From contig CALMQS010000028.1 of assembly GCA_937871285.1 (NCBI GenBank), positions 1 through 64,000 of the forward strand: a stretch of 64,000 bases of DNA. Direction: 5' to 3'. Both the position numbers and the translations under genes were made by a program. How positions within the stretch are numbered: position 1 is the stretch's first letter; every line of letters begins with the position of its first letter. This DNA comes from an uncultured Sphingobacteriales bacterium. Its GTDB lineage: Bacteria; Bacteroidota; Bacteroidia; Chitinophagales; Chitinophagaceae. Below are positions 1-64,000 of this stretch, piece after piece. Under the pieces are notes generated by a model, which saw nothing but the letters and a program-made list of their open reading frames with translations, ran no database searches and was not told the origin of the DNA.

Positions 1-2
1 GG

Positions 3-42
3 GCTTCTTTTCTTTCCACATCAGCGACCAAAGAAAAGAAGC
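3..42. terminator. 13-bp perfect inverted repeat downstream of traN
   Basis: Bases 3-15 and 30-42 are perfect reverse complements (13 bp) around a 14-base loop. The hairpin lies about 105 bases beyond the traN stop in the direction of transcription. It could end the transcript or act as an mRNA 3' stem. No clear T-run follows, so terminator function is inference. Confidence 0.45.
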
Positions 43-146
43 AAAAGAACGCCGCCTGTTTGCAGTGAATTTTTTTGTAACGTGTGGACTTTATTGCATA
101 AGGACATACTGCTGTCTTCAAATTGTTTTATTTATATTATTTTGAC

Positions 147-1046
147 TTAGTTAATTTTTAAGTGCATGTCCTCAATAAGTTTTGCATGTACCAGGTCAGC
201 ATTTTCCACCCGTAACACTTGTTGCCTGCCGCCATTTTTTTCAAAGATTTCAATCATCAGCGCCTTGTCACCGGCGATAGTAAACTGATCTAACAGAAAT
301 ACATTTTGTTCTGCCGTATTACCGGCTATGTCATCAAGGGGTTTATAAATGCGTATGGGCACAAGTGTCTTTTCCTGTACCACAGTGCGTTTTGCCAATT
401 TTTTATCTATAACCCTGAAGGTTACAAAATCAATTTTAAAAGGAACATTGCTGTTGTTTCGCAGTTCGGTGTGGAAATAAAACAACCCGTTATGGATATA
501 TATGCCTTTGAGAAGAAACTGTATCCCGTAGCTTTCAGCCCTGATATGCCTGATGACCCTTTTATTTTTTTTGTAGATGCTTTGCATCAATAGCCCGGTC
601 AGTGAAGGAGCATTACTGCCCAACTCCTCAAACAATACATCATTGCCATTCTCCCTGTCCGTAGATTTTTGCATTTGCAGCAAGTCATAATTCAGGGTTA
701 CAGGACTGCCGTTATAAACCACATTGAAATTGTAAAACCGTCCGTCATTGGTGATAACTGAAAAATTGGTTTCTTCTTTAAAATCCCTCAAAGCAGCTTT
801 TATGCGCAACACATTTTCTGCGTCCTCTGCCTTACCGGCTATTAGGTACTCACTGCCAAGATCCACGTAACGGATGCCGGCAGGAAAAATAAGATGGGAA
901 GTTTTGTTATAAGTCACTTCCATCCGGTATGGGTCTACCTTTCCGAGGTCTAACTTTGCGGTGTTGCAGACAGTTTGTCCATTTGACCAATTGTAAAAAC
1001 CTATTATCAGGGTTAATATCAGAATGAATTTAATTATTATTTTCAT
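147..1046 (-). CDS. traN: Conjugative transposon protein TraN (DUF4138)
   Basis: A 299-residue exported protein of the Bacteroides TraN family, thought to be a VirB9-like part of the outer-membrane core of the mating channel. Residues 1-24 form a signal peptide (hydrophobic run ending in NGQ). The rest is beta-rich, with the conserved stretch around AESYGIQFLLKGIYIHNGLFYF. Length is usual for the family. It is the last tra gene seen, 28 bases after traM on the same strand, so it is co-transcribed. Identification rests on sequence resemblance plus position. Confidence 0.88.
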   Translation of the reverse strand: MKIIIKFILILTLIIGFYNWSNGQTVCNTAKLDLGKVDPYRMEVTYNKTSHLIFPAGIRYVDLGSEYLIAGKAEDAENVLRIKAALRDFKEETNFSVITNDGRFYNFNVVYNGSPVTLNYDLLQMQKSTDRENGNDVLFEELGSNAPSLTGLLMQSIYKKNKRVIRHIRAESYGIQFLLKGIYIHNGLFYFHTELRNNSNVPFKIDFVTFRVIDKKLAKRTVVQEKTLVPIRIYKPLDDIAGNTAEQNVFLLDQFTIAGDKALMIEIFEKNGGRQQVLRVENADLVHAKLIEDMHLKIN

Positions 1047-1074
1047 GTCTATCTTTTATTGATTTTAAGAATTA

Positions 1075-2403
1075 TTATTTAGAAACAAGCAGCACCTGGT
1101 GTCCTGCTTTCAGTGTTACTTTGGGCGTTCTTATTTTTTTAGAGAAATACCCTGAGATTCCCTGCACCACGCCACGGCCCAGGTCTCCGCCCATTTGCTG
1201 AGGGGCAGAACGGGTCATCATAATGCTGGTGCCGGAGGACTGGCTCATATTGGCGGCTATTTCGGAGAGCGCATTCATTTCAGGCGAATACGGTACGAAC
1301 AGCCCCGGCTGCCCATCGAGATCATACACCGAAATATCCACCGGAATTATGTTGCCATCTATTTCAATGGAAGATATTTTTAGCTCCAAACGTCCGTTTT
1401 GAAATTTGGCATTTGCGGTGAGCACAGAACCTTCGGGGATGATTTGCCCCGGTGTTCCGGCCGCTTCCAGCAAGCGCAGTTTTACGGTGCTTTCCCCTGT
1501 AATGATTTTTGTCTGTTGCACAGTGGCCCGAATACTATTTTTTGATTGCATCACCTGGGCGGCGACACCGGCGGTATAAAAATCACGGTTCCTGGTTTGC
1601 GCAAGATTTACCGCGAAAGCACTGTCTGCAGGCTCCCGGTACAGCGCAGATACGGCGTTTTTTCTTGCAGGAGCAAAGGCGACAAAACTTTCCTTTTGGC
1701 GAGCAGGGGCGGGCGCCACAACAACCGGCGTTTTGGGCTGTTCGGTAGTTCCCATATTTGCAGGGAGGTATTTGGCCGCCATCTGGTAAGATTTTTCCAT
1801 CAGCGCCAGTTGGTTATCAATATTACCGGAGGGTTGGGTCGTTTCCTTATCTGAAAGCTGCTGCTTCAGTTCTTCAATTTGTTTACGCAGTTCCTGCGCT
1901 TGGGAATGATCTTGCTGGTAGAACGAGTTCAATGCATCCCGGGTATTCCTGTAGTTATTCAATACTGTGTTACCATTGCTACGGTCAGGCAGACCCGACG
2001 ATATGGTTTGGCTTCTTTCTTCATTCGGCAGATAGCCATCTTCGGCCTTTACACTGTCTTCATTCCAATAGTCTGACAGGGAAGCCAGGGCGCTTCGTTT
2101 TTCCTGTTCTTTCAGTTCCAGTTGCTCCTGCTCGTATGCCTTTTGTTTGTCCGGCTGTAATCCTGCAACTGTAGCCTGCGGTACTGCACCATTTAAGCCT
2201 GTATCCTGCATCTTTTTCTTGTTATCCGAAGGCTCAAAGATCAGGTACATGCAACTGGCAAATACGATTGCCATCAATGCAAAAATGACAGGCTTTTTCA
2301 GCTTTTCCGCTCTGTTCCGCACGGTGCTATCCGGCTCATTCCCATTTTTTTGCTGGTCGTTTTCTTCAACCAGTACACTTACGCTTTTGTTATTTAAGTT
2401 CAT
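1075..2403 (-). CDS. traM: Conjugative transposon protein TraM
   Basis: A 442-residue VirB10-like inner-membrane and periplasm-spanning component of the transfer channel. The cytoplasmic N-terminus (1-36) is followed by one membrane helix at about 37-54, a Gln/Glu-rich low-complexity and coiled-coil linker (about 85-190) and a C-terminal globular domain (about 270-442) ending in HQVLLVSK. The start codon overlaps the end of traL by 14 bases, which points to translational coupling. Architecture and order match family TraM. Confidence 0.88.
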   Translation of the reverse strand: MNLNNKSVSVLVEENDQQKNGNEPDSTVRNRAEKLKKPVIFALMAIVFASCMYLIFEPSDNKKKMQDTGLNGAVPQATVAGLQPDKQKAYEQEQLELKEQEKRSALASLSDYWNEDSVKAEDGYLPNEERSQTISSGLPDRSNGNTVLNNYRNTRDALNSFYQQDHSQAQELRKQIEELKQQLSDKETTQPSGNIDNQLALMEKSYQMAAKYLPANMGTTEQPKTPVVVAPAPARQKESFVAFAPARKNAVSALYREPADSAFAVNLAQTRNRDFYTAGVAAQVMQSKNSIRATVQQTKIITGESTVKLRLLEAAGTPGQIIPEGSVLTANAKFQNGRLELKISSIEIDGNIIPVDISVYDLDGQPGLFVPYSPEMNALSEIAANMSQSSGTSIMMTRSAPQQMGGDLGRGVVQGISGYFSKKIRTPKVTLKAGHQVLLVSK

Positions 2404-2677
2404 ACATTTTATTTTTTAAGATTTTTGAAATAGAATCCTGCACACTGGTTCCGGAATCTTTCTTCGGCAGGATCGGGTTTTCAATATGTTCAATAGTCAT
2501 CCGTTGACCAGGTTGCAACAGATCGTACCATACTTTCAGGATAACACCTATAGAAAGTAGCAGATAGAAAATAAATAATAGCAGTATATATTTTTGTTGC
2601 TTGCCCACTGGTAATGCTTGCCAACGGCTACCCCACTTGCTTAACCAGGCCTCCAGTCTGACTCTTAATTTTTCCAT
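2390..2677 (-). CDS. traL: Small membrane protein, TraL-like
   Basis: A 95-residue protein with a charged, tryptophan-containing N-terminus and one membrane helix at about 30-48 (YILLLFIFYLLLSIGVILKV). In Bacteroides conjugative transposons the small membrane protein between traK and traM is TraL (DUF3989). Size, topology and position fit. The 3' end overlaps traM by 14 bases. The name comes mainly from position. Confidence 0.75.
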   Translation of the reverse strand: MEKLRVRLEAWLSKWGSRWQALPVGKQQKYILLLFIFYLLLSIGVILKVWYDLLQPGQRMTIEHIENPILPKKDSGTSVQDSISKILKNKMYELK

Positions 2678-2688
2678 CAGATTATTTT

Positions 2689-3312
2689 TTACCGTTCTAT
2701 CACTTCTTCATCCCTGTTGTCAAGCACTCTGAACTTTTCGATATTGAATCCCTGCGGGTTACTGTCGGATCGGACAGAATTCACCAGGTAGCAGGAAGTA
2801 ATCAAACCACGCCTGGTGATATTGCTGGATCGGATGATAAACTGCTTTGCATAAGTTTTAACCCAGTAGGGATAGTGGTCAAAGTCGCACACTATGCTAT
2901 CCACTTCTATGCGTTGCTGCACATTACCTGATATAATGCGATTGTAATAGCCCTTTTCAGAGAGGTCCTTATAATAATCAAATACCGATTTGTCCGCCAG
3001 GTAAAAGGCACGCTGCAAATTGCTTTCTATAGCATTCTTATCCGGCGCCAGCGTAAAGAAGAGTTCATGGAACCGGCGAACGTGTTCACGGGCTTCTACC
3101 GGCCGGTTGATGCTTGCATCCTGAGAAAGCGCCAGCATCAATGATTTGCCGCTGTCTAACACGTATATTTTCTGGCGTTGCAGTTCTGCGAAGCGGTAGG
3201 ATTGCCAAAGCGCATACCCTGTAACAACGGTGCAGAGCGCAGCAAACACGATAGCATAAAGCCTGATCTGTTTGAAGCTGCTTTCTATATTTCTTAGCGT
3301 TTTGAATTCCAT
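2689..3312 (-). CDS. traK: Conjugative transposon protein TraK
   Basis: A 207-residue VirB8-like bitopic membrane protein. The ATG at 3312 is chosen (MEFKTLRNIESSF); the frame runs open further upstream, but only inside traJ with no coding resemblance. There is a short cytoplasmic tail, a membrane helix at about 17-40 and a periplasmic domain, with conserved-looking blocks SVFDYYKDLSEKGYYNRI and the C-terminal EEVIER. It lies between traJ and traL as expected. Confidence 0.88.
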   Translation of the reverse strand: MEFKTLRNIESSFKQIRLYAIVFAALCTVVTGYALWQSYRFAELQRQKIYVLDSGKSLMLALSQDASINRPVEAREHVRRFHELFFTLAPDKNAIESNLQRAFYLADKSVFDYYKDLSEKGYYNRIISGNVQQRIEVDSIVCDFDHYPYWVKTYAKQFIIRSSNITRRGLITSCYLVNSVRSDSNPQGFNIEKFRVLDNRDEEVIER

Positions 3313-3329
3313 TTTTATAATAATTGATT

Positions 3330-4325
3330 TTATATTTTTAAAAGCCGACCGGTGATATTTCCTGCTACAGAGCCTGTGCCTGCTCCGGCAATATTCCCGG
3401 TTTTCATAGCAGTCTGGTTGACATTCCTGGCAAAATTGCCTCCGCCACCGGCCTGTATAATCCATCCTGTTACCGTCGGGATAGTGAAATACCCGATGAT
3501 ACCAATGATCATAAATATGATATACACCGTACCCGAGCTATCGGGTATGAAATTGGGGTCGGACAGACTTTCTATATCCTTTTGCAGGATTAGGGACTGG
3601 ATCTTAGCCAGCATAGAACTGAACAGGTCTGCCACCGGCAGCCACAGATACACACTCACATAGCGGGTGATCCATTGGGTAAGGGTAGACTGAAAGCCGT
3701 CCCAAACCGATATGGCAAAGGCGATTGGCCCAAGAATAGAAAGTACAATCAGAAAAAATGTTCGTATCGTATCAATAACTAATGCAGCCGCCTGAAAGAG
3801 TATTTCCAAAAGATTGCGGAACCAATCTTTGATCACTTTTTCTAACTTGTATGCTTGTCTGTCCAGATACATCCCCGTCATGGTAGCAATATCTGAGGGA
3901 GACCATCCCAGTTCATCCAGCATCTTATCGAACTCTTCGTCTGATACCAGGTAGGCTGTTTCTGGATTTCGGAGCATGGCTTCTCTTTCCAACTGGTCTT
4001 TTTGCTGCTGCAGCTTATTAAGGTCAAGTACCTGGTTTTCCAGTATGCCGTGCGTGCCTTTTACCACCGGGCTAAGAATTGCATTAATGCTTCCAAGCAC
4101 AATGGTTGGAAAAAACATAATACAAATACCCAGGGCAAAGGGGCGCAGCAGCGCAAACATATCAATCGGCTCGGCACGGCTCAGCGCCTGCCATACTTTT
4201 AATGCGACATAAAACAAGGCTCCCAGGCCGGCGAGGCCCTTTGCCACAGCCGCCATATCGGCGGACAGTGGCATCATCTCATCATATAATGAGCGAAGTA
4301 CCTGATGAAGATTATCAAATTCCAT
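3330..4325 (-). CDS. traJ: Conjugative transposon protein TraJ
   Basis: A 331-residue polytopic membrane protein, the VirB6-like inner-membrane part of the mating apparatus. Hydrophobic segments lie at about 30-48, 68-88, 175-208 and 262-288. The central region contains the family-typical stretch GPIAFAISVWDGFQSTL and ITRYVSVYLWLPVADLF. It begins three bases after traI ends, so the two are tightly coupled. Confidence 0.9.
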   Translation of the reverse strand: MEFDNLHQVLRSLYDEMMPLSADMAAVAKGLAGLGALFYVALKVWQALSRAEPIDMFALLRPFALGICIMFFPTIVLGSINAILSPVVKGTHGILENQVLDLNKLQQQKDQLEREAMLRNPETAYLVSDEEFDKMLDELGWSPSDIATMTGMYLDRQAYKLEKVIKDWFRNLLEILFQAAALVIDTIRTFFLIVLSILGPIAFAISVWDGFQSTLTQWITRYVSVYLWLPVADLFSSMLAKIQSLILQKDIESLSDPNFIPDSSGTVYIIFMIIGIIGYFTIPTVTGWIIQAGGGGNFARNVNQTAMKTGNIAGAGTGSVAGNITGRLLKI

Positions 4326-4328
4326 AGC

Positions 4329-4955
4329 TTACCAGTATTTTTGTTCAGCGGTTCCGTATAGGCTGAGCACTCTTTGCGCAGCATTTTTCTTTTTTGATCT
4401 CAGGTAGCTTACCGATATATTTTTATTGGTATAGTAACGCACCAGGTTGTAATAGTCCTTTACTTCTTTGTGTACCCGGTCAATGATATCCATGCGTTCT
4501 TTGTCATTCAGTGAAAGGCTGGAAGAAGATACGATCTGCTTTAGTTCTTTTAGCAGCGCTGTACTTTCATTAAGCAAAATGGAATAGCCGTTGGCAATGG
4601 CTGAGAGTTCCTGCGGGGTGAAATTGGGATCGTTCATCATTTTTCCGAAATTGGTTACATACAAATCAGCCACATCACCTACCAGCAGTACGGTTTGCTG
4701 TACCTTACGGGCATCCTTCACCAGGTTATTTACCGCTTTGAGTTTATCATAATATTCCTTTCCCTGCTTGTATACTTTTTCTACTTCCTTAAAACTTTTT
4801 ATCACATTGGAAACAGTAGATGAGGTTTGTACAATTTCATTGGCACTGTTAAGAATGCCCGAGATTAAATTGCCGGGATCAGTTACAATAAACTGTGCCT
4901 TCGCGGATACTGATACTAACAGTACCGCATACACTATAAATAGTATTTTTTTCAT
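4329..4955 (-). CDS. traI: Conjugal transfer protein TraI (DUF4141)
   Basis: A 208-residue exported protein. The signal peptide is cleaved after about residue 20 (SVSAKAQ). The mature part is helical and coiled-coil-like and ends in a basic, aromatic tail (EQKYW). It matches DUF4141, a VirB5-like or periplasmic assembly component in these elements. It sits between a small gene and traJ in the tra order. Confidence 0.85.
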   Translation of the reverse strand: MKKILFIVYAVLLVSVSAKAQFIVTDPGNLISGILNSANEIVQTSSTVSNVIKSFKEVEKVYKQGKEYYDKLKAVNNLVKDARKVQQTVLLVGDVADLYVTNFGKMMNDPNFTPQELSAIANGYSILLNESTALLKELKQIVSSSSLSLNDKERMDIIDRVHKEVKDYYNLVRYYTNKNISVSYLRSKKKNAAQRVLSLYGTAEQKYW

Positions 4956-5019
4956 TTTTTTCTTGCTTTTAAAAGTGATTAATAATGGTTTGTTTTTTTT
5001 ATATGTTACAGGCGCTGCT

Positions 5020-5235
5020 TTATATTTTCCTGCCTACCTTTCTGCTGGTTTCAGGGGATTGTTGCTGTTGCAGATTGCTTAGCCGGATAAAAAATTCCTG
5101 TATGCTTTGGGGCTGTGTTGCTGCAACTTCCCTGCATTGTTTTGCAAAATCCAGATCCGCCGTATTACCGGGATCGGCTTCAAATATCAAAGCCTTGTTA
5201 TTGCCAATGGGCAGGGTGATTTTTTCTTTTTCCAT
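5020..5235 (-). CDS. Small hypothetical protein between traI and traG
   Basis: A 71-residue soluble protein, not recognised. It is acidic in the first half (KALIFEADPGNTADLDFAKQC) and ends in a Gln-rich and basic tail (QQQQSPETSRKVGRKI). It sits in the slot some related elements use for a small TraH-like gene, 22 bases downstream of traG. Same strand, tight spacing and plausible codon use support it as a real operon member. No function is proposed. Confidence 0.55.
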   Translation of the reverse strand: MEKEKITLPIGNNKALIFEADPGNTADLDFAKQCREVAATQPQSIQEFFIRLSNLQQQQSPETSRKVGRKI

Positions 5236-5257
5236 ACGACTTGATTTCCTGAAATAA

Positions 5258-7765
5258 TTAATAATTGTTTTGCTTTTCTCTGTTTTGCGTAGCTATCCGT
5301 TTAATAGCCTGTTCCACGTTGCCATCCAGTTCCCCGGCGAGTTGCATAACCTCCAACTTCTCGGTTTCTTCTGTGGTATAGGCTAAGTATTCCTCAACAC
5401 TAACTTCTGTGGCGTACACGGCGGAGTGCGTACCCCCTAAACCGATCCATACTTCTTTGTACAATCGTTTCGGGTCGTTGTTCATGTTGATGGAAAGGAT
5501 TTGTGATTTTTCTTTTTCAGTCAGCCCGAGCATTGCCTGGATATCATCGAACTTGTTCATGTACTTGCGCTGATCAAGCAGTATTTTACAGTCGGAGTTG
5601 TTGATGATACTTTCCTTTACAATGGGTGACTGGATAATATCATCCACTTCCTGGGTAACCACGATGGCTTCACCGAAAAACTTGCGAACTGTTTTAAAGA
5701 GGTACTTGATATACTCAGCCATACCTTCTTTCGCAATGGCTTTCCAGGCTTCTTCAATAAGGATGAGTTTACGGACGCCTTTAAGCCTTCTCATTTTGTT
5801 AATAAACACCTCCATAATGATGATGGTGACAATCGGGAACAAAATCTTATGGTCTTTTATGGCATCAATTTCAAATACGATGAATCGTTTATTAAGTAAA
5901 TCCAGTTGCTTGTCTGAGTTTAACAGATAATCGTATTCACCACCTTTGTAGTAAGGCTCCAACACGTTCAGGAAGTTGGCAATATCAAAATCCTTTTCCC
6001 TTACATGCTTTTCCTCCAGTTCCTTTTTATAATCTGTTTGTACATACTCATAGAAACCATTGAAGGACGGGCAGGCAATCGCCTGTTTGATATGTTCAAT
6101 ATATCCTGCTACCGCGTTGGACAGCGCCACTTCTTCCGAACGCGTGGGAGGTTCATCATCGCGTTTCCAAAGGGTTAGTATCAATGTCTTGATGCTTTCC
6201 CTTTTTTCGATGTCAAATACGCCGTCATCGGTATAGAATGGATTAAAGGCAATAGGGTTATCTTCTGTGTAGGTAAAGTAAACCCCATCTGCAGCTTTGG
6301 TTTTTCCTTTGATGAGTTCACATAAGCCCTGATAGCTGTTACCGGTATCTACCAGCAACACATGAGCGCCCTGCTCATAATACTGCCTCACCATGTGGTT
6401 GGTGAAAAAAGATTTACCCGAACCTGACGGACCTAAGATGAACTTATTGCGATTCGTGATAATACCCCGCTTCATCGGCAGATCAGAAATATCCAGGTGA
6501 ATGGGCTTGCCGGTGAGCCGGTCAGCCATCTTAATACCGAACGGCGATGGAGAACTCTGGTAATTGGTTTCTTCGGTGAAAAAACACAGCGCGGGTTCTA
6601 TGAAGGTGTAAAAACTCTCTTCAGCCGGGAAGTCACCTGCATTACCCGGCATGGCTGCCCAATAGAGCGTTGCTGCGTCTACGGTGTTGTGGCGTGGTTT
6701 GCATTCCATTAAAGCCAATGCGCTACCGGTATCATTTTTCAGTTGCTTTAATTCAACCGGATTATCTGACCACGCCATCACATTGAAATGCGCACGGATA
6801 GATGAAAGCCCGTAGGAATGCGCTTCGTTCAGGTAGCGTTCAATCCATTCCTTGTTAATCTGGTTGGCACGGCTGTAGCGTGCCAGCGAATGCATATTCC
6901 TTGCCGATTTCTCAAACTTGCGCAGGTTCTCCTCGCTGTTGTCAAGGAACAGGTACTGATTGTAAATGTGGTTACAGCTTAGGAGCAGTCCCACCGGAGC
7001 GGCAAAGGACAAAAGACAATCACTGCGGTCGGTGGACAGCTTTTCGTACCTGGTGTTGGATGACACCGCCGCGGGCAGATCATCTGTATCTGATAAAGTG
7101 TGCAGGCAAAGCCTTTTGTTGCCGATGCGAACTTCCTCCGCTGCCAGGGCGATATCCTGCATGGGTGTTCCTGCATCCCGCGACAAAGTGAAGTACTGCT
7201 CCAGTAAGCCTTGCTGCTCACCTGCGCCTATAATATCATCTTCGCTTAGTCGTTGCAGTTTGATAAAACCGCTGTCGTTTACAATTCGTTCAAACTGCGC
7301 TACTGCTTCCATAAAACGATGGATGGCTTCTTTGTCCCGCATTTCCCTGGGAACAAGCGCACCTTTGCAAAGCGAAGAGAAATTACTTTGCATCCGCATC
7401 CGGTCTTTGGTCGTCTTGGTCACAAACAGATAGCAGTAGTGATTAAGGAAGGGGCGTTCATTGAAATGCTGCTGATATGATTTTGCCAGAAAACTCAACC
7501 CGTCTTGTGCAATACCCGGTTCATAGTTTTCTTTGATAAACCAATCCTGTTTATGAACAATGGTAAAATCCGGTAGTGTTTTAATGGCTTTGTGCCACGC
7601 CGAATGTATGGCATCATATTCTGCAGAGGCTACTGTAAACAGTTCCGGTAAGTGTACCCGGAAGCAAGCAGTAATATCCGCATCCTTTGAAATGATGCAA
7701 TGGTTCTCTACAGCCAGTAGCGGAAACTTACTTTCCAGCGTGGCGATTTTTGACATGTTTCTCAT
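5258..7765 (-). CDS. traG: TraG-family conjugation ATPase (VirB4-like)
   Basis: An 835-residue VirB4-type ATPase that powers assembly and use of the mating channel. ATG at 7765 (MRNMSKIATLESKFP) is chosen because it overlaps the traF stop as ATGA; the frame is open for 18 more codons upstream. Walker A (GPSGSGKS) is at about residue 443, Walker B (LILIEEAWKAI) at about 663, and VVTQEVDDI follows. The N-terminal third is the VirB4-specific domain. Full length and apparently intact. Confidence 0.93.
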   Translation of the reverse strand: MRNMSKIATLESKFPLLAVENHCIISKDADITACFRVHLPELFTVASAEYDAIHSAWHKAIKTLPDFTIVHKQDWFIKENYEPGIAQDGLSFLAKSYQQHFNERPFLNHYCYLFVTKTTKDRMRMQSNFSSLCKGALVPREMRDKEAIHRFMEAVAQFERIVNDSGFIKLQRLSEDDIIGAGEQQGLLEQYFTLSRDAGTPMQDIALAAEEVRIGNKRLCLHTLSDTDDLPAAVSSNTRYEKLSTDRSDCLLSFAAPVGLLLSCNHIYNQYLFLDNSEENLRKFEKSARNMHSLARYSRANQINKEWIERYLNEAHSYGLSSIRAHFNVMAWSDNPVELKQLKNDTGSALALMECKPRHNTVDAATLYWAAMPGNAGDFPAEESFYTFIEPALCFFTEETNYQSSPSPFGIKMADRLTGKPIHLDISDLPMKRGIITNRNKFILGPSGSGKSFFTNHMVRQYYEQGAHVLLVDTGNSYQGLCELIKGKTKAADGVYFTYTEDNPIAFNPFYTDDGVFDIEKRESIKTLILTLWKRDDEPPTRSEEVALSNAVAGYIEHIKQAIACPSFNGFYEYVQTDYKKELEEKHVREKDFDIANFLNVLEPYYKGGEYDYLLNSDKQLDLLNKRFIVFEIDAIKDHKILFPIVTIIIMEVFINKMRRLKGVRKLILIEEAWKAIAKEGMAEYIKYLFKTVRKFFGEAIVVTQEVDDIIQSPIVKESIINNSDCKILLDQRKYMNKFDDIQAMLGLTEKEKSQILSINMNNDPKRLYKEVWIGLGGTHSAVYATEVSVEEYLAYTTEETEKLEVMQLAGELDGNVEQAIKRIATQNREKQNNY

Positions 7766-8106
7766 GGGCGATCGGATTTTGGAGTGAACTTCAGATAGCG
7801 ACGGATGGACTTTCGGCAAACGATGTAGCGCGGATGCTTTTTATTAGCGGCTCGTTTCATTAAACCATGCTCACCATATTTTTTGTTGAGTGAGAAGGTT
7901 TGCCATACAATGAGCGAACCGCCACCGGCTCCAATGAACAGGCATACAAAGGAGTTTGCCCCTGCCATGTACAGGATCATCACCAGGATTAAAACCCCAA
8001 GTAATCCGCCGGCAAATATGAACAGGTACTGCGCTTTCAGGCCTTTGAACTCAACCGTTCTTCCAATGCCCTTATTGATATTGTAGTTACTCATACGATG
8101 GGGCAT
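7762..8106 (-). CDS. traF: Conjugal transfer protein TraF (DUF4133)
   Basis: A 114-residue protein with two adjacent membrane helices (about 28-46 and 50-67), resembling VirB3. The signature INKGIGRTVEFKGLKAQY near the N-terminus is typical of DUF4133. Its ATG overlaps the traE stop by one base (TAATG) and its stop overlaps the traG start (ATGA). A second ATG at codon 5 is possible. Confidence 0.9.
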   Translation of the reverse strand: MPHRMSNYNINKGIGRTVEFKGLKAQYLFIFAGGLLGVLILVMILYMAGANSFVCLFIGAGGGSLIVWQTFSLNKKYGEHGLMKRAANKKHPRYIVCRKSIRRYLKFTPKSDRP

Positions 8107-8411
8107 TAGAGGAAGAATGAACGAAGGATGGTAGCGGCCACAATGAGGAAGATGCAGGCGCCGAACCAGCTTGCCGCGGTCTTGCTGGTATCGGGATCAC
8201 CTGCGCTGAATTTGTTGTACACTTTTACCCCACCGATAAGGCCAACAACAGCGCCAATGGCATAAATCAGTTTTGTTGCCGGATCAAAATAAGAGGTGAC
8301 CATTTGGGTGGCTTCGTTGATCCCTGCCGAACCATTACCTTGCGCAAATGCGGACATTGCAGTAAGCATAACCATGCCTGATAACAGGACTTTTTTTCTT
8401 TGTTTTTCCAT
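8106..8411 (-). CDS. traE: Conjugal transfer protein TraE (DUF4134, VirB2-like pilin)
   Basis: A 101-residue protein. ATG at 8411 gives a clean signal sequence (KKVLLSGMVMLTAMSAFAQG); the longer open frame upstream lacks one. Two hydrophobic helices (about 45-63 and 80-98) are separated by the polar stretch NKFSAGDPDTSKTAASWFG, the DUF4134 signature. It is the pilin-like subunit of the channel. In most relatives it follows traD directly; here about 3.8 kb of foreign cargo separates the two. Confidence 0.9.
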   Translation of the reverse strand: MEKQRKKVLLSGMVMLTAMSAFAQGNGSAGINEATQMVTSYFDPATKLIYAIGAVVGLIGGVKVYNKFSAGDPDTSKTAASWFGACIFLIVAATILRSFFL

Positions 8412-8833
8412 GATCTGAAACAATTTTTTATTACTCAATTCCGCTGTATGCGGGTGTGAGAACAAAACTGCCATAGAAAATGAATGGCTATAGTGATGTG
8501 GAAGTGAGAGGAATTATTTGTCTCGAATTGGCTTTTGAATACCTGCTTTTTAGGATAACAAGCATTAGAATGCAGGTGGCTGACAGGGTCTTGCAATATG
8601 GCGATGCGGCGAATCTATTACATCTCAGCACGCTGGGTAAGGGGAAACACATTATAATTTTCAATAAATTTCATTGACGCAATATGATATTCAAAATGAA
8701 TAACATTAAAAACAACGTTTTCAATTATTTATGCTTTACGTAAATTGTGTACAATAATATAAATTTGAGAGTTGCCTGCAAGTGTATCGGACACACCCTA
8801 TTAAATGAATGGACATAAAGACATACAAACCAA
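8412..8833. other. Gap between traE and the cargo genes
   Basis: No gene is supported in these 422 bases. A 65-codon plus-strand frame at 8480-8677 resembles nothing and is not called. The region must hold whatever promoter drives traE-traN if read-through from traD is blocked, and the left edge of the cargo insertion, which I place at roughly 8690-8750 where the sequence turns strongly AT-rich. No tRNA, hairpin or obvious target-site repeat was seen. Confidence 0.4.
8745..8767 (+). promoter_or_regulatory. Possible Bacteroidota promoter for the cargo ATPase gene
   Basis: TAAATTTG at 8760-8767 matches the Bacteroidota -7 consensus TAnnTTTG, and a TTG lies at 8745-8747. The spacing between the two boxes is shorter than the usual 19 or so bases, so only the -7 element is convincing. 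It lies 67 bases before the ATPase start codon. Confidence 0.3.
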
Positions 8834-10792
8834 ATGAGCAAGATAATAGACATCGGTGTTGAAAAAGACCATATTGAATCTTTAACTAAGGCGAACGGTA
8901 TAAATGCACTTGCGGAACTTTTGTGGAATTCTCTTGATGCTGACGCAAGTGAAATAAAAATTGAATACCTGCCAACCAAATTAGGAAACTATGATTACAT
9001 AAAAATAATTGACAATGGACATGGTTTGACTTATGAGAAAGCACAAGATGTTTTTTCAAGACTTGGCGGATCTGAAAAAAAACTCAAAAGCCAAAGCCCG
9101 AACGGCAGACAGTATCATGGGAAAGAAGGAAAAGGAAGATACAAAGGATTGGCTTTAGGCGACTTGGTAAAATTTACAAGCATTTATCAAACTAACGGTA
9201 CTGCTTCACAATTTACAATCACTATTGACAGAAACCAATTATCAAAAACTGAAATCAGCGACCTAAAACAACTTAAAAAAGGAGAAGTTTCAACTGGATT
9301 TACCGTTGAAATCGCCAATGTCAATCTGAAGAATGCCGACTTTGCACTTAAAGCAGAAAACAGGAAAGAACTTGAAGAAAAGTTTGCATCTTATTGGATA
9401 AGCTATCCGAAATTTAAAATATTTTTCAACAACTCTGAATTGGAATTCGCCTCTCTTATCAAAAATTCAGATCAAACAGAAATACAAGCAGAAGTTGGTG
9501 AATTCACTTATAAGTTTGTTATCAAAGTTTTGGAATGGAATTTTGACAATAAGAAAAAAACATATCTCTGTAATGCACAAGGAATTCCCTTTTTAGAAAC
9601 TAACTTAGGAATTCGTTCTAGCATACCTATTTCCGTTTTTATCCAATCAGTCTATATAGAAAAACTTCAAAGGGATAATACTATTGATTTTTACGAATCA
9701 GATGAAGCCATAGTAGGCATTTTAAAAGCAGCGAAAGAATTTTCTAGAGATTATGTTCGGAAAAGACTTCATGAATATTCAAAAGAATTTATAAAAGATT
9801 TAAAACAGAAAGGAATTTATCCATATAAAGAACCTGCAGAAAATCTAATAGAAGTATCAAAAAGGCAGGTCTTCGATATAGTCGCATTACAGCTTAATGA
9901 ATATCTACCTTCGTTTAATGAGCAGGACGATAAAAACAAAAAGCTTACTCTAAAATTAATAAGCGAAGCTTTAGAAAAGGATTCCAATAATTTAAGAAAA
10001 ATACTTGGAGAAATAATAGAACTCCCAGAAGAACAACGTGAAGATTTGGCAGAGTTGTTAGAAGATACTTCACTTTCAAATATCATTGATGCAATGACGG
10101 AGGTTAAAAATCGGCTTAATTTTCTAAACGGATTAGAGCAAATTATCTACGACAAAGATTTGAATAAAAATATTCTTGAAAGGAAACACTTACATAAAAT
10201 TATAATCAACGAAACATGGATATTTGGCGATGAGTATACTTATGGAGTTGACGACCTAACATTAAAAAATGTGTTGAAAGCTTATCTAAAAGAATGCTTA
10301 AAACGTACCGACTTTGAAGAAGTTGTAAATTCCGAAGATAATCAAGAACTTGAAACGATTCCGGATGTTTGTCTTTGGCAACAATACAGTTTAGGCACAG
10401 CAGGAAAAGAAAATCTAATCATAGAGTTAAAGCGACCAAGCCTAAATGCAGGACTGGTTGAAATGGGACAAATAATGTCTTATGCTTCAAAAGTATCTAC
10501 TGACAAACGTTTTCCAAAAGAGAAAACGAGATGGAAGTTTATGGTTGTAACCAAAGACGTTGACAAGGAGTTGGAACCACAGTTAAAGCAAAAGAATAGG
10601 AAATTTGGGCACGTATCGGAAGGCGAGAATTTTGATGTTTTTATACTTTCTTGGGGCGACATTATTAGTGAAGCTAAACAAAGACATGAGTTCATTAAAG
10701 AGAAATTGAACCTTAATTTGAAAAACAATGAAGAAGGCTTAAATTATCTTAAAACAAAATATAAACAATATTTACCAACAGAAAACGAATGA
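8834..10792 (+). CDS. GHKL ATPase fused to a Shedu-like PD-(D/E)XK nuclease domain
   Basis: A 652-residue protein. The N-terminal third is a GHKL ATPase of MORC/Hsp90/MutL type: E28-x3-N32 with D35 (AELLWNSLDADA), the D60-N-G-H-G64 box and a lid loop with GKEGKGRYKGLALG (96-109). The middle is helical and charged. The C-terminal domain from about 445 has W462-I-F-G-x-E467-Y, P510-D511, E531-L-K533-R-P and Q546-x3-Y550. This is the order of a PD-(D/E)XK nuclease and resembles DUF4263, the Shedu nuclease domain. ATP-dependent clamping or sensing with DNA cleavage, probably against phage or plasmid DNA, is inference. The stop overlaps a 27-codon ATGA-coupled frame. Confidence 0.85.
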   Translation: MSKIIDIGVEKDHIESLTKANGINALAELLWNSLDADASEIKIEYLPTKLGNYDYIKIIDNGHGLTYEKAQDVFSRLGGSEKKLKSQSPNGRQYHGKEGKGRYKGLALGDLVKFTSIYQTNGTASQFTITIDRNQLSKTEISDLKQLKKGEVSTGFTVEIANVNLKNADFALKAENRKELEEKFASYWISYPKFKIFFNNSELEFASLIKNSDQTEIQAEVGEFTYKFVIKVLEWNFDNKKKTYLCNAQGIPFLETNLGIRSSIPISVFIQSVYIEKLQRDNTIDFYESDEAIVGILKAAKEFSRDYVRKRLHEYSKEFIKDLKQKGIYPYKEPAENLIEVSKRQVFDIVALQLNEYLPSFNEQDDKNKKLTLKLISEALEKDSNNLRKILGEIIELPEEQREDLAELLEDTSLSNIIDAMTEVKNRLNFLNGLEQIIYDKDLNKNILERKHLHKIIINETWIFGDEYTYGVDDLTLKNVLKAYLKECLKRTDFEEVVNSEDNQELETIPDVCLWQQYSLGTAGKENLIIELKRPSLNAGLVEMGQIMSYASKVSTDKRFPKEKTRWKFMVVTKDVDKELEPQLKQKNRKFGHVSEGENFDVFILSWGDIISEAKQRHEFIKEKLNLNLKNNEEGLNYLKTKYKQYLPTENE

Positions 10793-10872
10793 CAGAATAC
10801 CAGCAGGCAATAAAAGTATTTGCAAAAGCAGGGCAGGACAATGTAACATCAGCGATGTGCTACTATCAGTAG
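10789..10872 (+). pseudogene. 27-codon frame coupled to the ATPase gene, probable gene remnant
   Basis: An ATG overlaps the ATPase stop codon as ATGA and opens 27 codons (MTEYQQAIKVFAKAGQ and onward) before a TAG that lies inside a small hairpin (10859-10873). The ATGA coupling and protein-like composition suggest the first codons of a third operon gene whose remainder was replaced by the linker. It could instead be a chance frame or a genuine small peptide. Confidence 0.35.
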
Positions 10873-11003
10873 CGGTTCTGGCTTGACGTTCAATATTCAG
10901 CTTTAGTTCTTGGCTTCAACATCAGTTTTTCAAATGAGCATTTGTGCCGGGCTGGACGAACAATGAATTCCCTGCCTTTGCAAATACTCAAACGTTAGCG
11001 GCT
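10859..11003. repeat. Non-coding linker between the two cargo genes, with stem-loops
   Basis: The linker begins with a perfect 6-bp hairpin (10859-10864 with 10868-10873, 3-base loop) and ends with AACGTTAGCGGCT. The last eight bases, TAGCGGCT at 10996-11003, are repeated inverted as AGCCGCTA at 12184-12191 after the second gene. Its sequence is non-coding in all frames and its composition differs from both genes. It is reminiscent of cassette-joining sequences, but it does not match the integron attC core consensus. Confidence 0.4.
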
Positions 11004-11035
11004 TATTGACAAACTCCAACCTTTTTATAACAGAA

Positions 11036-12178
11036 ATGAAAGCTCGCCAAACTTTAAGGCGACCTTCTAATTGGCAAGACTTTGAATCTCTTTGCAAAAT
11101 TCTTTGGGGCGAAATTTGGAATTGCCCAGAGATTCAAAAAAATGGAAGGCTTGGACAAGAACAATCGGGAGTTGATGTATTTGGAATACCATCAAATGAC
11201 GATTCTTATTACGGTATTCAATGCAAGGGTAAAAGTGAATACAACGACAACCAATATGACCATCCTCAGTTTACGGAGCAAGAAATTGAAATGGAAATTG
11301 AAAAAGCAAAAATATTTTCACCAGCTTTAACGAAATTTTATTTAGCGACAACTGCGTTAAACGATGCGAAAATTCAAGCTTTTGTTCGACAGAAAAACAT
11401 TGAACATAGAAAGAATGACTTATTTGAAGTTCATCTTTTTTGCTGGGAAACAATAGTTGATTTAATTGATGAAAACAAACGAACACACGATTACTATGTC
11501 AAAAGTCAAAACTATAAAACAAACCAAAGCGTAGCTGTGACGTTTGAGAATAGCGAAACTGAAATTATTTGCAAGCCCAAATTCAAAAAACAAATAACAC
11601 ATTTTAGACAGAAAATTGTATTAGCTGAACCCAATTCCCTCTTTGAATCAATACGTAAACAACAAGTATTTTTAAAGGCTTTAACACCAAAGCCGATGTT
11701 CTCCAAAGAAGTCAACAAAAGTTATTTTGGGTTCAATATTAAAGTTCACAACAATGGAAAAGACCCAATCGAAGAGTACAAATTACTTTTAAATTTTGAA
11801 GGTGATGTTATAGGATTGAAAGATAGCAATGACTTCGGCATGAACATATTAGCACTTCCAAAAAACTATTTTCATACGACTTACCTGTGGTTTGATTCTC
11901 TGTCCGGAAAATTAATTCCAAGAGAGCCGATCCTTGTTGGTGACGATACTTTTTCATCTGAAAGAATTTACATTAAGACAAGGCCTGTAGAATCAGAAAT
12001 ATTCATAAAGTGGAAATTGCTATCAAAAGATTACAAAAACGAAGGGATACTTACAATAAAAGTTAAACCTAACATAATCACTGAGTATGAAGATATTTTA
12101 GTTGAAGACCCTTTAAAAGTAAAAACAGTTGAAGGTGAAATAGAAGACTACGTTACCGACAAAGATGATGACGACTGA
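11036..12178 (+). CDS. Mrr-like PD-(D/E)XK endonuclease with unknown C-terminal domain
   Basis: A 380-residue protein. ATG at 11036 is chosen; a TTG 30 bases upstream is in frame. The N-terminal domain (1-150) fits a restriction-endonuclease fold of the Mrr type: DFE17 in the first helix, G45-V-D47-V-F-G, then Q62-C-K64-G-K. The C-terminal half (about 160-360) looks beta-rich, with an immunoglobulin-like feel (YFGFNIKVHNNGKDPIEEY), and the tail is acidic (DKDDDD). No methyltransferase partner is adjacent. It is probably a DNA-cleaving effector of the cargo module; partnership with the ATPase rests on adjacency only. Confidence 0.75.
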   Translation: MKARQTLRRPSNWQDFESLCKILWGEIWNCPEIQKNGRLGQEQSGVDVFGIPSNDDSYYGIQCKGKSEYNDNQYDHPQFTEQEIEMEIEKAKIFSPALTKFYLATTALNDAKIQAFVRQKNIEHRKNDLFEVHLFCWETIVDLIDENKRTHDYYVKSQNYKTNQSVAVTFENSETEIICKPKFKKQITHFRQKIVLAEPNSLFESIRKQQVFLKALTPKPMFSKEVNKSYFGFNIKVHNNGKDPIEEYKLLLNFEGDVIGLKDSNDFGMNILALPKNYFHTTYLWFDSLSGKLIPREPILVGDDTFSSERIYIKTRPVESEIFIKWKLLSKDYKNEGILTIKVKPNIITEYEDILVEDPLKVKTVEGEIEDYVTDKDDDD

Positions 12179-12183
12179 AAAGC

Positions 12184-12191
12184 AGCCGCTA
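12184..12191. repeat. Right copy of the 8-bp inverted repeat flanking the nuclease gene
   Basis: AGCCGCTA, six bases after the nuclease stop codon, is the exact reverse complement of TAGCGGCT at 10996-11003. After it the sequence returns within about 80 bases to the traD stop, so it marks the probable right edge of the insertion. Eight bases can match by chance; the significance is positional. Confidence 0.4.
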
Positions 12192-12275
12192 CAACAAAAG
12201 TATCCGATCTGTTAGATAAACCTTTCATTTTCATTTGAGGGGGTAGTATATTTCAGAAAAAGGAAGCCTGTCCTT

Positions 12276-12905
12276 TCAGACAAACTCCCCAATATCAAAT
12301 CCATCCAACCCTTTATTCCGCATAGAGGAAGAACTGAAATTTGTTTGCTCACTAAAACTCCTGTCCAATAGACTGGCTATCTTTTTTGAAGCATCATTGA
12401 CAGATTTCTCCAAAAGGCTGAAAAGCTCGGTTCCCTGTATTTTGTGAACGATGTCCACTGCTTGTTTTTGCAAGGATGGCTCCAGCACTTTCTGCTGAAG
12501 CAACATCCCCACGGTGCTTAGTTCTTCAAAGGTAACCCCTGTGGCAAACCCGTCTTCGCCGTTTGGCTCTGCCTTAGCACTCCACTCTTGTTCCTCGTCC
12601 TCCCAATCAGGTTCATCGTTAAAAACATCATCCAGTTCTTCCTGCGGAATAGCTTTGTCCTGCTCCTGCAGACTTTCTGGTTTAAAACTACCACCATCTT
12701 TTAGCGGATTTAGCTTTTGACGCCCTATGGCTTTAGTTGGCGATGAATGTCTTTCAACCGGTTTGGGTAGGCCCATAATATCCGGTAGTCTGGGATTCAC
12801 AGCCGGAAAATCCTTTTGCTTATTTGTGGGCTTGTTAATAACCACTTTGTCTTTTGCCAGCAGGATGATGACAATTACCAGGCATATTACGATGAGCGTT
12901 TCCAT
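12276..12905 (-). CDS. traD: TraD-like conjugative transposon protein
   Basis: A 209-residue protein with one N-terminal membrane helix (residues 3-17), a proline- and charge-rich middle (DDVFNDEPDWEDEEQEW) and a helical C-terminal part ending DGFDIGEFV. It occupies the traD position, after the DUF3408 genes and before traE. The family is poorly conserved, so the name rests mostly on synteny. The start is two bases from the end of the preceding gene. Function in mating is unknown. Confidence 0.65.
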   Translation of the reverse strand: METLIVICLVIVIILLAKDKVVINKPTNKQKDFPAVNPRLPDIMGLPKPVERHSSPTKAIGRQKLNPLKDGGSFKPESLQEQDKAIPQEELDDVFNDEPDWEDEEQEWSAKAEPNGEDGFATGVTFEELSTVGMLLQQKVLEPSLQKQAVDIVHKIQGTELFSLLEKSVNDASKKIASLLDRSFSEQTNFSSSSMRNKGLDGFDIGEFV

Positions 12906-12907
12906 AA

Positions 12908-13180
12908 CTAAGGAAAGGGTTTTGTCATTTCATTGTGGATGGCCCTTATTTCCTCACGGTAATCTTCGAAATGTTGTTTTAAAACATTAGTGAGGTAATC
13001 AGAAATAGTGATCTTTCTTCTTCCCACTATAAAAACGATCCGGGAAATGTTTTCATGAAACTCAGGACAGATATAAGACGATTTTCCATATCTGGCCATA
13101 AGATTGGTTGGCTTCAGGAATATGTCGCTGTACTCATTAACGCTTGTTGTCTTGTCCACTTGTTGTTGTATCTTTTTCAT
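12908..13180 (-). CDS. DUF3408 protein, third tandem copy
   Basis: A 90-residue protein. Its core YGKSSYICPEFHENISRIV aligns with the same core in the two genes upstream, followed by a conserved helix ending in HFEDYREEI. DUF3408 proteins (TraB/TraC of Bacteroides elements) look like small ribbon-helix-helix DNA-binding proteins and may assist ParA or the relaxosome. It is the most diverged of the three copies (Cys at the position of Arg). Confidence 0.75.
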   Translation of the reverse strand: MKKIQQQVDKTTSVNEYSDIFLKPTNLMARYGKSSYICPEFHENISRIVFIVGRRKITISDYLTNVLKQHFEDYREEIRAIHNEMTKPFP

Positions 13181-13191
13181 GATGATATATT

Positions 13192-13479
13192 TTAGAATAT
13201 AGGTTTTTGTTTTCTGTTATAATCCTCAATGATTGCTTTTTCAAAGAGATTAAAATGATGTGTGAGAATATTATCCAGGTAAGCATACATGGGTATTTTA
13301 CCTTCACCAATTACCTGCACAATGCGGATGAGGCGATGATGATAATCCTGGCGTATATAGATAGACCTGTCGCCTCGCCCAACCTGGGTATTATTTTGCA
13401 GAAACAGGGTTTCATAATTTTCATTCTTTGTTGATTGGTTGCCGCCTGTGGCAACAGTTGGCTTTGCATTCTTTTTCAT
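13192..13479 (-). CDS. DUF3408 protein, second tandem copy
   Basis: A 95-residue protein; ATG at 13479 (MKKNAKPTVATGG) is preferred because the longer frame runs back into the preceding gene. The core GDRSIYIRQDYHHRLIRIVQ and MYAYLDNILTHHFNLFEK are clearly homologous to the neighbouring copies. It is probably a DNA-binding accessory factor of the transfer region. Confidence 0.75.
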   Translation of the reverse strand: MKKNAKPTVATGGNQSTKNENYETLFLQNNTQVGRGDRSIYIRQDYHHRLIRIVQVIGEGKIPMYAYLDNILTHHFNLFEKAIIEDYNRKQKPIF

Positions 13480-13498
13480 GAATTTATTTTTTTTCGGG

Positions 13499-13903
13499 TT
13501 ATAAAATTGGTTTAAACCTGCCAGTAAAGTATGCTGTAATGTCTGTCCCAAATTCCCTGAAGTGATAGTCAAGGATATTGTCTATATAGGAATAGAGCGT
13601 GGTTTTATCTTCTCTTGCCAGTTGAACAATCCGCAGAAGTCTTTCATGAAATTCGGGGCGTATATAAACTACCTTGCCGTTGCGACCTGAAGGATACCGG
13701 TTAACAAGAAAGATGTCATCATAATCTATTTTTTTAGAAGAGGACGAACGGTATTTTTCTTTGGATTTAGTCTCTTTAGCTTCCGGCTCCTGTTTGGTAT
13801 TGTCATTACCCCCGGCAGTTGCTTCACCACTCATAATGTTCATCAGATACTCCTCATCTACATTGGGCTTATCAAAATCCTTACGCGATTTTTCAGTTGC
13901 CAT
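13499..13903 (-). CDS. DUF3408 protein, first tandem copy
   Basis: A 134-residue protein directly after parA (12 bases). A low-complexity Lys/Glu/Ser-rich N-terminus (1-60) precedes the DUF3408 core NGKVVYIRPEFHERLLRIVQ and YSYIDNILDYHFREF. The pairing of ParA with a small DNA-binding protein resembles ParA/ParB-like modules; in these elements the pair is usually named TraA/TraB. Confidence 0.8.
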   Translation of the reverse strand: MATEKSRKDFDKPNVDEEYLMNIMSGEATAGGNDNTKQEPEAKETKSKEKYRSSSSKKIDYDDIFLVNRYPSGRNGKVVYIRPEFHERLLRIVQLAREDKTTLYSYIDNILDYHFREFGTDITAYFTGRFKPIL

Positions 13904-13915
13904 ACATTATTGGAT

Positions 13916-14674
13916 TTAGGGGTTAATAATTTTTAAAAACTCCTCCACAAACAGGTCAAGCCTCGTAGCTTTCATCAATTGCGTTTCAGCGGGGAGCAGG
14001 CTGGAACGAAAGATGGAATTGCCGGCATCATCGGTCTCTTTGCGGAAGCGTTTGCTATCCATTATCCTTGCTTCCATTACCAGTAAACCTAACTGTTGTA
14101 TTACACTTTGATAGGCTTCATACAGGTGGGTTTTTTCCCTGCCGTCCACCTGGTTCCAGAACAACCAAAAAGCCAGATCCTTGTTCCCGTTTTCTGTTTC
14201 GGGAAGCTGAAGGAAGGCTTTTGCAAAACCCAGTGTACTTTCCACCACCAAACGATCTGCAGTAACGGGCGAGAAAATAAAATCCATTGTTTTTAAGGTA
14301 GTCAGTACGCCTTTTGTATTTGCCGTTCCCGGCAGATCAAAGAAAATAATATCCGGTTCAACTGCCGGGCCATTTATATACTCTAATGCCTTATCTAATG
14401 CATATTCAGCCCTGCTTTTGATTATGGGATATGCCTTTTTATTAATCGCCTGAAACTGCTTCATAGCGGCCCGCTTGTGGTATTCGCTTTGCATAACCGT
14501 CTTCATGTCCCGCTCCCGCATATTGAACAGGCTATGCTGTGGGAAATCGCAGTCCATGACTATTACATTAAAACCTAACCGGTAGTGCAGTATGCTTGCC
14601 AGCAGGCTTGTCATTGTTGATTTTCCAACACCTCCCTTTTGAGTAGAGAAGCTGATCTTTAAAGTTTTTTTCAT
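13916..14674 (-). CDS. traA: ParA-family ATPase (TraA-like)
   Basis: A 252-residue ParA/MinD-type ATPase. The deviant Walker A box K13-GGVGKS-T is at residues 13-20, the Walker A' region VIVMDCDFPQHSLF at about 37-50 and the switch region DIIFFDLPGTANTKG at about 112-126. It heads the minus-strand tra operon and is divergent from the mob genes across about 720 bases. The usual role is partitioning or positioning of the element or the transfer machinery. A short upstream spacer with T-runs may hold the promoter. Confidence 0.9.
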   Translation of the reverse strand: MKKTLKISFSTQKGGVGKSTMTSLLASILHYRLGFNVIVMDCDFPQHSLFNMRERDMKTVMQSEYHKRAAMKQFQAINKKAYPIIKSRAEYALDKALEYINGPAVEPDIIFFDLPGTANTKGVLTTLKTMDFIFSPVTADRLVVESTLGFAKAFLQLPETENGNKDLAFWLFWNQVDGREKTHLYEAYQSVIQQLGLLVMEARIMDSKRFRKETDDAGNSIFRSSLLPAETQLMKATRLDLFVEEFLKIINP

Positions 14675-15231
14675 TGTTGCTATTATTTAAATATTTGTTG
14701 TTTTATACAAGGTTGTCAACGTGTTTGCGCAGACACCTGCTTTTTCTTTTTATTTTATTATAATCTCTGTTGTTTACTATTTGTAATGTTTTCTCCATTC
14801 TTCTACTTCTCTAAATCTGCATTACTATATATTTTTAGTGTCTGTAATTTTTACAGTTTTTAAAATGCGTTGCTGTTTTCTTTTTTTACCCGGTTCTTTT
14901 AAAACCCAATGTTTTTATGCTTTTATTACTTACCTGTTGTTAGCAGGTAAATTGTTATTGTCACGTTGTTTACCTCTTTACTTCAGATCCTGTTTTCAGC
15001 GCTCCTATACAACTTTAAAGCAAAGAAAATAGCAGATGAATGTCATTTTCTAAATGTGGTATTCATTGTCGCTTTATGTCTTCATTTGGCATTGTCTAAT
15101 GCCATATAGCAACCGTTTGCCTGTGTTTACTTTGTAATGACTGAATTGTTGAAAGAAGAAACTGGACTATGGTTGTTTAAGTGAACAGTTTAATAATCGG
15201 CATGAAGCCGTTTTTTTCCCTGCTTACTTTA

Positions 15232-15250
15232 ATCCCGCCCAAAGCGGGAT
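15232..15250. repeat. Hairpin 1 of the pre-mob cluster
   Basis: ATCCCGC at 15232-15238 is mirrored by GCGGGAT at 15244-15250 with a five-base loop, a perfect 7-bp stem. It is followed by TTTT, so it could also be a terminator for a short leader transcript. Confidence 0.5.
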
Positions 15251-15252
15251 TT

Positions 15253-15270
15253 TCCTTTCACCGGAAAGGA
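15253..15270. repeat. Hairpin 2 of the pre-mob cluster
   Basis: TCCTTTC at 15253-15259 pairs with GAAAGGA at 15264-15270 around a four-base loop. It starts three bases after hairpin 1 ends. Confidence 0.45.
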
Positions 15271-15271
15271 G

Positions 15272-15324
15272 CAAGTTGTGTTTTGAGCAGCGCCAAATGC
15301 AGGGCGCAGCTCAAAACGAACTTG
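15272..15324. repeat. Hairpin 3 of the pre-mob cluster (longest)
   Basis: Arms GTTTTGAGC at 15280-15288 and GCTCAAAAC at 15309-15317 are perfectly complementary. The stem extends outward with CAAGTT at 15272-15277 pairing AACTTG at 15319-15324, and inward with GCGCC/GGCGC. At over 50 bases it is the strongest candidate for the structured part of oriT, or for a regulated terminator before mobA. Confidence 0.5.
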
Positions 15325-15339
15325 TCCGCCACAGGCGGA
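15325..15339. repeat. Hairpin 4 of the pre-mob cluster
   Basis: TCCGCC at 15325-15330 and GGCGGA at 15334-15339 form a 6-bp stem with a three-base loop, immediately after hairpin 3. About 20 bases downstream a weaker stem is followed by six T residues (about 15367-15372), terminator-like. Confidence 0.45.
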
Positions 15340-15393
15340 GACTTAAAACACCCTCCGAAGTCGGGTTTTTTCAGCATTTTAAAATGATGTTTT

Positions 15394-15837
15394 ATGGACG
15401 AGAATAATAAGAAGAATGGAACAAAAAAATATGGACGTCATCCCAAAAATGATCCTGCGGTATTCAGGTATTCTATATCATTAAATGCTCAGGAGAATGC
15501 CAGGTTCCTCTCACTATTTGAAACATCCGGTATGCAGGTAAAGGCGCATTTTATTACAGCCTGTGTATTCCAGAAGACTATTAAGACGGTAAAAATTGAT
15601 AAAGCAAAAATGGACTTTTACATGCGGCTGACAACATTGTACGGACAATTTCGTGCAGTTGGGGTGAATTATAACCAGGTAGTTAAGATATTATACCGCA
15701 ATTTTTCGGAGAAAAAAGCAGCCGCATACCTCTTTAAATTAGAAAAGCAAACAACGGAAATGGCTGCATTATGCCAGAAAATAATACAGTTGATACAGCA
15801 GTTTGAGACAAAGCATTTGAATAAAAACGGGCAGTAA
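15394..15837 (+). CDS. mobA: Relaxosome accessory protein MobA
   Basis: A 147-residue basic protein, helical after residue 25. FRYSISLNAQENARFLSLFE resembles the ribbon-helix-helix N-terminus of MobC-type relaxosome proteins, and GVNYNQVVKILY is a family hallmark. It should bind oriT and help the relaxase open the strand. Its stop overlaps the relaxase start (TAATG), so the two are translationally coupled. Confidence 0.85.
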   Translation: MDENNKKNGTKKYGRHPKNDPAVFRYSISLNAQENARFLSLFETSGMQVKAHFITACVFQKTIKTVKIDKAKMDFYMRLTTLYGQFRAVGVNYNQVVKILYRNFSEKKAAAYLFKLEKQTTEMAALCQKIIQLIQQFETKHLNKNGQ

Positions 15838-17156
15838 TGATAGCGAAGATCGGCAGGGGGGAGAATATTTACGGGGCTTTATCTTACAACCAGATCAAAG
15901 TAAATAATGAAAACGGAGAGATTTTGCTCCTGCATAAAATGCTGGAAACACCCAATGGCAAATATTCCGTGGCCCAATTATCCCGCTCTTTTGAACCTTA
16001 CTTATTAGCTAACCGCAATACTGAAAAACCGGTATTACACGTCTCTCTCAATCCTGATCCCAACGATAAGGTGAGCGATGAAAGGTATAGGCTGATGGCG
16101 CAGCAATACATGCAGGAAATGGGTTACGCAGATCAGCCGTTTGTGGTGTTCAAGCATAACGATACCAGCCGTACTCATATTCATATCGTTTCTGTATGTG
16201 TAGCCGAAGATGGCAGGAAGATTTCTGATTCATTTGAACGAAAACGTTCTATGAATGTTTGCCGGTCATTAGAACAGCAGTATAATCTTATAGCGGCCGC
16301 AGAAAAAACCCGTGAAAAGGATGAGCGGATATTTAAACCGGTGAATTATAAAACAGGCGATATAAAAAGCCAGATGGCTGCCGCGGTCAGATACCTCCCC
16401 AAACACTACCAGTTTCAAACGCTTGGGGCATATAACGCCTTACTTTCCTTATTTAACATTACCGCCGAAGAAGTTAAAGGCGAGCTGAACGGCCAGCCAA
16501 AACATGGTTTGGTTTATATTGCTTTGAATGAACAGGGAGAAAAAGCAAGTAACCCGTTTAAGTCTTCACTATTTGGAAAATCTGCTGGTATAGTCTGGCT
16601 CCAAAAGCATTTTGAAAAATCAAAGGAGCAAATGAAAACAAACCAGGTAAGGGCTACACTTAAAAACAGCATTGAGACGGCAATGCATATAACTTCCAAT
16701 GAAGCAACTTTTAAAAAACAATTACTGGAGCAGGGAATCAATACCGTTGTTCGCCGTAACGAAGAAGGGCGTATTTATGGAATGACTTTCATTGATCATG
16801 AAAGCCGCACTGTTTGGAACGGATCGCAATTGAGTAAAAATATATCTGCGAATGTCTTCAATGAATTATGGCAACAGGAAGTAACGCAAAATCATGAAGT
16901 CACTTTACCGGACAGTACCCGGTTTACCAGTTCGATAGACAGGACAAAAGATGATGATTCCGATAAGGATAAGGAACAGCCCCATGAACTTTTTGATTTT
17001 CTATACAAGGATAAACCTGCGGGTTCTACTGAAGGATTCGATTTAGCAGAAGGCATTGGCGGGCTTTTACCGCAGGCGCAGGGTGAGGATTATGAGGAAC
17101 TGGCCTTTGAAAGGCAGATGAAGAAAAGGAAGCGGAAAGCCAGTAGAAAGTCCTAA
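15837..17156 (+). CDS. mobB: Relaxase MobB (MOBP-type mobilisation nuclease)
   Basis: A 439-residue DNA-nicking relaxase. The histidine triad is H107 and H114-I-H116 in KHNDTSRTHIHIV, and a candidate catalytic Tyr lies in NIYGALSYNQIK (Y12 or Y17). The helical middle and highly charged C-terminus (KKRKRKASRKS) suit DNA and coupling-protein contacts. It cleaves one strand at oriT and pilots it into the recipient. Length is normal and the gene is intact. Confidence 0.92.
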   Translation: MIAKIGRGENIYGALSYNQIKVNNENGEILLLHKMLETPNGKYSVAQLSRSFEPYLLANRNTEKPVLHVSLNPDPNDKVSDERYRLMAQQYMQEMGYADQPFVVFKHNDTSRTHIHIVSVCVAEDGRKISDSFERKRSMNVCRSLEQQYNLIAAAEKTREKDERIFKPVNYKTGDIKSQMAAAVRYLPKHYQFQTLGAYNALLSLFNITAEEVKGELNGQPKHGLVYIALNEQGEKASNPFKSSLFGKSAGIVWLQKHFEKSKEQMKTNQVRATLKNSIETAMHITSNEATFKKQLLEQGINTVVRRNEEGRIYGMTFIDHESRTVWNGSQLSKNISANVFNELWQQEVTQNHEVTLPDSTRFTSSIDRTKDDDSDKDKEQPHELFDFLYKDKPAGSTEGFDLAEGIGGLLPQAQGEDYEELAFERQMKKRKRKASRKS

Positions 17157-17248
17157 GCTTAGCGTAATATAAAAACTACTGCTTTTGCGGATTGCGGGTC
17201 TTGTTATAAAATAATAGGGAGGTCATTTTCTAAGGTATGGAATTATGA

Positions 17249-17514
17249 ACACCTCACACATGCCGGGAATATGTGATAGTTGAAGAAGGCTTAACGGATA
17301 TGCTCAGATAGATGTTACGCCTTACGAACTGGAAGCAGCACTCTCATTTCGGATATACAAACGAAAAACAATTATATACAGCCTCGATTTGCATTATTAT
17401 GATGAAGCATACGAGCACTTAACCCTGCCGGAAGATTTTGACAGATACATCACCACACATGAAAACAGGATTTTTTTTGCCGGTGAAAACAGGTATAAGA
17501 TGAACAGGAAATAA
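17249..17514 (+). pseudogene. Frameshifted remnant of a small gene between mobB and mobC
   Basis: One frame reads REYVIVEEGLTDML up to a stop near 17309. The next frame continues in protein-like fashion (IDVTPYELEAALSF, then YYDEAYEHLTLPEDFDRYI) to a TAA at 17512-17514, without its own ATG. The two halves join if one frameshift near 17300 is allowed. It looks like a decayed gene for a roughly 85-residue protein of unknown function. The rest of the gap 17157-17604 holds nothing recognisable. Confidence 0.35.
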
Positions 17515-17604
17515 CGTTCATCTGCCATATACATCCAAACAAAGCCAATCAGTTCCAACAGTATAACCTCTTTTGCTCTAACGCATAATTTTTCAAAAAA
17601 CATT

Positions 17605-19602
17605 ATGCAGGGAGAAGACGATTTGAGAGGACTGGCCAAGATCATGGCGTTCATGCGTGCCGTAAGCATCATCATGGTGCTGATGCACTTCTATTGGTTC
17701 TGTTACGGGTTCTTTGCCCAGCGTGGCTGGACCCTGGAGGTTATCAATAAAGTGTTGGGCAACTTCCACAGAACAGCAGGACTTTTTTCAAATACACTTT
17801 ACACTAAAATATTTGCATTGGTACTACTGGCATTAAGCTGTCTCGGTACTAAAGGGGTTAAGAATGAGAAGATAACCTGGCCGAGGATTTATTCAACCTT
17901 AGCCATCGGGTTTATATTGTTCTTTTTCAGCACAACGCTATTAAAATTATCGGCTAGCATAGCAGCATCTTCATACATCCTCACGACCTCAACTGGGTAC
18001 ATCGCTTTAATGGTTGCAGGAATATGGATGAGCCGCCTGTTACGTAACAACCTAATGAGCGATGTATTCAATAATGAGAATGAAAGCTTCCAGCAGGAAA
18101 CCAAACTCATGAGTAATGAGTATTCTGTAAACCTTCCCACTAAATTTTATTACAAAAGCAAATGGAATGAGGGATGGATCAATGTAGTAAATCCTTTCAG
18201 AGCTACAATAGTATTGGGTACGCCTGGTTCAGGTAAAAGTTATGCCATCATAAATAATTATATCAAACAGCATATTGAAAAAGAGTTTTCAATGTACATC
18301 TATGACTTTAAGTTTGATGATCTTTCTACCATTGCTTACAATCATTTACTGAAACACAGCGGTAAGTACAAAGTAAAACCAAAATTTTATGTGATCAACT
18401 TTGATGATCCGCGAAGGAGCCACCGCTGCAATCCGCTTAATCCTGAATTTATGACCGATGTTTCCGATGCCTACGAAGCAGCTTATACCATCATGCTAAA
18501 CCTGAACCGTAGTTGGATACAAAAGCAGGGCGATTTTTTTGTAGAAAGCCCGATCATTCTTCTGGCTGCTATCATCTGGTTTTTGAAAATCTATGATAAC
18601 GGCAGCTACTGCACTTTTCCTCATGCCATTGAGCTATTGAACAAAAAATATGCAGATGTATTTACCATCCTTACTTCCTATCCCGAACTGGAAAACTACC
18701 TGTCTCCGTTTATGGATGCCTGGCAGAGCGGCGCACAGGATCAGTTACAGGGACAGATTGCATCGGCTAAAATTCCGCTTTCAAGAATGATCTCCCCGCA
18801 ACTCTATTGGGTAATGACCGGCGATGATTTTTCTTTGGATATTAATAATCCGAAATCACCTAAAATACTTTGTGTAGGCAATAATCCCGACCGACAAAAC
18901 ATTTATTCCGCAGCATTGGGCTTATATAATTCAAGGATCGTGAAGCTCATCAATAAGAAAGGACAATTAAAGAGTTCTGTGATCATTGATGAGTTACCAA
19001 CCATTTACTTCAGGGGACTTGATAATCTCATTGCAACTGCCCGTAGTAATAAAGTAGCTGTTTGCCTGGGCTTCCAGGATTTTTCGCAATTAACCCGTGA
19101 TTATGGCGACAAGGAAAGCAAGGTGATTCAAAATACCGTGGGTAATATTTTCAGTGGTCAGGTAGTTGGAGAGACTGCTAAACACTTATCCGACCGCTTT
19201 GGTAAAGTGTTGCAAAAAAGACAGAGTTTAACCATCAACCGTAGTGATAAATCTACCTCTATATCCACTCAAATGGACACCCTGATACCAGCTTCTAAAA
19301 TCGCTACGCTTACCCAGGGTATGTTTGTGGGCGCCGTATCAGATAATTTTGATGAACGTATTGAGCAGAAAATATTTCACGCTGAGATTGTAGTGGACAA
19401 TGACAAGGTAACTTCGGAGACAAAAGAATACCGGAAAATCCCCCAGATATTATCTTTTGAGGAAGCGGGAGAAGATAAGATGAAACAGGAAATTGAAGCC
19501 AATTACCGGCAGATCAAACAGGACATTATTGGCATCATTGAAACCGAAATGGAGCGGATAAAAAGTGACCCTGCATTGCAGCATTTGGTGCAGCGGGGAT
19601 AA
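17605..19602 (+). CDS. mobC: Type IV coupling protein MobC (TraG/VirD4-like, YWFCY domain)
   Basis: A 665-residue membrane ATPase that links the relaxosome to the mating channel. The N-terminal YWFCY domain (HFYWFCYGFF, about 28-37) has several membrane helices up to about residue 150. Walker A is G205-TPGSGKS; Walker B is VIIDELPTIYF at about 459; the DRFGKVLQKRQS region follows. Full length. It is separated from mobB by a decayed small gene. Confidence 0.92.
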   Translation: MQGEDDLRGLAKIMAFMRAVSIIMVLMHFYWFCYGFFAQRGWTLEVINKVLGNFHRTAGLFSNTLYTKIFALVLLALSCLGTKGVKNEKITWPRIYSTLAIGFILFFFSTTLLKLSASIAASSYILTTSTGYIALMVAGIWMSRLLRNNLMSDVFNNENESFQQETKLMSNEYSVNLPTKFYYKSKWNEGWINVVNPFRATIVLGTPGSGKSYAIINNYIKQHIEKEFSMYIYDFKFDDLSTIAYNHLLKHSGKYKVKPKFYVINFDDPRRSHRCNPLNPEFMTDVSDAYEAAYTIMLNLNRSWIQKQGDFFVESPIILLAAIIWFLKIYDNGSYCTFPHAIELLNKKYADVFTILTSYPELENYLSPFMDAWQSGAQDQLQGQIASAKIPLSRMISPQLYWVMTGDDFSLDINNPKSPKILCVGNNPDRQNIYSAALGLYNSRIVKLINKKGQLKSSVIIDELPTIYFRGLDNLIATARSNKVAVCLGFQDFSQLTRDYGDKESKVIQNTVGNIFSGQVVGETAKHLSDRFGKVLQKRQSLTINRSDKSTSISTQMDTLIPASKIATLTQGMFVGAVSDNFDERIEQKIFHAEIVVDNDKVTSETKEYRKIPQILSFEEAGEDKMKQEIEANYRQIKQDIIGIIETEMERIKSDPALQHLVQRG

Positions 19603-19726
19603 AGTTGCGTGGTGAGGTCCTGTATTTTTATTTACTGGTTGATCATTAAACCGGCGCTGCCGGTTCGTTGGATCAGCAGCTATTGCGCATCCCGGCACAT
19701 GAATTTGCTCTTTGCGATTAATTTTT

Positions 19727-19984
19727 TTAGAACCGGGGATAAAGCTTTTGAAGATTTTCAAGCCAGGTATTGATTTGTTCATCCCTGATCGCATCCCGAC
19801 TTAAATCCTTTCCGGTGAAGCGAACGGTTTTGCCATTCTTGTTTTTTATGAAGATATAATTTCCTCCGCTGTAAAGCGTATAGGCGTTGGATACTGATCC
19901 AATGAGTTTATAGTATTTTTCTTCTTCACGGCCCGGAAAATCAGAAATAAAACACAACTGTTCCATCCGGCTAAGATAAGCCAT
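19727..19984 (-). CDS. Small hypothetical protein near mobC
   Basis: An 85-residue soluble protein, not recognised. The pattern YTLYSGGNYIFIKNKNGKTVRF suggests a small beta-sheet domain followed by a helix (INTWLENLQKLY). It is convergent with mobC and about 70 bases before the giant methylase gene ends, on the same strand. An alternative start is Met7. Coding character is plausible from composition only. Confidence 0.5.
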   Translation of the reverse strand: MAYLSRMEQLCFISDFPGREEEKYYKLIGSVSNAYTLYSGGNYIFIKNKNGKTVRFTGKDLSRDAIRDEQINTWLENLQKLYPRF

Positions 19985-20056
19985 TTGGTGCAGCGCTATT
20001 TGTTATTTTAATCTTATTGTTTAGACTATAGCTGTGTATTGTACAGGATATATTAC

Positions 20057-23000
20057 TTACATTGCTTTCAATTTTGCTGAAGATTTAATGGAAACGCTTT
20101 GTTTTGTTTCATCGGACTGAAAATGATCAGTCTGATCATCTTTGCGCTGTTCAGAACTAATAGACAACAGTATTTTCCTGTCCAGTCCCGCAAGTTCATT
20201 TTTTAAATCTGTGAGCTGCTTTTCTTTCGTCCAGGTTCCGTTTACCACTTCCTGCAAAACAGGCAAATCTTTTTTCATACCGGCAATTTTCTTTTCTTCC
20301 TGTTCCATCAGTCCGGGTAGTTTTTCCAAAGCATTCAGAAAGTTCATGGAAGCCAGCTTTGGATCGGATGCCATCTGCCCGTTATTGTAGGTGTATTTGA
20401 TACCGCCTTCGCCCATCACAAAAAAGCGGTTATCTTTTATATCCATTCCATCTTTCTTAGATATCTCGGTTTTTACAAGTAGGGTAAATCCATACAGGCT
20501 GCCGATTTCCAGGTATTCTCCTTCGGTTCGGGATTTGGCAGATAGTTCATTCAGTTTAGTGCCAATTTGTTTCACATCGGCGGTGGCAGGCAGGTCAGTT
20601 AACTGCACAGGATTGGCAATTGTGCCATCCTGTCTTTTCTGTATGCGTTTTTGAAGGTTATCCCAATCTGTTTTCATTCGCTCAAGGCGTGAGCTTGCAG
20701 CTTCCATTGATACTGTTATATCTTCCAGCTTATATTTGGAACTGAACTTAGAGCGGTTGAATGCCTGGCGTTCACTGTGCAGACCTGCAATTTGTTTTTC
20801 CAATTTTGCTTTTTCCAGCAGATCGGTGTTGCCTGAAAGTATGGCTACGTATTCAGAAAAATTCATTCCGGACTTTTCATCAATACCACCTTCATCAATG
20901 GTTCGTTTTCCGAGGTTATTGCTTTTGAGCTGATCAATAAAAACCTGTTTGTTGTACAGGAGATTGAACTTATAACTATCCAAAGATTTTTCCACCGCGT
21001 AAATAATAACATCCACTGTATTCCCCGCAAAGAATTTTGCAATTTCATTGCCTTTGCGGATAGCCCGGCCATCGCGTTGGGCAAGGTCGCTGGGTCGCCA
21101 CGGCGTATCTAAGTGATGAATGGCTATAGCCCTCTTTTGACCGTTAACACCTGTTCCAAGCATGTCAGTGGAGCCGAATAACACACGGATTCTACCCTCG
21201 TTGAATGCTTTAATTATTTCTTTCCGTTGCTTTTCATTCTTCACTTCCTGGATAAAGCGAATTTCATAGGCCGGTATGCCATAATCTTCTATCAGCTTGC
21301 GTTTGATCTCACTATACACATTCCATCCGCCAGGCTTATAGGTTCCCAGGTCAGAAAAGACAAACTGCGTTCCTTTCTGAGCATTGAACCTTTGATAGTA
21401 TTTGGCAATATTGGCAGCGCAATGAGATGCTTTGTTATCGGGATGGTCGTCATACTTTGAACTTATCATCCGCATATCCAGTGACATCTTACGGGCATAA
21501 TCAGTAGCAATCAGCATCTTTGCTTTTTCTTCTGACTCAGATAATTTTGATCTTCCAAGCAGGGTAGCATCACCCGTTTTGGCAAACTCCATCAATTTTT
21601 TGATAAACACTTCCTGCTGTGGTGTTGGTGGAATATTGTGCAGTATCTCTTTTTTTTCAGGACGATCAATTCCGATATCTTTTGCGGTTCTGTAGTCTGT
21701 TATTTCTGAATAGAACTGCGCCAGTTCAGGTACTTTAATAAAAAAACGGAAGCGCTCTTTCTGTACAATATTGTTGGCTACAGAAAATTCATAATCGGTG
21801 GTTTTTCTTGCATAAATAGCCGCCCAGGCGTCAAAACAGTTAATACCCTGTTTTTCCAATGCTTTAGGGCGCAGGTATTTGAACAACAGATAAAGCTCTG
21901 TCAGTGAGTTACTGATAGTAGTCCCCGAAAGAAAGGTTGCACCTAAATCTTTACCGGTACGTTCCTGAATAGTGCGGATAGCAAAGAGCAGGTTCATTGC
22001 CTTTTGGCTACCCTGCATATTACCGAGCCCGGCAACACGCTCATGGCGGGTATTGAACATCAGGTTTTTAAAACGATGGCTTTCATCAACAAATAAATGG
22101 TCTATACCCATCATTTTAAAATCCACTACATCATCCTTGCGGCTTCCAATATCGTGCTCCAGTGTTTTGAGCTTCACTTCAAGGTTTTGCTTTCGGACTA
22201 TAACACCTTTGAGCATCGCTCTTGAAATCTCTTTACTCTGCTTTTGTAAAGCGGCAAGATTTTCTTCCACACTATCCAGTTCAATTTGCAGTATCTCCTT
22301 TTGCAGCTCCGGTGATTGTGGTATCATGCCGAACTGGTCGTGTGTGAGTATCACGCAATCCCAATTGTTGTTTTTAATCTCGCCGAAAATGCGTAGCCGT
22401 TTCTTAGGGGTAAAATCCTCTTTACCAGGGTAAAGAATCCTGGCGTGTGGATAGGCGGTTCGGTAAGCCTCGGCAATTTCGTGGACGTTACTTTTCAAAC
22501 CAATGATCATCGGTTTGTGGGCTAAGCCCAAACGCTTCATTTCCTGTGCTGCCGTACACATCACTAATGTTTTTCCGGCTCCTACTTCGTGATCACAGAT
22601 AGCGCCGTTGTTCAGCTTGATCATCCATACCGTATCCTTTTGACTCGAATACAGGTCGTCAATGCCCAGGCCTTTCCTGTTCAGTTCGGGAAACTCCTGG
22701 TGGCTTCCATTGTACTGCGGACGAACAAAGCAGTTAAACGTATCGTTGTATTTATCGGTAAGTCTTTTTTTAAACTCATCATTCTGGGCGTGCAGCCATT
22801 CGGTAAAAGCAGTACGTATCTGATCAATTTTAGTGCCGGCCATCTGTATAGCCTCCATATCCCGCACCTTCATTTCCTGGTCGCCCACCATAATCTTTTT
22901 GGTGATATCGGGCGTAGTATTTACCAACGCATGTTTTAACAGCGCAATGCCATCATAAGTACGGCTTTCAGATTTTACAGCATACTTGTCCCATATATGC

Positions 23001-25465
23001 ACATTCTTCCGGTCGCAATTAATGGAAAAATCATCTGTGTTTTCACTGTAGTGAATCCTGACTTCTGTATCGAATAAAGATGAGGCAAACCGGTTGTAAA
23101 TACCTTGTGGTATCCATCGTTCACCCAGGTTAAAATCCAGTTCTTCAAATTCAATTCTTGTTGGACGGGCTTGTGTTAATGCCTTCAAACTTTCAACTGC
23201 TTCCTTATCACCGGGGTTTTCATTTACATAAGTTTGTACAGCCGCTGCTTTTTCTACCACATCTCCGCAAACCCATCGCTCGGAAATTTCATATTCCCTG
23301 TCAAGTGGATTATAATAAATCCGGCCATGTAAAGCAGTCTTCAGCTCCTCTGTAGTTATTCCACTGATCCGGGACATAAAATCCAAATCAACTTTACCTG
23401 ATTTGTTGAGAGACGCCGCTAATGCTTCATCAGGATTACCGGCAGCTATTGTGTTTGTAGAAAAACTTACCGGGCGATGGAAGATATCTGCCTTATGTAC
23501 AACACCGCCCACCACGCGTTCCATGTAGGGTATCTCATTTCCGACGCTATCTGTTTTTATCAGCTTTATATTGTCAGCGCTGTTCAGGTTGCCATACCGT
23601 TTTACAAAGCCGTCATACAGCCTGTTAAGTGTTGCCCGTTCTTCATTATGTTCACTTTGTAGTACTGCTTCTTTGTGGTAAAGATCAAGGTAGCTATCAC
23701 GCACAGCGATATAGGCTTCCGCTCTGACTTTTTGTGAACCACTCAACTGCAAAGGATGAAACATAGCCTGTTGCTTTTCACTGTCCACTTTTCGCAGGTA
23801 ACCCACAAAACCATTACCCGTTACAAGACAATCATCCCTGTAATAAGAACAAAAGCTTCCGCTGTAAAGGGAAGGTTCCGGTAAGACTGCGGATTGTGAA
23901 ACAGATACATTAACTCCATTTCCATTTAGCCCGGAAAACAGGTCGCCTGCTACGCCCTGTGGTTTATTACCATTAAAAGGTTTGCCTTCGCCATTCAACG
24001 GTTTGCTATTGACAGGAAGTGGATGTGGTTGCTGATTTACAGCGCTGAATAAATTGGATTGTGCTGTGGCAATGGTCTTTTTTTTAACAGGGGATTGTTT
24101 GACGGCAGTGGAGGTAGCGCCTGCTGATGCTGTCTGCTGCGGGCTTGCCAACAAATCAAACAGGCTCAACTGCACATGCCCTGTGGATCTGCTACTGGTG
24201 TTTTGAGCAGGTGCATGACCAATCTGCTGCTTAATAGTTATTTGTTCATCGCGGGGGAGTTCCGGCTTTGGCCCGGTGAATATTTTAATTACAGGTTCAT
24301 CCTTTTTTAATCCCCTGTACAACCCGATGTCTAAGCGTTCAGTCAGGTCTGATAACAACATTTTTTTCATGTCCCTTGCTATACCTTCAACACCTTCCCC
24401 GTGTTCATAAATCCAGGCAGGTCGTCCGTACAGATCAGTGTCTTTGTACAGGGAGGTATGAACGATACGGTCCAGGTTTTCAAACAGCACATTATTGGTA
24501 GTATCGTCAGCGGTGGTATAGGTTTGGCAAAACCGCTGTTCAATCTCTGAAAGACCCTGCTTTTGGCTGTTTTTTTGAAGTACGATTAAGTCACTACCAA
24601 CCTGCGTACCCGCATGATCTGTAAAAAGATTATTGGGTAACCGGATGGCAGAAATCAGGTTATTGTCATGCATCAATGCCTTTCGGATGGGCTCGTTCCT
24701 TGCGCTGTTGAGCACAGCTTGCGAAGTAATAAAAGCAAGCAAGCCACCATCGCGGAGCATATCGGTTCCCTTCAGGAAAAAATAATTGTGTATGCTTCTT
24801 GCCGCCTGTACCCTGGCTGGATATTTACCACGGCAATAAGAAAGATCAAATACCGAAGTATCCCCGAACGGAATATTACTTGTTACCAGATCATAGCTGT
24901 TCTTTTCATTTTCCGGGATTTCTTCAAATCCACTTACGCGGGTATTGACATCCGGATAAATGTGTTTTAATATCTTGGCTGTAAGCAAATCTTTTTCATA
25001 CGCTGAAATCTCACTGGTAGCACCAAAGGTTTTTTTAAAAGATTCAATAAAAGCACCCGAGCCTGCCGATGGTTCCAGCATCCGGTCTATTGCTATGCTT
25101 TTTTCTTTTAGTGCCGCTGCAATGGCATTGATGACAGGCGGCGGCGTATAAAAAGCTGTTAGCACAGAACCGCGCATACTATCTACATAGCTGCGGTACT
25201 GCTTTTCATCAGTGGAATTTTCCCTTAATAATTGCAGGAGTTCCTGCGTTTTTGCAAACAGCGGGTGATCTGTCTTTCTCCATTCGTTGATGTCAATAGG
25301 ATTATCGGCAGGGTTTAAAACGAATTTTAAGCCGCCAAAACCACTGTATTGCATCAGCAGCAGGCGCTCGCTGGCAGTAGCATTACGCTTTTCTTTTTCA
25401 AGTTTAAAAGCAATACTAAGGGCATCAATATTGCACTGGAGATGCTGCGGTTTACTAAAGCCCAT
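20057..25465 (-). CDS. Giant N6-adenine methylase-like and SNF2-type helicase fusion
   Basis: An 1802-residue protein; ATG at 25465 is used since the three extra codons upstream begin with TTG. SAM motif I (EPSAGSG) is at about 131-137 and a variant methylase motif IV, NIPF, at about 197-200. A low-complexity region follows (400-520). The helicase has Walker A GAGKT at about 960, DESH at about 1123, a motif III-like SGTT and motif [15 protein letters not shown] near 1500. Such proteins are standard in Bacteroidota conjugative elements and may protect entering DNA or remodel it; the exact role is unproven. Start overlaps the DUF1896 gene. Confidence 0.88.
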
Positions 25466-25886
25466 GTTCCTCAATCCAGGTTGCTATGGTTCCGGTTAAT
25501 TCGGTGTAGAGCAGGTCAAAATCTGTACCGTATGCGAAGTCACCGGTGAGTTCATATTTTGCAAATACCGGTTCGCAAACCGGCAGCATTTTCAAGGCGA
25601 AGGGACGAAGTTCCTCATCCATCATAACGGTGTCGAACTCGTTACTTACCGCCTGCATTACGGTATCAAACTTTGAGAAATACAACCCATCAAACAGTAC
25701 ACTGTCGGCAATGGCCTGGCATTGCTCTATCCTGTTCCCTGCTTTAAACGCACTCTCATAAGTTTCGGCGGCGTATTGGGAACGTTGTTGAATGAAGACA
25801 TTATCATGTGCCAGTTCCGGGAAGCTTGTATTTAGTAATTCCTGTAGTCTTAATGAGAAATAGGAAAGTTCATTTTGCTGTTCCAT
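25455..25886 (-). CDS. DUF1896 protein
   Basis: A 143-residue acidic, helical protein. The stretches [33 protein letters not shown] and [13 protein letters not shown] match DUF1896, a family almost confined to Bacteroidota conjugative elements. Its last codons overlap the start of the giant methylase-helicase, so the two are probably co-translated. Function unknown; an accessory role for its large neighbour is inferred from coupling. Confidence 0.8.
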
Positions 25887-25950
25887 ATAGTTTTATTTAG
25901 TCTTTAATTGTTTGAAGATGCACCTTTGATAAATAATAGCTAAGCGTTAA

Positions 25951-26835
25951 TTAAGTGTCGTTTAAAAAACCAAGCATCTTGCTTACCTCCCGGTCTATTT
26001 TGGAAAATGCAAACCATTTTTTACCCAGATCTTTTAGCGACGCACCGATATGATAAAGCTCCATCCCGTCAAGCAGTATAAACCTATCGTGGGCGTTAGA
26101 GAATCGCTGGATTTTGATATTGGGGTACTGGCTGTTGTAGCGTTGTAAATCCAATTGCAAGTGACTGTCAAAATTTTTGGTGTAAATGGTGGCTGATACC
26201 CCGGCGCCACGCTTTCCAAGAAGGGTGAGCACTGTGTCATCCACATAGTTGTCAATAAGTATAATGGACCTTTTGGCCGAACGGATAATATCAGCCACAA
26301 AACTGTAAGCATCAAATATCTGACCGTCGTAGAAGATACCCTTATCACTTTGCAGTTTGTCGCTGTCTAATGCCTTAAACAGCTCTTCAAACTTCAGGTC
26401 TGCCTCTGATTGTTTGATCTCGATCCTTTCCAGGCGGCAAAAGAGGTTACCGTTTTGGATAATAAAGCGCCGCATTTCCACAAAAGCTTCCATTATCTGC
26501 ACACTCACTTTTATGGCTGTTTGAGAGTGAAGAACGGCGGAAGCCATCGCAATCCCGGATTCGGTAAAAGCATATGGAAAATATCTGTTACCTCCATGTA
26601 CTGAACTTGAGGTTCCAAATTGGAACCTCAAGTTTTCTGCCTCCTGCTGAGTTAACTGAAAACAGAATGATTCAGGAAACCTGTTGCTATTGCGCTTTAC
26701 AGCTTTATTCAGGTTCTTTGTTTCAACCTGGTATAATACTGCCAGGTCGCGATCCAGTATTATTTGCCGGTCCCGCACGGTATAAATAAGACTCCTGATG
26801 TCAATTGGGTTGGTTAGCGCCATAGCTTCCGTCAT
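25951..26835 (-). CDS. ORF6N-domain protein with C-terminal PLD-like domain
   Basis: A 294-residue protein. Residues about 10-100 form an ORF6N DNA-binding domain (ILDRDLAVLYQVETKNLNKAVKRN; YAFTESGIAMAS). Residues about 165-290 resemble a phospholipase D-like domain (SIILIDNYVDDTVLTLL; a single HDRFILLDG in place of HxK). ORF6N is typical of phage antirepressors; here it is an ICE core gene. Its ATG overlaps the topoisomerase stop as ATGA. The PLD-type catalytic motif is degenerate (HDRF), so nuclease activity is doubtful. Confidence 0.82.
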   Translation of the reverse strand: MTEAMALTNPIDIRSLIYTVRDRQIILDRDLAVLYQVETKNLNKAVKRNSNRFPESFCFQLTQQEAENLRFQFGTSSSVHGGNRYFPYAFTESGIAMASAVLHSQTAIKVSVQIMEAFVEMRRFIIQNGNLFCRLERIEIKQSEADLKFEELFKALDSDKLQSDKGIFYDGQIFDAYSFVADIIRSAKRSIILIDNYVDDTVLTLLGKRGAGVSATIYTKNFDSHLQLDLQRYNSQYPNIKIQRFSNAHDRFILLDGMELYHIGASLKDLGKKWFAFSKIDREVSKMLGFLNDT

Positions 26836-28916
26836 TTTTTATATGATTTTCTCGTTTCAAATTCAAAGTGGGTCGCGCATTCCTCGTTCATCACGATGTA
26901 TGCATTAAATGTTTTCCCAGCCTTGCTTTTCATTCCTTTCAAAAGCGATGTTCTTCCTTTGCTGACAAGTCTTTCGATGTCTTCCACGCTGATCTGAATC
27001 CCGCATACACTGCGAAACTGTATCCAGTTGCATTGTTCATCCGGGCATTTTACAATTTTATCCCTGATAATTAAATGATACTTTTTGCATTTGGGACATA
27101 ATAACACCGGTAGCTGTTCCATATTTTCAGTAGTATTTAAAAGTTCATGGGTAATGCTGGTCGCATAGGCTTCCATTTCTTTTTGAAAATCGTCAGCATT
27201 CACTTCGTTATTTTCAATCTTCTGCAGGGCGATTTCCCATTCGGCAGTCATGGCAACATCCGCGATCTTTTTGTCCTTCATCAGATGGTACACCTGTAGT
27301 CCCTTTTCAGTAGGAATGAGCGCCTTTTTTTCCCGTATTATATAGCCACGCTTAAACAGGGTTTCAATAATGGCGGCTCTTGTTGCAGGCATTCCGATGC
27401 CAATACCCTGCAATGCTTTTCGCTGGTCTTCACTTTCAATTTCCTTTCCGGCATTTTCCATTGCTGATAGTAATCCGGCTTCGGTATAAAGTACCGGTGG
27501 TTTGGTTTTCCTTTCAAGCACCGCAGCATTTTTGATTTTCAGTTCATCACCTGCGTTTAGCTCAGGTAGTTCCACTGCTGCGTCCGTTTCATCGTCTGAA
27601 AAATTGCCTCTGATCACCCGCCAGCCAGGTTCCAGTACTTTGCAACCTTTCACCATGAAATCATAGTGTGAGGCCTGTAAGGTTACATCAGTAAACTCCT
27701 TAACACAGGGCTGGGATATAGCTTCCAGTAACCGCAAGGCAATCATATCATAGACAGCATTTTCCTTAGCTGATAATGCCGATGGAATTTTACCGGTAAT
27801 GAGTAACCCGTGATGGTCGGTTACTTTCAGGTCATTGACAATGCGTTTATTGAAACGTCCCCATATTACTTTAGATACAGCATCTTTACATGAAGCGCTG
27901 CTTTCCAACGCCCGAACAAGGTTCGGGATTTCAGCCCACATATCTTCGGGGATATACCGGCTACCTGTTCTTGGATAAGTGATGAACTGCTTTTCATACA
28001 AGCCCTGGGCAATGTTCAGCGTTTCTTCAGCAGAAAGACCAAGCTTTTTATTGGCCTCTTTCTGTAGTCCGGTAAGATCAAACAATAAAGGTGGTTGTTC
28101 TGAAATGTTTTTATTTTCTATGGAAGAAATGGTGGCAATGCCGGCACGTAAAACGGATTTTAAAATCTCATCCGCTTTCTTCTTATCCTCCCATTTATTT
28201 TTGGAAATGCTTTTAAAATCTATGAACTCCTTTCGGTGTTCAAGTCCGATTTGCCAGAAGCGCTGAACCGAGAAGTTTTTGTTTTCCAGGCAGCGCTTAC
28301 AAATCAATGCAAGTGTGGGCGACTGCACTCTTCCGAGCGAATAGATGCCGCTTCCTGCGGCAATGCTCAGCGCCTGCGAAGCGTTGATGCCTACTAACCA
28401 GTCAGCGCGGCTCCTGCATTGGGCTGCATGGTAAAGTCCATTAAAATCGCTTCCGGGTTTTAGGTTTTCAAAACCCTGCCTAATAGCTTTCTGCGTTAGT
28501 GAACTGATCCATAAACGCTCAAAAGGTTTTTTACATTTTAGATATTCGTAGATGTACCGGAATATCAGCTCACCTTCCCGTCCTGCATCGGTGGCAACAA
28601 TAATGCTGTCGCATTTTTTTAGGAGTTGCTCTATAATTTTCAGTTGTTTTACTGCGCCACTATCAGCCGTATACCCCTTATCGTTTCTAATCTTGCGAAC
28701 TGTAAGTATAAAGGGATCGGGAAGTATAGGCAAGTTCTCTCCCCTAAATCCGGTAACTCCATAATCTTCGGGCATTGCCGGTACTATCAAATGACCCAAA
28801 GCCCAGGTTACATAATAGCCGCCACCTGCCAGGAACCCATCTTTTTTTTCGGTGGCTCCCAGCAGGGCGGCTATCTCCCTGGCTACACCTGGCTTTTCTG
28901 CAATAACTACCTTCAT
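26832..28916 (-). CDS. topB: Type IA DNA topoisomerase III
   Basis: A 694-residue topoisomerase. The Toprim acidic residues are E7 and D110 with E114 in ATDAGREGEL, GRVQSPTLAL is at 195-204, and the catalytic tyrosine is Y314 in ITYPRTGSRY. A C-terminal zinc-ribbon-like stretch (CPKCKKYH...CPDEQCNW) follows. ICE-borne TopB is thought to resolve single-strand intermediates during transfer or excision. Intact, and coupled to the ORF6N gene. Confidence 0.95.
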   Translation of the reverse strand: MKVVIAEKPGVAREIAALLGATEKKDGFLAGGGYYVTWALGHLIVPAMPEDYGVTGFRGENLPILPDPFILTVRKIRNDKGYTADSGAVKQLKIIEQLLKKCDSIIVATDAGREGELIFRYIYEYLKCKKPFERLWISSLTQKAIRQGFENLKPGSDFNGLYHAAQCRSRADWLVGINASQALSIAAGSGIYSLGRVQSPTLALICKRCLENKNFSVQRFWQIGLEHRKEFIDFKSISKNKWEDKKKADEILKSVLRAGIATISSIENKNISEQPPLLFDLTGLQKEANKKLGLSAEETLNIAQGLYEKQFITYPRTGSRYIPEDMWAEIPNLVRALESSASCKDAVSKVIWGRFNKRIVNDLKVTDHHGLLITGKIPSALSAKENAVYDMIALRLLEAISQPCVKEFTDVTLQASHYDFMVKGCKVLEPGWRVIRGNFSDDETDAAVELPELNAGDELKIKNAAVLERKTKPPVLYTEAGLLSAMENAGKEIESEDQRKALQGIGIGMPATRAAIIETLFKRGYIIREKKALIPTEKGLQVYHLMKDKKIADVAMTAEWEIALQKIENNEVNADDFQKEMEAYATSITHELLNTTENMEQLPVLLCPKCKKYHLIIRDKIVKCPDEQCNWIQFRSVCGIQISVEDIERLVSKGRTSLLKGMKSKAGKTFNAYIVMNEECATHFEFETRKSYKK

Positions 28917-28934
28917 GTCTTAGCGTATTATTTG

Positions 28935-30389
28935 CTAAATCTTTCTGCCTTTGGATTTGGCAGGTTTCTGCGTTTGTTTCTCCTGCTGTTTTTTGCTATC
29001 CGGCTCTTTTTGCCCTGACTTCAGCGGCTCTTTGATATTTTTAGTAGCCTCGTTGGTTTTGCCTTCGGAGTTTACGGCTGTCTGGGTTTTGTGTTCTTCC
29101 GTCGGTTTTACTTTTTCACGCAGCTTGTTGGGGTCGCTGAAAGAGAATTCGGTTTTAGCTGTCTCTTTGTTGAACGTCAGGTAACCTTTGTATTCTTTGC
29201 CTTCCTTATCTTTTAAATCAGGAACGTAAATAGTCTGTCCGTCCTTAAACCGCTGGTATTGATTATCATCCAACTCTTTACCCCGTATAAATCTCGGAGC
29301 ATCCTTGCCCTGGTTTTGCTGTACGTTATCAGACAGGTTATTATTGAACAGGAACTCTACATAACGCTTGTCTGCATTGTACTGTACGGTAGCATTAAAA
29401 AGGTCTCCTTTTTTGGAGATCATACCTTCAATATAGAGCGGTTTACCTTCCTGCAAGACCTGCTTTTGCTGTTCATCCAGTTTTACACCTTTAATTTCAT
29501 CAGGGGCTTTTATCTTATCAGTTCGCAGGGCTATCAGTTCATTAGTTAGCCTGTCAACACTGATGATGGATGGTATGGTTTCCCCGGTCTTAGAATTGGT
29601 AAGATCAACAACCCGCCCCATGTTGCCTGTTTTTAGCAGGTTGTCTTTGTCTTCCTTTGTAAACGCATGGCCGAAAAATGGAAAATTCAGTTGTGGCTCT
29701 TTTCTTATTCCATGTATAGCTACTACCGCCTGACCGTTATCGCCGGATTGCAGTGAGAGCCTTGCATCCATGCGGGTAATAGCTGTACCGAGGTTGAGGC
29801 TGATGGGTACCAGTTCATTGGTTTTATAGCCTTTTAGCAAAGGATCGAGCAGGTTCATTTTTTCGAGCCGTTCCTTACTTAATCCAAGATTGGACATCGT
29901 TTCCCAGTCTATCTGCTGCGGCGTGTAGCGGTACTCGCCATTCTGCGGTTTTGCCTGTGTTGTTGTTTCCATATTGTTTGTATTTTCTTGTTGACGACCT
30001 TTCTGCTGTGACTGCTCCTGTTTTGGTTCTGTTTTTACTTCGTATTTTGACAGAAGTTGTTCACCTTCTTTGGTTGGAGTATCAATATGTTTTTGCATTT
30101 CTGTGGCAGTGTCAACGACAATAGATACGGGTATTTTGAAAAATGAAAACCGGGTTGGATCCTTTAATTGTCGCAGAAAATTGGAAAAGAAGTTGGAGAA
30201 TATATCTCCATGCTTATCCACCCGCATGAACTCACTATTGTTTTTCCCGTTGGGTTCTACTGTTTCCAGCCCGCCGTTTTTGTCAATACCTTTTACGGCC
30301 TGGATTTTCTTTTTTTCTTTATCCAGAACAAGAAGTATATCTGTTAACTGATCAGGTGATGACTGCTGCTGTACATTTTGTTCGTTCAT
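28935..30389 (-). CDS. DUF4099/DUF3945 domain protein
   Basis: A 484-residue hydrophilic protein. A DUF4099-like block (YRYTPQQIDWETMSNLGLS and following) lies at about 155-240 and a DUF3945-like block (LDEQQKQVLQEGKPLYIEGM) at about 305-365, with a second shorter copy of the same pattern near 390-440 (LDDNQYQRFKDGQTIYVPDL). The C-terminus is basic low complexity ending in KSKGRKI. Standard next to topB in these elements; biochemical role unknown. Confidence 0.85.
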   Translation of the reverse strand: MNEQNVQQQSSPDQLTDILLVLDKEKKKIQAVKGIDKNGGLETVEPNGKNNSEFMRVDKHGDIFSNFFSNFLRQLKDPTRFSFFKIPVSIVVDTATEMQKHIDTPTKEGEQLLSKYEVKTEPKQEQSQQKGRQQENTNNMETTTQAKPQNGEYRYTPQQIDWETMSNLGLSKERLEKMNLLDPLLKGYKTNELVPISLNLGTAITRMDARLSLQSGDNGQAVVAIHGIRKEPQLNFPFFGHAFTKEDKDNLLKTGNMGRVVDLTNSKTGETIPSIISVDRLTNELIALRTDKIKAPDEIKGVKLDEQQKQVLQEGKPLYIEGMISKKGDLFNATVQYNADKRYVEFLFNNNLSDNVQQNQGKDAPRFIRGKELDDNQYQRFKDGQTIYVPDLKDKEGKEYKGYLTFNKETAKTEFSFSDPNKLREKVKPTEEHKTQTAVNSEGKTNEATKNIKEPLKSGQKEPDSKKQQEKQTQKPAKSKGRKI

Positions 30390-30470
30390 CGTTATAATAT
30401 TTTATTGTTTGCTAAAAATAGAGTGGATGCATACAGATTTTAAGAAATTGTCGCCTGTTGGCATCCCTTG

Positions 30471-30779
30471 TCATTTTATGGCTTTGGCTGGTTGTACAGG
30501 TTTATTGAAACTATCGCGGATAAATTGATGGACATCCGATAGTTTATAATACAGTTTACCGCTAATACTATAGTAGGGCAGCCTTCCTGATGAACGATAG
30601 CGCTGAAGGGAGCGGTTACTGATCTTCAGCATCTGGAGCAAATCCTGGTTATCCATCAGCTCTTCACCATCAACAACCTGCAACTTCTTTTGTTCAGTGA
30701 TAAGATGTTCACTGAGAATATCGAAGCGCTCCATGATCCGCTCCATCCATGCAACAAATTCCATCCGGTCTATATTCAT
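30471..30779 (-). CDS. Helix-turn-helix (excisionase-like) regulator
   Basis: A 102-residue protein. ATG at 30779 is chosen (MNIDRMEF); 24 extra upstream codons are not convincing. The winged-helix pattern DNQDLLQMLKISNRSLQRYRSSGRLPYYSISGKLYYKLSDVHQFI is that of HTH_17/Xis-type proteins. In Bacteroidota ICEs such proteins regulate the downstream operon or help excision. It is read leftward into the DUF3945 and topB operon. Confidence 0.82.
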   Translation of the reverse strand: MNIDRMEFVAWMERIMERFDILSEHLITEQKKLQVVDGEELMDNQDLLQMLKISNRSLQRYRSSGRLPYYSISGKLYYKLSDVHQFIRDSFNKPVQPAKAIK

Positions 30780-30893
30780 ACAATTTGCTTTTGTAGCCGC
30801 AATTGAAATGCTGGTCTCTATAACCGGCAATGCGGCCGTATCTGATAGCAAAAAAACAACCTTGATAACCTCCTGTCAAGTCCAACTTTATGC

Positions 30894-30910
30894 TGTACCC
30901 TTTTGTACCC
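30894..30910. promoter_or_regulatory. Tandem TGTACCC direct repeat upstream of the HTH gene
   Basis: TGTACCC occurs at 30894-30900 and again at 30904-30910, a period of ten bases (one helical turn). It lies about 115 bases upstream of the HTH gene and between it and the RteC-like gene. Placement and spacing suit an operator for one of these regulators. No factor is identified. Confidence 0.3.
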
Positions 30911-31021
30911 CTCTGGATTTGAATGGCTGAAAGGGAACAAAGGGAGTAGTATGGAAATCCTCCATAGGAGAGCATGTATGTTATCGGAGATATGCTGAAT
31001 GGCTAAAGGCTGAACGAAATA

Positions 31022-32284
31022 TTAGTATTCCCTAATTTTTTTAATGATTTGCTCCAGGGTTTCTATTGCAATTCTTTTATCTCTTTCTTCTGCAGAATAT
31101 GATTTGCTTCTCATGCCATCATAAGACAGATGCTCTCTTGCCGGAGTGGACAGATAGGGTACAATTACTTTAAACACTTCGCTCATGGATTTTGCAAGCA
31201 GTATCCTTTGCTCATCGGCTGCACGTAATATTAATCCAATCTGATCGGAGGATAACAGACAAATAACCTTGTGCCTTTTTGTTAAAGGCAGGGTATTTTT
31301 TTGTAAGTCGTTACCAGACTTTCTGCTGGAAGTAATTGTTGATAAATGTTCTTCCAGGTACAACAACTCCTGGGAGAACCAGTTATTTATGAGGGTTTCA
31401 ACGCTGTGGAAGTTTTTGTTATAGGCTGTATCCGGGCTTTTGTGCATTTGATTAAATGATTTATACAGAAAAAGCAACCGGCTCTTTTTTTCTTCCGTAG
31501 TCTCCCCTTTACAAATCCTCGTTTCAATATATTCAATCAAATAATTAATATATTCTCTACTATTGAAGTTTAGATAAATAAGAACCCTGTCAACCGTTGT
31601 ATACCCCTGAGCTGCTTTTTGGTTAAAATCTATTTTTTCCAGTTCCGCAATAAGCTTTTTTTTGTAGCTAATATCTTTATAGCTGGTACTGTTCTCGAAT
31701 TCATTGCTGCCAAGAAATCTTTTTAATTTGCTGGTAACTATTTTAAATGAATCCTTTTGCGGACTATTAATGGATATTTTGCTTTGTAGTCTCTCTAATC
31801 TTAAAGAGCATTCTTTTTGGACAAGACGGAAGTATGTTCTTGACACATATTCGTTCCTGCTCAGGTAAGCCGAAAACCGGGTTTCAATAAATGATATTAA
31901 TTCCTCTAACAGTTGCAATAGTTCTGTAACGATTCTATGTGCATTACTTTTCCCGGGAGAAATATTTTCAAGATTGGAGAACGTCTGGCCCGACAGTATG
32001 GTTAGTGTAGTATGATAATTTCTGATCAATAACTCAGCTTCGGCTTTTGATTGAACGCAAAACATCTGTTTCTGAACCAGACTTCGAATCTTTAATGCTT
32101 CCTCACCAAGTCGGTCCAGGATGCGTATTTCATCCTGGTCAGAAATTTCATCAGGATAACGATTTTGGGGATTTAGCGTGAAGTTCACTAAAATGTCTAA
32201 CCACTCTAATGCATATGCTTCGCTGCATTTAACGGGCGAAGTAATCCCTTGAAATCCTTTCTCTGGTTTTTTGTTGCTTAGCAT
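31022..32284 (-). CDS. RteC-like regulator
   Basis: A 420-residue, mostly helical protein. VLIYLNFNSREYINYLIEYIE in the middle and the C-terminal block SSDQIGLILRAADEQRILLAKS with YLSTPAREHLSYDGMRSKSY resemble RteC-type proteins of Bacteroides conjugative transposons, which activate excision genes in CTnDOT. It is usually near the integrase end, but no integrase follows. Same strand as the downstream HTH-topB set. Confidence is limited by the divergence of this family. Confidence 0.7.
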   Translation of the reverse strand: MLSNKKPEKGFQGITSPVKCSEAYALEWLDILVNFTLNPQNRYPDEISDQDEIRILDRLGEEALKIRSLVQKQMFCVQSKAEAELLIRNYHTTLTILSGQTFSNLENISPGKSNAHRIVTELLQLLEELISFIETRFSAYLSRNEYVSRTYFRLVQKECSLRLERLQSKISINSPQKDSFKIVTSKLKRFLGSNEFENSTSYKDISYKKKLIAELEKIDFNQKAAQGYTTVDRVLIYLNFNSREYINYLIEYIETRICKGETTEEKKSRLLFLYKSFNQMHKSPDTAYNKNFHSVETLINNWFSQELLYLEEHLSTITSSRKSGNDLQKNTLPLTKRHKVICLLSSDQIGLILRAADEQRILLAKSMSEVFKVIVPYLSTPAREHLSYDGMRSKSYSAEERDKRIAIETLEQIIKKIREY

Positions 32285-32818
32285 AGGCTCGCAGGTTTAC
32301 AGGATGTTAATCCTTCAATAACTTAATCTATAAATGAAGTTTATTACTTCGAACAATAAGAGATCAGATAGCTGATAATGCTGAATCAAAATATTGTTCA
32401 GGAATCAATTACAGAGGTTGAGGCTGGATATTTTACAGAAGCTTTTCTCATGGTGTTGAGAACAAGCCATATAGTAACGAAGTAAAATCAAAATATAGGT
32501 CTGATAATGGATATAGTGCTGTGAATTTCCCGCAGTTCTACCCGAGAGGATATAGATTCGGATTGAGAAATGCCGTTTCAAATACGGCGCAAACACAGAA
32601 AAATCTAAATACCAACGAAAAAGTATTTAAGATTTTCTGACCATTAAGTTACACCAATTCTATTTTCGGTTTATACTAAATTGTTTTGCGAAACATTTGC
32701 AAAGTATTGCAATCGGGATTATTTGGTAAAAAGAAGATTATAGTCAAACACCTCCAAAATTAATAATAACTATTAGCTGCTTTTTGAACGACCATCGAGA
32801 CGTTATAATATAAAACAG
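32285..32818. other. Presumed right edge of the ICE; no intact gene
   Basis: No integrase, tRNA or clear attachment repeat is seen in these 534 bases. A 73-codon plus-strand open stretch without ATG (32422-32640) has protein-like text (YRSDNGYSAVNFPQFYPRGY, then FGLRNAVSN) and may be the 3' end of a disrupted gene. AT-rich sequence then leads into a truncated HTH gene. The element boundary probably lies here. Confidence 0.4.
32422..32640 (+). pseudogene. Possible 3' remnant of an unidentified gene
   Basis: An open frame of 72 codons after a TGA, with no start codon, ending in a TGA at 32638-32640. The composition (Gly/Tyr/Asn-rich, PQFYPRGYRFGLRN) looks like a real protein C-terminus rather than random sequence, but no family is recognised. 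Low confidence. Confidence 0.25.
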
Positions 32819-33106
32819 TTGAGTCAGGCGCAGATGGCAGACAACAGTATCGTTTCCGGTGTGATGATCGGTAAGTATGAACGCGGCGAAGCCGTGCCTT
32901 CTATTGATGCCGCTAAAAAAATTGCGGATGCCCTGGAAGTGTCTTTAGATAATTTAGTAGGCGAAGGTTTACTGAACGGCTTTGATAAAAAAACACTCAA
33001 GCGATTCCAGGAGTTTGAACACCTCGAAGATGATAAAAAGAAAACACTCTTTGATTTAATTGATACTTACATACGTGATGCTAAAGCAAGAAAATCTTAT
33101 GCGTAA
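32819..33106 (+). CDS. XRE-family regulator with missing or unusual N-terminus
   Basis: A 95-residue reading from a TTG start. It enters directly into an HTH (LSQAQMADNSIVSGVMIGKYERGEAVPS) and continues with a helical tail DKKTLKRFQEFEHLEDDKK. Relatives normally have about 12-20 more residues, including a first helix. Here the frame upstream stays open to 32777 but has no ATG and no fitting sequence. Either TTG is used or the 5' end was cut off, possibly by the ICE insertion. A strong terminator follows at once. Confidence 0.55.
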   Translation: MSQAQMADNSIVSGVMIGKYERGEAVPSIDAAKKIADALEVSLDNLVGEGLLNGFDKKTLKRFQEFEHLEDDKKKTLFDLIDTYIRDAKARKSYA

Positions 33107-33135
33107 ATACAAAAGCCCGCCCGGGCTTTTGTATT
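33106..33135. terminator. Bidirectional intrinsic terminator after the XRE gene
   Basis: AATACAAAAGCCC at 33106-33118 pairs perfectly with GGGCTTTTGTATT at 33123-33135 around a four-base loop, with A-rich and T-rich flanks. It serves the plus-strand HTH gene and the convergent minus-strand lipoprotein gene. Confidence 0.85.
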
Positions 33136-33140
33136 TTACT

Positions 33141-33533
33141 TTATTTCTTTAGATAAAATATCGTTTGATTTATTTTAACTTCCTTTTTGCTTCTCAACTT
33201 TACTACCGTACCATCCAAATTTAAAAAAACTGTATCAACCAATTGTTTATCTATCTTGGGCGTTATCCCCTTTATACTCTCCAATTTAATACTTTTTTTA
33301 TCAGCATTCAAAACCCACACCCCCTTTGAGTATTTTAAAGCAGGCCCCCCTTCACTATATTCAAATGTGGAGTCTTTATAAATTATCAATTTGCTTGGAG
33401 AAAAAAGATGATCTTGTGGTGCCTCCAATTCTTTCCCATATAAACTTGTGAGTATCTTTAATTTATTACTACAAGAATACGACAGTAAAACCACTGCCAA
33501 GAAAAGCACCTTTCTTTTTCTAATGTGATACAT
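33141..33533 (-). CDS. Lipoprotein, probable immunity protein for the orphan Rhs tail
   Basis: A 130-residue lipoprotein: signal peptide 1-20 with lipobox LSYSC and lipidated Cys21. The mature part is a small beta-rich domain (DSTFEYSEGGPALKYSKGVWVL). Its start overlaps the toxin-like gene by 14 bases, the usual layout of toxin-immunity pairs, and periplasmic location would suit neutralising an incoming protease. The immunity role is inferred from position only. Confidence 0.7.
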   Translation of the reverse strand: MYHIRKRKVLFLAVVLLSYSCSNKLKILTSLYGKELEAPQDHLFSPSKLIIYKDSTFEYSEGGPALKYSKGVWVLNADKKSIKLESIKGITPKIDKQLVDTVFLNLDGTVVKLRSKKEVKINQTIFYLKK

Positions 33534-34224
33534 AATTACTAAAGGTTGTTGATTTCACATCTATATATCGTTTAATACCATCATTACCCAAGTTAGGAAT
33601 ATAAGTTATACCAGATGTCAACTGATGAGCAATATTTATTGTATGTAATGTGGAGTTTTGATTCAATGACATTGAAGGCAATGTCTTATATGCCGAATTC
33701 AATCCTCGGATATAACTGTCTGTTATATTAGAAAGCGAACTTACTCCAGTGGATTTCGAATTAATGACAAACTGCCTTCTATACGCATTGATCTCATCAG
33801 TCATATCATGTAGAAAACCTCTATCAATTCCTGTAGTTCTATTGAAATCTGTTTCGCCTTTTTCAAATTGGTACGCATGTGTAGCTTCATGTGCGAACCC
33901 TGCAATCCCGTAAGATTGCGAAATATTTATATCAATTGCTTTAGTTTGAGTATTATAACTCGTAAAACCGTCTGTGCCCCCAGGAGATGGAGTATATTGA
34001 CTGTTAATATGATATTCCTGTGTAGAAGCACCTAATCCATGTATATCCGAAACTAATCCTGCCACTTCATTCTGTTGCTCATTAATAGCAGCTACCTTCC
34101 CTTCTAATTTTTCTGTACTTTTTCCTTTTGCTTGTCTTTTTTCAATTTTCCTTTCTAAGCGCTCTCTTCTATTAGCCAAGCTTTGATATATATATCCTGC
34201 TCTGTCTAATAAGTCATCCTTCAT
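33520..34224 (-). CDS. Orphan Rhs C-terminal toxin module with zinc-metalloprotease motif
   Basis: A 234-residue protein. A charged coiled-coil start (RERLERKIEKRQ) is followed by a domain with H112-E-A-T-H116 and a possible third ligand, E144, in DEINAYRR: a gluzincin-type metallopeptidase pattern. The frame remains open upstream to 34369 and there reads LIDPDGRFFTGDTK, the DPDG border at which Rhs cores switch to toxin tails. It is therefore a displaced toxin tip without its core. ATG at 34224 may not be a natural start. Confidence 0.65.
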   Translation of the reverse strand: MKDDLLDRAGYIYQSLANRRERLERKIEKRQAKGKSTEKLEGKVAAINEQQNEVAGLVSDIHGLGASTQEYHINSQYTPSPGGTDGFTSYNTQTKAIDINISQSYGIAGFAHEATHAYQFEKGETDFNRTTGIDRGFLHDMTDEINAYRRQFVINSKSTGVSSLSNITDSYIRGLNSAYKTLPSMSLNQNSTLHTINIAHQLTSGITYIPNLGNDGIKRYIDVKSTTFSNYVSH

Positions 34225-34321
34225 TTTCGTATCACCAGTAAAAAACCTTCCATCAGGATCTATTAATACAATTTTTTCCTTTGTTGGTATTCCCGCTCCC
34301 CATCCTTTACACCGCCCCTGC

Positions 34322-34337
34322 CTGGTGTTGTCACCAG
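34322..34337. repeat. Perfect 6-bp hairpin upstream of the REP transposase gene
   Basis: CTGGTG at 34322-34327 and CACCAG at 34332-34337 form a perfect stem with a four-base loop, 45 bases before the transposase start. REP-associated transposases act on short palindromes flanking their gene, so this is a candidate, though no matching copy was found on the other side. Confidence 0.3.
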
Positions 34338-34381
34338 CAGGATAATCAGCATTAGCTACTAAATTTTCCTATATTAGTCGT

Positions 34382-34894
34382 ATGAACCTTCACTGTGCAA
34401 CTGAATATCCACAGTTCTTTACGGCTTCTATACACAATTGGCTGCCACTACTACTTGAAGATAAATATAAAAATATCATTACAGGAAGCCTTCACTTTCT
34501 TGTTCAGCATAAAAGAATTGAGCTGAATACTTTTGTCATTATGAATAACCATGTTCACCTCATTTGGCAACCCCTTCCCGGTCATACCCTCAAATCCATT
34601 CAACTGAGCTTTATGAAATTTACTGCACAACAACTAAAGTTTGCCTATAGCAATGATAAGAATTCTTTAATTGAACAGTGCAAGGTAAATAAAGCCGACC
34701 GTGAATACCAGGTATGGAAACGAAAACCGCTGAGTATCGAATTGCGTTCTGAATCGGTTTTTGTTCAAAAATTAGAATACATACATTATAATCCTGTTAA
34801 GGCCGGGCTTTGCAATTTTCCTGAAGAATATCATTACTCTTCTGCTTTATTTTATGAAAAAGGTATTGACCATTTCAATATGCTTTCTTATTAG
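34382..34894 (+). CDS. REP-associated tyrosine transposase (Y1/HUH family)
   Basis: A 170-residue single-strand transposase of the TnpA-REP type. The metal-binding HUH motif is H57-V-H59 in MNNHVHLIW, and the region YIHYNPVKAG (133-142) is characteristic. It is the only plus-strand gene in the Rhs locus and lies between two toxin modules, so it may mark or have caused the displacement of the orphan Rhs tail. The N-terminus is a little short, but the core is intact. Confidence 0.88.
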   Translation: MNLHCATEYPQFFTASIHNWLPLLLEDKYKNIITGSLHFLVQHKRIELNTFVIMNNHVHLIWQPLPGHTLKSIQLSFMKFTAQQLKFAYSNDKNSLIEQCKVNKADREYQVWKRKPLSIELRSESVFVQKLEYIHYNPVKAGLCNFPEEYHYSSALFYEKGIDHFNMLSY

Positions 34895-35054
34895 TTGACA
34901 TAAAAGCTCATTCAGCAAGGCGGGATTACACAGGCGGTCTTTGATAAAAGTAAATGCTCGTCTTCTGTTGTTGGTACGCCTCCCGCATCACCTGCCCTGC
35001 ATACACAACAACGGCGCAGCAGTGGAACACCAACGCGGGCAAAAAAGGAGGCAC

Positions 35055-35432
35055 TCATTTTTTTATGCCTTTGGGTATAAAATTTAAATCGGTAGGGATT
35101 CCAGTTGAGTCTAAAATGATCTTATACCCAAAGACCTCATTGGCCACCCTTTTTGTAGAGGGGTACCCTTTTGAAGGAGCTACTAGTTTGAGGAGAATAT
35201 TATGATCTTTAATGGACACATCTAAAATTACCCTTTTCCCCTTATATATTTCTTTTATTTCCCCATCTTTTTCCACTTCTACAATATCTGGACTTCCACT
35301 GGTTATATAGCTGTAGTAATACCACTTAAGGGTAATGTCATTAGTTTGTATTTCTTTTCTTACAAGTTTCGTATTCTTAAAACCACATCCTAAAAAGATA
35401 CTGATAACAGGAATAATGAGTAATACTTTCAT
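35055..35432 (-). CDS. Lipoprotein, probable immunity protein of the large Rhs protein
   Basis: A 125-residue lipoprotein; ATG at 35432 (MKVLLIIPVISIFLGC) is preferred, with lipidated Cys16, because the longer frame lies inside the Rhs gene. It is a beta-rich mature domain with no recognised family. It begins 11 bases after the 1616-residue Rhs gene on the same strand, the expected place of a cognate immunity gene. The role is inferred from layout. Confidence 0.65.
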   Translation of the reverse strand: MKVLLIIPVISIFLGCGFKNTKLVRKEIQTNDITLKWYYYSYITSGSPDIVEVEKDGEIKEIYKGKRVILDVSIKDHNILLKLVAPSKGYPSTKRVANEVFGYKIILDSTGIPTDLNFIPKGIKK

Positions 35433-35443
35433 GTAAATATATA

Positions 35444-38400
35444 TTAGGGGTTTTTTCCAAAATAGCCGTAATAAATGCTTGTTCCAGAATAAGTATGCTC
35501 TCCATAAAAGGGCCACCCATTATTGTAGCCATTACCGTTATTTTGATGTTGATTGTAAGCGCCAACTGCCGGCATAACTGACATGTAAAAAACGGCAGGT
35601 GGTACTATAGCTTGTGTTGCTGTAACTCTGTTTATTGATCGCATATTTTTGCCAAACAAAATATTTCCTAAAGTCCTAGCTGTAGTTATCTTGCCGCCAA
35701 ATGACACAGCCGTATAATAATCAGGATATTTAGTTTTGATATCAAGAACACCACCATTTTTTGATAGAATGGCCAATAATGCTAAAGATTTTTCGGTAGA
35801 TTGCAATGAAGCTGCAGTTAGTGCCCACCAAGTAGATAGCATTGATACTTGTCTGCTTCCATTAGGTAAGTTTTTCAAATTGAATGTTAGACCTGTTGCA
35901 GGTCCTGAAAAAGTACCATCCTCATCATTAGTTACCATAAAGTCCCATGGATTTTGAGTCTGGCCAATTATTTCTCCTGTTCTATTACCATCTGCCCCTC
36001 TTACATAAATATTATTATCATTATCAGCTTTTGCATCTTCCACAGTATAGGAGCCGTCTTTGTTCCTTCTGACGTCAGTACTTGCTATGTCATGAGGCTC
36101 AAAATTATCATTTGGTCTGAATTTAGGTTGATCTTTGTCTTTCTCTAAGCCAAATCTCCAAGGATTATGATCGTCATTGTATTCAACTTTATTCTTATCC
36201 AAAGGATCTCTGCCTATTGCATTAGCGTTCAACATTCCATTTGGGTCAACGAACTTAATGGGGTTGTTAAACCCATAGTTGTAGGGTGACCACCGTCCCG
36301 ATAGCTGAGCTAACGGATCCACTACATGCCATCTTCCAATCTGTGGATCATACATCCTCGCCCCATAATCCAACCACTCCAATCCACTACCATCGCTAAA
36401 CTCCTTCCTTTGCTCTTCCTTGCCGTTGTACTTGTATTTATTCTCAGGACTTCCGAACGCTAATGCCTTGGAGCTTATCCCCGCCATAGTAAGCCCGAAT
36501 GGATAATAATGCGTTTCCTCCAGTATGGCTCCCCTGGTATGTATCACCTGTAAATTATCAAAGAACACTTCAACCTGGCTTTGGTTGCTGACATAAATAT
36601 ACACATATCCATTTTTAGGTGCAACCTTTTGTTGCAGATGGTGCGATTTAACCTCACCGTTGTTCTCTACAGGATCGAACCCACTGGCTTCACTTTTAAA
36701 CTGCTCATCAAAAAAGATATAGTTGATAAATGCTCTTGGCTTAGATGAACTCTTGGGTATATTAGCAAGTTGACCGTTAAACAGCGCCGCAATACCATCG
36801 GTGGTATTTGTGATTGCATCGAGTTGTATATCAGTAACACCACCATGCGACACAGCAGCAGTACCGCCTGTTGGCCCCCCGAGCAAACCTGCAAGAATGC
36901 TGAGTGTTGTAATGTCTTTGTTATTGGTAGTACCATCGTCTACATTAGTGAAATAATAGCTCTTTCCAAAAATATCTATCTTATCGCCTGCCATTACCTT
37001 TAAGGTTATGCCCAAACCAGTTACACCCTCAGAGGTAGTGGCTTTGAGCTTATAGAGCTTAGCACTGGTAGCAGTACTAACGCTATAGGGGTTCGGGTTC
37101 ACCTGTGGATCGGTTTCAAAATCACCTCCATTCTTATTTTTATAGGATTGGGTATTTATTCCGGTTGCTTCTGCATTATCAACCACATTGGTACTGTTGA
37201 TGGTGTAAAAATCTTTCTCTTTAAATATCGCATTAGGGCTGCTATCTGTATTGATATCTCCTTCCAGTGTGGCTGCAGGGTAAATATCCTGCTTGATTTC
37301 CTCGGTAAGCACCATCCGTACATTGCCTAAATGATCTTTGATGAAATAATCATATTCAAAGCCAGATGGGGTTGGGGTAGCGGAAACGCTACTGAATAAG
37401 GGTCTTATCCGGCCTTCTTCATGGGCTGCGAGCTGCAGCTTGTCGCTATAACCCTGGGCTGTATTCAAAGTGCCATTGCTGTATACTTTACTTTCGTACA
37501 CAAAGCCGCCTGTATAATACACAGTGGTGGTGGTAATGTCTGTAGGGTAAGGTGTGCCGTTATAGGTAACCGTGGCGCCGGTTTCTATTGTTTGCTTTTT
37601 GATCTTGTTGCCTGTAGCATCATAGGTATAGGTGATGGTACCCTTACCTGTTATAGCAATGGTTTGTGGCAGATTCAGGTAATTGTACGTGATGCTGCTG
37701 ATATCTTTGTTCAGATCGGCGGTCAGGTTGCCATTTACATCGTAGCTGTAATCATTCGCAGAGCCACTGCTGCCGTCTTTAAAATCCCCCAGCTTATGGT
37801 CAGGGGTTATTGCATCCACCACTTTCAGCAGCTTATTGCTGTTACTGTTATAGGTATAAGTCAACTGGTCTATAGGAATGGATGTATTGAGCTTAAGCCC
37901 ATTCTGCGCCATGGCTTTGATGTTCCCATTAGCATCATAGGTTAAACCGCTTACTGAGAAATCTACATTGGCACTGTTGTCGAATGTAGCGCTCTCTCCC
38001 GAGCCTGATGCGTATTGGGTGAACGCTGCTGCCGTAAGGCGGTTGACCGCATCGTAATTGAAATCGTATTTTCTCTTTTCCTGGTCGCCCTCGCTCTTCC
38101 AGAGCATACCGGCTATGTTACCGTTGTATACAGGGGCAAACGTACCATAGCTGGCATTTTTGTCATAGCCCAGTTCCATGGCAAAATACTGGTTGGCATT
38201 GGCATTACTCATATACGCCTTGTTCACATTCAGCAACCAGCCCCGGATATTGTATTCATACGCCTGTTCCTGCAAGGGTTGACGAGGACTATAATAAGTG
38301 TTGGTAGAAGGGTTCTTTTTGCTGCCAACTGTTTTTTTCTTTAGCTGCCCGAGGGCATCGTAGCTGTTGCTTGCAATGGTATTTTCACCTGTGCTGTTTA

Positions 38401-40294
38401 TATTCTTTTTTATATTCAATAACCGGCCCAGGTCATCGTATTCCATTTTGGTGATCACCAGGTAGTTTTGAGGATTGGTACTTTTTTTCTCATGCCGCAG
38501 CACGGTTTGCAGCAACTGCCCAGAAAAACTATACTGATTGGTGGTGATGTCTATACCTCCCGTTTGATTATAGTTTTTTGTTTGAATGACCCTGCCCTTA
38601 TCATCATAGAAGTTTACCGTAAGCAGGCCTGGACCTGTTTTATCCCACATGCCAGTGGGCAGTCCACGGGTTTGGGTAGACTGGGTAAGAGACTGGGGGT
38701 AGGGAAAGCTGGAGGAGGCAGGGGGAAAATAGCTATCGTAGCTGTTGTCCTTGCTGCCAAACAATGTGGCTTCGTATAATCCCGTCCAGCTATAGTCATC
38801 ATAATAGGTTACTGTTAAAATGTCTAACTGGGTCAGATCAATAAATGTGGGAACATGGCTTACATCTTTGCTCTTCACCGTACCCCCTGAATTGATCGCC
38901 GGTTCTAATGTAGTTTCAAAATTATCGGCAGTTACACTTTCAAATCCGGGGTTGAATGTTATGCTGGTCACGGCCTTGTATTCCGATATGGAAGTTACAC
39001 GGCTATTTACCGCAATATCTATTGGTAATCCTGAAGACTCGGCTGAACCATTTTCAGCCGCCTGGTTTACCGCGGTTTGCAGATCGTAGAAAGAGTTGTT
39101 GCTGCTATAGAAAGCCGTAACTGCAGGCCTGTTCAATGCATCATAAAGATGCATGAGCCATTTGCCCTGAATCGCCAGGTTAAGGTCTTGTGTAAACACC
39201 AGCCTGTCACGGCCGTCATAGATCATGTATGTCTCCCCTGCACCGGGTATTTTTTTGATGATCATGCGGTTGCGTTGATCATATTCATAACGGAAGCACT
39301 GCTCCTTTAAGATGTCTCCGTTTAATGCATTGATGTTCCAGCTATTTTCTATTAACAGTTCCACACCCCGGGGCTGTACCACGCAGCGCAGGTTGTTCAG
39401 GTCATCATAAATGTAATAAGTGCACAGCCACCCGTCGTGGTTCTTACCCGCGCCATCATCGGCTGCTGCCGTAAGCTGTACTTTCTTTAAGACTACTTTG
39501 CCTTCCTTGTCTTTAAACTCAACAACCTGATTGTTCTGCTCGTCAACACTAATGGTTTTATACAGCTCCCCTGCCGGGTAAGCGCCCGGGCTGGTATAAG
39601 AACTCAAGCTGCCAAAGGATCCGATGGCAACATTCCATATCCGCACCGCATCAATTGCCGTATTGGCATAGTATTTTGTTTTGATAGATTTACGGTCTGC
39701 CTCCTGCATTTGGCCGGTGGTACCCGCCCAACTGTTGCCCGGTGCAAAAACCTCGGTTACGCGGTTCAGTGGTGAAGCCTCAAAGCGGGTCTCTCCATAA
39801 TAAAAGGTTTCTCCCTGCCCGGCTATGGGTGAGCCGGAACCTCCATAAAATGTAGCCTGCTGGGCAAAGGGATCCAGCTTGAAGCTGCCGTCATTCTTTG
39901 TAACACCGGTAGCAGTGGAGGGAGTGGGCAGGTATTTGAAAGGCTCTCTTCCAAAGCCATCGTATTCTGTCATGCTCACCAGGTCAACAGCGTTGGCACC
40001 AGATGGTGGGTTGGATGGATCAGTGGCAAAGGAACCCTGCTTTACCACCGTCTGCAGCGGACGACCCAAACCGTCAAAATATTGGGTGGTCTGCTGCACA
40101 TCCCGCAAAGAACGGTTTATTAAGGTATTGGGGTTTTGTTCAGGCGCCTTTGCATCCCATATACGAATGAAGCTTTTTTGGGTGTTATTATAATTGTCAG
40201 GAATGGTACGCGGAAGTTGGGCTATAACCGTATCTATGCAAAATATTACAAGGCATAAGATCAGGGGTAGTATTATTTTTCTGGATGTATGCAT
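35444..40294 (-). CDS. Large secreted Rhs/YD-repeat protein with variable toxin-like C-terminus
   Basis: A 1616-residue protein. A signal peptide (1-25) leads into a DUF6443-like N-terminal region ([20 protein letters not shown]). YD/Rhs repeats fill about 600-1100 ([27 protein letters not shown]). The Rhs core ends with [21 protein letters not shown] and [11 protein letters not shown] at about 1345-1355. The last 260 residues are unlike the core: [19 protein letters not shown], then [13 protein letters not shown]. They are probably the toxin or effector domain, which I cannot assign. The core should form a cage around that tip. Confidence 0.85.
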
Positions 40295-40332
40295 ATATAA
40301 AGTAGTTAGAATAAAGATTAATGAGTGCGGTT

Positions 40333-40887
40333 TTAATGATCCGGTACCTGCATCGCCAGTATATTGCCCATTACCGATCCGTTTACTGCCATTGAAGGTT
40401 TTAGTACGGCGAATAATCTCCCGGTTTCACTAATCACAAATAAGTATCCGCCTCCCTTTATATCGTGGTCAAAATGCCGGTTTTCGTTTTTGTTCGTCAC
40501 CCACCGGAGCAAAGGATGTTGTGCACTTCCGCTGGATTTTTTGCCAGCGGAAAACCGGGAAACCTGGTAGTTTCCGGATAAGCCCTGCCACCGCATTGTA
40601 TCAACAGCTTTGGAAGAAGGGGCTAAATCATTTATGGGAATAACAATAACCGCAAGCCTTTCCTGATATTTTCGCTGCAGGTCCTCAAGCTGCACGAGCA
40701 GTTGTGAATCGGGGTTGTATGCATCGCACACCGCCACCAAAACCTTTTTGCCCTGAAAGACAACCATGTTAATAGAGCGGCTTGAATCTCTTACCGGAAC
40801 AGACAACTGGTATAAAGAGCTGGCCTCCTGCCCTAAAAGAAGCGAAGCAGGATACAAGTATAGGAAAACATAAAAAAGGAGTTTCAT
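40333..40887 (-). CDS. Exported glutathione-peroxidase-like (thioredoxin-fold) protein
   Basis: A 184-residue exported protein with signal peptide 1-19 (SLLLGQ). [16 protein letters not shown], then [21 protein letters not shown] and HPLLRWV with [17 protein letters not shown] follow the layout of glutathione peroxidases. The usual active-site spacing is lost: Cys54 is the only candidate and no Cys-Gly-x-Thr motif exists, so it is probably degenerate. It lies between the two large Rhs-type genes on the same strand. Assignment is tentative. Confidence 0.5.
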
Positions 40888-40917
40888 TGTTTATATCTGT
40901 TTTAAGTTTTAATGTAT

Positions 40918-43900
40918 TTAATATGCAGTAACAGTAGTAATGGCAGTATTTAACAGCACATTGGTAGCGCTGAAATCCGTGTCGGGTATTGCCTGCACAT
41001 AACTGTTGATACTATAGTACTCTGATTCTCCGTTAACTTTCATTGTTACATTGTAGACACCTGTGGGTATTGTGCCCGCCGTAGTGGGTGTGGTTTTTTT
41101 CGGAAGCGAAAAAGTGTACAGGATGCCCGTCAGGGTATTGGTCAACTTGAGGGTTATCGTTTTGGGCATCTGGTTGGTGTAAACAATATCCGTCGTCGGA
41201 GGTATTGGAGGCAGGCAGGTGCCGTTGGCATTGGCATACAACTGTCCGGCAGACGCTGTTTGTGAGATTGCCTGGGTATTGGCATCCGCCTGTGAAATAA
41301 AGGAAGTGTAAATGTTAGGGGCAACCACATAAACCACCGTGGACGGTGTGTTATTTGGAGGACAGTCATTACGGGTATAATTTACATTTTGCGTGGTATT
41401 TTGATATACCCCCGCATAGATTGTCATCGCATCAGTAATACTTACATTGATGTAAGTTACAATGCTCCCTGTCTTTACCTGACCGTTCAAACTAAACTTA
41501 AGATTATCACCGGACTTGACCTCTATTTCAATATCGTAGGTTCCCCAATATACGTTATTAGTGTAACTGGCACCAGAAGCTATTGTTTTATTAATGAAAC
41601 CGAAATGAGAACTTACCTCGTTAGCTGTAAAGTTTACATAAAAGGTCTGCTGTCCCTGCTCACCTGAGTTTTTGAGCGTTACAGCTATAGGAATACGCTG
41701 GCAGGTTCCATTGGTATTAGCATATGCCTGCCCGTTTGCATCCACATCGTTCTGAGCCAACAGATCAGCAGCTTCCTGGCTTATTGTTGAGTTGTAGCTA
41801 TTGGCCGCAACAGTATATATTACCGAAGAGCCATTATAACCTGCTCCACAATCACGAGCGAAGCTGCCGCTCTTCTCTTCATTATAGTAATAAGTCAGAC
41901 AGTCCTCGGGCTGACCTGCATAATTGTAACATAACTTTTTGAGAACATTTTTACTCTGGTCTTTTACAAGTGCAAGCCTGCCAAAACCGTCATATTCATA
42001 ATAAGTAATACGGTTGCTGGCGTCACACTGGCTGGTCATGCCAATCAAAGGTTCATAGGTGTAGGTGGTCATCTGGGCAGTGACAGGATAAAGGCGGAGC
42101 TCATCAATGCTTCCGCTTCCGCTGATAGTGGCGACATTTTGACCGCTGACCTTATGCTCATAATACTTCCAGCCATTTACCGTTCTGCCGCTGATGGGAT
42201 AACCACTTATAGTTCCTGCAATGCTGAGTGCAGATAAACTTGTTGGTCTCCAGTAAGAAATAATATAAGTTGTTGCACTGTTGACTGATCTGGTAATGTA
42301 GCCTGAAGAAATATCATACGCTTTTTTTCCGGTAGGTGCTAATAGCTCCCTAAATGGAGTGCCACTAAAAGTCCAGTTACCTTTGCCATCCGACTCGAAC
42401 GAGGTATAGGCAATGTCTGATTGGGAGGCGTTGGTTGCTTCAGCAACTAAATATCTTGAGTGATAGTCCCAAATAAATGAATGTGATATGTCATTGACTT
42501 TATGTTGTTCGTTGGGATTGCCCGCGTCATCATACGAGTCTATAATCAAATTCGCGTGATACTTACTATCTGGTGAAAAACCTGTAGAACTTCCGGCCGG
42601 AGGTAAAATGCCAGTGGATCTGTTGCTAAATTTAAAATTGGTCATTGGAATTTTCCCTGGATTTTCCATATCCATTACTTCATCAATTTGCCCTTTACCT
42701 GATTCCTTGTATTTCACAATCTGACCAGATAATATGTACTTTGTTCCATTAGTTTCATTATACTTCACCCTTTCGATAGGAAACTTTAGTAAGTTATTGT
42801 TTTTCATATCATCAAGAAAAATAGTCCCCGCAGGAAAGTCTTCCGGATACAATGCCATACTACTCACAGGAACACCATTACTGCCCGTAGTCGTATGCCT
42901 TACAAGATATCCACTACCATTATAGTGATAATCGTGTACTACCGTATTTGAAACTCCTCCTGAAAGACTATACGTCGTCTCCTCAACTTGCTTTGGAAGA
43001 AACGGATAATAATATTTTTTGAATGATTGTACTATTCCTCCGGTCATGTGCGCTCCTGCAATATGAAAATCGGGGAAATCTGACGAACTGGTAAATAAGT
43101 TTGTTTTAGTTTCTTTAATAAGTACCGGGTCGTCATTTTCGTCATATTTAAAATATCTTACGCTTTTCTGAATACCACGCTCAAAGGATTTATCGTTAAA
43201 ATAAATGCCTACATAACTATTATGTAGATGCTTATTTGTAATGCCATCAAATAATGTTGGATCGAGTTTAATCGTGTTGTAGCTATTTTCATCTGGATTT
43301 GAAATATAGTCTGTAAACAGGTAGTTAGTATAACCATTTTCCACCATTTTTTCGGTAACTTCCGAGTACTGTATATAATGTTCATTACCTGAATATGTAT
43401 TGTTGAAACTAGTACTTCTTATTCTTAAGTGCTTGGTTGTAGCTGTGCCAGGGACAACATTCTCCCAATAAAATAAATATCGAGGCCACTGCAACAAAAC
43501 ACCACTTGAAATATTACCAGCAGGATAATCTTTTTTGTATATAAATTCCCTCACATTACTGACCTTAATTCCATCATATTCTTCTATTCTTGCAATTCTC
43601 GCTCCTCCAGTATTGCCTGATACCTCATAAAGATTGGGCAAAAAATTAAAGTCGTTCTTTCGTTCTAATCGCCAATGATATTCATGCGCTTGGTAATCAA
43701 ACTTTGAATATCCCGAAGTAGGATATGTGATCTGCTCAAGCATTGCTGTCTTGCACTTTGTAGTATCTGGATCGCGCTTATTATCTGTTATGGTCTCGTC
43801 ACCATTAACACTATAATCGATTTGTGGAATAACCGCCTGATAAGTATTATTACTACCATTCCAAAATCCCCAATGATCGATGGAGCCGGTTAATGGAGAG

Positions 43901-45240
43901 GGTAGATTAGAAGTATTGTAATAATTAAAAGTAAAAGGTGCTTTTCCAGATTCAGTAAGAGAAGTTAAAAATAGTCTACTCTCAGTTCCGCCTAAATACG
44001 CATAATCAAATTGAAATTCTTTTCGCGTATTCAATTTATAGTCCCTAATTGCTATCTTCTTAATACGTAAATTATATTGATTGAAATCATTATTAACATT
44101 ATCGGGGTCCTGATAAAATTTGTTCTCATTTTGTACATAATCAAATTTTATAGAAGCCCTGTTGTTCACGAGAATTTCTTCAAGATAAATCGTTTTGGTA
44201 ACTGATTTCGAGGTTGTAACTGAAGCACTACTGCCCGCCACGTACGCGCCACCAGCATAAGCGTACTCATCCGCTCGGGAATTCCTTATGTGGTTAACGT
44301 TAAATAAATAGTGAAAACCATCATTGGGCCCATTTTCCTGATGTAAATCTGAATTAAATGGCTTGTATTTATACTCAACAATTTGCCCATTGGGAGCAGT
44401 AATTTTCTTTAAATGCCAAGAGTTAATAACGGGATTAAATACTTCATTTGAGGGATATAGATTAAAAGCTACTTCCAAAAAAGAAGTATTACCACCGAAA
44501 TCGTATTTATATCCGTCATCGGTAATAATAGAAATAGAAGAGTTCTCAACTTCGCTTGTAGCGATGTCCCGCATCAATTGAATTCCGACTCCGGAAAGGT
44601 CAATCTTGAAGGGTTTATTGCCAATTGTTCGAACTTCTCCATTGTTTTCTATATAAAATTTGCCACTTAAACCGGGAACATTAAAACTAAAAAGATCTGG
44701 TTCAGCTTCACATGTGCCAATATTCCAATATAAATTTTGGGAAACACTTCCTGCAGACAAATTAAATATGTTTGACTTACTAGTTGTTTTTATTGCTAAA
44801 TTGTTCTTAATTCCATACAACAATCCATTAAGCTGATAATACCCACCGATATCTTGAAAATTATATGAATCATCAGGAACACCATTAACAACTCTCGTAA
44901 TAGCTCCTCCTGCGTTTAATGACCACCCAAGCCCCACAATACCTTCTCTTTGATTTGGCATAAAACCAGGTGAATTGTATGCAATGTAGACGGGGATATT
45001 AAAATTATTATCATTATATGAATATATGGGAATATCAACCCAAATCTGTCCGGTAGATAAGCTTACCTTGTGCCCTCCGTATTTTGTAAAACTAAATGCC
45101 TGAGGAGACATAAGATTTCCACCAAAATTGAAATCTTGCTTCTGCAAGACTTCGTGTCCTGTCTGGTTATATCCTTTGGTTAGACTGAAGAACATACAGA
45201 TCCACAGCAACCTTTTTCCACTGTGAAAAAATGTATTCAT
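40918..45240 (-). CDS. SpvB/Rhs-like secreted protein with DUF5977-type repeats
   Basis: A 1440-residue protein from ATG 45240, which gives a proper signal peptide; 13 further codons upstream are possible. The N-terminal part resembles SpvB/TcdB-type beta barrels (GIVGLGWSLNAGGAITRVV). YD-like sequence lies near 1040 (TYYEYDGFGRLALVKD). The C-terminal 300 residues contain two repeats with the pattern YNSTISQEAADLLAQND and YANTNGTC (DUF5977 type), interleaved with beta domains. No toxin tip is evident. It is probably a cell-surface or shell partner of the Rhs protein. Confidence 0.8.
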   Translation of the reverse strand: MNTFFHSGKRLLWICMFFSLTKGYNQTGHEVLQKQDFNFGGNLMSPQAFSFTKYGGHKVSLSTGQIWVDIPIYSYNDNNFNIPVYIAYNSPGFMPNQREGIVGLGWSLNAGGAITRVVNGVPDDSYNFQDIGGYYQLNGLLYGIKNNLAIKTTSKSNIFNLSAGSVSQNLYWNIGTCEAEPDLFSFNVPGLSGKFYIENNGEVRTIGNKPFKIDLSGVGIQLMRDIATSEVENSSISIITDDGYKYDFGGNTSFLEVAFNLYPSNEVFNPVINSWHLKKITAPNGQIVEYKYKPFNSDLHQENGPNDGFHYLFNVNHIRNSRADEYAYAGGAYVAGSSASVTTSKSVTKTIYLEEILVNNRASIKFDYVQNENKFYQDPDNVNNDFNQYNLRIKKIAIRDYKLNTRKEFQFDYAYLGGTESRLFLTSLTESGKAPFTFNYYNTSNLPSPLTGSIDHWGFWNGSNNTYQAVIPQIDYSVNGDETITDNKRDPDTTKCKTAMLEQITYPTSGYSKFDYQAHEYHWRLERKNDFNFLPNLYEVSGNTGGARIARIEEYDGIKVSNVREFIYKKDYPAGNISSGVLLQWPRYLFYWENVVPGTATTKHLRIRSTSFNNTYSGNEHYIQYSEVTEKMVENGYTNYLFTDYISNPDENSYNTIKLDPTLFDGITNKHLHNSYVGIYFNDKSFERGIQKSVRYFKYDENDDPVLIKETKTNLFTSSSDFPDFHIAGAHMTGGIVQSFKKYYYPFLPKQVEETTYSLSGGVSNTVVHDYHYNGSGYLVRHTTTGSNGVPVSSMALYPEDFPAGTIFLDDMKNNNLLKFPIERVKYNETNGTKYILSGQIVKYKESGKGQIDEVMDMENPGKIPMTNFKFSNRSTGILPPAGSSTGFSPDSKYHANLIIDSYDDAGNPNEQHKVNDISHSFIWDYHSRYLVAEATNASQSDIAYTSFESDGKGNWTFSGTPFRELLAPTGKKAYDISSGYITRSVNSATTYIISYWRPTSLSALSIAGTISGYPISGRTVNGWKYYEHKVSGQNVATISGSGSIDELRLYPVTAQMTTYTYEPLIGMTSQCDASNRITYYEYDGFGRLALVKDQSKNVLKKLCYNYAGQPEDCLTYYYNEEKSGSFARDCGAGYNGSSVIYTVAANSYNSTISQEAADLLAQNDVDANGQAYANTNGTCQRIPIAVTLKNSGEQGQQTFYVNFTANEVSSHFGFINKTIASGASYTNNVYWGTYDIEIEVKSGDNLKFSLNGQVKTGSIVTYINVSITDAMTIYAGVYQNTTQNVNYTRNDCPPNNTPSTVVYVVAPNIYTSFISQADANTQAISQTASAGQLYANANGTCLPPIPPTTDIVYTNQMPKTITLKLTNTLTGILYTFSLPKKTTPTTAGTIPTGVYNVTMKVNGESEYYSINSYVQAIPDTDFSATNVLLNTAITTVTAY

Positions 45241-45388
45241 GAAGATTTTTGATTGTTTTTTTTTGATAAAAAATATCATCTCTTTTTAATTTATTTCTTT
45301 TTACATTGCATTCAATGCACCGCAATACCTTATTGAATTTAATTTTTTTAAAATCCGGCTAATGCTCTCTGATATAACACTGCTTTTG

Positions 45389-46252
45389 CTATTTTCTCAG
45401 CTGCCTGATCTCCATTTCCAGTTTGGCCTGCCTTTCAATCATTGATTCATTCTCCTTTTTCAGATCAATAACATATAAAGTCAGCTCTTCAATTTTCTTA
45501 AGTAATAAAGCCTGGTTTTCACCCAGGTCCAGACCATTCTGTTCTACTTCGGTGGCAGAGGGGATATCCGGCAGATGCTGGTGCTCCTTTATAAATTGTT
45601 CAACTTCGGCTAATGAGGGCAGCCTGTATTTCTGATCAAACACGTAGTCCGGCCAAGCCGACTGATCCACTTTGATTTTTCTTGTGCGTATACCCGTTTC
45701 TACGAATAACCGGTAGCCGGGATCTGAGGTGTTAAGTGTTCCTATCCCTACTTTCCCCTCTCCACGAAAAATAGCCACATCTATGGCATCCACCCCTCCG
45801 TTATAGCTTTGGATCCTGACATCACCTCTCACATCGCGGTTCAAATAAATTACTCCTCCTTCCTTTGCATTGATTACTATATGCCCTGCATTGTTTCGTA
45901 TTCCAGCCTGTGTAGGATCAAACGTGGCGGCTTCATTAAGATAAAAGCGATGAATGCCTGTAAGCATCACAACATTTCCCAGTATATCTAATTTTTTGGA
46001 TGGGGCATTGGTACCTATCCCAATGTTACCGTTATTGAGGATGCTGAGATAATTAGCAGCGGATTTTTTTATGTTAAGATAGAAGCTGGTGCCAACATCC
46101 AGATCTGTATTTTCTGTGAGCGTCCCCCCAAATTTTGCCTGGTTACCGGATTGCGTTAACCCGTTTGCAACCGTAGTTATTTGAGCAACTGAAAATTTAA
46201 CTGCACCTGTTAACAACAGGCATATCATGACTTGTTTTATAAAAGGTTTCAT
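45389..46252 (-). CDS. Fibre-like surface protein with C-terminal coiled coil (copy 1)
   Basis: A 287-residue exported protein; ATG at 46252 gives a signal peptide ending KFSVAQ. A beta-helical region carries the NGNIGIGT and KVGIGT motifs of tail-fibre-like proteins. The end has the block YRLPSLAEVEQFIKEHQHLPDIPSA, followed by a heptad coiled coil (ALLLKKIEELTLYVIDLKK). This type is common next to Rhs genes in Bacteroidota. It shares its last 90 residues with the next gene. Confidence 0.75.
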   Translation of the reverse strand: MKPFIKQVMICLLLTGAVKFSVAQITTVANGLTQSGNQAKFGGTLTENTDLDVGTSFYLNIKKSAANYLSILNNGNIGIGTNAPSKKLDILGNVVMLTGIHRFYLNEAATFDPTQAGIRNNAGHIVINAKEGGVIYLNRDVRGDVRIQSYNGGVDAIDVAIFRGEGKVGIGTLNTSDPGYRLFVETGIRTRKIKVDQSAWPDYVFDQKYRLPSLAEVEQFIKEHQHLPDIPSATEVEQNGLDLGENQALLLKKIEELTLYVIDLKKENESMIERQAKLEMEIRQLRK

Positions 46253-46358
46253 AAGAAGCAAAAATTGGTTTAATAAATCCATTGTTTTTGTATGATTGAA
46301 AAAAGAGCTATTATAAGTCAGACTAAATCACCCCTGTTGCTGTCACCGATTTTTTTCT

Positions 46359-47060
46359 TTACTTTTCTTTTTCAAGCCGTTCTACTTTTTTGTTCAACTC
46401 GATAATGTAAAGAGTTAGCTCCTCAATTTTTTTAAGCAATAACGCCTGGTTATCACCCAAATCCAAGCCGTTTTCTTCTACTTCAACGGCGGAAGGAATG
46501 TCGGGCAGATGTCCGTTGGATTTAATAAAGTCTTCAACTTCCCACAGGCCGGGCAACCTGTATTGAGGAGAGAAAACATAATCAGGCCAGCCGGATGCTA
46601 TTACTTTTATTTTTTGAGAAAAAATATTGCCATTCACCGCAAGCTTAGCCTGCGGACTTGATGTACCAATGCCCACATTACCACTGGTCGCATCTATTTT
46701 CATCACTTCCCTTTCGCCAGATGAAGAATTTGTTACCCAGCTAAAATAGCCACCCCAGTTATCCAATTTGGTTTTCAGATATCCGGCTCCACCGCTTGCT
46801 CCGGCTATTATTTGGGCATTTGAATAATTATTATCAGTAGGAAATCCTGAAATATCAATGATGAAGGAAGAACCGGAGGCAGATGAAGAAAACCTTCCAT
46901 TACCCGTTACTTCCAATTTAGCTCTCGGCGTTGTTGTTCCAATACCCACATTGCCGGAAGAAGGAAAAGTATTCGTTTGTGCTGATACTCCAGCTGATAT
47001 ACAGAAAATAACAGAAAGCAGGATTATATTTCTGATAGATTGGCGTTGTAAAACTTTCAT
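46359..47060 (-). CDS. Fibre-like surface protein with C-terminal coiled coil (copy 2)
   Basis: A 233-residue exported protein with signal peptide 1-28 (GVSAQ), two GNVGIGT motifs and the same closing module as its neighbour (YRLPGLWEVEDFIKSNGHLPDIPSA, then a coiled coil). The two genes look like diverged paralogues with different middle sections. A trimeric surface fibre is the likely shape; its function in the toxin locus is unknown. Confidence 0.75.
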   Translation of the reverse strand: MKVLQRQSIRNIILLSVIFCISAGVSAQTNTFPSSGNVGIGTTTPRAKLEVTGNGRFSSSASGSSFIIDISGFPTDNNYSNAQIIAGASGGAGYLKTKLDNWGGYFSWVTNSSSGEREVMKIDATSGNVGIGTSSPQAKLAVNGNIFSQKIKVIASGWPDYVFSPQYRLPGLWEVEDFIKSNGHLPDIPSAVEVEENGLDLGDNQALLLKKIEELTLYIIELNKKVERLEKEK

Positions 47061-47093
47061 GTTTTTACTATTTAAAATTTAATCATTTGGTTG

Positions 47094-48611
47094 TTAAAAA
47101 TTATATCCCACTCTCCACACAAAAGCCGGTGTAGGCGGTATATGTTGTTTGTGTAAAAAATCATACTGCACCTGCATGGATCCCACTATCTTCTTGCCCT
47201 TCTTCAATGGAGAGCTCATACTGTACTTTTTGCTGATGCCTGCCAATGCGCTTTTGTTCCAGTTGCTATAATTTTTAAATACCGCCAGACTTTCTACCGT
47301 TCGGTTGTAGTTCATCTCAGCGCCAGAGGTTAACCACAGGCTGCTGATTAATTTACTGTTGCTGCCAAACAGGTTGGGCACCTTCCATTCTACAAAGGCA
47401 CGCATGCCAGCACCCTGCCCGGTGATTTTGATATGTTTCCAGCTTTGGCCCCAACCCATTTTCCCAGCCAGTCCAATTCCAATATTTGTTTTGTCATTTG
47501 CCTTGTAGGCGGCTGTTACCGCTATATCGGTAGTGGTAGGCCAGTAGTTATTGGAGCGCTGTGTCTGAAAATTGGTTCCAAGTTGAATTCGTTTCCAGAG
47601 AGACTTTGTTTTATTGGAGTTCGGTGTAAAGTGCTCCGGCATTACCATATCGCTGCTGCCGCTGCTACCATTGCCCAACTGGTTAAGCTTGTCTTTTATT
47701 TTTGACAACTCACCCTGCGCCTGTTGCATCTGCTGTTGCAGGTATTGGTCGGGGTTAGCATTAGCTCCACTAGTTGCAGGTATTCCTACCCGTTGCTGCA
47801 ATACCTGCTGTACATTCGCCCTTGTTTGCAATCCTGCTAATGCCTGTGGTGTGCCGTAGTTTTCCGGCGTGGGGAAAAGTTGAGCCAGCATGGAATATTT
47901 TTGCATAAACTTTTTAAAAGCTGGCAAAGTTTGAAGCGTAGCCAATACTTTTTTAAACAGTTTATCAGGATCATTCAAAGTTTCTTTATATTCCTGTACC
48001 TGTCTGCCGTAGTAGTATACGTCCTGCTGGTATTTGCCGAGATGTTTGGTAATGCTTTTAGGCAGGTTGGTATAGCTGCTCAACAGTGTTTTGAGTTGCT
48101 CCTGGCGTTGCTGCACATAGTGTTTTATCTCATCTGCCTGCTGCAATTTGTTTTGCAGTTGCTTTACCTGCTGCAGGGAACTGCCGAGCTTTTGCTGAAT
48201 ATCTTTTGATTTGGAGACAATGTTCTTTGCATCTTTTAAAAAGCCAAGAGAACCTTGCAGGGAGTCTAAGTAAGGAAGGTATTGACCGCTAAAGGCTTTA
48301 TCCATTTTGCCGTTGGTGGCAGCCAGCTTTTGGGAGAGCTGCTCGTAGGTTTTTTTAGTATCGCCAAACAGCTCAGCCGGTTTTGCTGAATCTAATTTTG
48401 CCAGTTTCCTGCGGATCTTTTCTTCCTGTTTGGATAAGCTGTTTAAATATTTTTCGGACTGGCGGGTGAGTTGTTTATCTAAGCCGCTGATTTTTTTATC
48501 AACACTGCTGAGGTATTTACCTGGTATTTGAACAAGGCTGTCGGAACCAACATGCTGTGCGTGTACACTAATGATTAGCATAACCAATATGAAGGTTAAG
48601 ATAGATTTCAT
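47094..48611 (-). CDS. Coiled-coil envelope protein with beta-rich C-terminus
   Basis: A 505-residue exported protein; ATG at 48611 (MKSILTFILVMLIISVHAQ) provides the signal peptide. Residues about 30-200 are Lys/Gln-rich coiled coil, then a Gln-rich linker. The last 150 residues (FKKIQLGTN-like amphipathic strands, TDIAVTAAYKANDKTNIGIGLAGKMGW, ending FVWRVGYNF) resemble an outer-membrane barrel with a terminal aromatic residue. First gene of the leftward Rhs locus; no family name can be given. Confidence 0.7.
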   Translation of the reverse strand: MKSILTFILVMLIISVHAQHVGSDSLVQIPGKYLSSVDKKISGLDKQLTRQSEKYLNSLSKQEEKIRRKLAKLDSAKPAELFGDTKKTYEQLSQKLAATNGKMDKAFSGQYLPYLDSLQGSLGFLKDAKNIVSKSKDIQQKLGSSLQQVKQLQNKLQQADEIKHYVQQRQEQLKTLLSSYTNLPKSITKHLGKYQQDVYYYGRQVQEYKETLNDPDKLFKKVLATLQTLPAFKKFMQKYSMLAQLFPTPENYGTPQALAGLQTRANVQQVLQQRVGIPATSGANANPDQYLQQQMQQAQGELSKIKDKLNQLGNGSSGSSDMVMPEHFTPNSNKTKSLWKRIQLGTNFQTQRSNNYWPTTTDIAVTAAYKANDKTNIGIGLAGKMGWGQSWKHIKITGQGAGMRAFVEWKVPNLFGSNSKLISSLWLTSGAEMNYNRTVESLAVFKNYSNWNKSALAGISKKYSMSSPLKKGKKIVGSMQVQYDFLHKQHIPPTPAFVWRVGYNF

Positions 48612-49888
48612 TGCAGCCAGGGTTGTTAGGGTTGTACATAATTGTACTGCACAAACATCGCCGAAAACCCGACATAACAAAATAACATCCGTCAATATTC
48701 AATCTATTTTCCGGAATGGAAAAGTTGAATCTATTGATAATTAATGCGTTTAATTTTTTGCTACCGTTTAAAAACATTAAAAAAACGTTGTTTTAACGGT
48801 AGCGGGTACCCGTTGTTTAACAATAAAAAAATACCGTTTAAAAACGGTATAAAAAACGTTGTTTTGTTTTTGGTGATTTCAAAATACAAACCTATGCACC
48901 CAACAACTAACGCCAATGATTAACGAATTCAAACCTACCGCTCATTTTCCGAAACCTCGGTTTTCCTTACCGGCATTCAGATAAAACCGAAAAAAGGATC
49001 CTTGAGTTTGCATGCTTCATAGGTATTATTAAAATAGCCAGGAGGATTGTTACACGCGAAATCATGGGTGAAGAAGGAGGGAAAAGCCAGGTTGGGACAG
49101 AATTAAACTACCAATCTTGCTCTCCGCCTAATATCAGCGATAATATCTTTACCGTTTTTGCACCCGACATCGGACACCGAAAAAATATTTATGATTGCAT
49201 CCAACTACCTGTCACAGTACCACTGGCATTTCTGTATTTTGCTTTTACGGTATTGTTTGGTGTCCGTCTGTAACATGAGTCAAGATGGTCTGGAATCTAT
49301 ACTTTTTGCATAATCTGCTGGTTAATGCAGAAACAAAAGCCTTGGATAAATGGGTTTGTCTTTTCACCGGAGAAGCAAATAATTTAATCCGGGCAATTAG
49401 TGAAGCGATTGCAGGTGAGGAAATATAAAGCACTTTTTATATATTGGATTTTAATCCAGGTTTGCAGCAGTCAATCCTTCCGGAATGGCATCCTGGCTCT
49501 TATTTGTATTCCCTAAGGTTAAAAATGCCCTTTGAATATTTGAATAAAAATCATAAAACAGCTAAATAAAATTTTTAAAGCCGGCATTATAAAACTAACT
49601 TGCCTAACTTTCCCAAGGGTTTAGGGTTGAAACTAATAAGGGGTCTGTTTTTACGGTGCCCCTTTTCTTTTGGCGATTTTCGCAATATGATCGCTACAGA
49701 AAACATTATAGACAGAGAGTGATATTGTAAAGATGTAAATCTGTCGACCGGCTTCAAAACAAAAGATGGATTTATAACAATTTTGAAGCTGCATGTAGAA
49801 TCGCACTTGAAGATATAGCGCGGCCACAATTCACTGAATGCATTAGAGGGGTATTACTATAACCATGTACTACTAAAAGAAACTTTAA
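48612..49888. other. Gene-poor region upstream of the Rhs locus
   Basis: About 1.28 kb with no convincing gene. It opens with a palindrome-rich stretch (48764-48866, listed separately). A 47-codon plus-strand frame (49285-49428, MVWNLYFLHNLLVNAETKAL) has some protein character and could be a remnant. Frames at 49064-49273 and 49587-49829 look random. A leftward promoter for the Rhs locus should lie in the first few hundred bases. Confidence 0.4.
48761..48850. repeat. Palindrome cluster upstream of the coiled-coil envelope gene
   Basis: Three nested structures lie close together: GCTACCGTTTAAAA at about 48761-48774 pairs almost perfectly with TTTTAACGGTAGC at about 48791-48803; the 10-bp palindrome CGGGTACCCG follows at once; then TACCGTTT/AAACGGTA at 48832-48850. 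The motif TACCGTTT recurs in both stems. They could be regulatory (operator or attenuator) for the leftward Rhs locus, or a decayed mobile-element end. Confidence 0.45.
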
Positions 49889-50206
49889 ATGAAAAAATTT
49901 GACATCATACCTGGTAAGGATCCGGAATCTGGGCTAATAGATGTTATGCATATTGAATCGCCGCATTGTCACATACTTATTAGTGACCTAAACATAAATG
50001 ATGCGCATAAGGGTGATACCGAATGTCCAGTAAAAATTTATGATTTTGTAGATGCTGAAAATGATGGGCATTACTATTGGGTGGAGATCATGATCCTTGA
50101 GATGTTTGAAAGCGGGGATTACAATCAGGTAATGGAGGACTGCTGGAAATGGTGGGTAGCGATGCAGATTAAAAAGCGAAATACGGGAAACTTTTCAGAA
50201 GATTAA
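49889..50206 (+). CDS. Small hypothetical acidic protein
   Basis: A 105-residue soluble, acidic protein with normal-looking composition: MHIESPHCHILISDLNI, then VKIYDFVDAENDGHYYWVEIMI and a Trp-rich helix (DCWKWWVAMQIKK). Not recognised. It stands alone on the plus strand, with about 130 bases of weakly AT-rich leader. It is likely a real gene because of its consistent amphipathic pattern. Confidence 0.55.
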   Translation: MKKFDIIPGKDPESGLIDVMHIESPHCHILISDLNINDAHKGDTECPVKIYDFVDAENDGHYYWVEIMILEMFESGDYNQVMEDCWKWWVAMQIKKRNTGNFSED

Positions 50207-50593
50207 AGCATACATTACAACTTACTCCCGCTCTAAATCTCCACTCATATAATACAGCATATTCTGTATATGAAAATTTGGTTGAATAACTTATCCTTTT
50301 TTTCATGATACCTGGCAGTAATGAACTTCACAATCATGGGTGTTATGATTTTACCTTTGCTTCATTACAACAACGATGGAGAAGCCAGGTTTAAATTACA
50401 AATTTTTATTGTTTACACATACCCGGTATTCTTTGTAAATCTTTTTACCCAGGTTGGAAAAGCGACAACTGAATTTTTTGAAGCAGGTTTTAGAAAAATA
50501 AAAGTTTATTTATTATCTTGTCAACGGTGTTTTTCATAGGTTAGCAAAAGCCCCGGGCATTCTTGTCCGGGGCTTATAGTTAAATTGACAAGG
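50207..50593. other. Intergenic region with a terminator
   Basis: 387 bases without a supported gene. A 72-codon plus-strand frame at 50321-50539 is hydrophobic and unlike any family, so it is not called. The right end carries the perfect hairpin at 50549-50575. Confidence 0.4.
50549..50575. terminator. Intrinsic terminator of the XRE gene
   Basis: AAGCCCCGG at 50549-50557 pairs perfectly with CCGGGGCTT at 50567-50575 around a nine-base loop. On the minus strand the stem is followed by TTTGC. It is placed just beyond the stop of the small XRE regulator. Confidence 0.75.
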
Positions 50594-50836
50594 TTATAAC
50601 GGCTTATCCGGCATAAAATCTTTTGGGGAACATTTAAACAATTTGGCTAATTCATTTATGTGCTGAGCGTTGTATTTTGCTCTCTGGAAAGGGCTTTCAA
50701 CATGACTTATGAAACCGGGAGAGACATTTAAATGTATAGCAACATCATCCTGCTGCAAATCATCTTTTTGCCTTCTGTGTTTGACCTGCTCTATAATATA
50801 AAGGTCAATTTTTGACTTAATAATCTTCCTTGCCAT
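50594..50836 (-). CDS. XRE-family helix-turn-helix regulator
   Basis: An 80-residue DNA-binding protein. The HTH covers about residues 25-60 (LQQDDVAIHLNVSPGFISHVESPFQRAKYNAQHINELAKLF). It is single-domain and probably dimeric. It is divergent from the FecI-type sigma gene across about 320 bases and has its own terminator, so it is a monocistronic regulator. Target unknown. Confidence 0.85.
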   Translation of the reverse strand: MARKIIKSKIDLYIIEQVKHRRQKDDLQQDDVAIHLNVSPGFISHVESPFQRAKYNAQHINELAKLFKCSPKDFMPDKPL

Positions 50837-51157
50837 TTGATATGTGCAAGGACGTAAAAGAAATTACTTATCTTCAATACACTGGTATAGGGAAATATCT
50901 TATATTGCAGTTAGAAATTTGCGAATCCTTCATAAGGAAACTTATCTGAAGCTTTCGCTTTAAGTCTCGACTTGGAAACCTCGGAAATTTTCATTGAACA
51001 CGAGATGATAAGCAAGGGCTCACGTTCAGGCGTGGGCTCCCTTATTGTGTTCAAGGGCTCTCCGAGGGCCTCCAAGCCAATTTGTGGAGTTCCATGCCAT
51101 TTTTTTGCCTGCTGCTCCACTGCAAGATTTTTTAATAATGATTAAAATGAGCTGCAG
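50837..51157. other. Intergenic region upstream of the sigma factor gene
   Basis: 321 bases with no supported gene. AAGGGCTC is present twice (near 51014 and 51053), with an imperfect inverted stretch GGGCTCACG...CGTGGGCTCCC around 51016-51041, possibly a terminator or operator. Promoters for the divergent XRE and sigma genes should lie here, but no clear consensus is visible. Confidence 0.3.
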
Positions 51158-51754
51158 GTGCGCCATTCAGCGTTATACCATCCCGATGAGTATGCTATCG
51201 CCTTTCAAAATGGCGATGAAAGGGCGCTCTCCTTCTTTTTCAAGGAACTTCATCCTGCACTTACCCATTATGCCAATCAATGGGTAAACAATCTGCCACT
51301 TTCCCAGGATATAGCTTCGGAAGCATTTGTAAAAACCTGGCAAAAACATTTTAAATTCAATAGTTTCGATGGAATAAAGGCGTATTTATACACCATAGTG
51401 CGCAGAGATAGTTTCAGAGCCGTTCAAAAGCAAAAGCGCTATCTTCAGCTTGACCCTGCTTCCGCATACGATACACCGGAGAGCGATACCCCTTTCAGTT
51501 TCCTGGTTCGGGCAGAGACCTGCCGGCTATTGTATTCCGCGTTACAAAAACTTTCTCCGGGTAATAAAAGAGTAATTGCGATGTATTACTTAGAGGGGAA
51601 AACCACAGGCCAAATTGCACGGGAACTGAATCTTCATCCTCATACTGTGCAAACCCAAAAACTCAGGGGTATCAAAGCCCTTCAAAAAATTATGCGCCCC
51701 GGCTTTTTGGGGGTTTTATGCCTGTTGGGAAAAATTTTCTTTTCAACTTTGTAG
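51158..51754 (+). CDS. RNA polymerase ECF sigma factor (FecI-type)
   Basis: A 198-residue sigma-70 family factor. Region 2 spans about residues 20-85 (DIASEAFVKTWQKHFKF; IKAYLYTIVRRDSFRAVQ) and region 4 about 125-175 (LSPGNKRVIAMYYLEGKTTGQIARELNLHPHTVQTQK). GTG at 51158 is the only sensible start, since a TAA lies in frame at 51143. Paired with the FecR gene 54 bases downstream, it should transcribe the susCD set in response to substrate. Confidence 0.88.
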   Translation: MRHSALYHPDEYAIAFQNGDERALSFFFKELHPALTHYANQWVNNLPLSQDIASEAFVKTWQKHFKFNSFDGIKAYLYTIVRRDSFRAVQKQKRYLQLDPASAYDTPESDTPFSFLVRAETCRLLYSALQKLSPGNKRVIAMYYLEGKTTGQIARELNLHPHTVQTQKLRGIKALQKIMRPGFLGVLCLLGKIFFSTL

Positions 51755-51808
51755 GGTATTTCTCCACCTGCATACTTTCTTATAAGAAGCATGCGCTAAT
51801 TTAATGGT

Positions 51809-53011
51809 ATGAATAATAATCCATACAGCCAAATGGATAAGGAAGCTTATCGCGTGGCCTACCTTATCGCCGGATATATCCGCAACACACTCACCCGTGC
51901 AGAGCATCAGGAGCTGGATGATTGGGTGAATGCGAGTGATAAAAACATGAAATTATTTGAAGACCTTACCGATGAAAGAAATATTGAAGCAAACCTGAGC
52001 ATGATGGAGAAAATACAGTCTGAGCAAATATTTCAGAACTTACAACAAGAGGGTAGATTTGAAAAACCAAAACAGAGGAGGAAGATCAGTTTGGTATGGA
52101 TGTCTGCAGCCGCAACGGCAATATTATTATTGTGTGTGTTTTTTATATGGCGTTTAACCAATACATCTTCCTCCCAAAATACAAAGCAGCAATCGGTTAA
52201 AAGCGATTTACTGCAACCCGGCGGCAATAAGGCTACGCTTACTTTACCAGATGGCTCGGTTATTGACCTTGCCAATGCACAAAACGGAGTTCTTTCAAAT
52301 AGTGAAGCTTTAAACATTTCAAAAAAAAATGGCAATAATTTGGTGTATCAGAAGAGTGCGGCGCATAGTAGTACAATAGGTATGCATACACTGTCTATTC
52401 CTGCCGGCGGACAGTTCCTGTTAACGCTGGATGATAACAGCAAAGTATGGATGAATGCCCAAAGTGTTTTACGCTATCCGGCAGTCTTTTCTGGCAAAGA
52501 GCGTAAGGTAGAGCTATCGGGTGAAGCATATTTTGAAGTATCGCCTAACGCGAAAGCACCCTTTATAGTTGTTCTCGGTAACGATGATACCGTGTCTGTT
52601 TTAGGCACCCATTTTAACGTGAAGGCATACCCTGAAGAGGATAGGAAAGCTGTAACACTGGTGGAAGGCAAGGTGCTTGTACAAAACTATGGTAATGAAA
52701 AAGTGTTGACACCTGGAATGCAGGCATTGATCCACGGAAATGAAATGACCACCATTGCTAACGTTGATATAGAAGAAATCACCGGCTGGAAGAATGGGTT
52801 ATTTGTATTTCATGACGCGCCGATTGAAAGAATAATGAGTCAGGTAGCCCGATGGTATAACGCAAAAATTGTTTACGAGGGTTCCATTAAACATCAGTTC
52901 AATGCCACCATAAAAAGATCTGAACCATTGGAAAAACTGCTTCACCTTTTGCAATTAAACGGATACGTAAAATTTAAAACCGAAAATAATATCATCTATG
53001 TATCGCCCTGA
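51809..53011 (+). CDS. FecR-family anti-sigma factor
   Basis: A 400-residue inner-membrane protein. The cytoplasmic N-terminal part (1-90) binds the sigma factor; the membrane helix is at about 95-114; the FecR domain covers about 195-290 (HTLSIPAGGQFLLTLDDNSKVWMNAQS; VSVLGTHFNVKAY); the DUF4974 domain (about 330-398, VFHDAPIERIMSQVARWYNAKI) receives the SusC STN signal. Standard length and layout for Bacteroidota. Confidence 0.93.
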   Translation: MNNNPYSQMDKEAYRVAYLIAGYIRNTLTRAEHQELDDWVNASDKNMKLFEDLTDERNIEANLSMMEKIQSEQIFQNLQQEGRFEKPKQRRKISLVWMSAAATAILLLCVFFIWRLTNTSSSQNTKQQSVKSDLLQPGGNKATLTLPDGSVIDLANAQNGVLSNSEALNISKKNGNNLVYQKSAAHSSTIGMHTLSIPAGGQFLLTLDDNSKVWMNAQSVLRYPAVFSGKERKVELSGEAYFEVSPNAKAPFIVVLGNDDTVSVLGTHFNVKAYPEEDRKAVTLVEGKVLVQNYGNEKVLTPGMQALIHGNEMTTIANVDIEEITGWKNGLFVFHDAPIERIMSQVARWYNAKIVYEGSIKHQFNATIKRSEPLEKLLHLLQLNGYVKFKTENNIIYVSP

Positions 53012-53044
53012 CGGATAAAAATAGGAGAGGGGACCAAACAAAAA

Positions 53045-53090
53045 ACCGGAAGTGTTAGAGCACCTCCGGCGAATGTTTGGGTCAACCCAA
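53045..53090. promoter_or_regulatory. Two inverted repeats between fecR and susC
   Basis: CCGGAAGTG at 53045-53053 pairs, with one mismatch, with CACCTCCGG at 53060-53068. Six bases later TTTGGGT at 53075-53081 is mirrored by ACCCAAA at 53084-53090. They lie about 55 bases before the susC start. They may end the sigma/anti-sigma transcript or act as an operator or leader structure for susC. Confidence 0.45.
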
Positions 53091-53143
53091 AATAACACCT
53101 TGCGCAAACAAACTGTATTTAAAAACCCAAACATGGCAAAAGT

Positions 53144-56100
53144 ATGCAAATACGCATTTCCCTCAGGAAGTATTTAACCCTACTGACTATGAGGCTCTTA
53201 CTTCTGTTAACGCTGCTGGGCTGCCTCCAGGCTACCGCCCGTGGTTACGGTCAAACCGTTACTCTTGAACTTCGCAATGAGCCCCTGGAAAAAGCCCTGA
53301 AAGAAATAAAAAGGCAAACCGGCTATTCATTTATCTATACAAGAGTGCAGATAAAGCATGCACTTCCGGTTACCCTACAGTTAAAAGACGCAACTGTTGA
53401 AGAAGCCCTGGATTATTGTTTTGTGAACCAGCCATTGTCTTACACTATTGAAGACAAATATGTAGTTGTGCTCGATAAACCCGACAGAGAAGAAACAAAA
53501 CCCGATCAAACAATAGATGTTTCCGGTAAAGTTGTTGACGAAAATGGCAATGCATTGCTTAGGATAACAGTAACTGCTGTCAAATCTAAGAAATCCACTT
53601 TTACCAATGAAAAGGGAGAATTCACATTAAAAGCTGTTTTGGAAAACGACATTCTTGAATTTACTTCTGTGGGTTACGGAAAGGTAGAAATTGCAATTGG
53701 CAAAAAGGCGTTTTATAATATAACAATGAAGTTGGTAGTGGGCGTGTTAGACGAAACGGTGATAATGGCTTATGGTAAAACAACGCGGCGCCTGAATACA
53801 GGAAATATTGGGAAAGTAAATAGTAAGGAAATATCGCAGCAACCCGTCCTGGATCCTCTTGCGGCATTGCATGGAAAAGTGCCGGGGTTGGTAGTTACTC
53901 AGTCAAGTGGAATGCCGGGAGGAAGTATAAAAATCCAGGTGCGGGGGCAGAATTCCCTTAACCAGGGCTCCGAACCCCTGATCATAGTAGATGGCGTACC
54001 ACTTGCTGCGAATAATCAACCCATCAATATCCAATATTCAATTCTTACTACCAGTAGCGGTACATCAGGACTTAGTCCTATTGCCAATATCAACCCATTG
54101 GATATAGAAAGCATAGAAATACTAAAAGACGCCGATGCAACCGCGATATATGGCAGCAGGGGCGCCAACGGCGTTGTATTAATAACAACAAAAAAGGGAA
54201 CTGTAGGAAAGATGAGAGTGTTTGCGAATTTTTACACGGGATGGAGCAAAGTTCCAAAATTGCCTGAAATGCTGAATACTGCTGAATATATTGAAATGCG
54301 CAGAGAAGCTCTTGCGAATGATGGTTTTACAGAATCAACTGATCCGTCATCGCAAGGCTATGCCCCAGATCTGCTTATATGGGATACTACAAGGAATAAT
54401 AATTTCAGTAAGGCTATGCTCGGCAATACCTCCCGTACATATAATGGGCAGGTCGGGCTTTCCGGCGGCAATGAAAATATCCAGCTTTTTTTAAGTGCCG
54501 GCTATAATAAAGAAGGCACTGTATTTCCCGGGAATATGGGTACAAACAAAATATCTTTCACTAATAATATCAGCTATTCTACCAACGATAATAAGTTCTC
54601 TGTCAGGTTGGCCTCCGGCTTTTCAAGTGCAAAGAACAATCTTATCAATGCATCAATTTCATCTTTTCTTTCCATCCCCCCTAACGCACCTCAGCTTTAC
54701 ACTGCTGATGGAAAATTGAACTGGGAAGAAGGAGGGTATTATTTTGATAACCCTGCTGCATACCTGCACTTCAAATATGCCTCCGTAACAGATAATCTTC
54801 TCAGCAACCTCCAGGTAGAATACAGGATTGTAAAAGGTTTATCTATTCGCAGCAGTTTTGGCTATAATTTGATGCAGGTATCAGAAAAGTCTACCGTCCC
54901 CATTTCAGCACAAATACCAATTTATAACCCTACAGGCAGCCTGAGCGTTTCTGACAACGTTTACAAAAGCTGGATAATTGAGCCACATGCGGAATATGAA
55001 AGGTTGGTGGGAAAAGGAAGATTGGATATTCTTATCGGATCCACCTTTTCACAAAACAAGCAAAATGCGCTCTCGGTTGATGCACAAGGATATAAAAGCG
55101 ACAACCTGTTAAATTCGCTCAGCGCCGCTACTTTAACCTATACTAATAATATTTTCTCCGATTATAAATATGCGGCATTGTTCGGCAGGATAAACTATAA
55201 TTGGAATCAGAAATACATACTGAACCTGACTGGCAGAAGAGATGGCTCCAGCAGATTTGGACCAGGTAAGCGCTTTGCAAATTTTGGTGCCGTTGGGTTA
55301 GCGTGGTTCTTTCAGGAAGAAAAATTCATGCAAAAATTATTGCCTTTTATCAGCTATGGCAAAATACGTACAAGCTATGGGTTAACCGGAAATGACCAGA
55401 TCGGGAATTATCGGTATTTAGATGCATGGACAATTAACTATTATACCTACCAGGGCGCATCTACCCTTTACCCGTCAGCTTTATTTAATCCTCTTTATAG
55501 TTGGGAAATAAATAGGAAATTTGAAGCTGCATTGGAGCTTGGTTTCCTTAAAGATCGTATTTATCTTTCTTCCGTCTACTTTAATAACAGAAGCGGCAAT
55601 CAACTGGTTGAATATGGTCTCGCCTTCCAAACTGGTTTTGGCACTATTATAAGCAATTTTCCTGCACTTGTGCAGAATGACGGCTTTGAGTTTCAACTTA
55701 CAGCAATACCCATTCAATCAAAAAAATTCAACTGGTCAGTTTCAGCCAATATCAGTATCCCTTCCAACAAATTAGTTCGATTCAATGGGTTAAGCTCATC
55801 CGGATACTCGACTACTTACGTTGAAGGGAAATCGTTAAATGTAATATACAAGCTCAATTCGTTGCGCACCAACCCTGCAACAGGAGTTTTTGAGTTTGAA
55901 GATATTGATAAGGATAATATTGTTTCAATTCCGAAAGACTTTATCGTTAAAGGAAATACTGACCCCAGCTATTACGGCGGTATCAGGAATACGCTTACAT
56001 TCAAAAAAATTGAGCTGGATTTTTTTGTTGACTTTAAAAAGCAGACAGGCCTAAATTACCTGTATTCAATCTACAGCAATTTCCCTATTCCAGGCTTCCC

Positions 56101-56455
56101 CATAAACCAACCTAAATATGTGCTTGACCGCTGGCAAAAGCCGGGTGATGTAACAGTAATTCAAAAATTCACGACGATCACATATAATGAAGTGTATGCA
56201 GCTAAGGAGCTGCTCAGATATTCAAACGGGGTTTACAGCGATGCTTCATTTATAAGGTTAAAAACGGCGTCTGTCGCATGGCAGTTGCCAGCAATCATAT
56301 TTAAGGTTATAAAAACCTACAATTCAAAAATTTTCGTATCAGCGCAAAACCTTTTCACTATTTCCGGGTATAGGGGGACTGATCCCGAAACACAGAATTA
56401 CTATGCTTTGCCCACACTACGAACAATAGCAGTGGGCATTAATTTGAAATTTTAA
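53144..56455 (+). CDS. SusC/RagA-family TonB-linked outer-membrane transporter
   Basis: A 1103-residue nutrient importer. Signal peptide is about 1-36; the STN domain (about 38-108, VTLELRNEPLEKALKEIKRQTGYSF) contacts FecR; a carboxypeptidase-regulatory-like domain covers about 125-200; the plug has VPGLVVTQSSGMPGGSIKIQVRG and PLIIVDGVPL; the 22-strand barrel follows to the end. The STN domain plus the upstream FecI/FecR genes mean substrate-induced trans-envelope regulation. Substrate cannot be told. Confidence 0.95.
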   Translation: MQIRISLRKYLTLLTMRLLLLLTLLGCLQATARGYGQTVTLELRNEPLEKALKEIKRQTGYSFIYTRVQIKHALPVTLQLKDATVEEALDYCFVNQPLSYTIEDKYVVVLDKPDREETKPDQTIDVSGKVVDENGNALLRITVTAVKSKKSTFTNEKGEFTLKAVLENDILEFTSVGYGKVEIAIGKKAFYNITMKLVVGVLDETVIMAYGKTTRRLNTGNIGKVNSKEISQQPVLDPLAALHGKVPGLVVTQSSGMPGGSIKIQVRGQNSLNQGSEPLIIVDGVPLAANNQPINIQYSILTTSSGTSGLSPIANINPLDIESIEILKDADATAIYGSRGANGVVLITTKKGTVGKMRVFANFYTGWSKVPKLPEMLNTAEYIEMRREALANDGFTESTDPSSQGYAPDLLIWDTTRNNNFSKAMLGNTSRTYNGQVGLSGGNENIQLFLSAGYNKEGTVFPGNMGTNKISFTNNISYSTNDNKFSVRLASGFSSAKNNLINASISSFLSIPPNAPQLYTADGKLNWEEGGYYFDNPAAYLHFKYASVTDNLLSNLQVEYRIVKGLSIRSSFGYNLMQVSEKSTVPISAQIPIYNPTGSLSVSDNVYKSWIIEPHAEYERLVGKGRLDILIGSTFSQNKQNALSVDAQGYKSDNLLNSLSAATLTYTNNIFSDYKYAALFGRINYNWNQKYILNLTGRRDGSSRFGPGKRFANFGAVGLAWFFQEEKFMQKLLPFISYGKIRTSYGLTGNDQIGNYRYLDAWTINYYTYQGASTLYPSALFNPLYSWEINRKFEAALELGFLKDRIYLSSVYFNNRSGNQLVEYGLAFQTGFGTIISNFPALVQNDGFEFQLTAIPIQSKKFNWSVSANISIPSNKLVRFNGLSSSGYSTTYVEGKSLNVIYKLNSLRTNPATGVFEFEDIDKDNIVSIPKDFIVKGNTDPSYYGGIRNTLTFKKIELDFFVDFKKQTGLNYLYSIYSNFPIPGFPINQPKYVLDRWQKPGDVTVIQKFTTITYNEVYAAKELLRYSNGVYSDASFIRLKTASVAWQLPAIIFKVIKTYNSKIFVSAQNLFTISGYRGTDPETQNYYALPTLRTIAVGINLKF

Positions 56456-56466
56456 GCCAAGCCAAA

Positions 56467-57843
56467 ATGAAGTATATTAAACACATTATGCCATTACTAT
56501 TCCTTTTACTTACAACATCTTCCTGCAGGAAATTTATTGAAGTAGAACCGCCTATTGACAAGCTAAGCGCCGAGGTTGTTTTTACAGATGTGGAAACTGC
56601 AACATCAGCAGTTACAGGAATATATACAAATATGCTGGTAACACTCCCTGTTATATCCTCCGGCGGAGTAACTGTATATACAGGATTAACTTCTGATGAG
56701 CTGTATAGTTCAAATACAACAAGCACAACCTTGGCTGAATTTGCAAGCAACGCAATATCTCCGGGCAATTCGGTACTTAAAAATGATTTTTGGCAGAAAG
56801 GATTTAACCTTATCTATCACGCCAACGCCTGCACCGAGGGGCTTGAGAATAACACATATCTGCCGGTACAGGTCAGGGATCAGTTGCTTGGCGAAGTATA
56901 TTTATGCAGGGCGTTTATTTATTATTATTTCGTCAACTTGTTTGGTGATGTCCCGTTATTGCTAAAAACAGATTACCAGGAGAATCAGAAAGCGGCAAGA
57001 ACAGCAACTACCACCGTGTACGGACAAATTATTACTGACCTAAAAAATGCACAGGCACTTTTAGGTACTTCATATCCTACAAATGAACGGGTGCGTCCCA
57101 ACAAATGGGCAGCCACTGCCTTATTAGCAAAAGTGTATTTAATATTAGGTCAATGGACATTAGCAGAGCAGGAATCATCTTCTATCATCAACAGCGGGGA
57201 TTATTCCCTTGAGCCTGACCCCAATAATGTTTTCCTGGCTACAAGTAATGAAGCCATCTGGCAAATTATGCCTACAAGAGGGTATAATACTACCGAGGGA
57301 CTCACTTTTATTCCGGCAAACTGGTCTTCTGGTCCTCCTAATTTCCCTTTAACAGATTATTTGATCAGCTCATTTGAAACTGATGATTTGAGAAAAAGCA
57401 GTTGGGTGTCATCGAAAACCGTGCAGGGGCAAACCTATTACTATCCACACAAATATAAGATTGGTGCATATGGTCAGCCGGTAACAGAATACTATATGGT
57501 TTTCCGTTTGGCAGAGCAATACCTTATCAGGTCAGAATCTCTTACATGGCAGCAGAAAATTGATAAGGCAAAGAATGATCTGGATATTATAAGAAAACGT
57601 GCCGGCTTGCCTGACACGCCGGCAAGTACAACCGAAGAACTGCTTGCAGCCATGGCTCACGAAAGACGGATTGAACTTTTTGCTGAATGGGGAAATCGGT
57701 GGATTGATTTAAAGCGCACAAAAAAATCTGCCGATGTGCTGTCGCCAATTAAAGCAGGATGGCAGCCAACGGACACACTATTTCCTATTCCTTTGGAAGA
57801 AATCCAGCGCAACCCCTCCTTAGCTCAAAATCCGGGCTATTAA
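56467..57843 (+). CDS. SusD/RagB-family substrate-binding lipoprotein
   Basis: A 458-residue surface lipoprotein: signal peptide with lipobox TTSSC (Cys20), TPR-like helices, and the C-terminal signature LLAAMAHERRIELFAEWGNRWIDLKRT with FPIPLEEIQRNPSLAQNPGY. It forms the lid of the SusC transporter. It starts 11 bases after susC and is clearly co-transcribed. No glycosidase gene is adjacent, so the substrate may be a peptide or another compound. Confidence 0.95.
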   Translation: MKYIKHIMPLLFLLLTTSSCRKFIEVEPPIDKLSAEVVFTDVETATSAVTGIYTNMLVTLPVISSGGVTVYTGLTSDELYSSNTTSTTLAEFASNAISPGNSVLKNDFWQKGFNLIYHANACTEGLENNTYLPVQVRDQLLGEVYLCRAFIYYYFVNLFGDVPLLLKTDYQENQKAARTATTTVYGQIITDLKNAQALLGTSYPTNERVRPNKWAATALLAKVYLILGQWTLAEQESSSIINSGDYSLEPDPNNVFLATSNEAIWQIMPTRGYNTTEGLTFIPANWSSGPPNFPLTDYLISSFETDDLRKSSWVSSKTVQGQTYYYPHKYKIGAYGQPVTEYYMVFRLAEQYLIRSESLTWQQKIDKAKNDLDIIRKRAGLPDTPASTTEELLAAMAHERRIELFAEWGNRWIDLKRTKKSADVLSPIKAGWQPTDTLFPIPLEEIQRNPSLAQNPGY

Positions 57844-57873
57844 ACTATCTCTAACACATTAAACACATTTACA

Positions 57874-59154
57874 ATGAAGTTTTCGAAGTTCCAGGTAGAC
57901 AAACATGTACTTACGGTAGTTGTTTGGCTTTTATCAATCTCAACAACCACAGCGCAAGGCTTACAGATTGGCGACCCTATCATTAGTGTTGAAGTAAAGC
58001 CCATCCTTAACTATACAGCAGATAGTGCTCGCCTAACTGACTTTGTAGGCAGCAAGGCACTACTGATAGATTTTTGGTTTACTGCATGCGCTTCCTGTAT
58101 TGAGAGTTTTCCAAAGCTTGATTCGATACAGAAAGAGTTTAAAGATGACCTGAATATTCTGCTGGTCACATTTGAAACTAAAGAAAAAACACTTCGTACA
58201 TTCAATACCATAAATAGAATAAAGCATGTAAAACTACCTTCGGTAGTAGCAGACACTTTACTGCACCTGATCTTTCCGCATGCATCTGCTCCACACGAAA
58301 TATGGATCGGTAAAGACGGTAAAATCAAAGCCATTACAGATCATACTTCCATTAACCGGGAAAATATAAGATCACTGATAGCCAGTGAAAAGCTTAACCT
58401 GCCATTAAAAAAGGATAATATGGAATACTCACTTTTTGACCCACTTATAAAAAACATTGACCTGAATAAAATGTTTAAGTACAATATCATATCCTCGCAT
58501 CAACCCGGATTGCCTGCTTCAAACGGTATGTATATACATCCTGACAATGGATTTTTAAGAGCACAAGCTACAAATGTTCATTTTCAGAACTTATACGTTA
58601 TGGCTTATGGTCAGTGGGGCAAAGGTTTTAATTATAGCAGATTAATCATTGAAAAAACCGCTTTAGAGCGCCTGAAAGAAACTAAAAATCAACAAAATGC
58701 ATTTTGCTATGATAGCTGGTGGCGTGATACTACGAGAGCCAAAGCGTGTTCAGAAATGCAAGATGAGCTGGATCGCTTTTTCAACCTTACAAGCTATTCG
58801 GAAAAGAGGAAAGTTCCCTGTATTGTTCTCAGGCAAATAAGCACTAAAAAAAGATTTATATCTACTGCACCTGCGGGGAGGGAAGAAACCTATTATGAAA
58901 AGGATACCCTCTTTTTAGAAAATGTATACTTAAAATACCCTGTTGAAACTGTATTGAATTTTGGCAGATACCCCTGGTCACCATTCCAATTTTTTGATGA
59001 AACTGGGTACGAAGAAAGGGTAAGCATCCGTTTGCCCAAAAAATTTGAAAGTATTACCCAGGTCAATCGCTTTCTTCAAGATTTTGACCTTGAAGTAATA
59101 ATGGAGGAAAGATGGCTGGACGTTGTTATTATAAAAGATAATGAAAAACCATAA
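57874..59154 (+). CDS. TlpA-like thioredoxin-family exported protein
   Basis: A 426-residue protein with signal peptide about 1-28 and a thioredoxin/AhpC-TSA-like domain: ALLIDFWFTACASCIESFPKL, with the redox pair C72-A-S-C75. The C-terminal 200 residues have no recognised domain. It is common as the third gene after susCD in this phylum and probably acts in the periplasm as a disulfide reductase for imported substrate or for envelope proteins. It starts 30 bases after susD. Confidence 0.85.
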   Translation: MKFSKFQVDKHVLTVVVWLLSISTTTAQGLQIGDPIISVEVKPILNYTADSARLTDFVGSKALLIDFWFTACASCIESFPKLDSIQKEFKDDLNILLVTFETKEKTLRTFNTINRIKHVKLPSVVADTLLHLIFPHASAPHEIWIGKDGKIKAITDHTSINRENIRSLIASEKLNLPLKKDNMEYSLFDPLIKNIDLNKMFKYNIISSHQPGLPASNGMYIHPDNGFLRAQATNVHFQNLYVMAYGQWGKGFNYSRLIIEKTALERLKETKNQQNAFCYDSWWRDTTRAKACSEMQDELDRFFNLTSYSEKRKVPCIVLRQISTKKRFISTAPAGREETYYEKDTLFLENVYLKYPVETVLNFGRYPWSPFQFFDETGYEERVSIRLPKKFESITQVNRFLQDFDLEVIMEERWLDVVIIKDNEKP

Positions 59155-59217
59155 ACTGCCTGCCACGAATTATAAATGCCTATTCTGACAACAGCTTTTT
59201 TCTCATGTATTACTAAA

Positions 59218-59256
59218 AAAAAGAGGCTACTTCATTCCTGAAGTTGGCCTCTTTTT
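59218..59256. terminator. Bidirectional terminator after the TlpA-like gene
   Basis: AAAAAGAGGC at 59218-59227 pairs with GCCTCTTTTT at 59247-59256, extended by ACTTCA/TGAAGT. A- and T-runs flank the stem on both sides, so it ends both the susCD transcript and the convergent DUF6520 transcript. Confidence 0.8.
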
Positions 59257-59273
59257 GTGGTAACAGTCGAAGG

Positions 59274-59540
59274 TTAAGGTTTCAGAATGTCTGGCAAGCG
59301 AGTTCCTGCAGGTTTATTTTGCGCAGTTTTTTGTGTCCAAACCTGTGCGCAGAAGACTTGATCAGAACCTGGGCAGTTATCATTCTTTAACGTCATTACA
59401 TCAGGAGCACTGTCTATATAGATGCCTGTTGAAGTGAAGGCATGCACGTCAGCAAAAGACGCTTTTTCAGGTGAAGCTGTAAATGCAAATGTTATTGCAG
59501 ACACTGCCAACGCCAGCAATACAAAACGAAACTTTTTCAT
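59274..59540 (-). CDS. DUF6520-type small exported protein
   Basis: An 88-residue exported protein with signal peptide about 1-22 (VLLALAVSAITFAFT). The mature part is about 65 residues with two cysteines, C56 and C64 (NCPGSDQVFCAQVW), as in the DUF6520 family of Bacteroidota. Function unknown. It is the last gene of a leftward set with a MauE-like membrane protein and an AraC regulator, which suggests a disulfide-bearing secreted peptide or envelope protein. Confidence 0.7.
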   Translation of the reverse strand: MKKFRFVLLALAVSAITFAFTASPEKASFADVHAFTSTGIYIDSAPDVMTLKNDNCPGSDQVFCAQVWTQKTAQNKPAGTRLPDILKP

Positions 59541-59576
59541 AATAAAATATTTTGTTGATTAAATGCGCCTACTATT

Positions 59577-60038
59577 TTATGCAGGTGTTCGGCTATTCCT
59601 GTTTATTGCAATAATATTTTTATTTGATTTTATAACTAACCATGCCCATGCTGCGAGGGCAACCAAAATAACATTTACTATCAAATGCTGTTTCCAGGTC
59701 AATGCTTTCATTATCCCTCCACAGTTGCACGGCAGTTCGCTGGCAAAGAACATAAGGTAGCTAACGTATAAGGTGAATGCAACCATTAAGATCAAAGAAA
59801 AAAATAGTCCCGCTTTTCGCGTAGCAGAAAAAACGAGTAAAATAACAATCAATAATTCAACTGCCGGAACTGCAACAGCCATAAAGTTTGCGCAGTTCAC
59901 AAGAACAGGCGATTGCACTAAGGCGATCCTGAATGTAGGGTAATCTATAAGTTTGTTTACGGCGGTATAAGTAAACAGGATGATGAAAATTCCGGAGACA
60001 ATATCGGCTATTCTGGTATTTTTAAGCAGTAACCTCAT
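59577..60038 (-). CDS. MauE/DoxX-like membrane protein
   Basis: A 153-residue polytopic membrane protein with four helices (about 10-28, 52-72, 76-98, 118-136). A C104-N-C106 pair sits in an outer loop (ELPCNCGGIMKALTWKQH), as in MauE-like proteins thought to pass electrons or support disulfide formation. It lies 36 bases before the DUF6520 gene, whose two cysteines could be its substrate. Inference from context. Confidence 0.8.
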   Translation of the reverse strand: MRLLLKNTRIADIVSGIFIILFTYTAVNKLIDYPTFRIALVQSPVLVNCANFMAVAVPAVELLIVILLVFSATRKAGLFFSLILMVAFTLYVSYLMFFASELPCNCGGIMKALTWKQHLIVNVILVALAAWAWLVIKSNKNIIAINRNSRTPA

Positions 60039-60132
60039 GTTGCATTAATTGGTTTGGTAAATTTCCAAAATCATTTGCTCTTTATCAGAACTAACTGCTA
60101 TGCAACAGGTATAAAAAGTTTTGCAATCAGGA

Positions 60133-61110
60133 TTATTTTCTTCGCAGCTCGCCAGGAGTCACTCCAAAGCGCTTTCTGAAAGCAGTAATAAAATTTGTTG
60201 TTAGAGGGTAGCCTACCAGCGTGCATATTTCTTTGATGGGTTTATTAGTGTTTAAAATAAGCTCCCGGCTATACTGCAATTTTTCTTCCTGCATCCATTG
60301 GCCTATACTGGAGTTAAAATATTGACGAAATCCCTTTTTTAGTTTATACTCATTAAGTGCTACAAGCCTGGATAACTCTCTTATAGATGGTGGCTTACTG
60401 GCAATATGATCAAGTAGTATTTTTTTAGCTTCATGAATGCGATTGATTTCCCATGGAGTAAAGGACAGTTTATTCATACCCTGCCGGAATACATTTTCAA
60501 GCATGTGGTACAATACTTCTCTCACTTTTAAATCAAAGTAAAATTGCCGGGTGTTTTCATCATAAGGGCAATTAAATAACTGATTCGTTATTTCTTTAAT
60601 AGTAACCGGAAGCCAAAACGGTTTTTGGGTGATAAGAACCCCTGGATTAGCACCAATTACTGATTTTAATTCCGGGAAAAAAGGTACTAATTCTTCCAGG
60701 AGAAGGGGCGAATAAAAGATATTCATCATCCGAAATTCTTTGCCCATCTCAAAATAGGAACTGCATTCAGAAGGTTGTGTATAAAAAAAGTTGTATTGCC
60801 CCTCTCGTAAATGCGTTTCACCAAGACGTAGTACTTTTTTTCGGGCACTGCTTCTGAACATTAGATTGCTGTATAAACCCTCGGTGTGTATCCTTCCTTT
60901 TGCATAAAATTGTTTCAGGAATTTTCCGATAATAAATCTTATATCATACTCCTCACCCCGGAGTTCCTGCAGCACTAATTCCGAAAGATTTGATTTCGTA
61001 AAAGAGCAGGCAGCACCCACTAATACCGGGCCATTGTAACCGGCAGGAAGTCCGTTAATAAACTGAAATGGTTCACCGGCTTCTAATGATAAGCTAAACG
61101 TTTTTGCCAT
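60133..61110 (-). CDS. AraC-family transcriptional regulator
   Basis: A 325-residue regulator. The C-terminal double-HTH AraC domain (about 225-325) includes RELSRLVALNEYKLKKGFRQYFNSSIGQWMQEEKLQ and the closing GVTPGELRR. The N-terminal 200 residues are an unassigned sensory domain. It leads the MauE/DUF6520 genes on the same strand (94-base gap) and may regulate them. Confidence 0.9.
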   Translation of the reverse strand: MAKTFSLSLEAGEPFQFINGLPAGYNGPVLVGAACSFTKSNLSELVLQELRGEEYDIRFIIGKFLKQFYAKGRIHTEGLYSNLMFRSSARKKVLRLGETHLREGQYNFFYTQPSECSSYFEMGKEFRMMNIFYSPLLLEELVPFFPELKSVIGANPGVLITQKPFWLPVTIKEITNQLFNCPYDENTRQFYFDLKVREVLYHMLENVFRQGMNKLSFTPWEINRIHEAKKILLDHIASKPPSIRELSRLVALNEYKLKKGFRQYFNSSIGQWMQEEKLQYSRELILNTNKPIKEICTLVGYPLTTNFITAFRKRFGVTPGELRRK

Positions 61111-61394
61111 AGGCTTCGGTGATTTTAGGCATGAGGATTAGATAATCGTTCATGCAATGGTAGCTTTCTTTTGTGGAATCACTAAATAAAATTAAATTTT
61201 CATTTCCAAAAATATCAATGAAACATAATTACTGTTTAAGTAATCGTAATATCATGATGAACTTTATACCAAAACCAGGGAAGTTCAAAATATAAGTAAC
61301 CCAGGTTTATGGATAAACGACGAAGCTGTTTTGCAAATACCATAAATCTGCCTGTTTGAGGCTTTTTCTGTACAAATTTGAATCAAGAAGCAAT

Positions 61395-61700
61395 ATGATG
61401 ATCGATAAATGGCTTTCCGCTGTTAGTGATACTATGCATACCGTCACAAATGATGCTGAAGAAATACATCTAATTTTGTCCAAACACGGTTCTGTCTCAA
61501 CCCAAAAATTCTTGCTTTTATTTTTTCAAAGCCTTCAACCAATACCACACGGAATGATTTCTATAAATCCGTATATGCGAGCTTATAAACCGGAGGAAAC
61601 TATGTCCGAAAATCATCAAAAAATGCTTCCACTTAATAAAAAGAGGCTGTCCCAGACTTTTGACAACCTCTTCAGAAGTAAGCACAGCCAATCTATCTGA
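61395..61700 (+). CDS. Doubtful small hypothetical protein
   Basis: A 101-residue frame from ATG 61395 (the longer TTG-started frame is not credible). Composition is acceptable (MIDKWLSAVSDTMHTVTND), but no family is recognised. Its 3' end contains an imperfect hairpin, AAGAGGCTGTC with GACAACCTCTT (about 61640-61674), of the kind seen in intrinsic terminators, which argues against coding in that part. Confidence 0.3.
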   Translation: MMIDKWLSAVSDTMHTVTNDAEEIHLILSKHGSVSTQKFLLLFFQSLQPIPHGMISINPYMRAYKPEETMSENHQKMLPLNKKRLSQTFDNLFRSKHSQSI

Positions 61701-61792
61701 CCTGAAATGAATACCATCAATCTTGCCTTTCTAAAGTCTTTTAAGATTCTAAGAAAATATGTTTATAAAATTTGCAACTAATTTGGGAAAAA

Positions 61793-61867
61793 GGGGCAGC
61801 ATAAAAATGCACCCCGTTTCTAAATCCAATATCCTATGAAAAACCAATGCAAATATAGGTTTGCATT
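61793..61867. terminator. Hairpins in the gap upstream of the fructose-bisphosphatase 3' end
   Basis: GGGG-x2-GCAT/ATGC-x-CCCC (61793-61815, one internal mismatch) is followed by the perfect 8-bp stem AATGCAAA/TTTGCATT (61846-61853 with 61860-61867). They lie about 120 bases beyond the fructose-bisphosphatase stop on the minus strand and probably end transcription there. Confidence 0.45.
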
Positions 61868-61985
61868 TACTTTAACTAAGTATTTCCGTTATACAATTCG
61901 ATAGATGGTCTGTTTACCTCGATGAATTGCATTATATAGTGTAAAAAGTTAGACCATTGTTATAACTATTAGTGGTTTCACCTGT

Positions 61986-62981
61986 TCATTTCCATTCTTC
62001 CATCATATTACGGCTACCAATAAATAAGGGGGTGCGCTGATGCAGACCGGTGGGCACAATATCTAATATGCGTTTATAGCCATCCGTGGCCATGCCACCG
62101 GCCACTTCCACAATAAAAGCAAAAGGATTGCATTCATACTGCAACCTTAGTTTTCCCTGTGGCATATCAGTTGTTGCCGGATACATAAAAATTCCCCCTT
62201 TTAGAAGATTGCGGTGGATATCACTAACCATACTGCCAATATAGCGTTGTGTATATGGCCCACCTTCCTGCGCTGTATTACATTGATATTTTTTGATAAG
62301 GTTTTGTACCCTTTTGTCAAAGCGATAAAAATTGCCATGGTTGACTGAATATATTTTTCCATGCGCAGGGCATTTAATATCAGGATGGCTAAGACAAAAT
62401 TCTCCTATGGAAGGATCCAATGTAAATCCATTTACGCCTCTGCGGGTGGCGTACACCAAAATGGTGGATGAACCATAAACAATATAACCTGCCGCTACCT
62501 GCCGGATACCAGGTTGCAGGAAATCATCCAGCCTAACTACAGTTCCTTTTGCTGTAAGGCGACGGTAAACACTGAATATCGTTCCTACAGAAACATTTAC
62601 GTCAATGTTAGCGCTTCCATCCAATGGATCAAATAGACAAATGTATTTGGATTGACAGCTCACCTCATCATCGAATGCTACAAAGTCATCCCATTCTTCG
62701 CTTGCAATGCCTGCGCAACTGATGCCATGCTGTAAAACACCTGTAAACTGATTGTTTGCAAACAGGTCCAATTTCTTTACTTCCTCACCCTGTACATTCA
62801 TCATGCCGACTTCTCCAAGTATATCCGCTAACCCCGCTTTGTTTACTTCCACGTTCACTCTTTTTGCCGCAAGTCCAATATCTCTCAGCAAACCCGAAAG
62901 CTCGCCGGTGGCGTTGGGGAAATTCCTTAACTGCTGAATAGTGAATTCGTCAAGCGTATAGACTTTTCTGCTGATAGCCAT
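61986..62981 (-). CDS. fbp: Class 1 fructose-1,6-bisphosphatase
   Basis: A 331-residue enzyme that removes the 1-phosphate from fructose 1,6-bisphosphate in gluconeogenesis. ATG at 62981 (MAISRKVYTLDEF) is chosen; the longer frame is a poor N-terminus. The metal and substrate motif LFDPLDGSANIDVNVSVGTIF is at about residues 113-133, with ILDIVPTGLHQRTPLFIGS at the C-terminus. Length is as usual. A housekeeping gene, so the chromosome proper is reached here. Confidence 0.95.
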   Translation of the reverse strand: MAISRKVYTLDEFTIQQLRNFPNATGELSGLLRDIGLAAKRVNVEVNKAGLADILGEVGMMNVQGEEVKKLDLFANNQFTGVLQHGISCAGIASEEWDDFVAFDDEVSCQSKYICLFDPLDGSANIDVNVSVGTIFSVYRRLTAKGTVVRLDDFLQPGIRQVAAGYIVYGSSTILVYATRRGVNGFTLDPSIGEFCLSHPDIKCPAHGKIYSVNHGNFYRFDKRVQNLIKKYQCNTAQEGGPYTQRYIGSMVSDIHRNLLKGGIFMYPATTDMPQGKLRLQYECNPFAFIVEVAGGMATDGYKRILDIVPTGLHQRTPLFIGSRNMMEEWK

Positions 62982-63317
62982 TTGAAATATATTTAAACTA
63001 ACGACTGTTAGTTCAATATTATACTTTTTGTTGCTTCCTGCAAAAAAAAGATGAAGCAAAACTTTTCCATTTGGATTGGTTGTGGCATTGAGATAATTAA
63101 GGACGAAGTGCGGAGGGGAAAAGCTTGAAATGATTCAGTTGCGTCGGCCGAAACTTTGATCGGACTAAGCAAATTACGCAAGCGTAGAAGCTATCCCAGG
63201 TTTATTCATCTTCAATCCTCAATACATGGGTACGGCTTGCCATACCCGATATTTGATTCGGCTACAAAAGGGTAGCATCCATAGAATGGAACAAAATTTC
63301 AGACTCCTCCTTTCGCG
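62982..63317. other. Intergenic region between fbp and the T9SS protein
   Basis: 336 bases with no gene seen. It should hold the fbp promoter, and ends 20 bases or so after the downstream gene's stop. No repeat or hairpin stands out. Confidence 0.4.
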
Positions 63318-64000
63318 TTAAAGTTTTACAAATCGTACAATCCTTCGTTCACCATTACTTTTTACCAGTACGGCTATATATCGCCCTTTGCTTAACATAT
63401 ACACAGGAATCCGCACTGTGGTCAATCCTTTAATATTTTTAGTTACAAGCTTACTTATGCCATTCATGCCTGTAATTTCCAAAAGCACAAAATCTTCTGA
63501 AAGGTCAAGTGAATCCAATACGAATTCGTTAGTTGCCGGATTTGGATAAAGCCGTGCACTGACTTCACGACCGGAAGGTTCAGGAGAAATTACAAATGTA
63601 AGTTCTCCACTTATCAATTCACTTACAACTGCGCACGGATTTGATGTGGTATAAAAGCACCTCACTTTATCACCTGAAGTTTCAGGCTTGTATACCAACT
63701 TTGACTGTACCGCACCGGAAATATCCTGCCAGACACCTGTTGTTTTTTTCTCCTGCCACTGAAGCATATCCTGGCCTGCAGCATTTGTTAGCGTAGCAGT
63801 AATAGTAACGGATTCACCTGATTTTATCGAAGTATCACCGTAAATCTCCAATGCGGGGTTAACGATTTCATTTACCCTAATTCTAATAGAATTGCTAGTT
63901 ACTGCAGTTGTATCAACACAGCTGGCATTACTGTTCATTCTGACTTTGATCTCATCATTATTTTGAAAATTATTATTACTGTATTCAGCGGTGTTCACTC
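63318..64000 (-). CDS. Type IX secretion-targeted protein, C-terminal part (truncated by window edge)
   Basis: The visible 226 or so residues are the end of a longer protein whose start lies beyond base 64000. There is an Ig/PKD-like beta domain (TISGES-like: TSIKSGESVTITATLTNA, then WQEKKTTGVWQDISGA) and a terminal type A sorting domain (YPNPATNEF, GMNGISKLV, then LSKGRYIAVL and RIVRFVKL), which sends the protein through the type IX secretion system. The function of the whole cannot be told. Confidence 0.85.
   Translation of the reverse strand, partial: VNTAEYSNNNFQNNDEIKVRMNSNASCVDTTAVTSNSIRIRVNEIVNPALEIYGDTSIKSGESVTITATLTNAAGQDMLQWQEKKTTGVWQDISGAVQSKLVYKPETSGDKVRCFYTTSNPCAVVSELISGELTFVISPEPSGREVSARLYPNPATNEFVLDSLDLSEDFVLLEITGMNGISKLVTKNIKGLTTVRIPVYMLSKGRYIAVLVKSNGERRIVRFVKL

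Follow-up and report, generated by a model that had tools for sequence, protein, structure and literature searches.

A conserved hairpin array upstream of mobABC as the probable transfer origin of CTnDOT-type conjugative elements in Bacteroidota

The 64,000-nt stretch of DNA analysed here, hereafter the window, includes the part of a CTnDOT-type ICE where the tra and mob operons diverge, and an array of hairpins lies between the two operons. We conclude that the core of this array, H2 to H5 (15253-15371), is very probably the oriT of this CTnDOT/CTn341-type ICE, a reading to which we assign a probability of roughly 0.87 on the basis of sequence comparison. The reading is favoured because the core pairs in the manner of DNA, occurs away from mobA and without the promoter-like motif found there, and has an H3 that ends in a MOBP-like way. 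The array is conserved, its stems covary with DNA-type pairing, and it occurs independently of the mobA leader.

The hairpin array and the genes around it

The initial annotation described four consecutive stems before mobA, followed by a T-run, as either an oriT or a regulated leader. All four stems are present, i.e., H1 with 8 bp, H2 with 7 bp, H3 with 6+9+5 bp and H4 with 6 bp. However, the count was too low, since a fifth hairpin, H5, had been overlooked and a weak H0 lies further upstream (Table 1). The T's are likewise there, but they belong to the 3' arm of H5 (AAAA.ACCC / GGGT.TTTT). As for function, comparative evidence favours the oriT for H2-H5, and a leader component may apply to H0/H1.

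The hairpins were also said to be denser than the neighbouring sequence would suggest, and this is the case. None of the 2661 tiles of 144 nt covering the whole 64 kb has a DNA folding energy as low as that of 15232-15375, for which the GC-corrected z is about -7. Against dinucleotide shuffles of region 15225-15393 (n = 200 each), z was -9.66 for DNA of the + strand, -8.99 for DNA of the - strand and -6.95 for RNA, and no shuffle folded as well in any of these three settings. The most foldable spot outside the array after GC correction is an AT-rich stretch with strong hairpins at 48660-48900 (DNA z -3.87).

Table 1. Coordinates of the hairpin array and neighbouring genes in the window
Feature	Position	Strand	Description
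TraA-like ParA ATPase	13916..14674	-	first gene of the tra operon
Divergent intergenic region	14675..15393		between tra operon (ParA/TraA, - strand) and mob operon (+ strand); from ORFs and families
Promoter-like motif TTACTTTG	15127..15134	+	145 nt before H3
H0	15198..15210	+	weak, terminator-like CGGC/GCCG hairpin of short length with a T-run after it
H1	15231..15251	+	8-bp hairpin, terminator-like, T-run after it; mostly found in mob leaders
H2	15253..15270		7-bp hairpin with which the conserved core begins
H3	15272..15324		long inverted repeat CAAGTT-GT-GTTTTGAGC...GCTCAAAAC-G-AACTTG; 6+9+5 bp with small internal loops
Putative nic	15324..15325	+	AACTTG/TCC at the H3/H4 junction (nick after AACTTG)
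H4	15325..15339		6-bp hairpin directly 3' of the putative nic
H5	15345..15371	+	bulged hairpin, arms AAAA.ACCC / GGGT.TTTT, 9-nt loop TCCGAAGTC
H5 loop TCCGAAGTC	15354-15362	+	closable as a C-GAA-G mini-hairpin
mobA, nicking accessory protein	15394..15837	+	NF041324 E 1.4e-64; PF19514 MobC_2
mobB, relaxase	15837..17156	+	NF041325 E 7.7e-183; PF03432 E 2.3e-27
mobC, coupling protein	17605..19602	+	NF041326, 1122.6 bits

The placement directly 5' of relaxosome and relaxase genes was confirmed by family assignment of the three mob products (NF041324, NF041325 and NF041326), which are the NCBIfam families Bacteroid_MobA, Bacteroid_MobB and Bacteroid_MobC, and the array ends 22 bases from mobA. As is expected of an oriT, the array consists of non-coding inverted repeats that are conserved in related elements and it adjoins mobABC genes of these families. 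Tyr17, His107, His114 and His116 of MobB are invariant (18 homologues), and this Tyr and three His in a relaxase with a MobA/VirD2-type nuclease domain are as expected for a MOBP oriT. No PDB chain was matched by the sequence profiles of MobA or MobB, and the predicted fold of MobA (a poor model with a mean pLDDT of 66.4) had no PDB match at E <= 0.001. On the other side of the array, genes for the ParA-like TraA and DUF3408 proteins lie on the - strand, with a TraM gene further on. The query protein at 5258-7819, beyond traA, is called TraG as a working label that is not family-based.

Other parts of the element and of its genome were also noted. At 8834-12178, two + strand genes lie amid the - strand tra genes, one encoding a GHKL-type ATPase of 652 aa that weakly matches type II restriction enzyme models and the other a 390-aa protein without a family; the two are possibly defence cargo. 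Inside the ICE, 20057-25474 encodes an 1805-aa protein with N6-methylase and helicase domains. A second ICE region of the same genome, on contig C123 (L207 / L031), carries its own array, and its identity to the window is 94% for MobA, 79% for MobB and 97% for MobC but 58% for TraA, as if the mob and tra modules of the two regions had different histories. A third, distant relaxase of this genome (contig C15, G000; L032, L242) has no recognisable array or RAA loop upstream.

Conservation, covariation and the putative nick site

Loci with a MobB relative numbered 113, some of them being one genome reached twice, and 95 of these had a MobA match. The array lies no more than 150 nt 5' of mobA and on the same strand in 86 of the 95, and elsewhere in the locus in 6. 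The fetched stretch was without an array in three (L008, L066 and L072), and for L008 and L072 arrays were located further away on the opposite strand (L174 and L188). A covariance model of H2-H5 (R1) matched 20 of 395 genomes drawn across the phylum (E <= 0.001), in a match list that includes weaker reverse-strand echoes of true arrays and in which the lowest-scoring matches on the first strand (32-42 bits) are less certain. The array also precedes the annotated mobA-mobB-mobC in a record of 55,727 bases from Bacteroides fragilis strain 214_V8GG (L209, 93 bits), and is present in a B. ovatus record (L208). Compared with other arrays, the window copy has one extra base at the base of H3. H1 and H4 vary in length among arrays, which resulted in a poor RNAalifold consensus on the MAFFT alignment.

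Pairs were counted with a hand-set structure on an alignment (A3) of 42 of the 76 distinct arrays. A k-mer filter had kept 47, from which L036, L043, L051, L052 and L113 were left out by hand on the grounds of insertions, H4 length variants and a CTTACCC row, so that the counts lean towards well-aligned members, and H4 is scored by two pairs only. In these 42 arrays standard pairs make up 94.3% of 1426 cells, and relative to the commonest pair both sides have changed in 135 cells and one side in 8. The observed pairing, compensatory-cell count and covariation score were matched in none of 500 shuffles; the observed count of further pair types was reached in 28 of 500. Furthermore, only 38-53% remained paired once the partner had been shifted 1 to 3 columns along the alignment. 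The six scored pairs of H2 are paired in all 42 sequences, exclusively as Watson-Crick pairs, and three of them covary, all seven scored pairs of H5 show two-sided changes, and H3 has a base that is mostly conserved in sequence below a covarying upper stem.

The type of pairing differs from that of an RNA control. G-U pairs contribute 8 of the 1345 standard pairs in the array (0.6%) compared with 49 of 552 (8.9%) in a control of 30 TPP riboswitches of the same class, which had its own alignment and represents a single RNA family. A-C mismatches outnumber G-U pairs in the array (28 vs 8), and the TPP riboswitches show the reverse (9 vs 49). An RNA fold should tolerate G-U above A-C and the array does the opposite, therefore the low G-U pairing points to selection on DNA and not RNA, with one control family behind the comparison. 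The RNA-type pairing with tolerated G-U that a leader RNA should have is thus not what the array displays.

The 9-nt loop of H5 reads TCCGAAGTC in 64 and TCCAAAGTC in 9 of the 73 distinct leaders; TCC[G/A]AAGTC is accordingly found in 73/73, a loop of this kind having been required by the parse. A closed TC-X-RAA-X'-TC loop is present upstream at 102 of 117 relaxase loci of the window family and at 13 of 19 of a distant family. Its closing pair is C-G in 102 of 103 loops of the window family, and in the distant family it is G-C in 10 and C-G in 4 of 14. AAA replaces GAA in 12 of the 103 closed loops of the main family. Across both strands of all loci (3.0 Mb) there are 257 occurrences of the closed pattern, a number that includes the arrays, many of them fetched repeatedly, and as such gives no clean background rate.

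In 108 distinct arrays the last bases of H3 are CTTG and the next base is C or T, with three further rows outside the parse, L043 among them. The latter (2383-2555) reads CTTACCC at the putative nic, compared with CTTG[CT] in every parsed array, and is possibly a dead origin. At 15 loci with a distant relaxase (~25-33% identity; L018-L030, L032, L033), GCAAGAT...ATCTTG was found upstream in 8 and an H5-type loop, TC[C/G]RAA[G/C]TC, in 10. Three of the 15 have neither motif nor loop, namely L032, L033 and also L027 if the motif must be exact, ATTCTTGC being found there in its place. PMC3772185 gives the MOBP nick consensus as (C/T)ATCCTG(C/T), preceded by an inverted repeat. The ATCTTG/C of the distant relatives is one base from the MOBP ATCCTG and the AACTTG of the window is two positions off; the window has the inverted repeat of a MOBP oriT, with the hexamer AACTTG where the consensus is ATCCTG. 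By analogy with this motif and its adjacent inverted repeat we place a putative nick at 15324/15325 on the + strand, and hold this position with moderate confidence.

Arrays away from mobA and alternative readings

A motif like TTACTTTG lies 129-152 nt before H3 in 67 of the 73 distinct leader arrays, and we take the window copy (Table 1) to resemble the Bacteroidetes -7 promoter box. Among the arrays INDEPENDENCE from the leader (16 distinct, not classed as leading mobA), 14 are without the promoter-like motif. The two that have it are L014 and L064, the former lying directly before a relaxase gene and being a leader in all but a MobA match. A convergent ORF (>=80 aa, stop within 150 nt) faces 9 of the 16, some other loci being too short to tell. 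Since the motif is missing from 14 of 16 and a convergent gene runs towards 9, the core does not qualify as an obligate leader, whereas a leader RNA should always lie 5' of the gene that it regulates and read in the same direction. At L065 and L184, a 113-aa gene runs toward H5, and mobA-mobB are ~2 kb off on the other side, reading away. In these and other Flavobacterium elements, AbiEii-type and DUF6922 genes lie between mobA and the decoupled array (L065 1308-2356, L184 4241-5289, L188 and L198), the assignments having been tested on the L184 copies.

Among 40 longer loci, five (L168, L172, L176, L200 and L205) have no MobA or MobB match, and all five carry the array. At L168, the array (6007-6187) lies between a phage-type integrase gene and a convergent rteC-like gene, and mob genes are absent from the 12.5 kb around it. 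This genome is one contig, where the sole MobB match at E <= 1e-20 is more than 2 Mb away and a more distant relaxase relative is found at 3625143. The L168 array appears to be preceded by a partial second copy. We regard mob-less arrays as candidates for islands mobilised in trans, or for remnants. At L170 and L171 (G230), the array is followed by a MobA gene with no recognisable MobB, and these may be remnants or trans-mobilised elements. Plasmid searches with the array DNA returned four records in all, none of which was shown to be oriT-only.

A stem of at least 6 bp in the H1 zone is present in 82 of 95 distinct leader arrays vs 3 of 17 others, the set of 95 taking in loci fetched after the count of distances to mobA. 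A tally for H0 was not used, because in some non-leader arrays the edge of its zone fell inside the H0-like hairpin. H1 and H5 are terminator-like in shape, and the region has 2 terminator-like sites vs 1.0 expected. H0/H1 and the promoter-like motif, which accompany mob leaders, may have a part in regulating the operon. An Rfam search over 14000-16500 (E up to 1) found no RNA family, its one sub-threshold match lying inside traA. A hidden ORF through the array (GTG ORF 15181-15387) was considered and rejected, as no forward frame is open across the array in 32 of 73 distinct leaders, and the reverse strand is alike (34 of 73).

These observations bear on several alternatives to an oriT. If the array were only a regulated 5' leader RNA of the mobABC operon, i.e., an attenuator or protein-binding leader with no oriT, the near-constant distance of the promoter-like motif in 67/73 distinct leaders, the terminator-like score of H1 and the covarying stems would all be explained. 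The scarcity of G-U (0.6% of pairs vs 8.9% in the riboswitch control), the 16 distinct non-mobA arrays with their 14 missing motifs and 9 convergent genes, and an Rfam result of nothing but the sub-threshold traA match make this very unlikely. A related reading, in which mobilisation depends on a small RNA specified by the array, has a precedent in the sgm-sRNA beside the SGI1 oriT (PMC9299015) and would account for covarying stems and a promoter-like motif upstream in leaders. We judge it even less probable, given that G-U pairs are nearly absent, that 14/16 non-mobA arrays miss the motif and that the oriT of SGI1 itself is described there as lying outside the core sRNA.

The terminator-like shape of H1 and H5 could also be read as a chance run of terminators between operons. 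This is scarcely credible, as the order, spacing, loop sequence and covariation of the hairpins are conserved across the phylum, the operons diverge here, and mob transcription would need to read through the array. An arrangement with both functions, where the oriT core H2-H5 sits within a leader whose H0/H1 attenuate mob transcription, is compatible with the oriT reading and is counted inside it. The stem in the H1 zone (82/95 leaders vs 3/17 non-leaders) and the T-runs after H0 and H1 speak for such a dual role; its basis is shape and co-occurrence, with terminator-like sites at 2 vs 1.0 expected, and we entertain it tentatively.

Proposed mechanism and comparison with known systems

Reading H2-H5 as the oriT, we infer where the nick would fall, which strand would be nicked, which proteins would contact the DNA and how the operon may be regulated. 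The MobB relaxase, helped by MobA, would nick the + strand after AACTTG (15324) and stay on the 5' end of the leaving strand, whose start would be H4 and H5. H3 would be the inverted repeat 5' of nic, read by the relaxosome and reused to terminate transfer, and H2, H5 and the upper stem of H3 would act as folded single-stranded DNA. The GAA is on the + strand, as would fit if this strand folds and leaves. H0/H1 and the upstream promoter-like motif would be associated with the mob transcript in the complete ICE and may modulate how it is expressed.

A broader proposal, which we put at somewhat less than even odds, is that the array is a Bacteroidota-wide oriT module working as folded ssDNA, with H5 acting at the end of the transferred strand that leads, where it is located, and that mob-less copies mark trans-mobilised islands. 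H5 would then serve in strand recognition, or in priming or promoter activity in the recipient. Besides the inverted repeat of the relaxase, H3, the array keeps separate covarying hairpins, among them H5, whose loop can close as a DNA-type C-GAA-G mini-hairpin with its C-G pair swapped to G-C between families. The DNA-type covariation and the swapped pair make the folded-single-strand role of oriT hairpins directly testable, and the exact nick prediction at 15324/15325 and the hairpins can be tested singly. Furthermore, a profile of the module finds candidate oriTs directly, including those on islands without a nearby relaxase gene.

Much of the gene exchange in Bacteroidota is carried by CTnDOT-type elements, and the literature that we searched says little about their transfer origins. 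Peed, Parker and Smith reportedly located the CTn341 oriT within 100 bp of mobA in 2010, together with a putative nick site at which mutation abolished transfer, and an oriT was therefore expected at the mobA-proximal place. The window shares the Bacteroid_MobA/B/C families with CTn341 and CTnDOT, as well as, by that report for CTn341, an oriT lying before mobABC on the mobA side. A mobA-proximal oriT is thus already reported for CTn341, and it is the architecture of the module that deserves testing. The five-hairpin plan, the DNA-type covariation, the H5 loop and the mob-less arrays were not found in our literature search, which missed most subscription papers.

Beyond Bacteroidota elements, SGI1 with its oriT and sgm-sRNA also has a structured region beside its mobilisation genes. 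However, its mobilisation proteins are described as tyrosine recombinase kin in PMC9299015, unlike those of the window, where there is no sign of an RNA role. The closable C-GAA-G of the H5 loop is the core of the very stable DNA mini-hairpin d(GCGAAGC) (Hirao 1994 and Yoshizawa 1997, via PMC11101458 and PMC6582339). H5 resembles this GNA triloop, swapped to G-GAA-C in the distant family, and differs from it in that its mini-hairpin is flanked by TC/TC mismatches and that some loops carry AAA. The MOBP oriTs of RP4, VirD2 and H. pylori tfs4, as presented in PMC3772185, share with the window a relaxase of the MobA/VirD2 Pfam family and a nick hexamer immediately preceded by an inverted repeat, the hexamer of the window being putative. 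Unlike them, the window has AACTTG/T in place of ATCCTG/[CT] and additional conserved hairpins 3' of nic.
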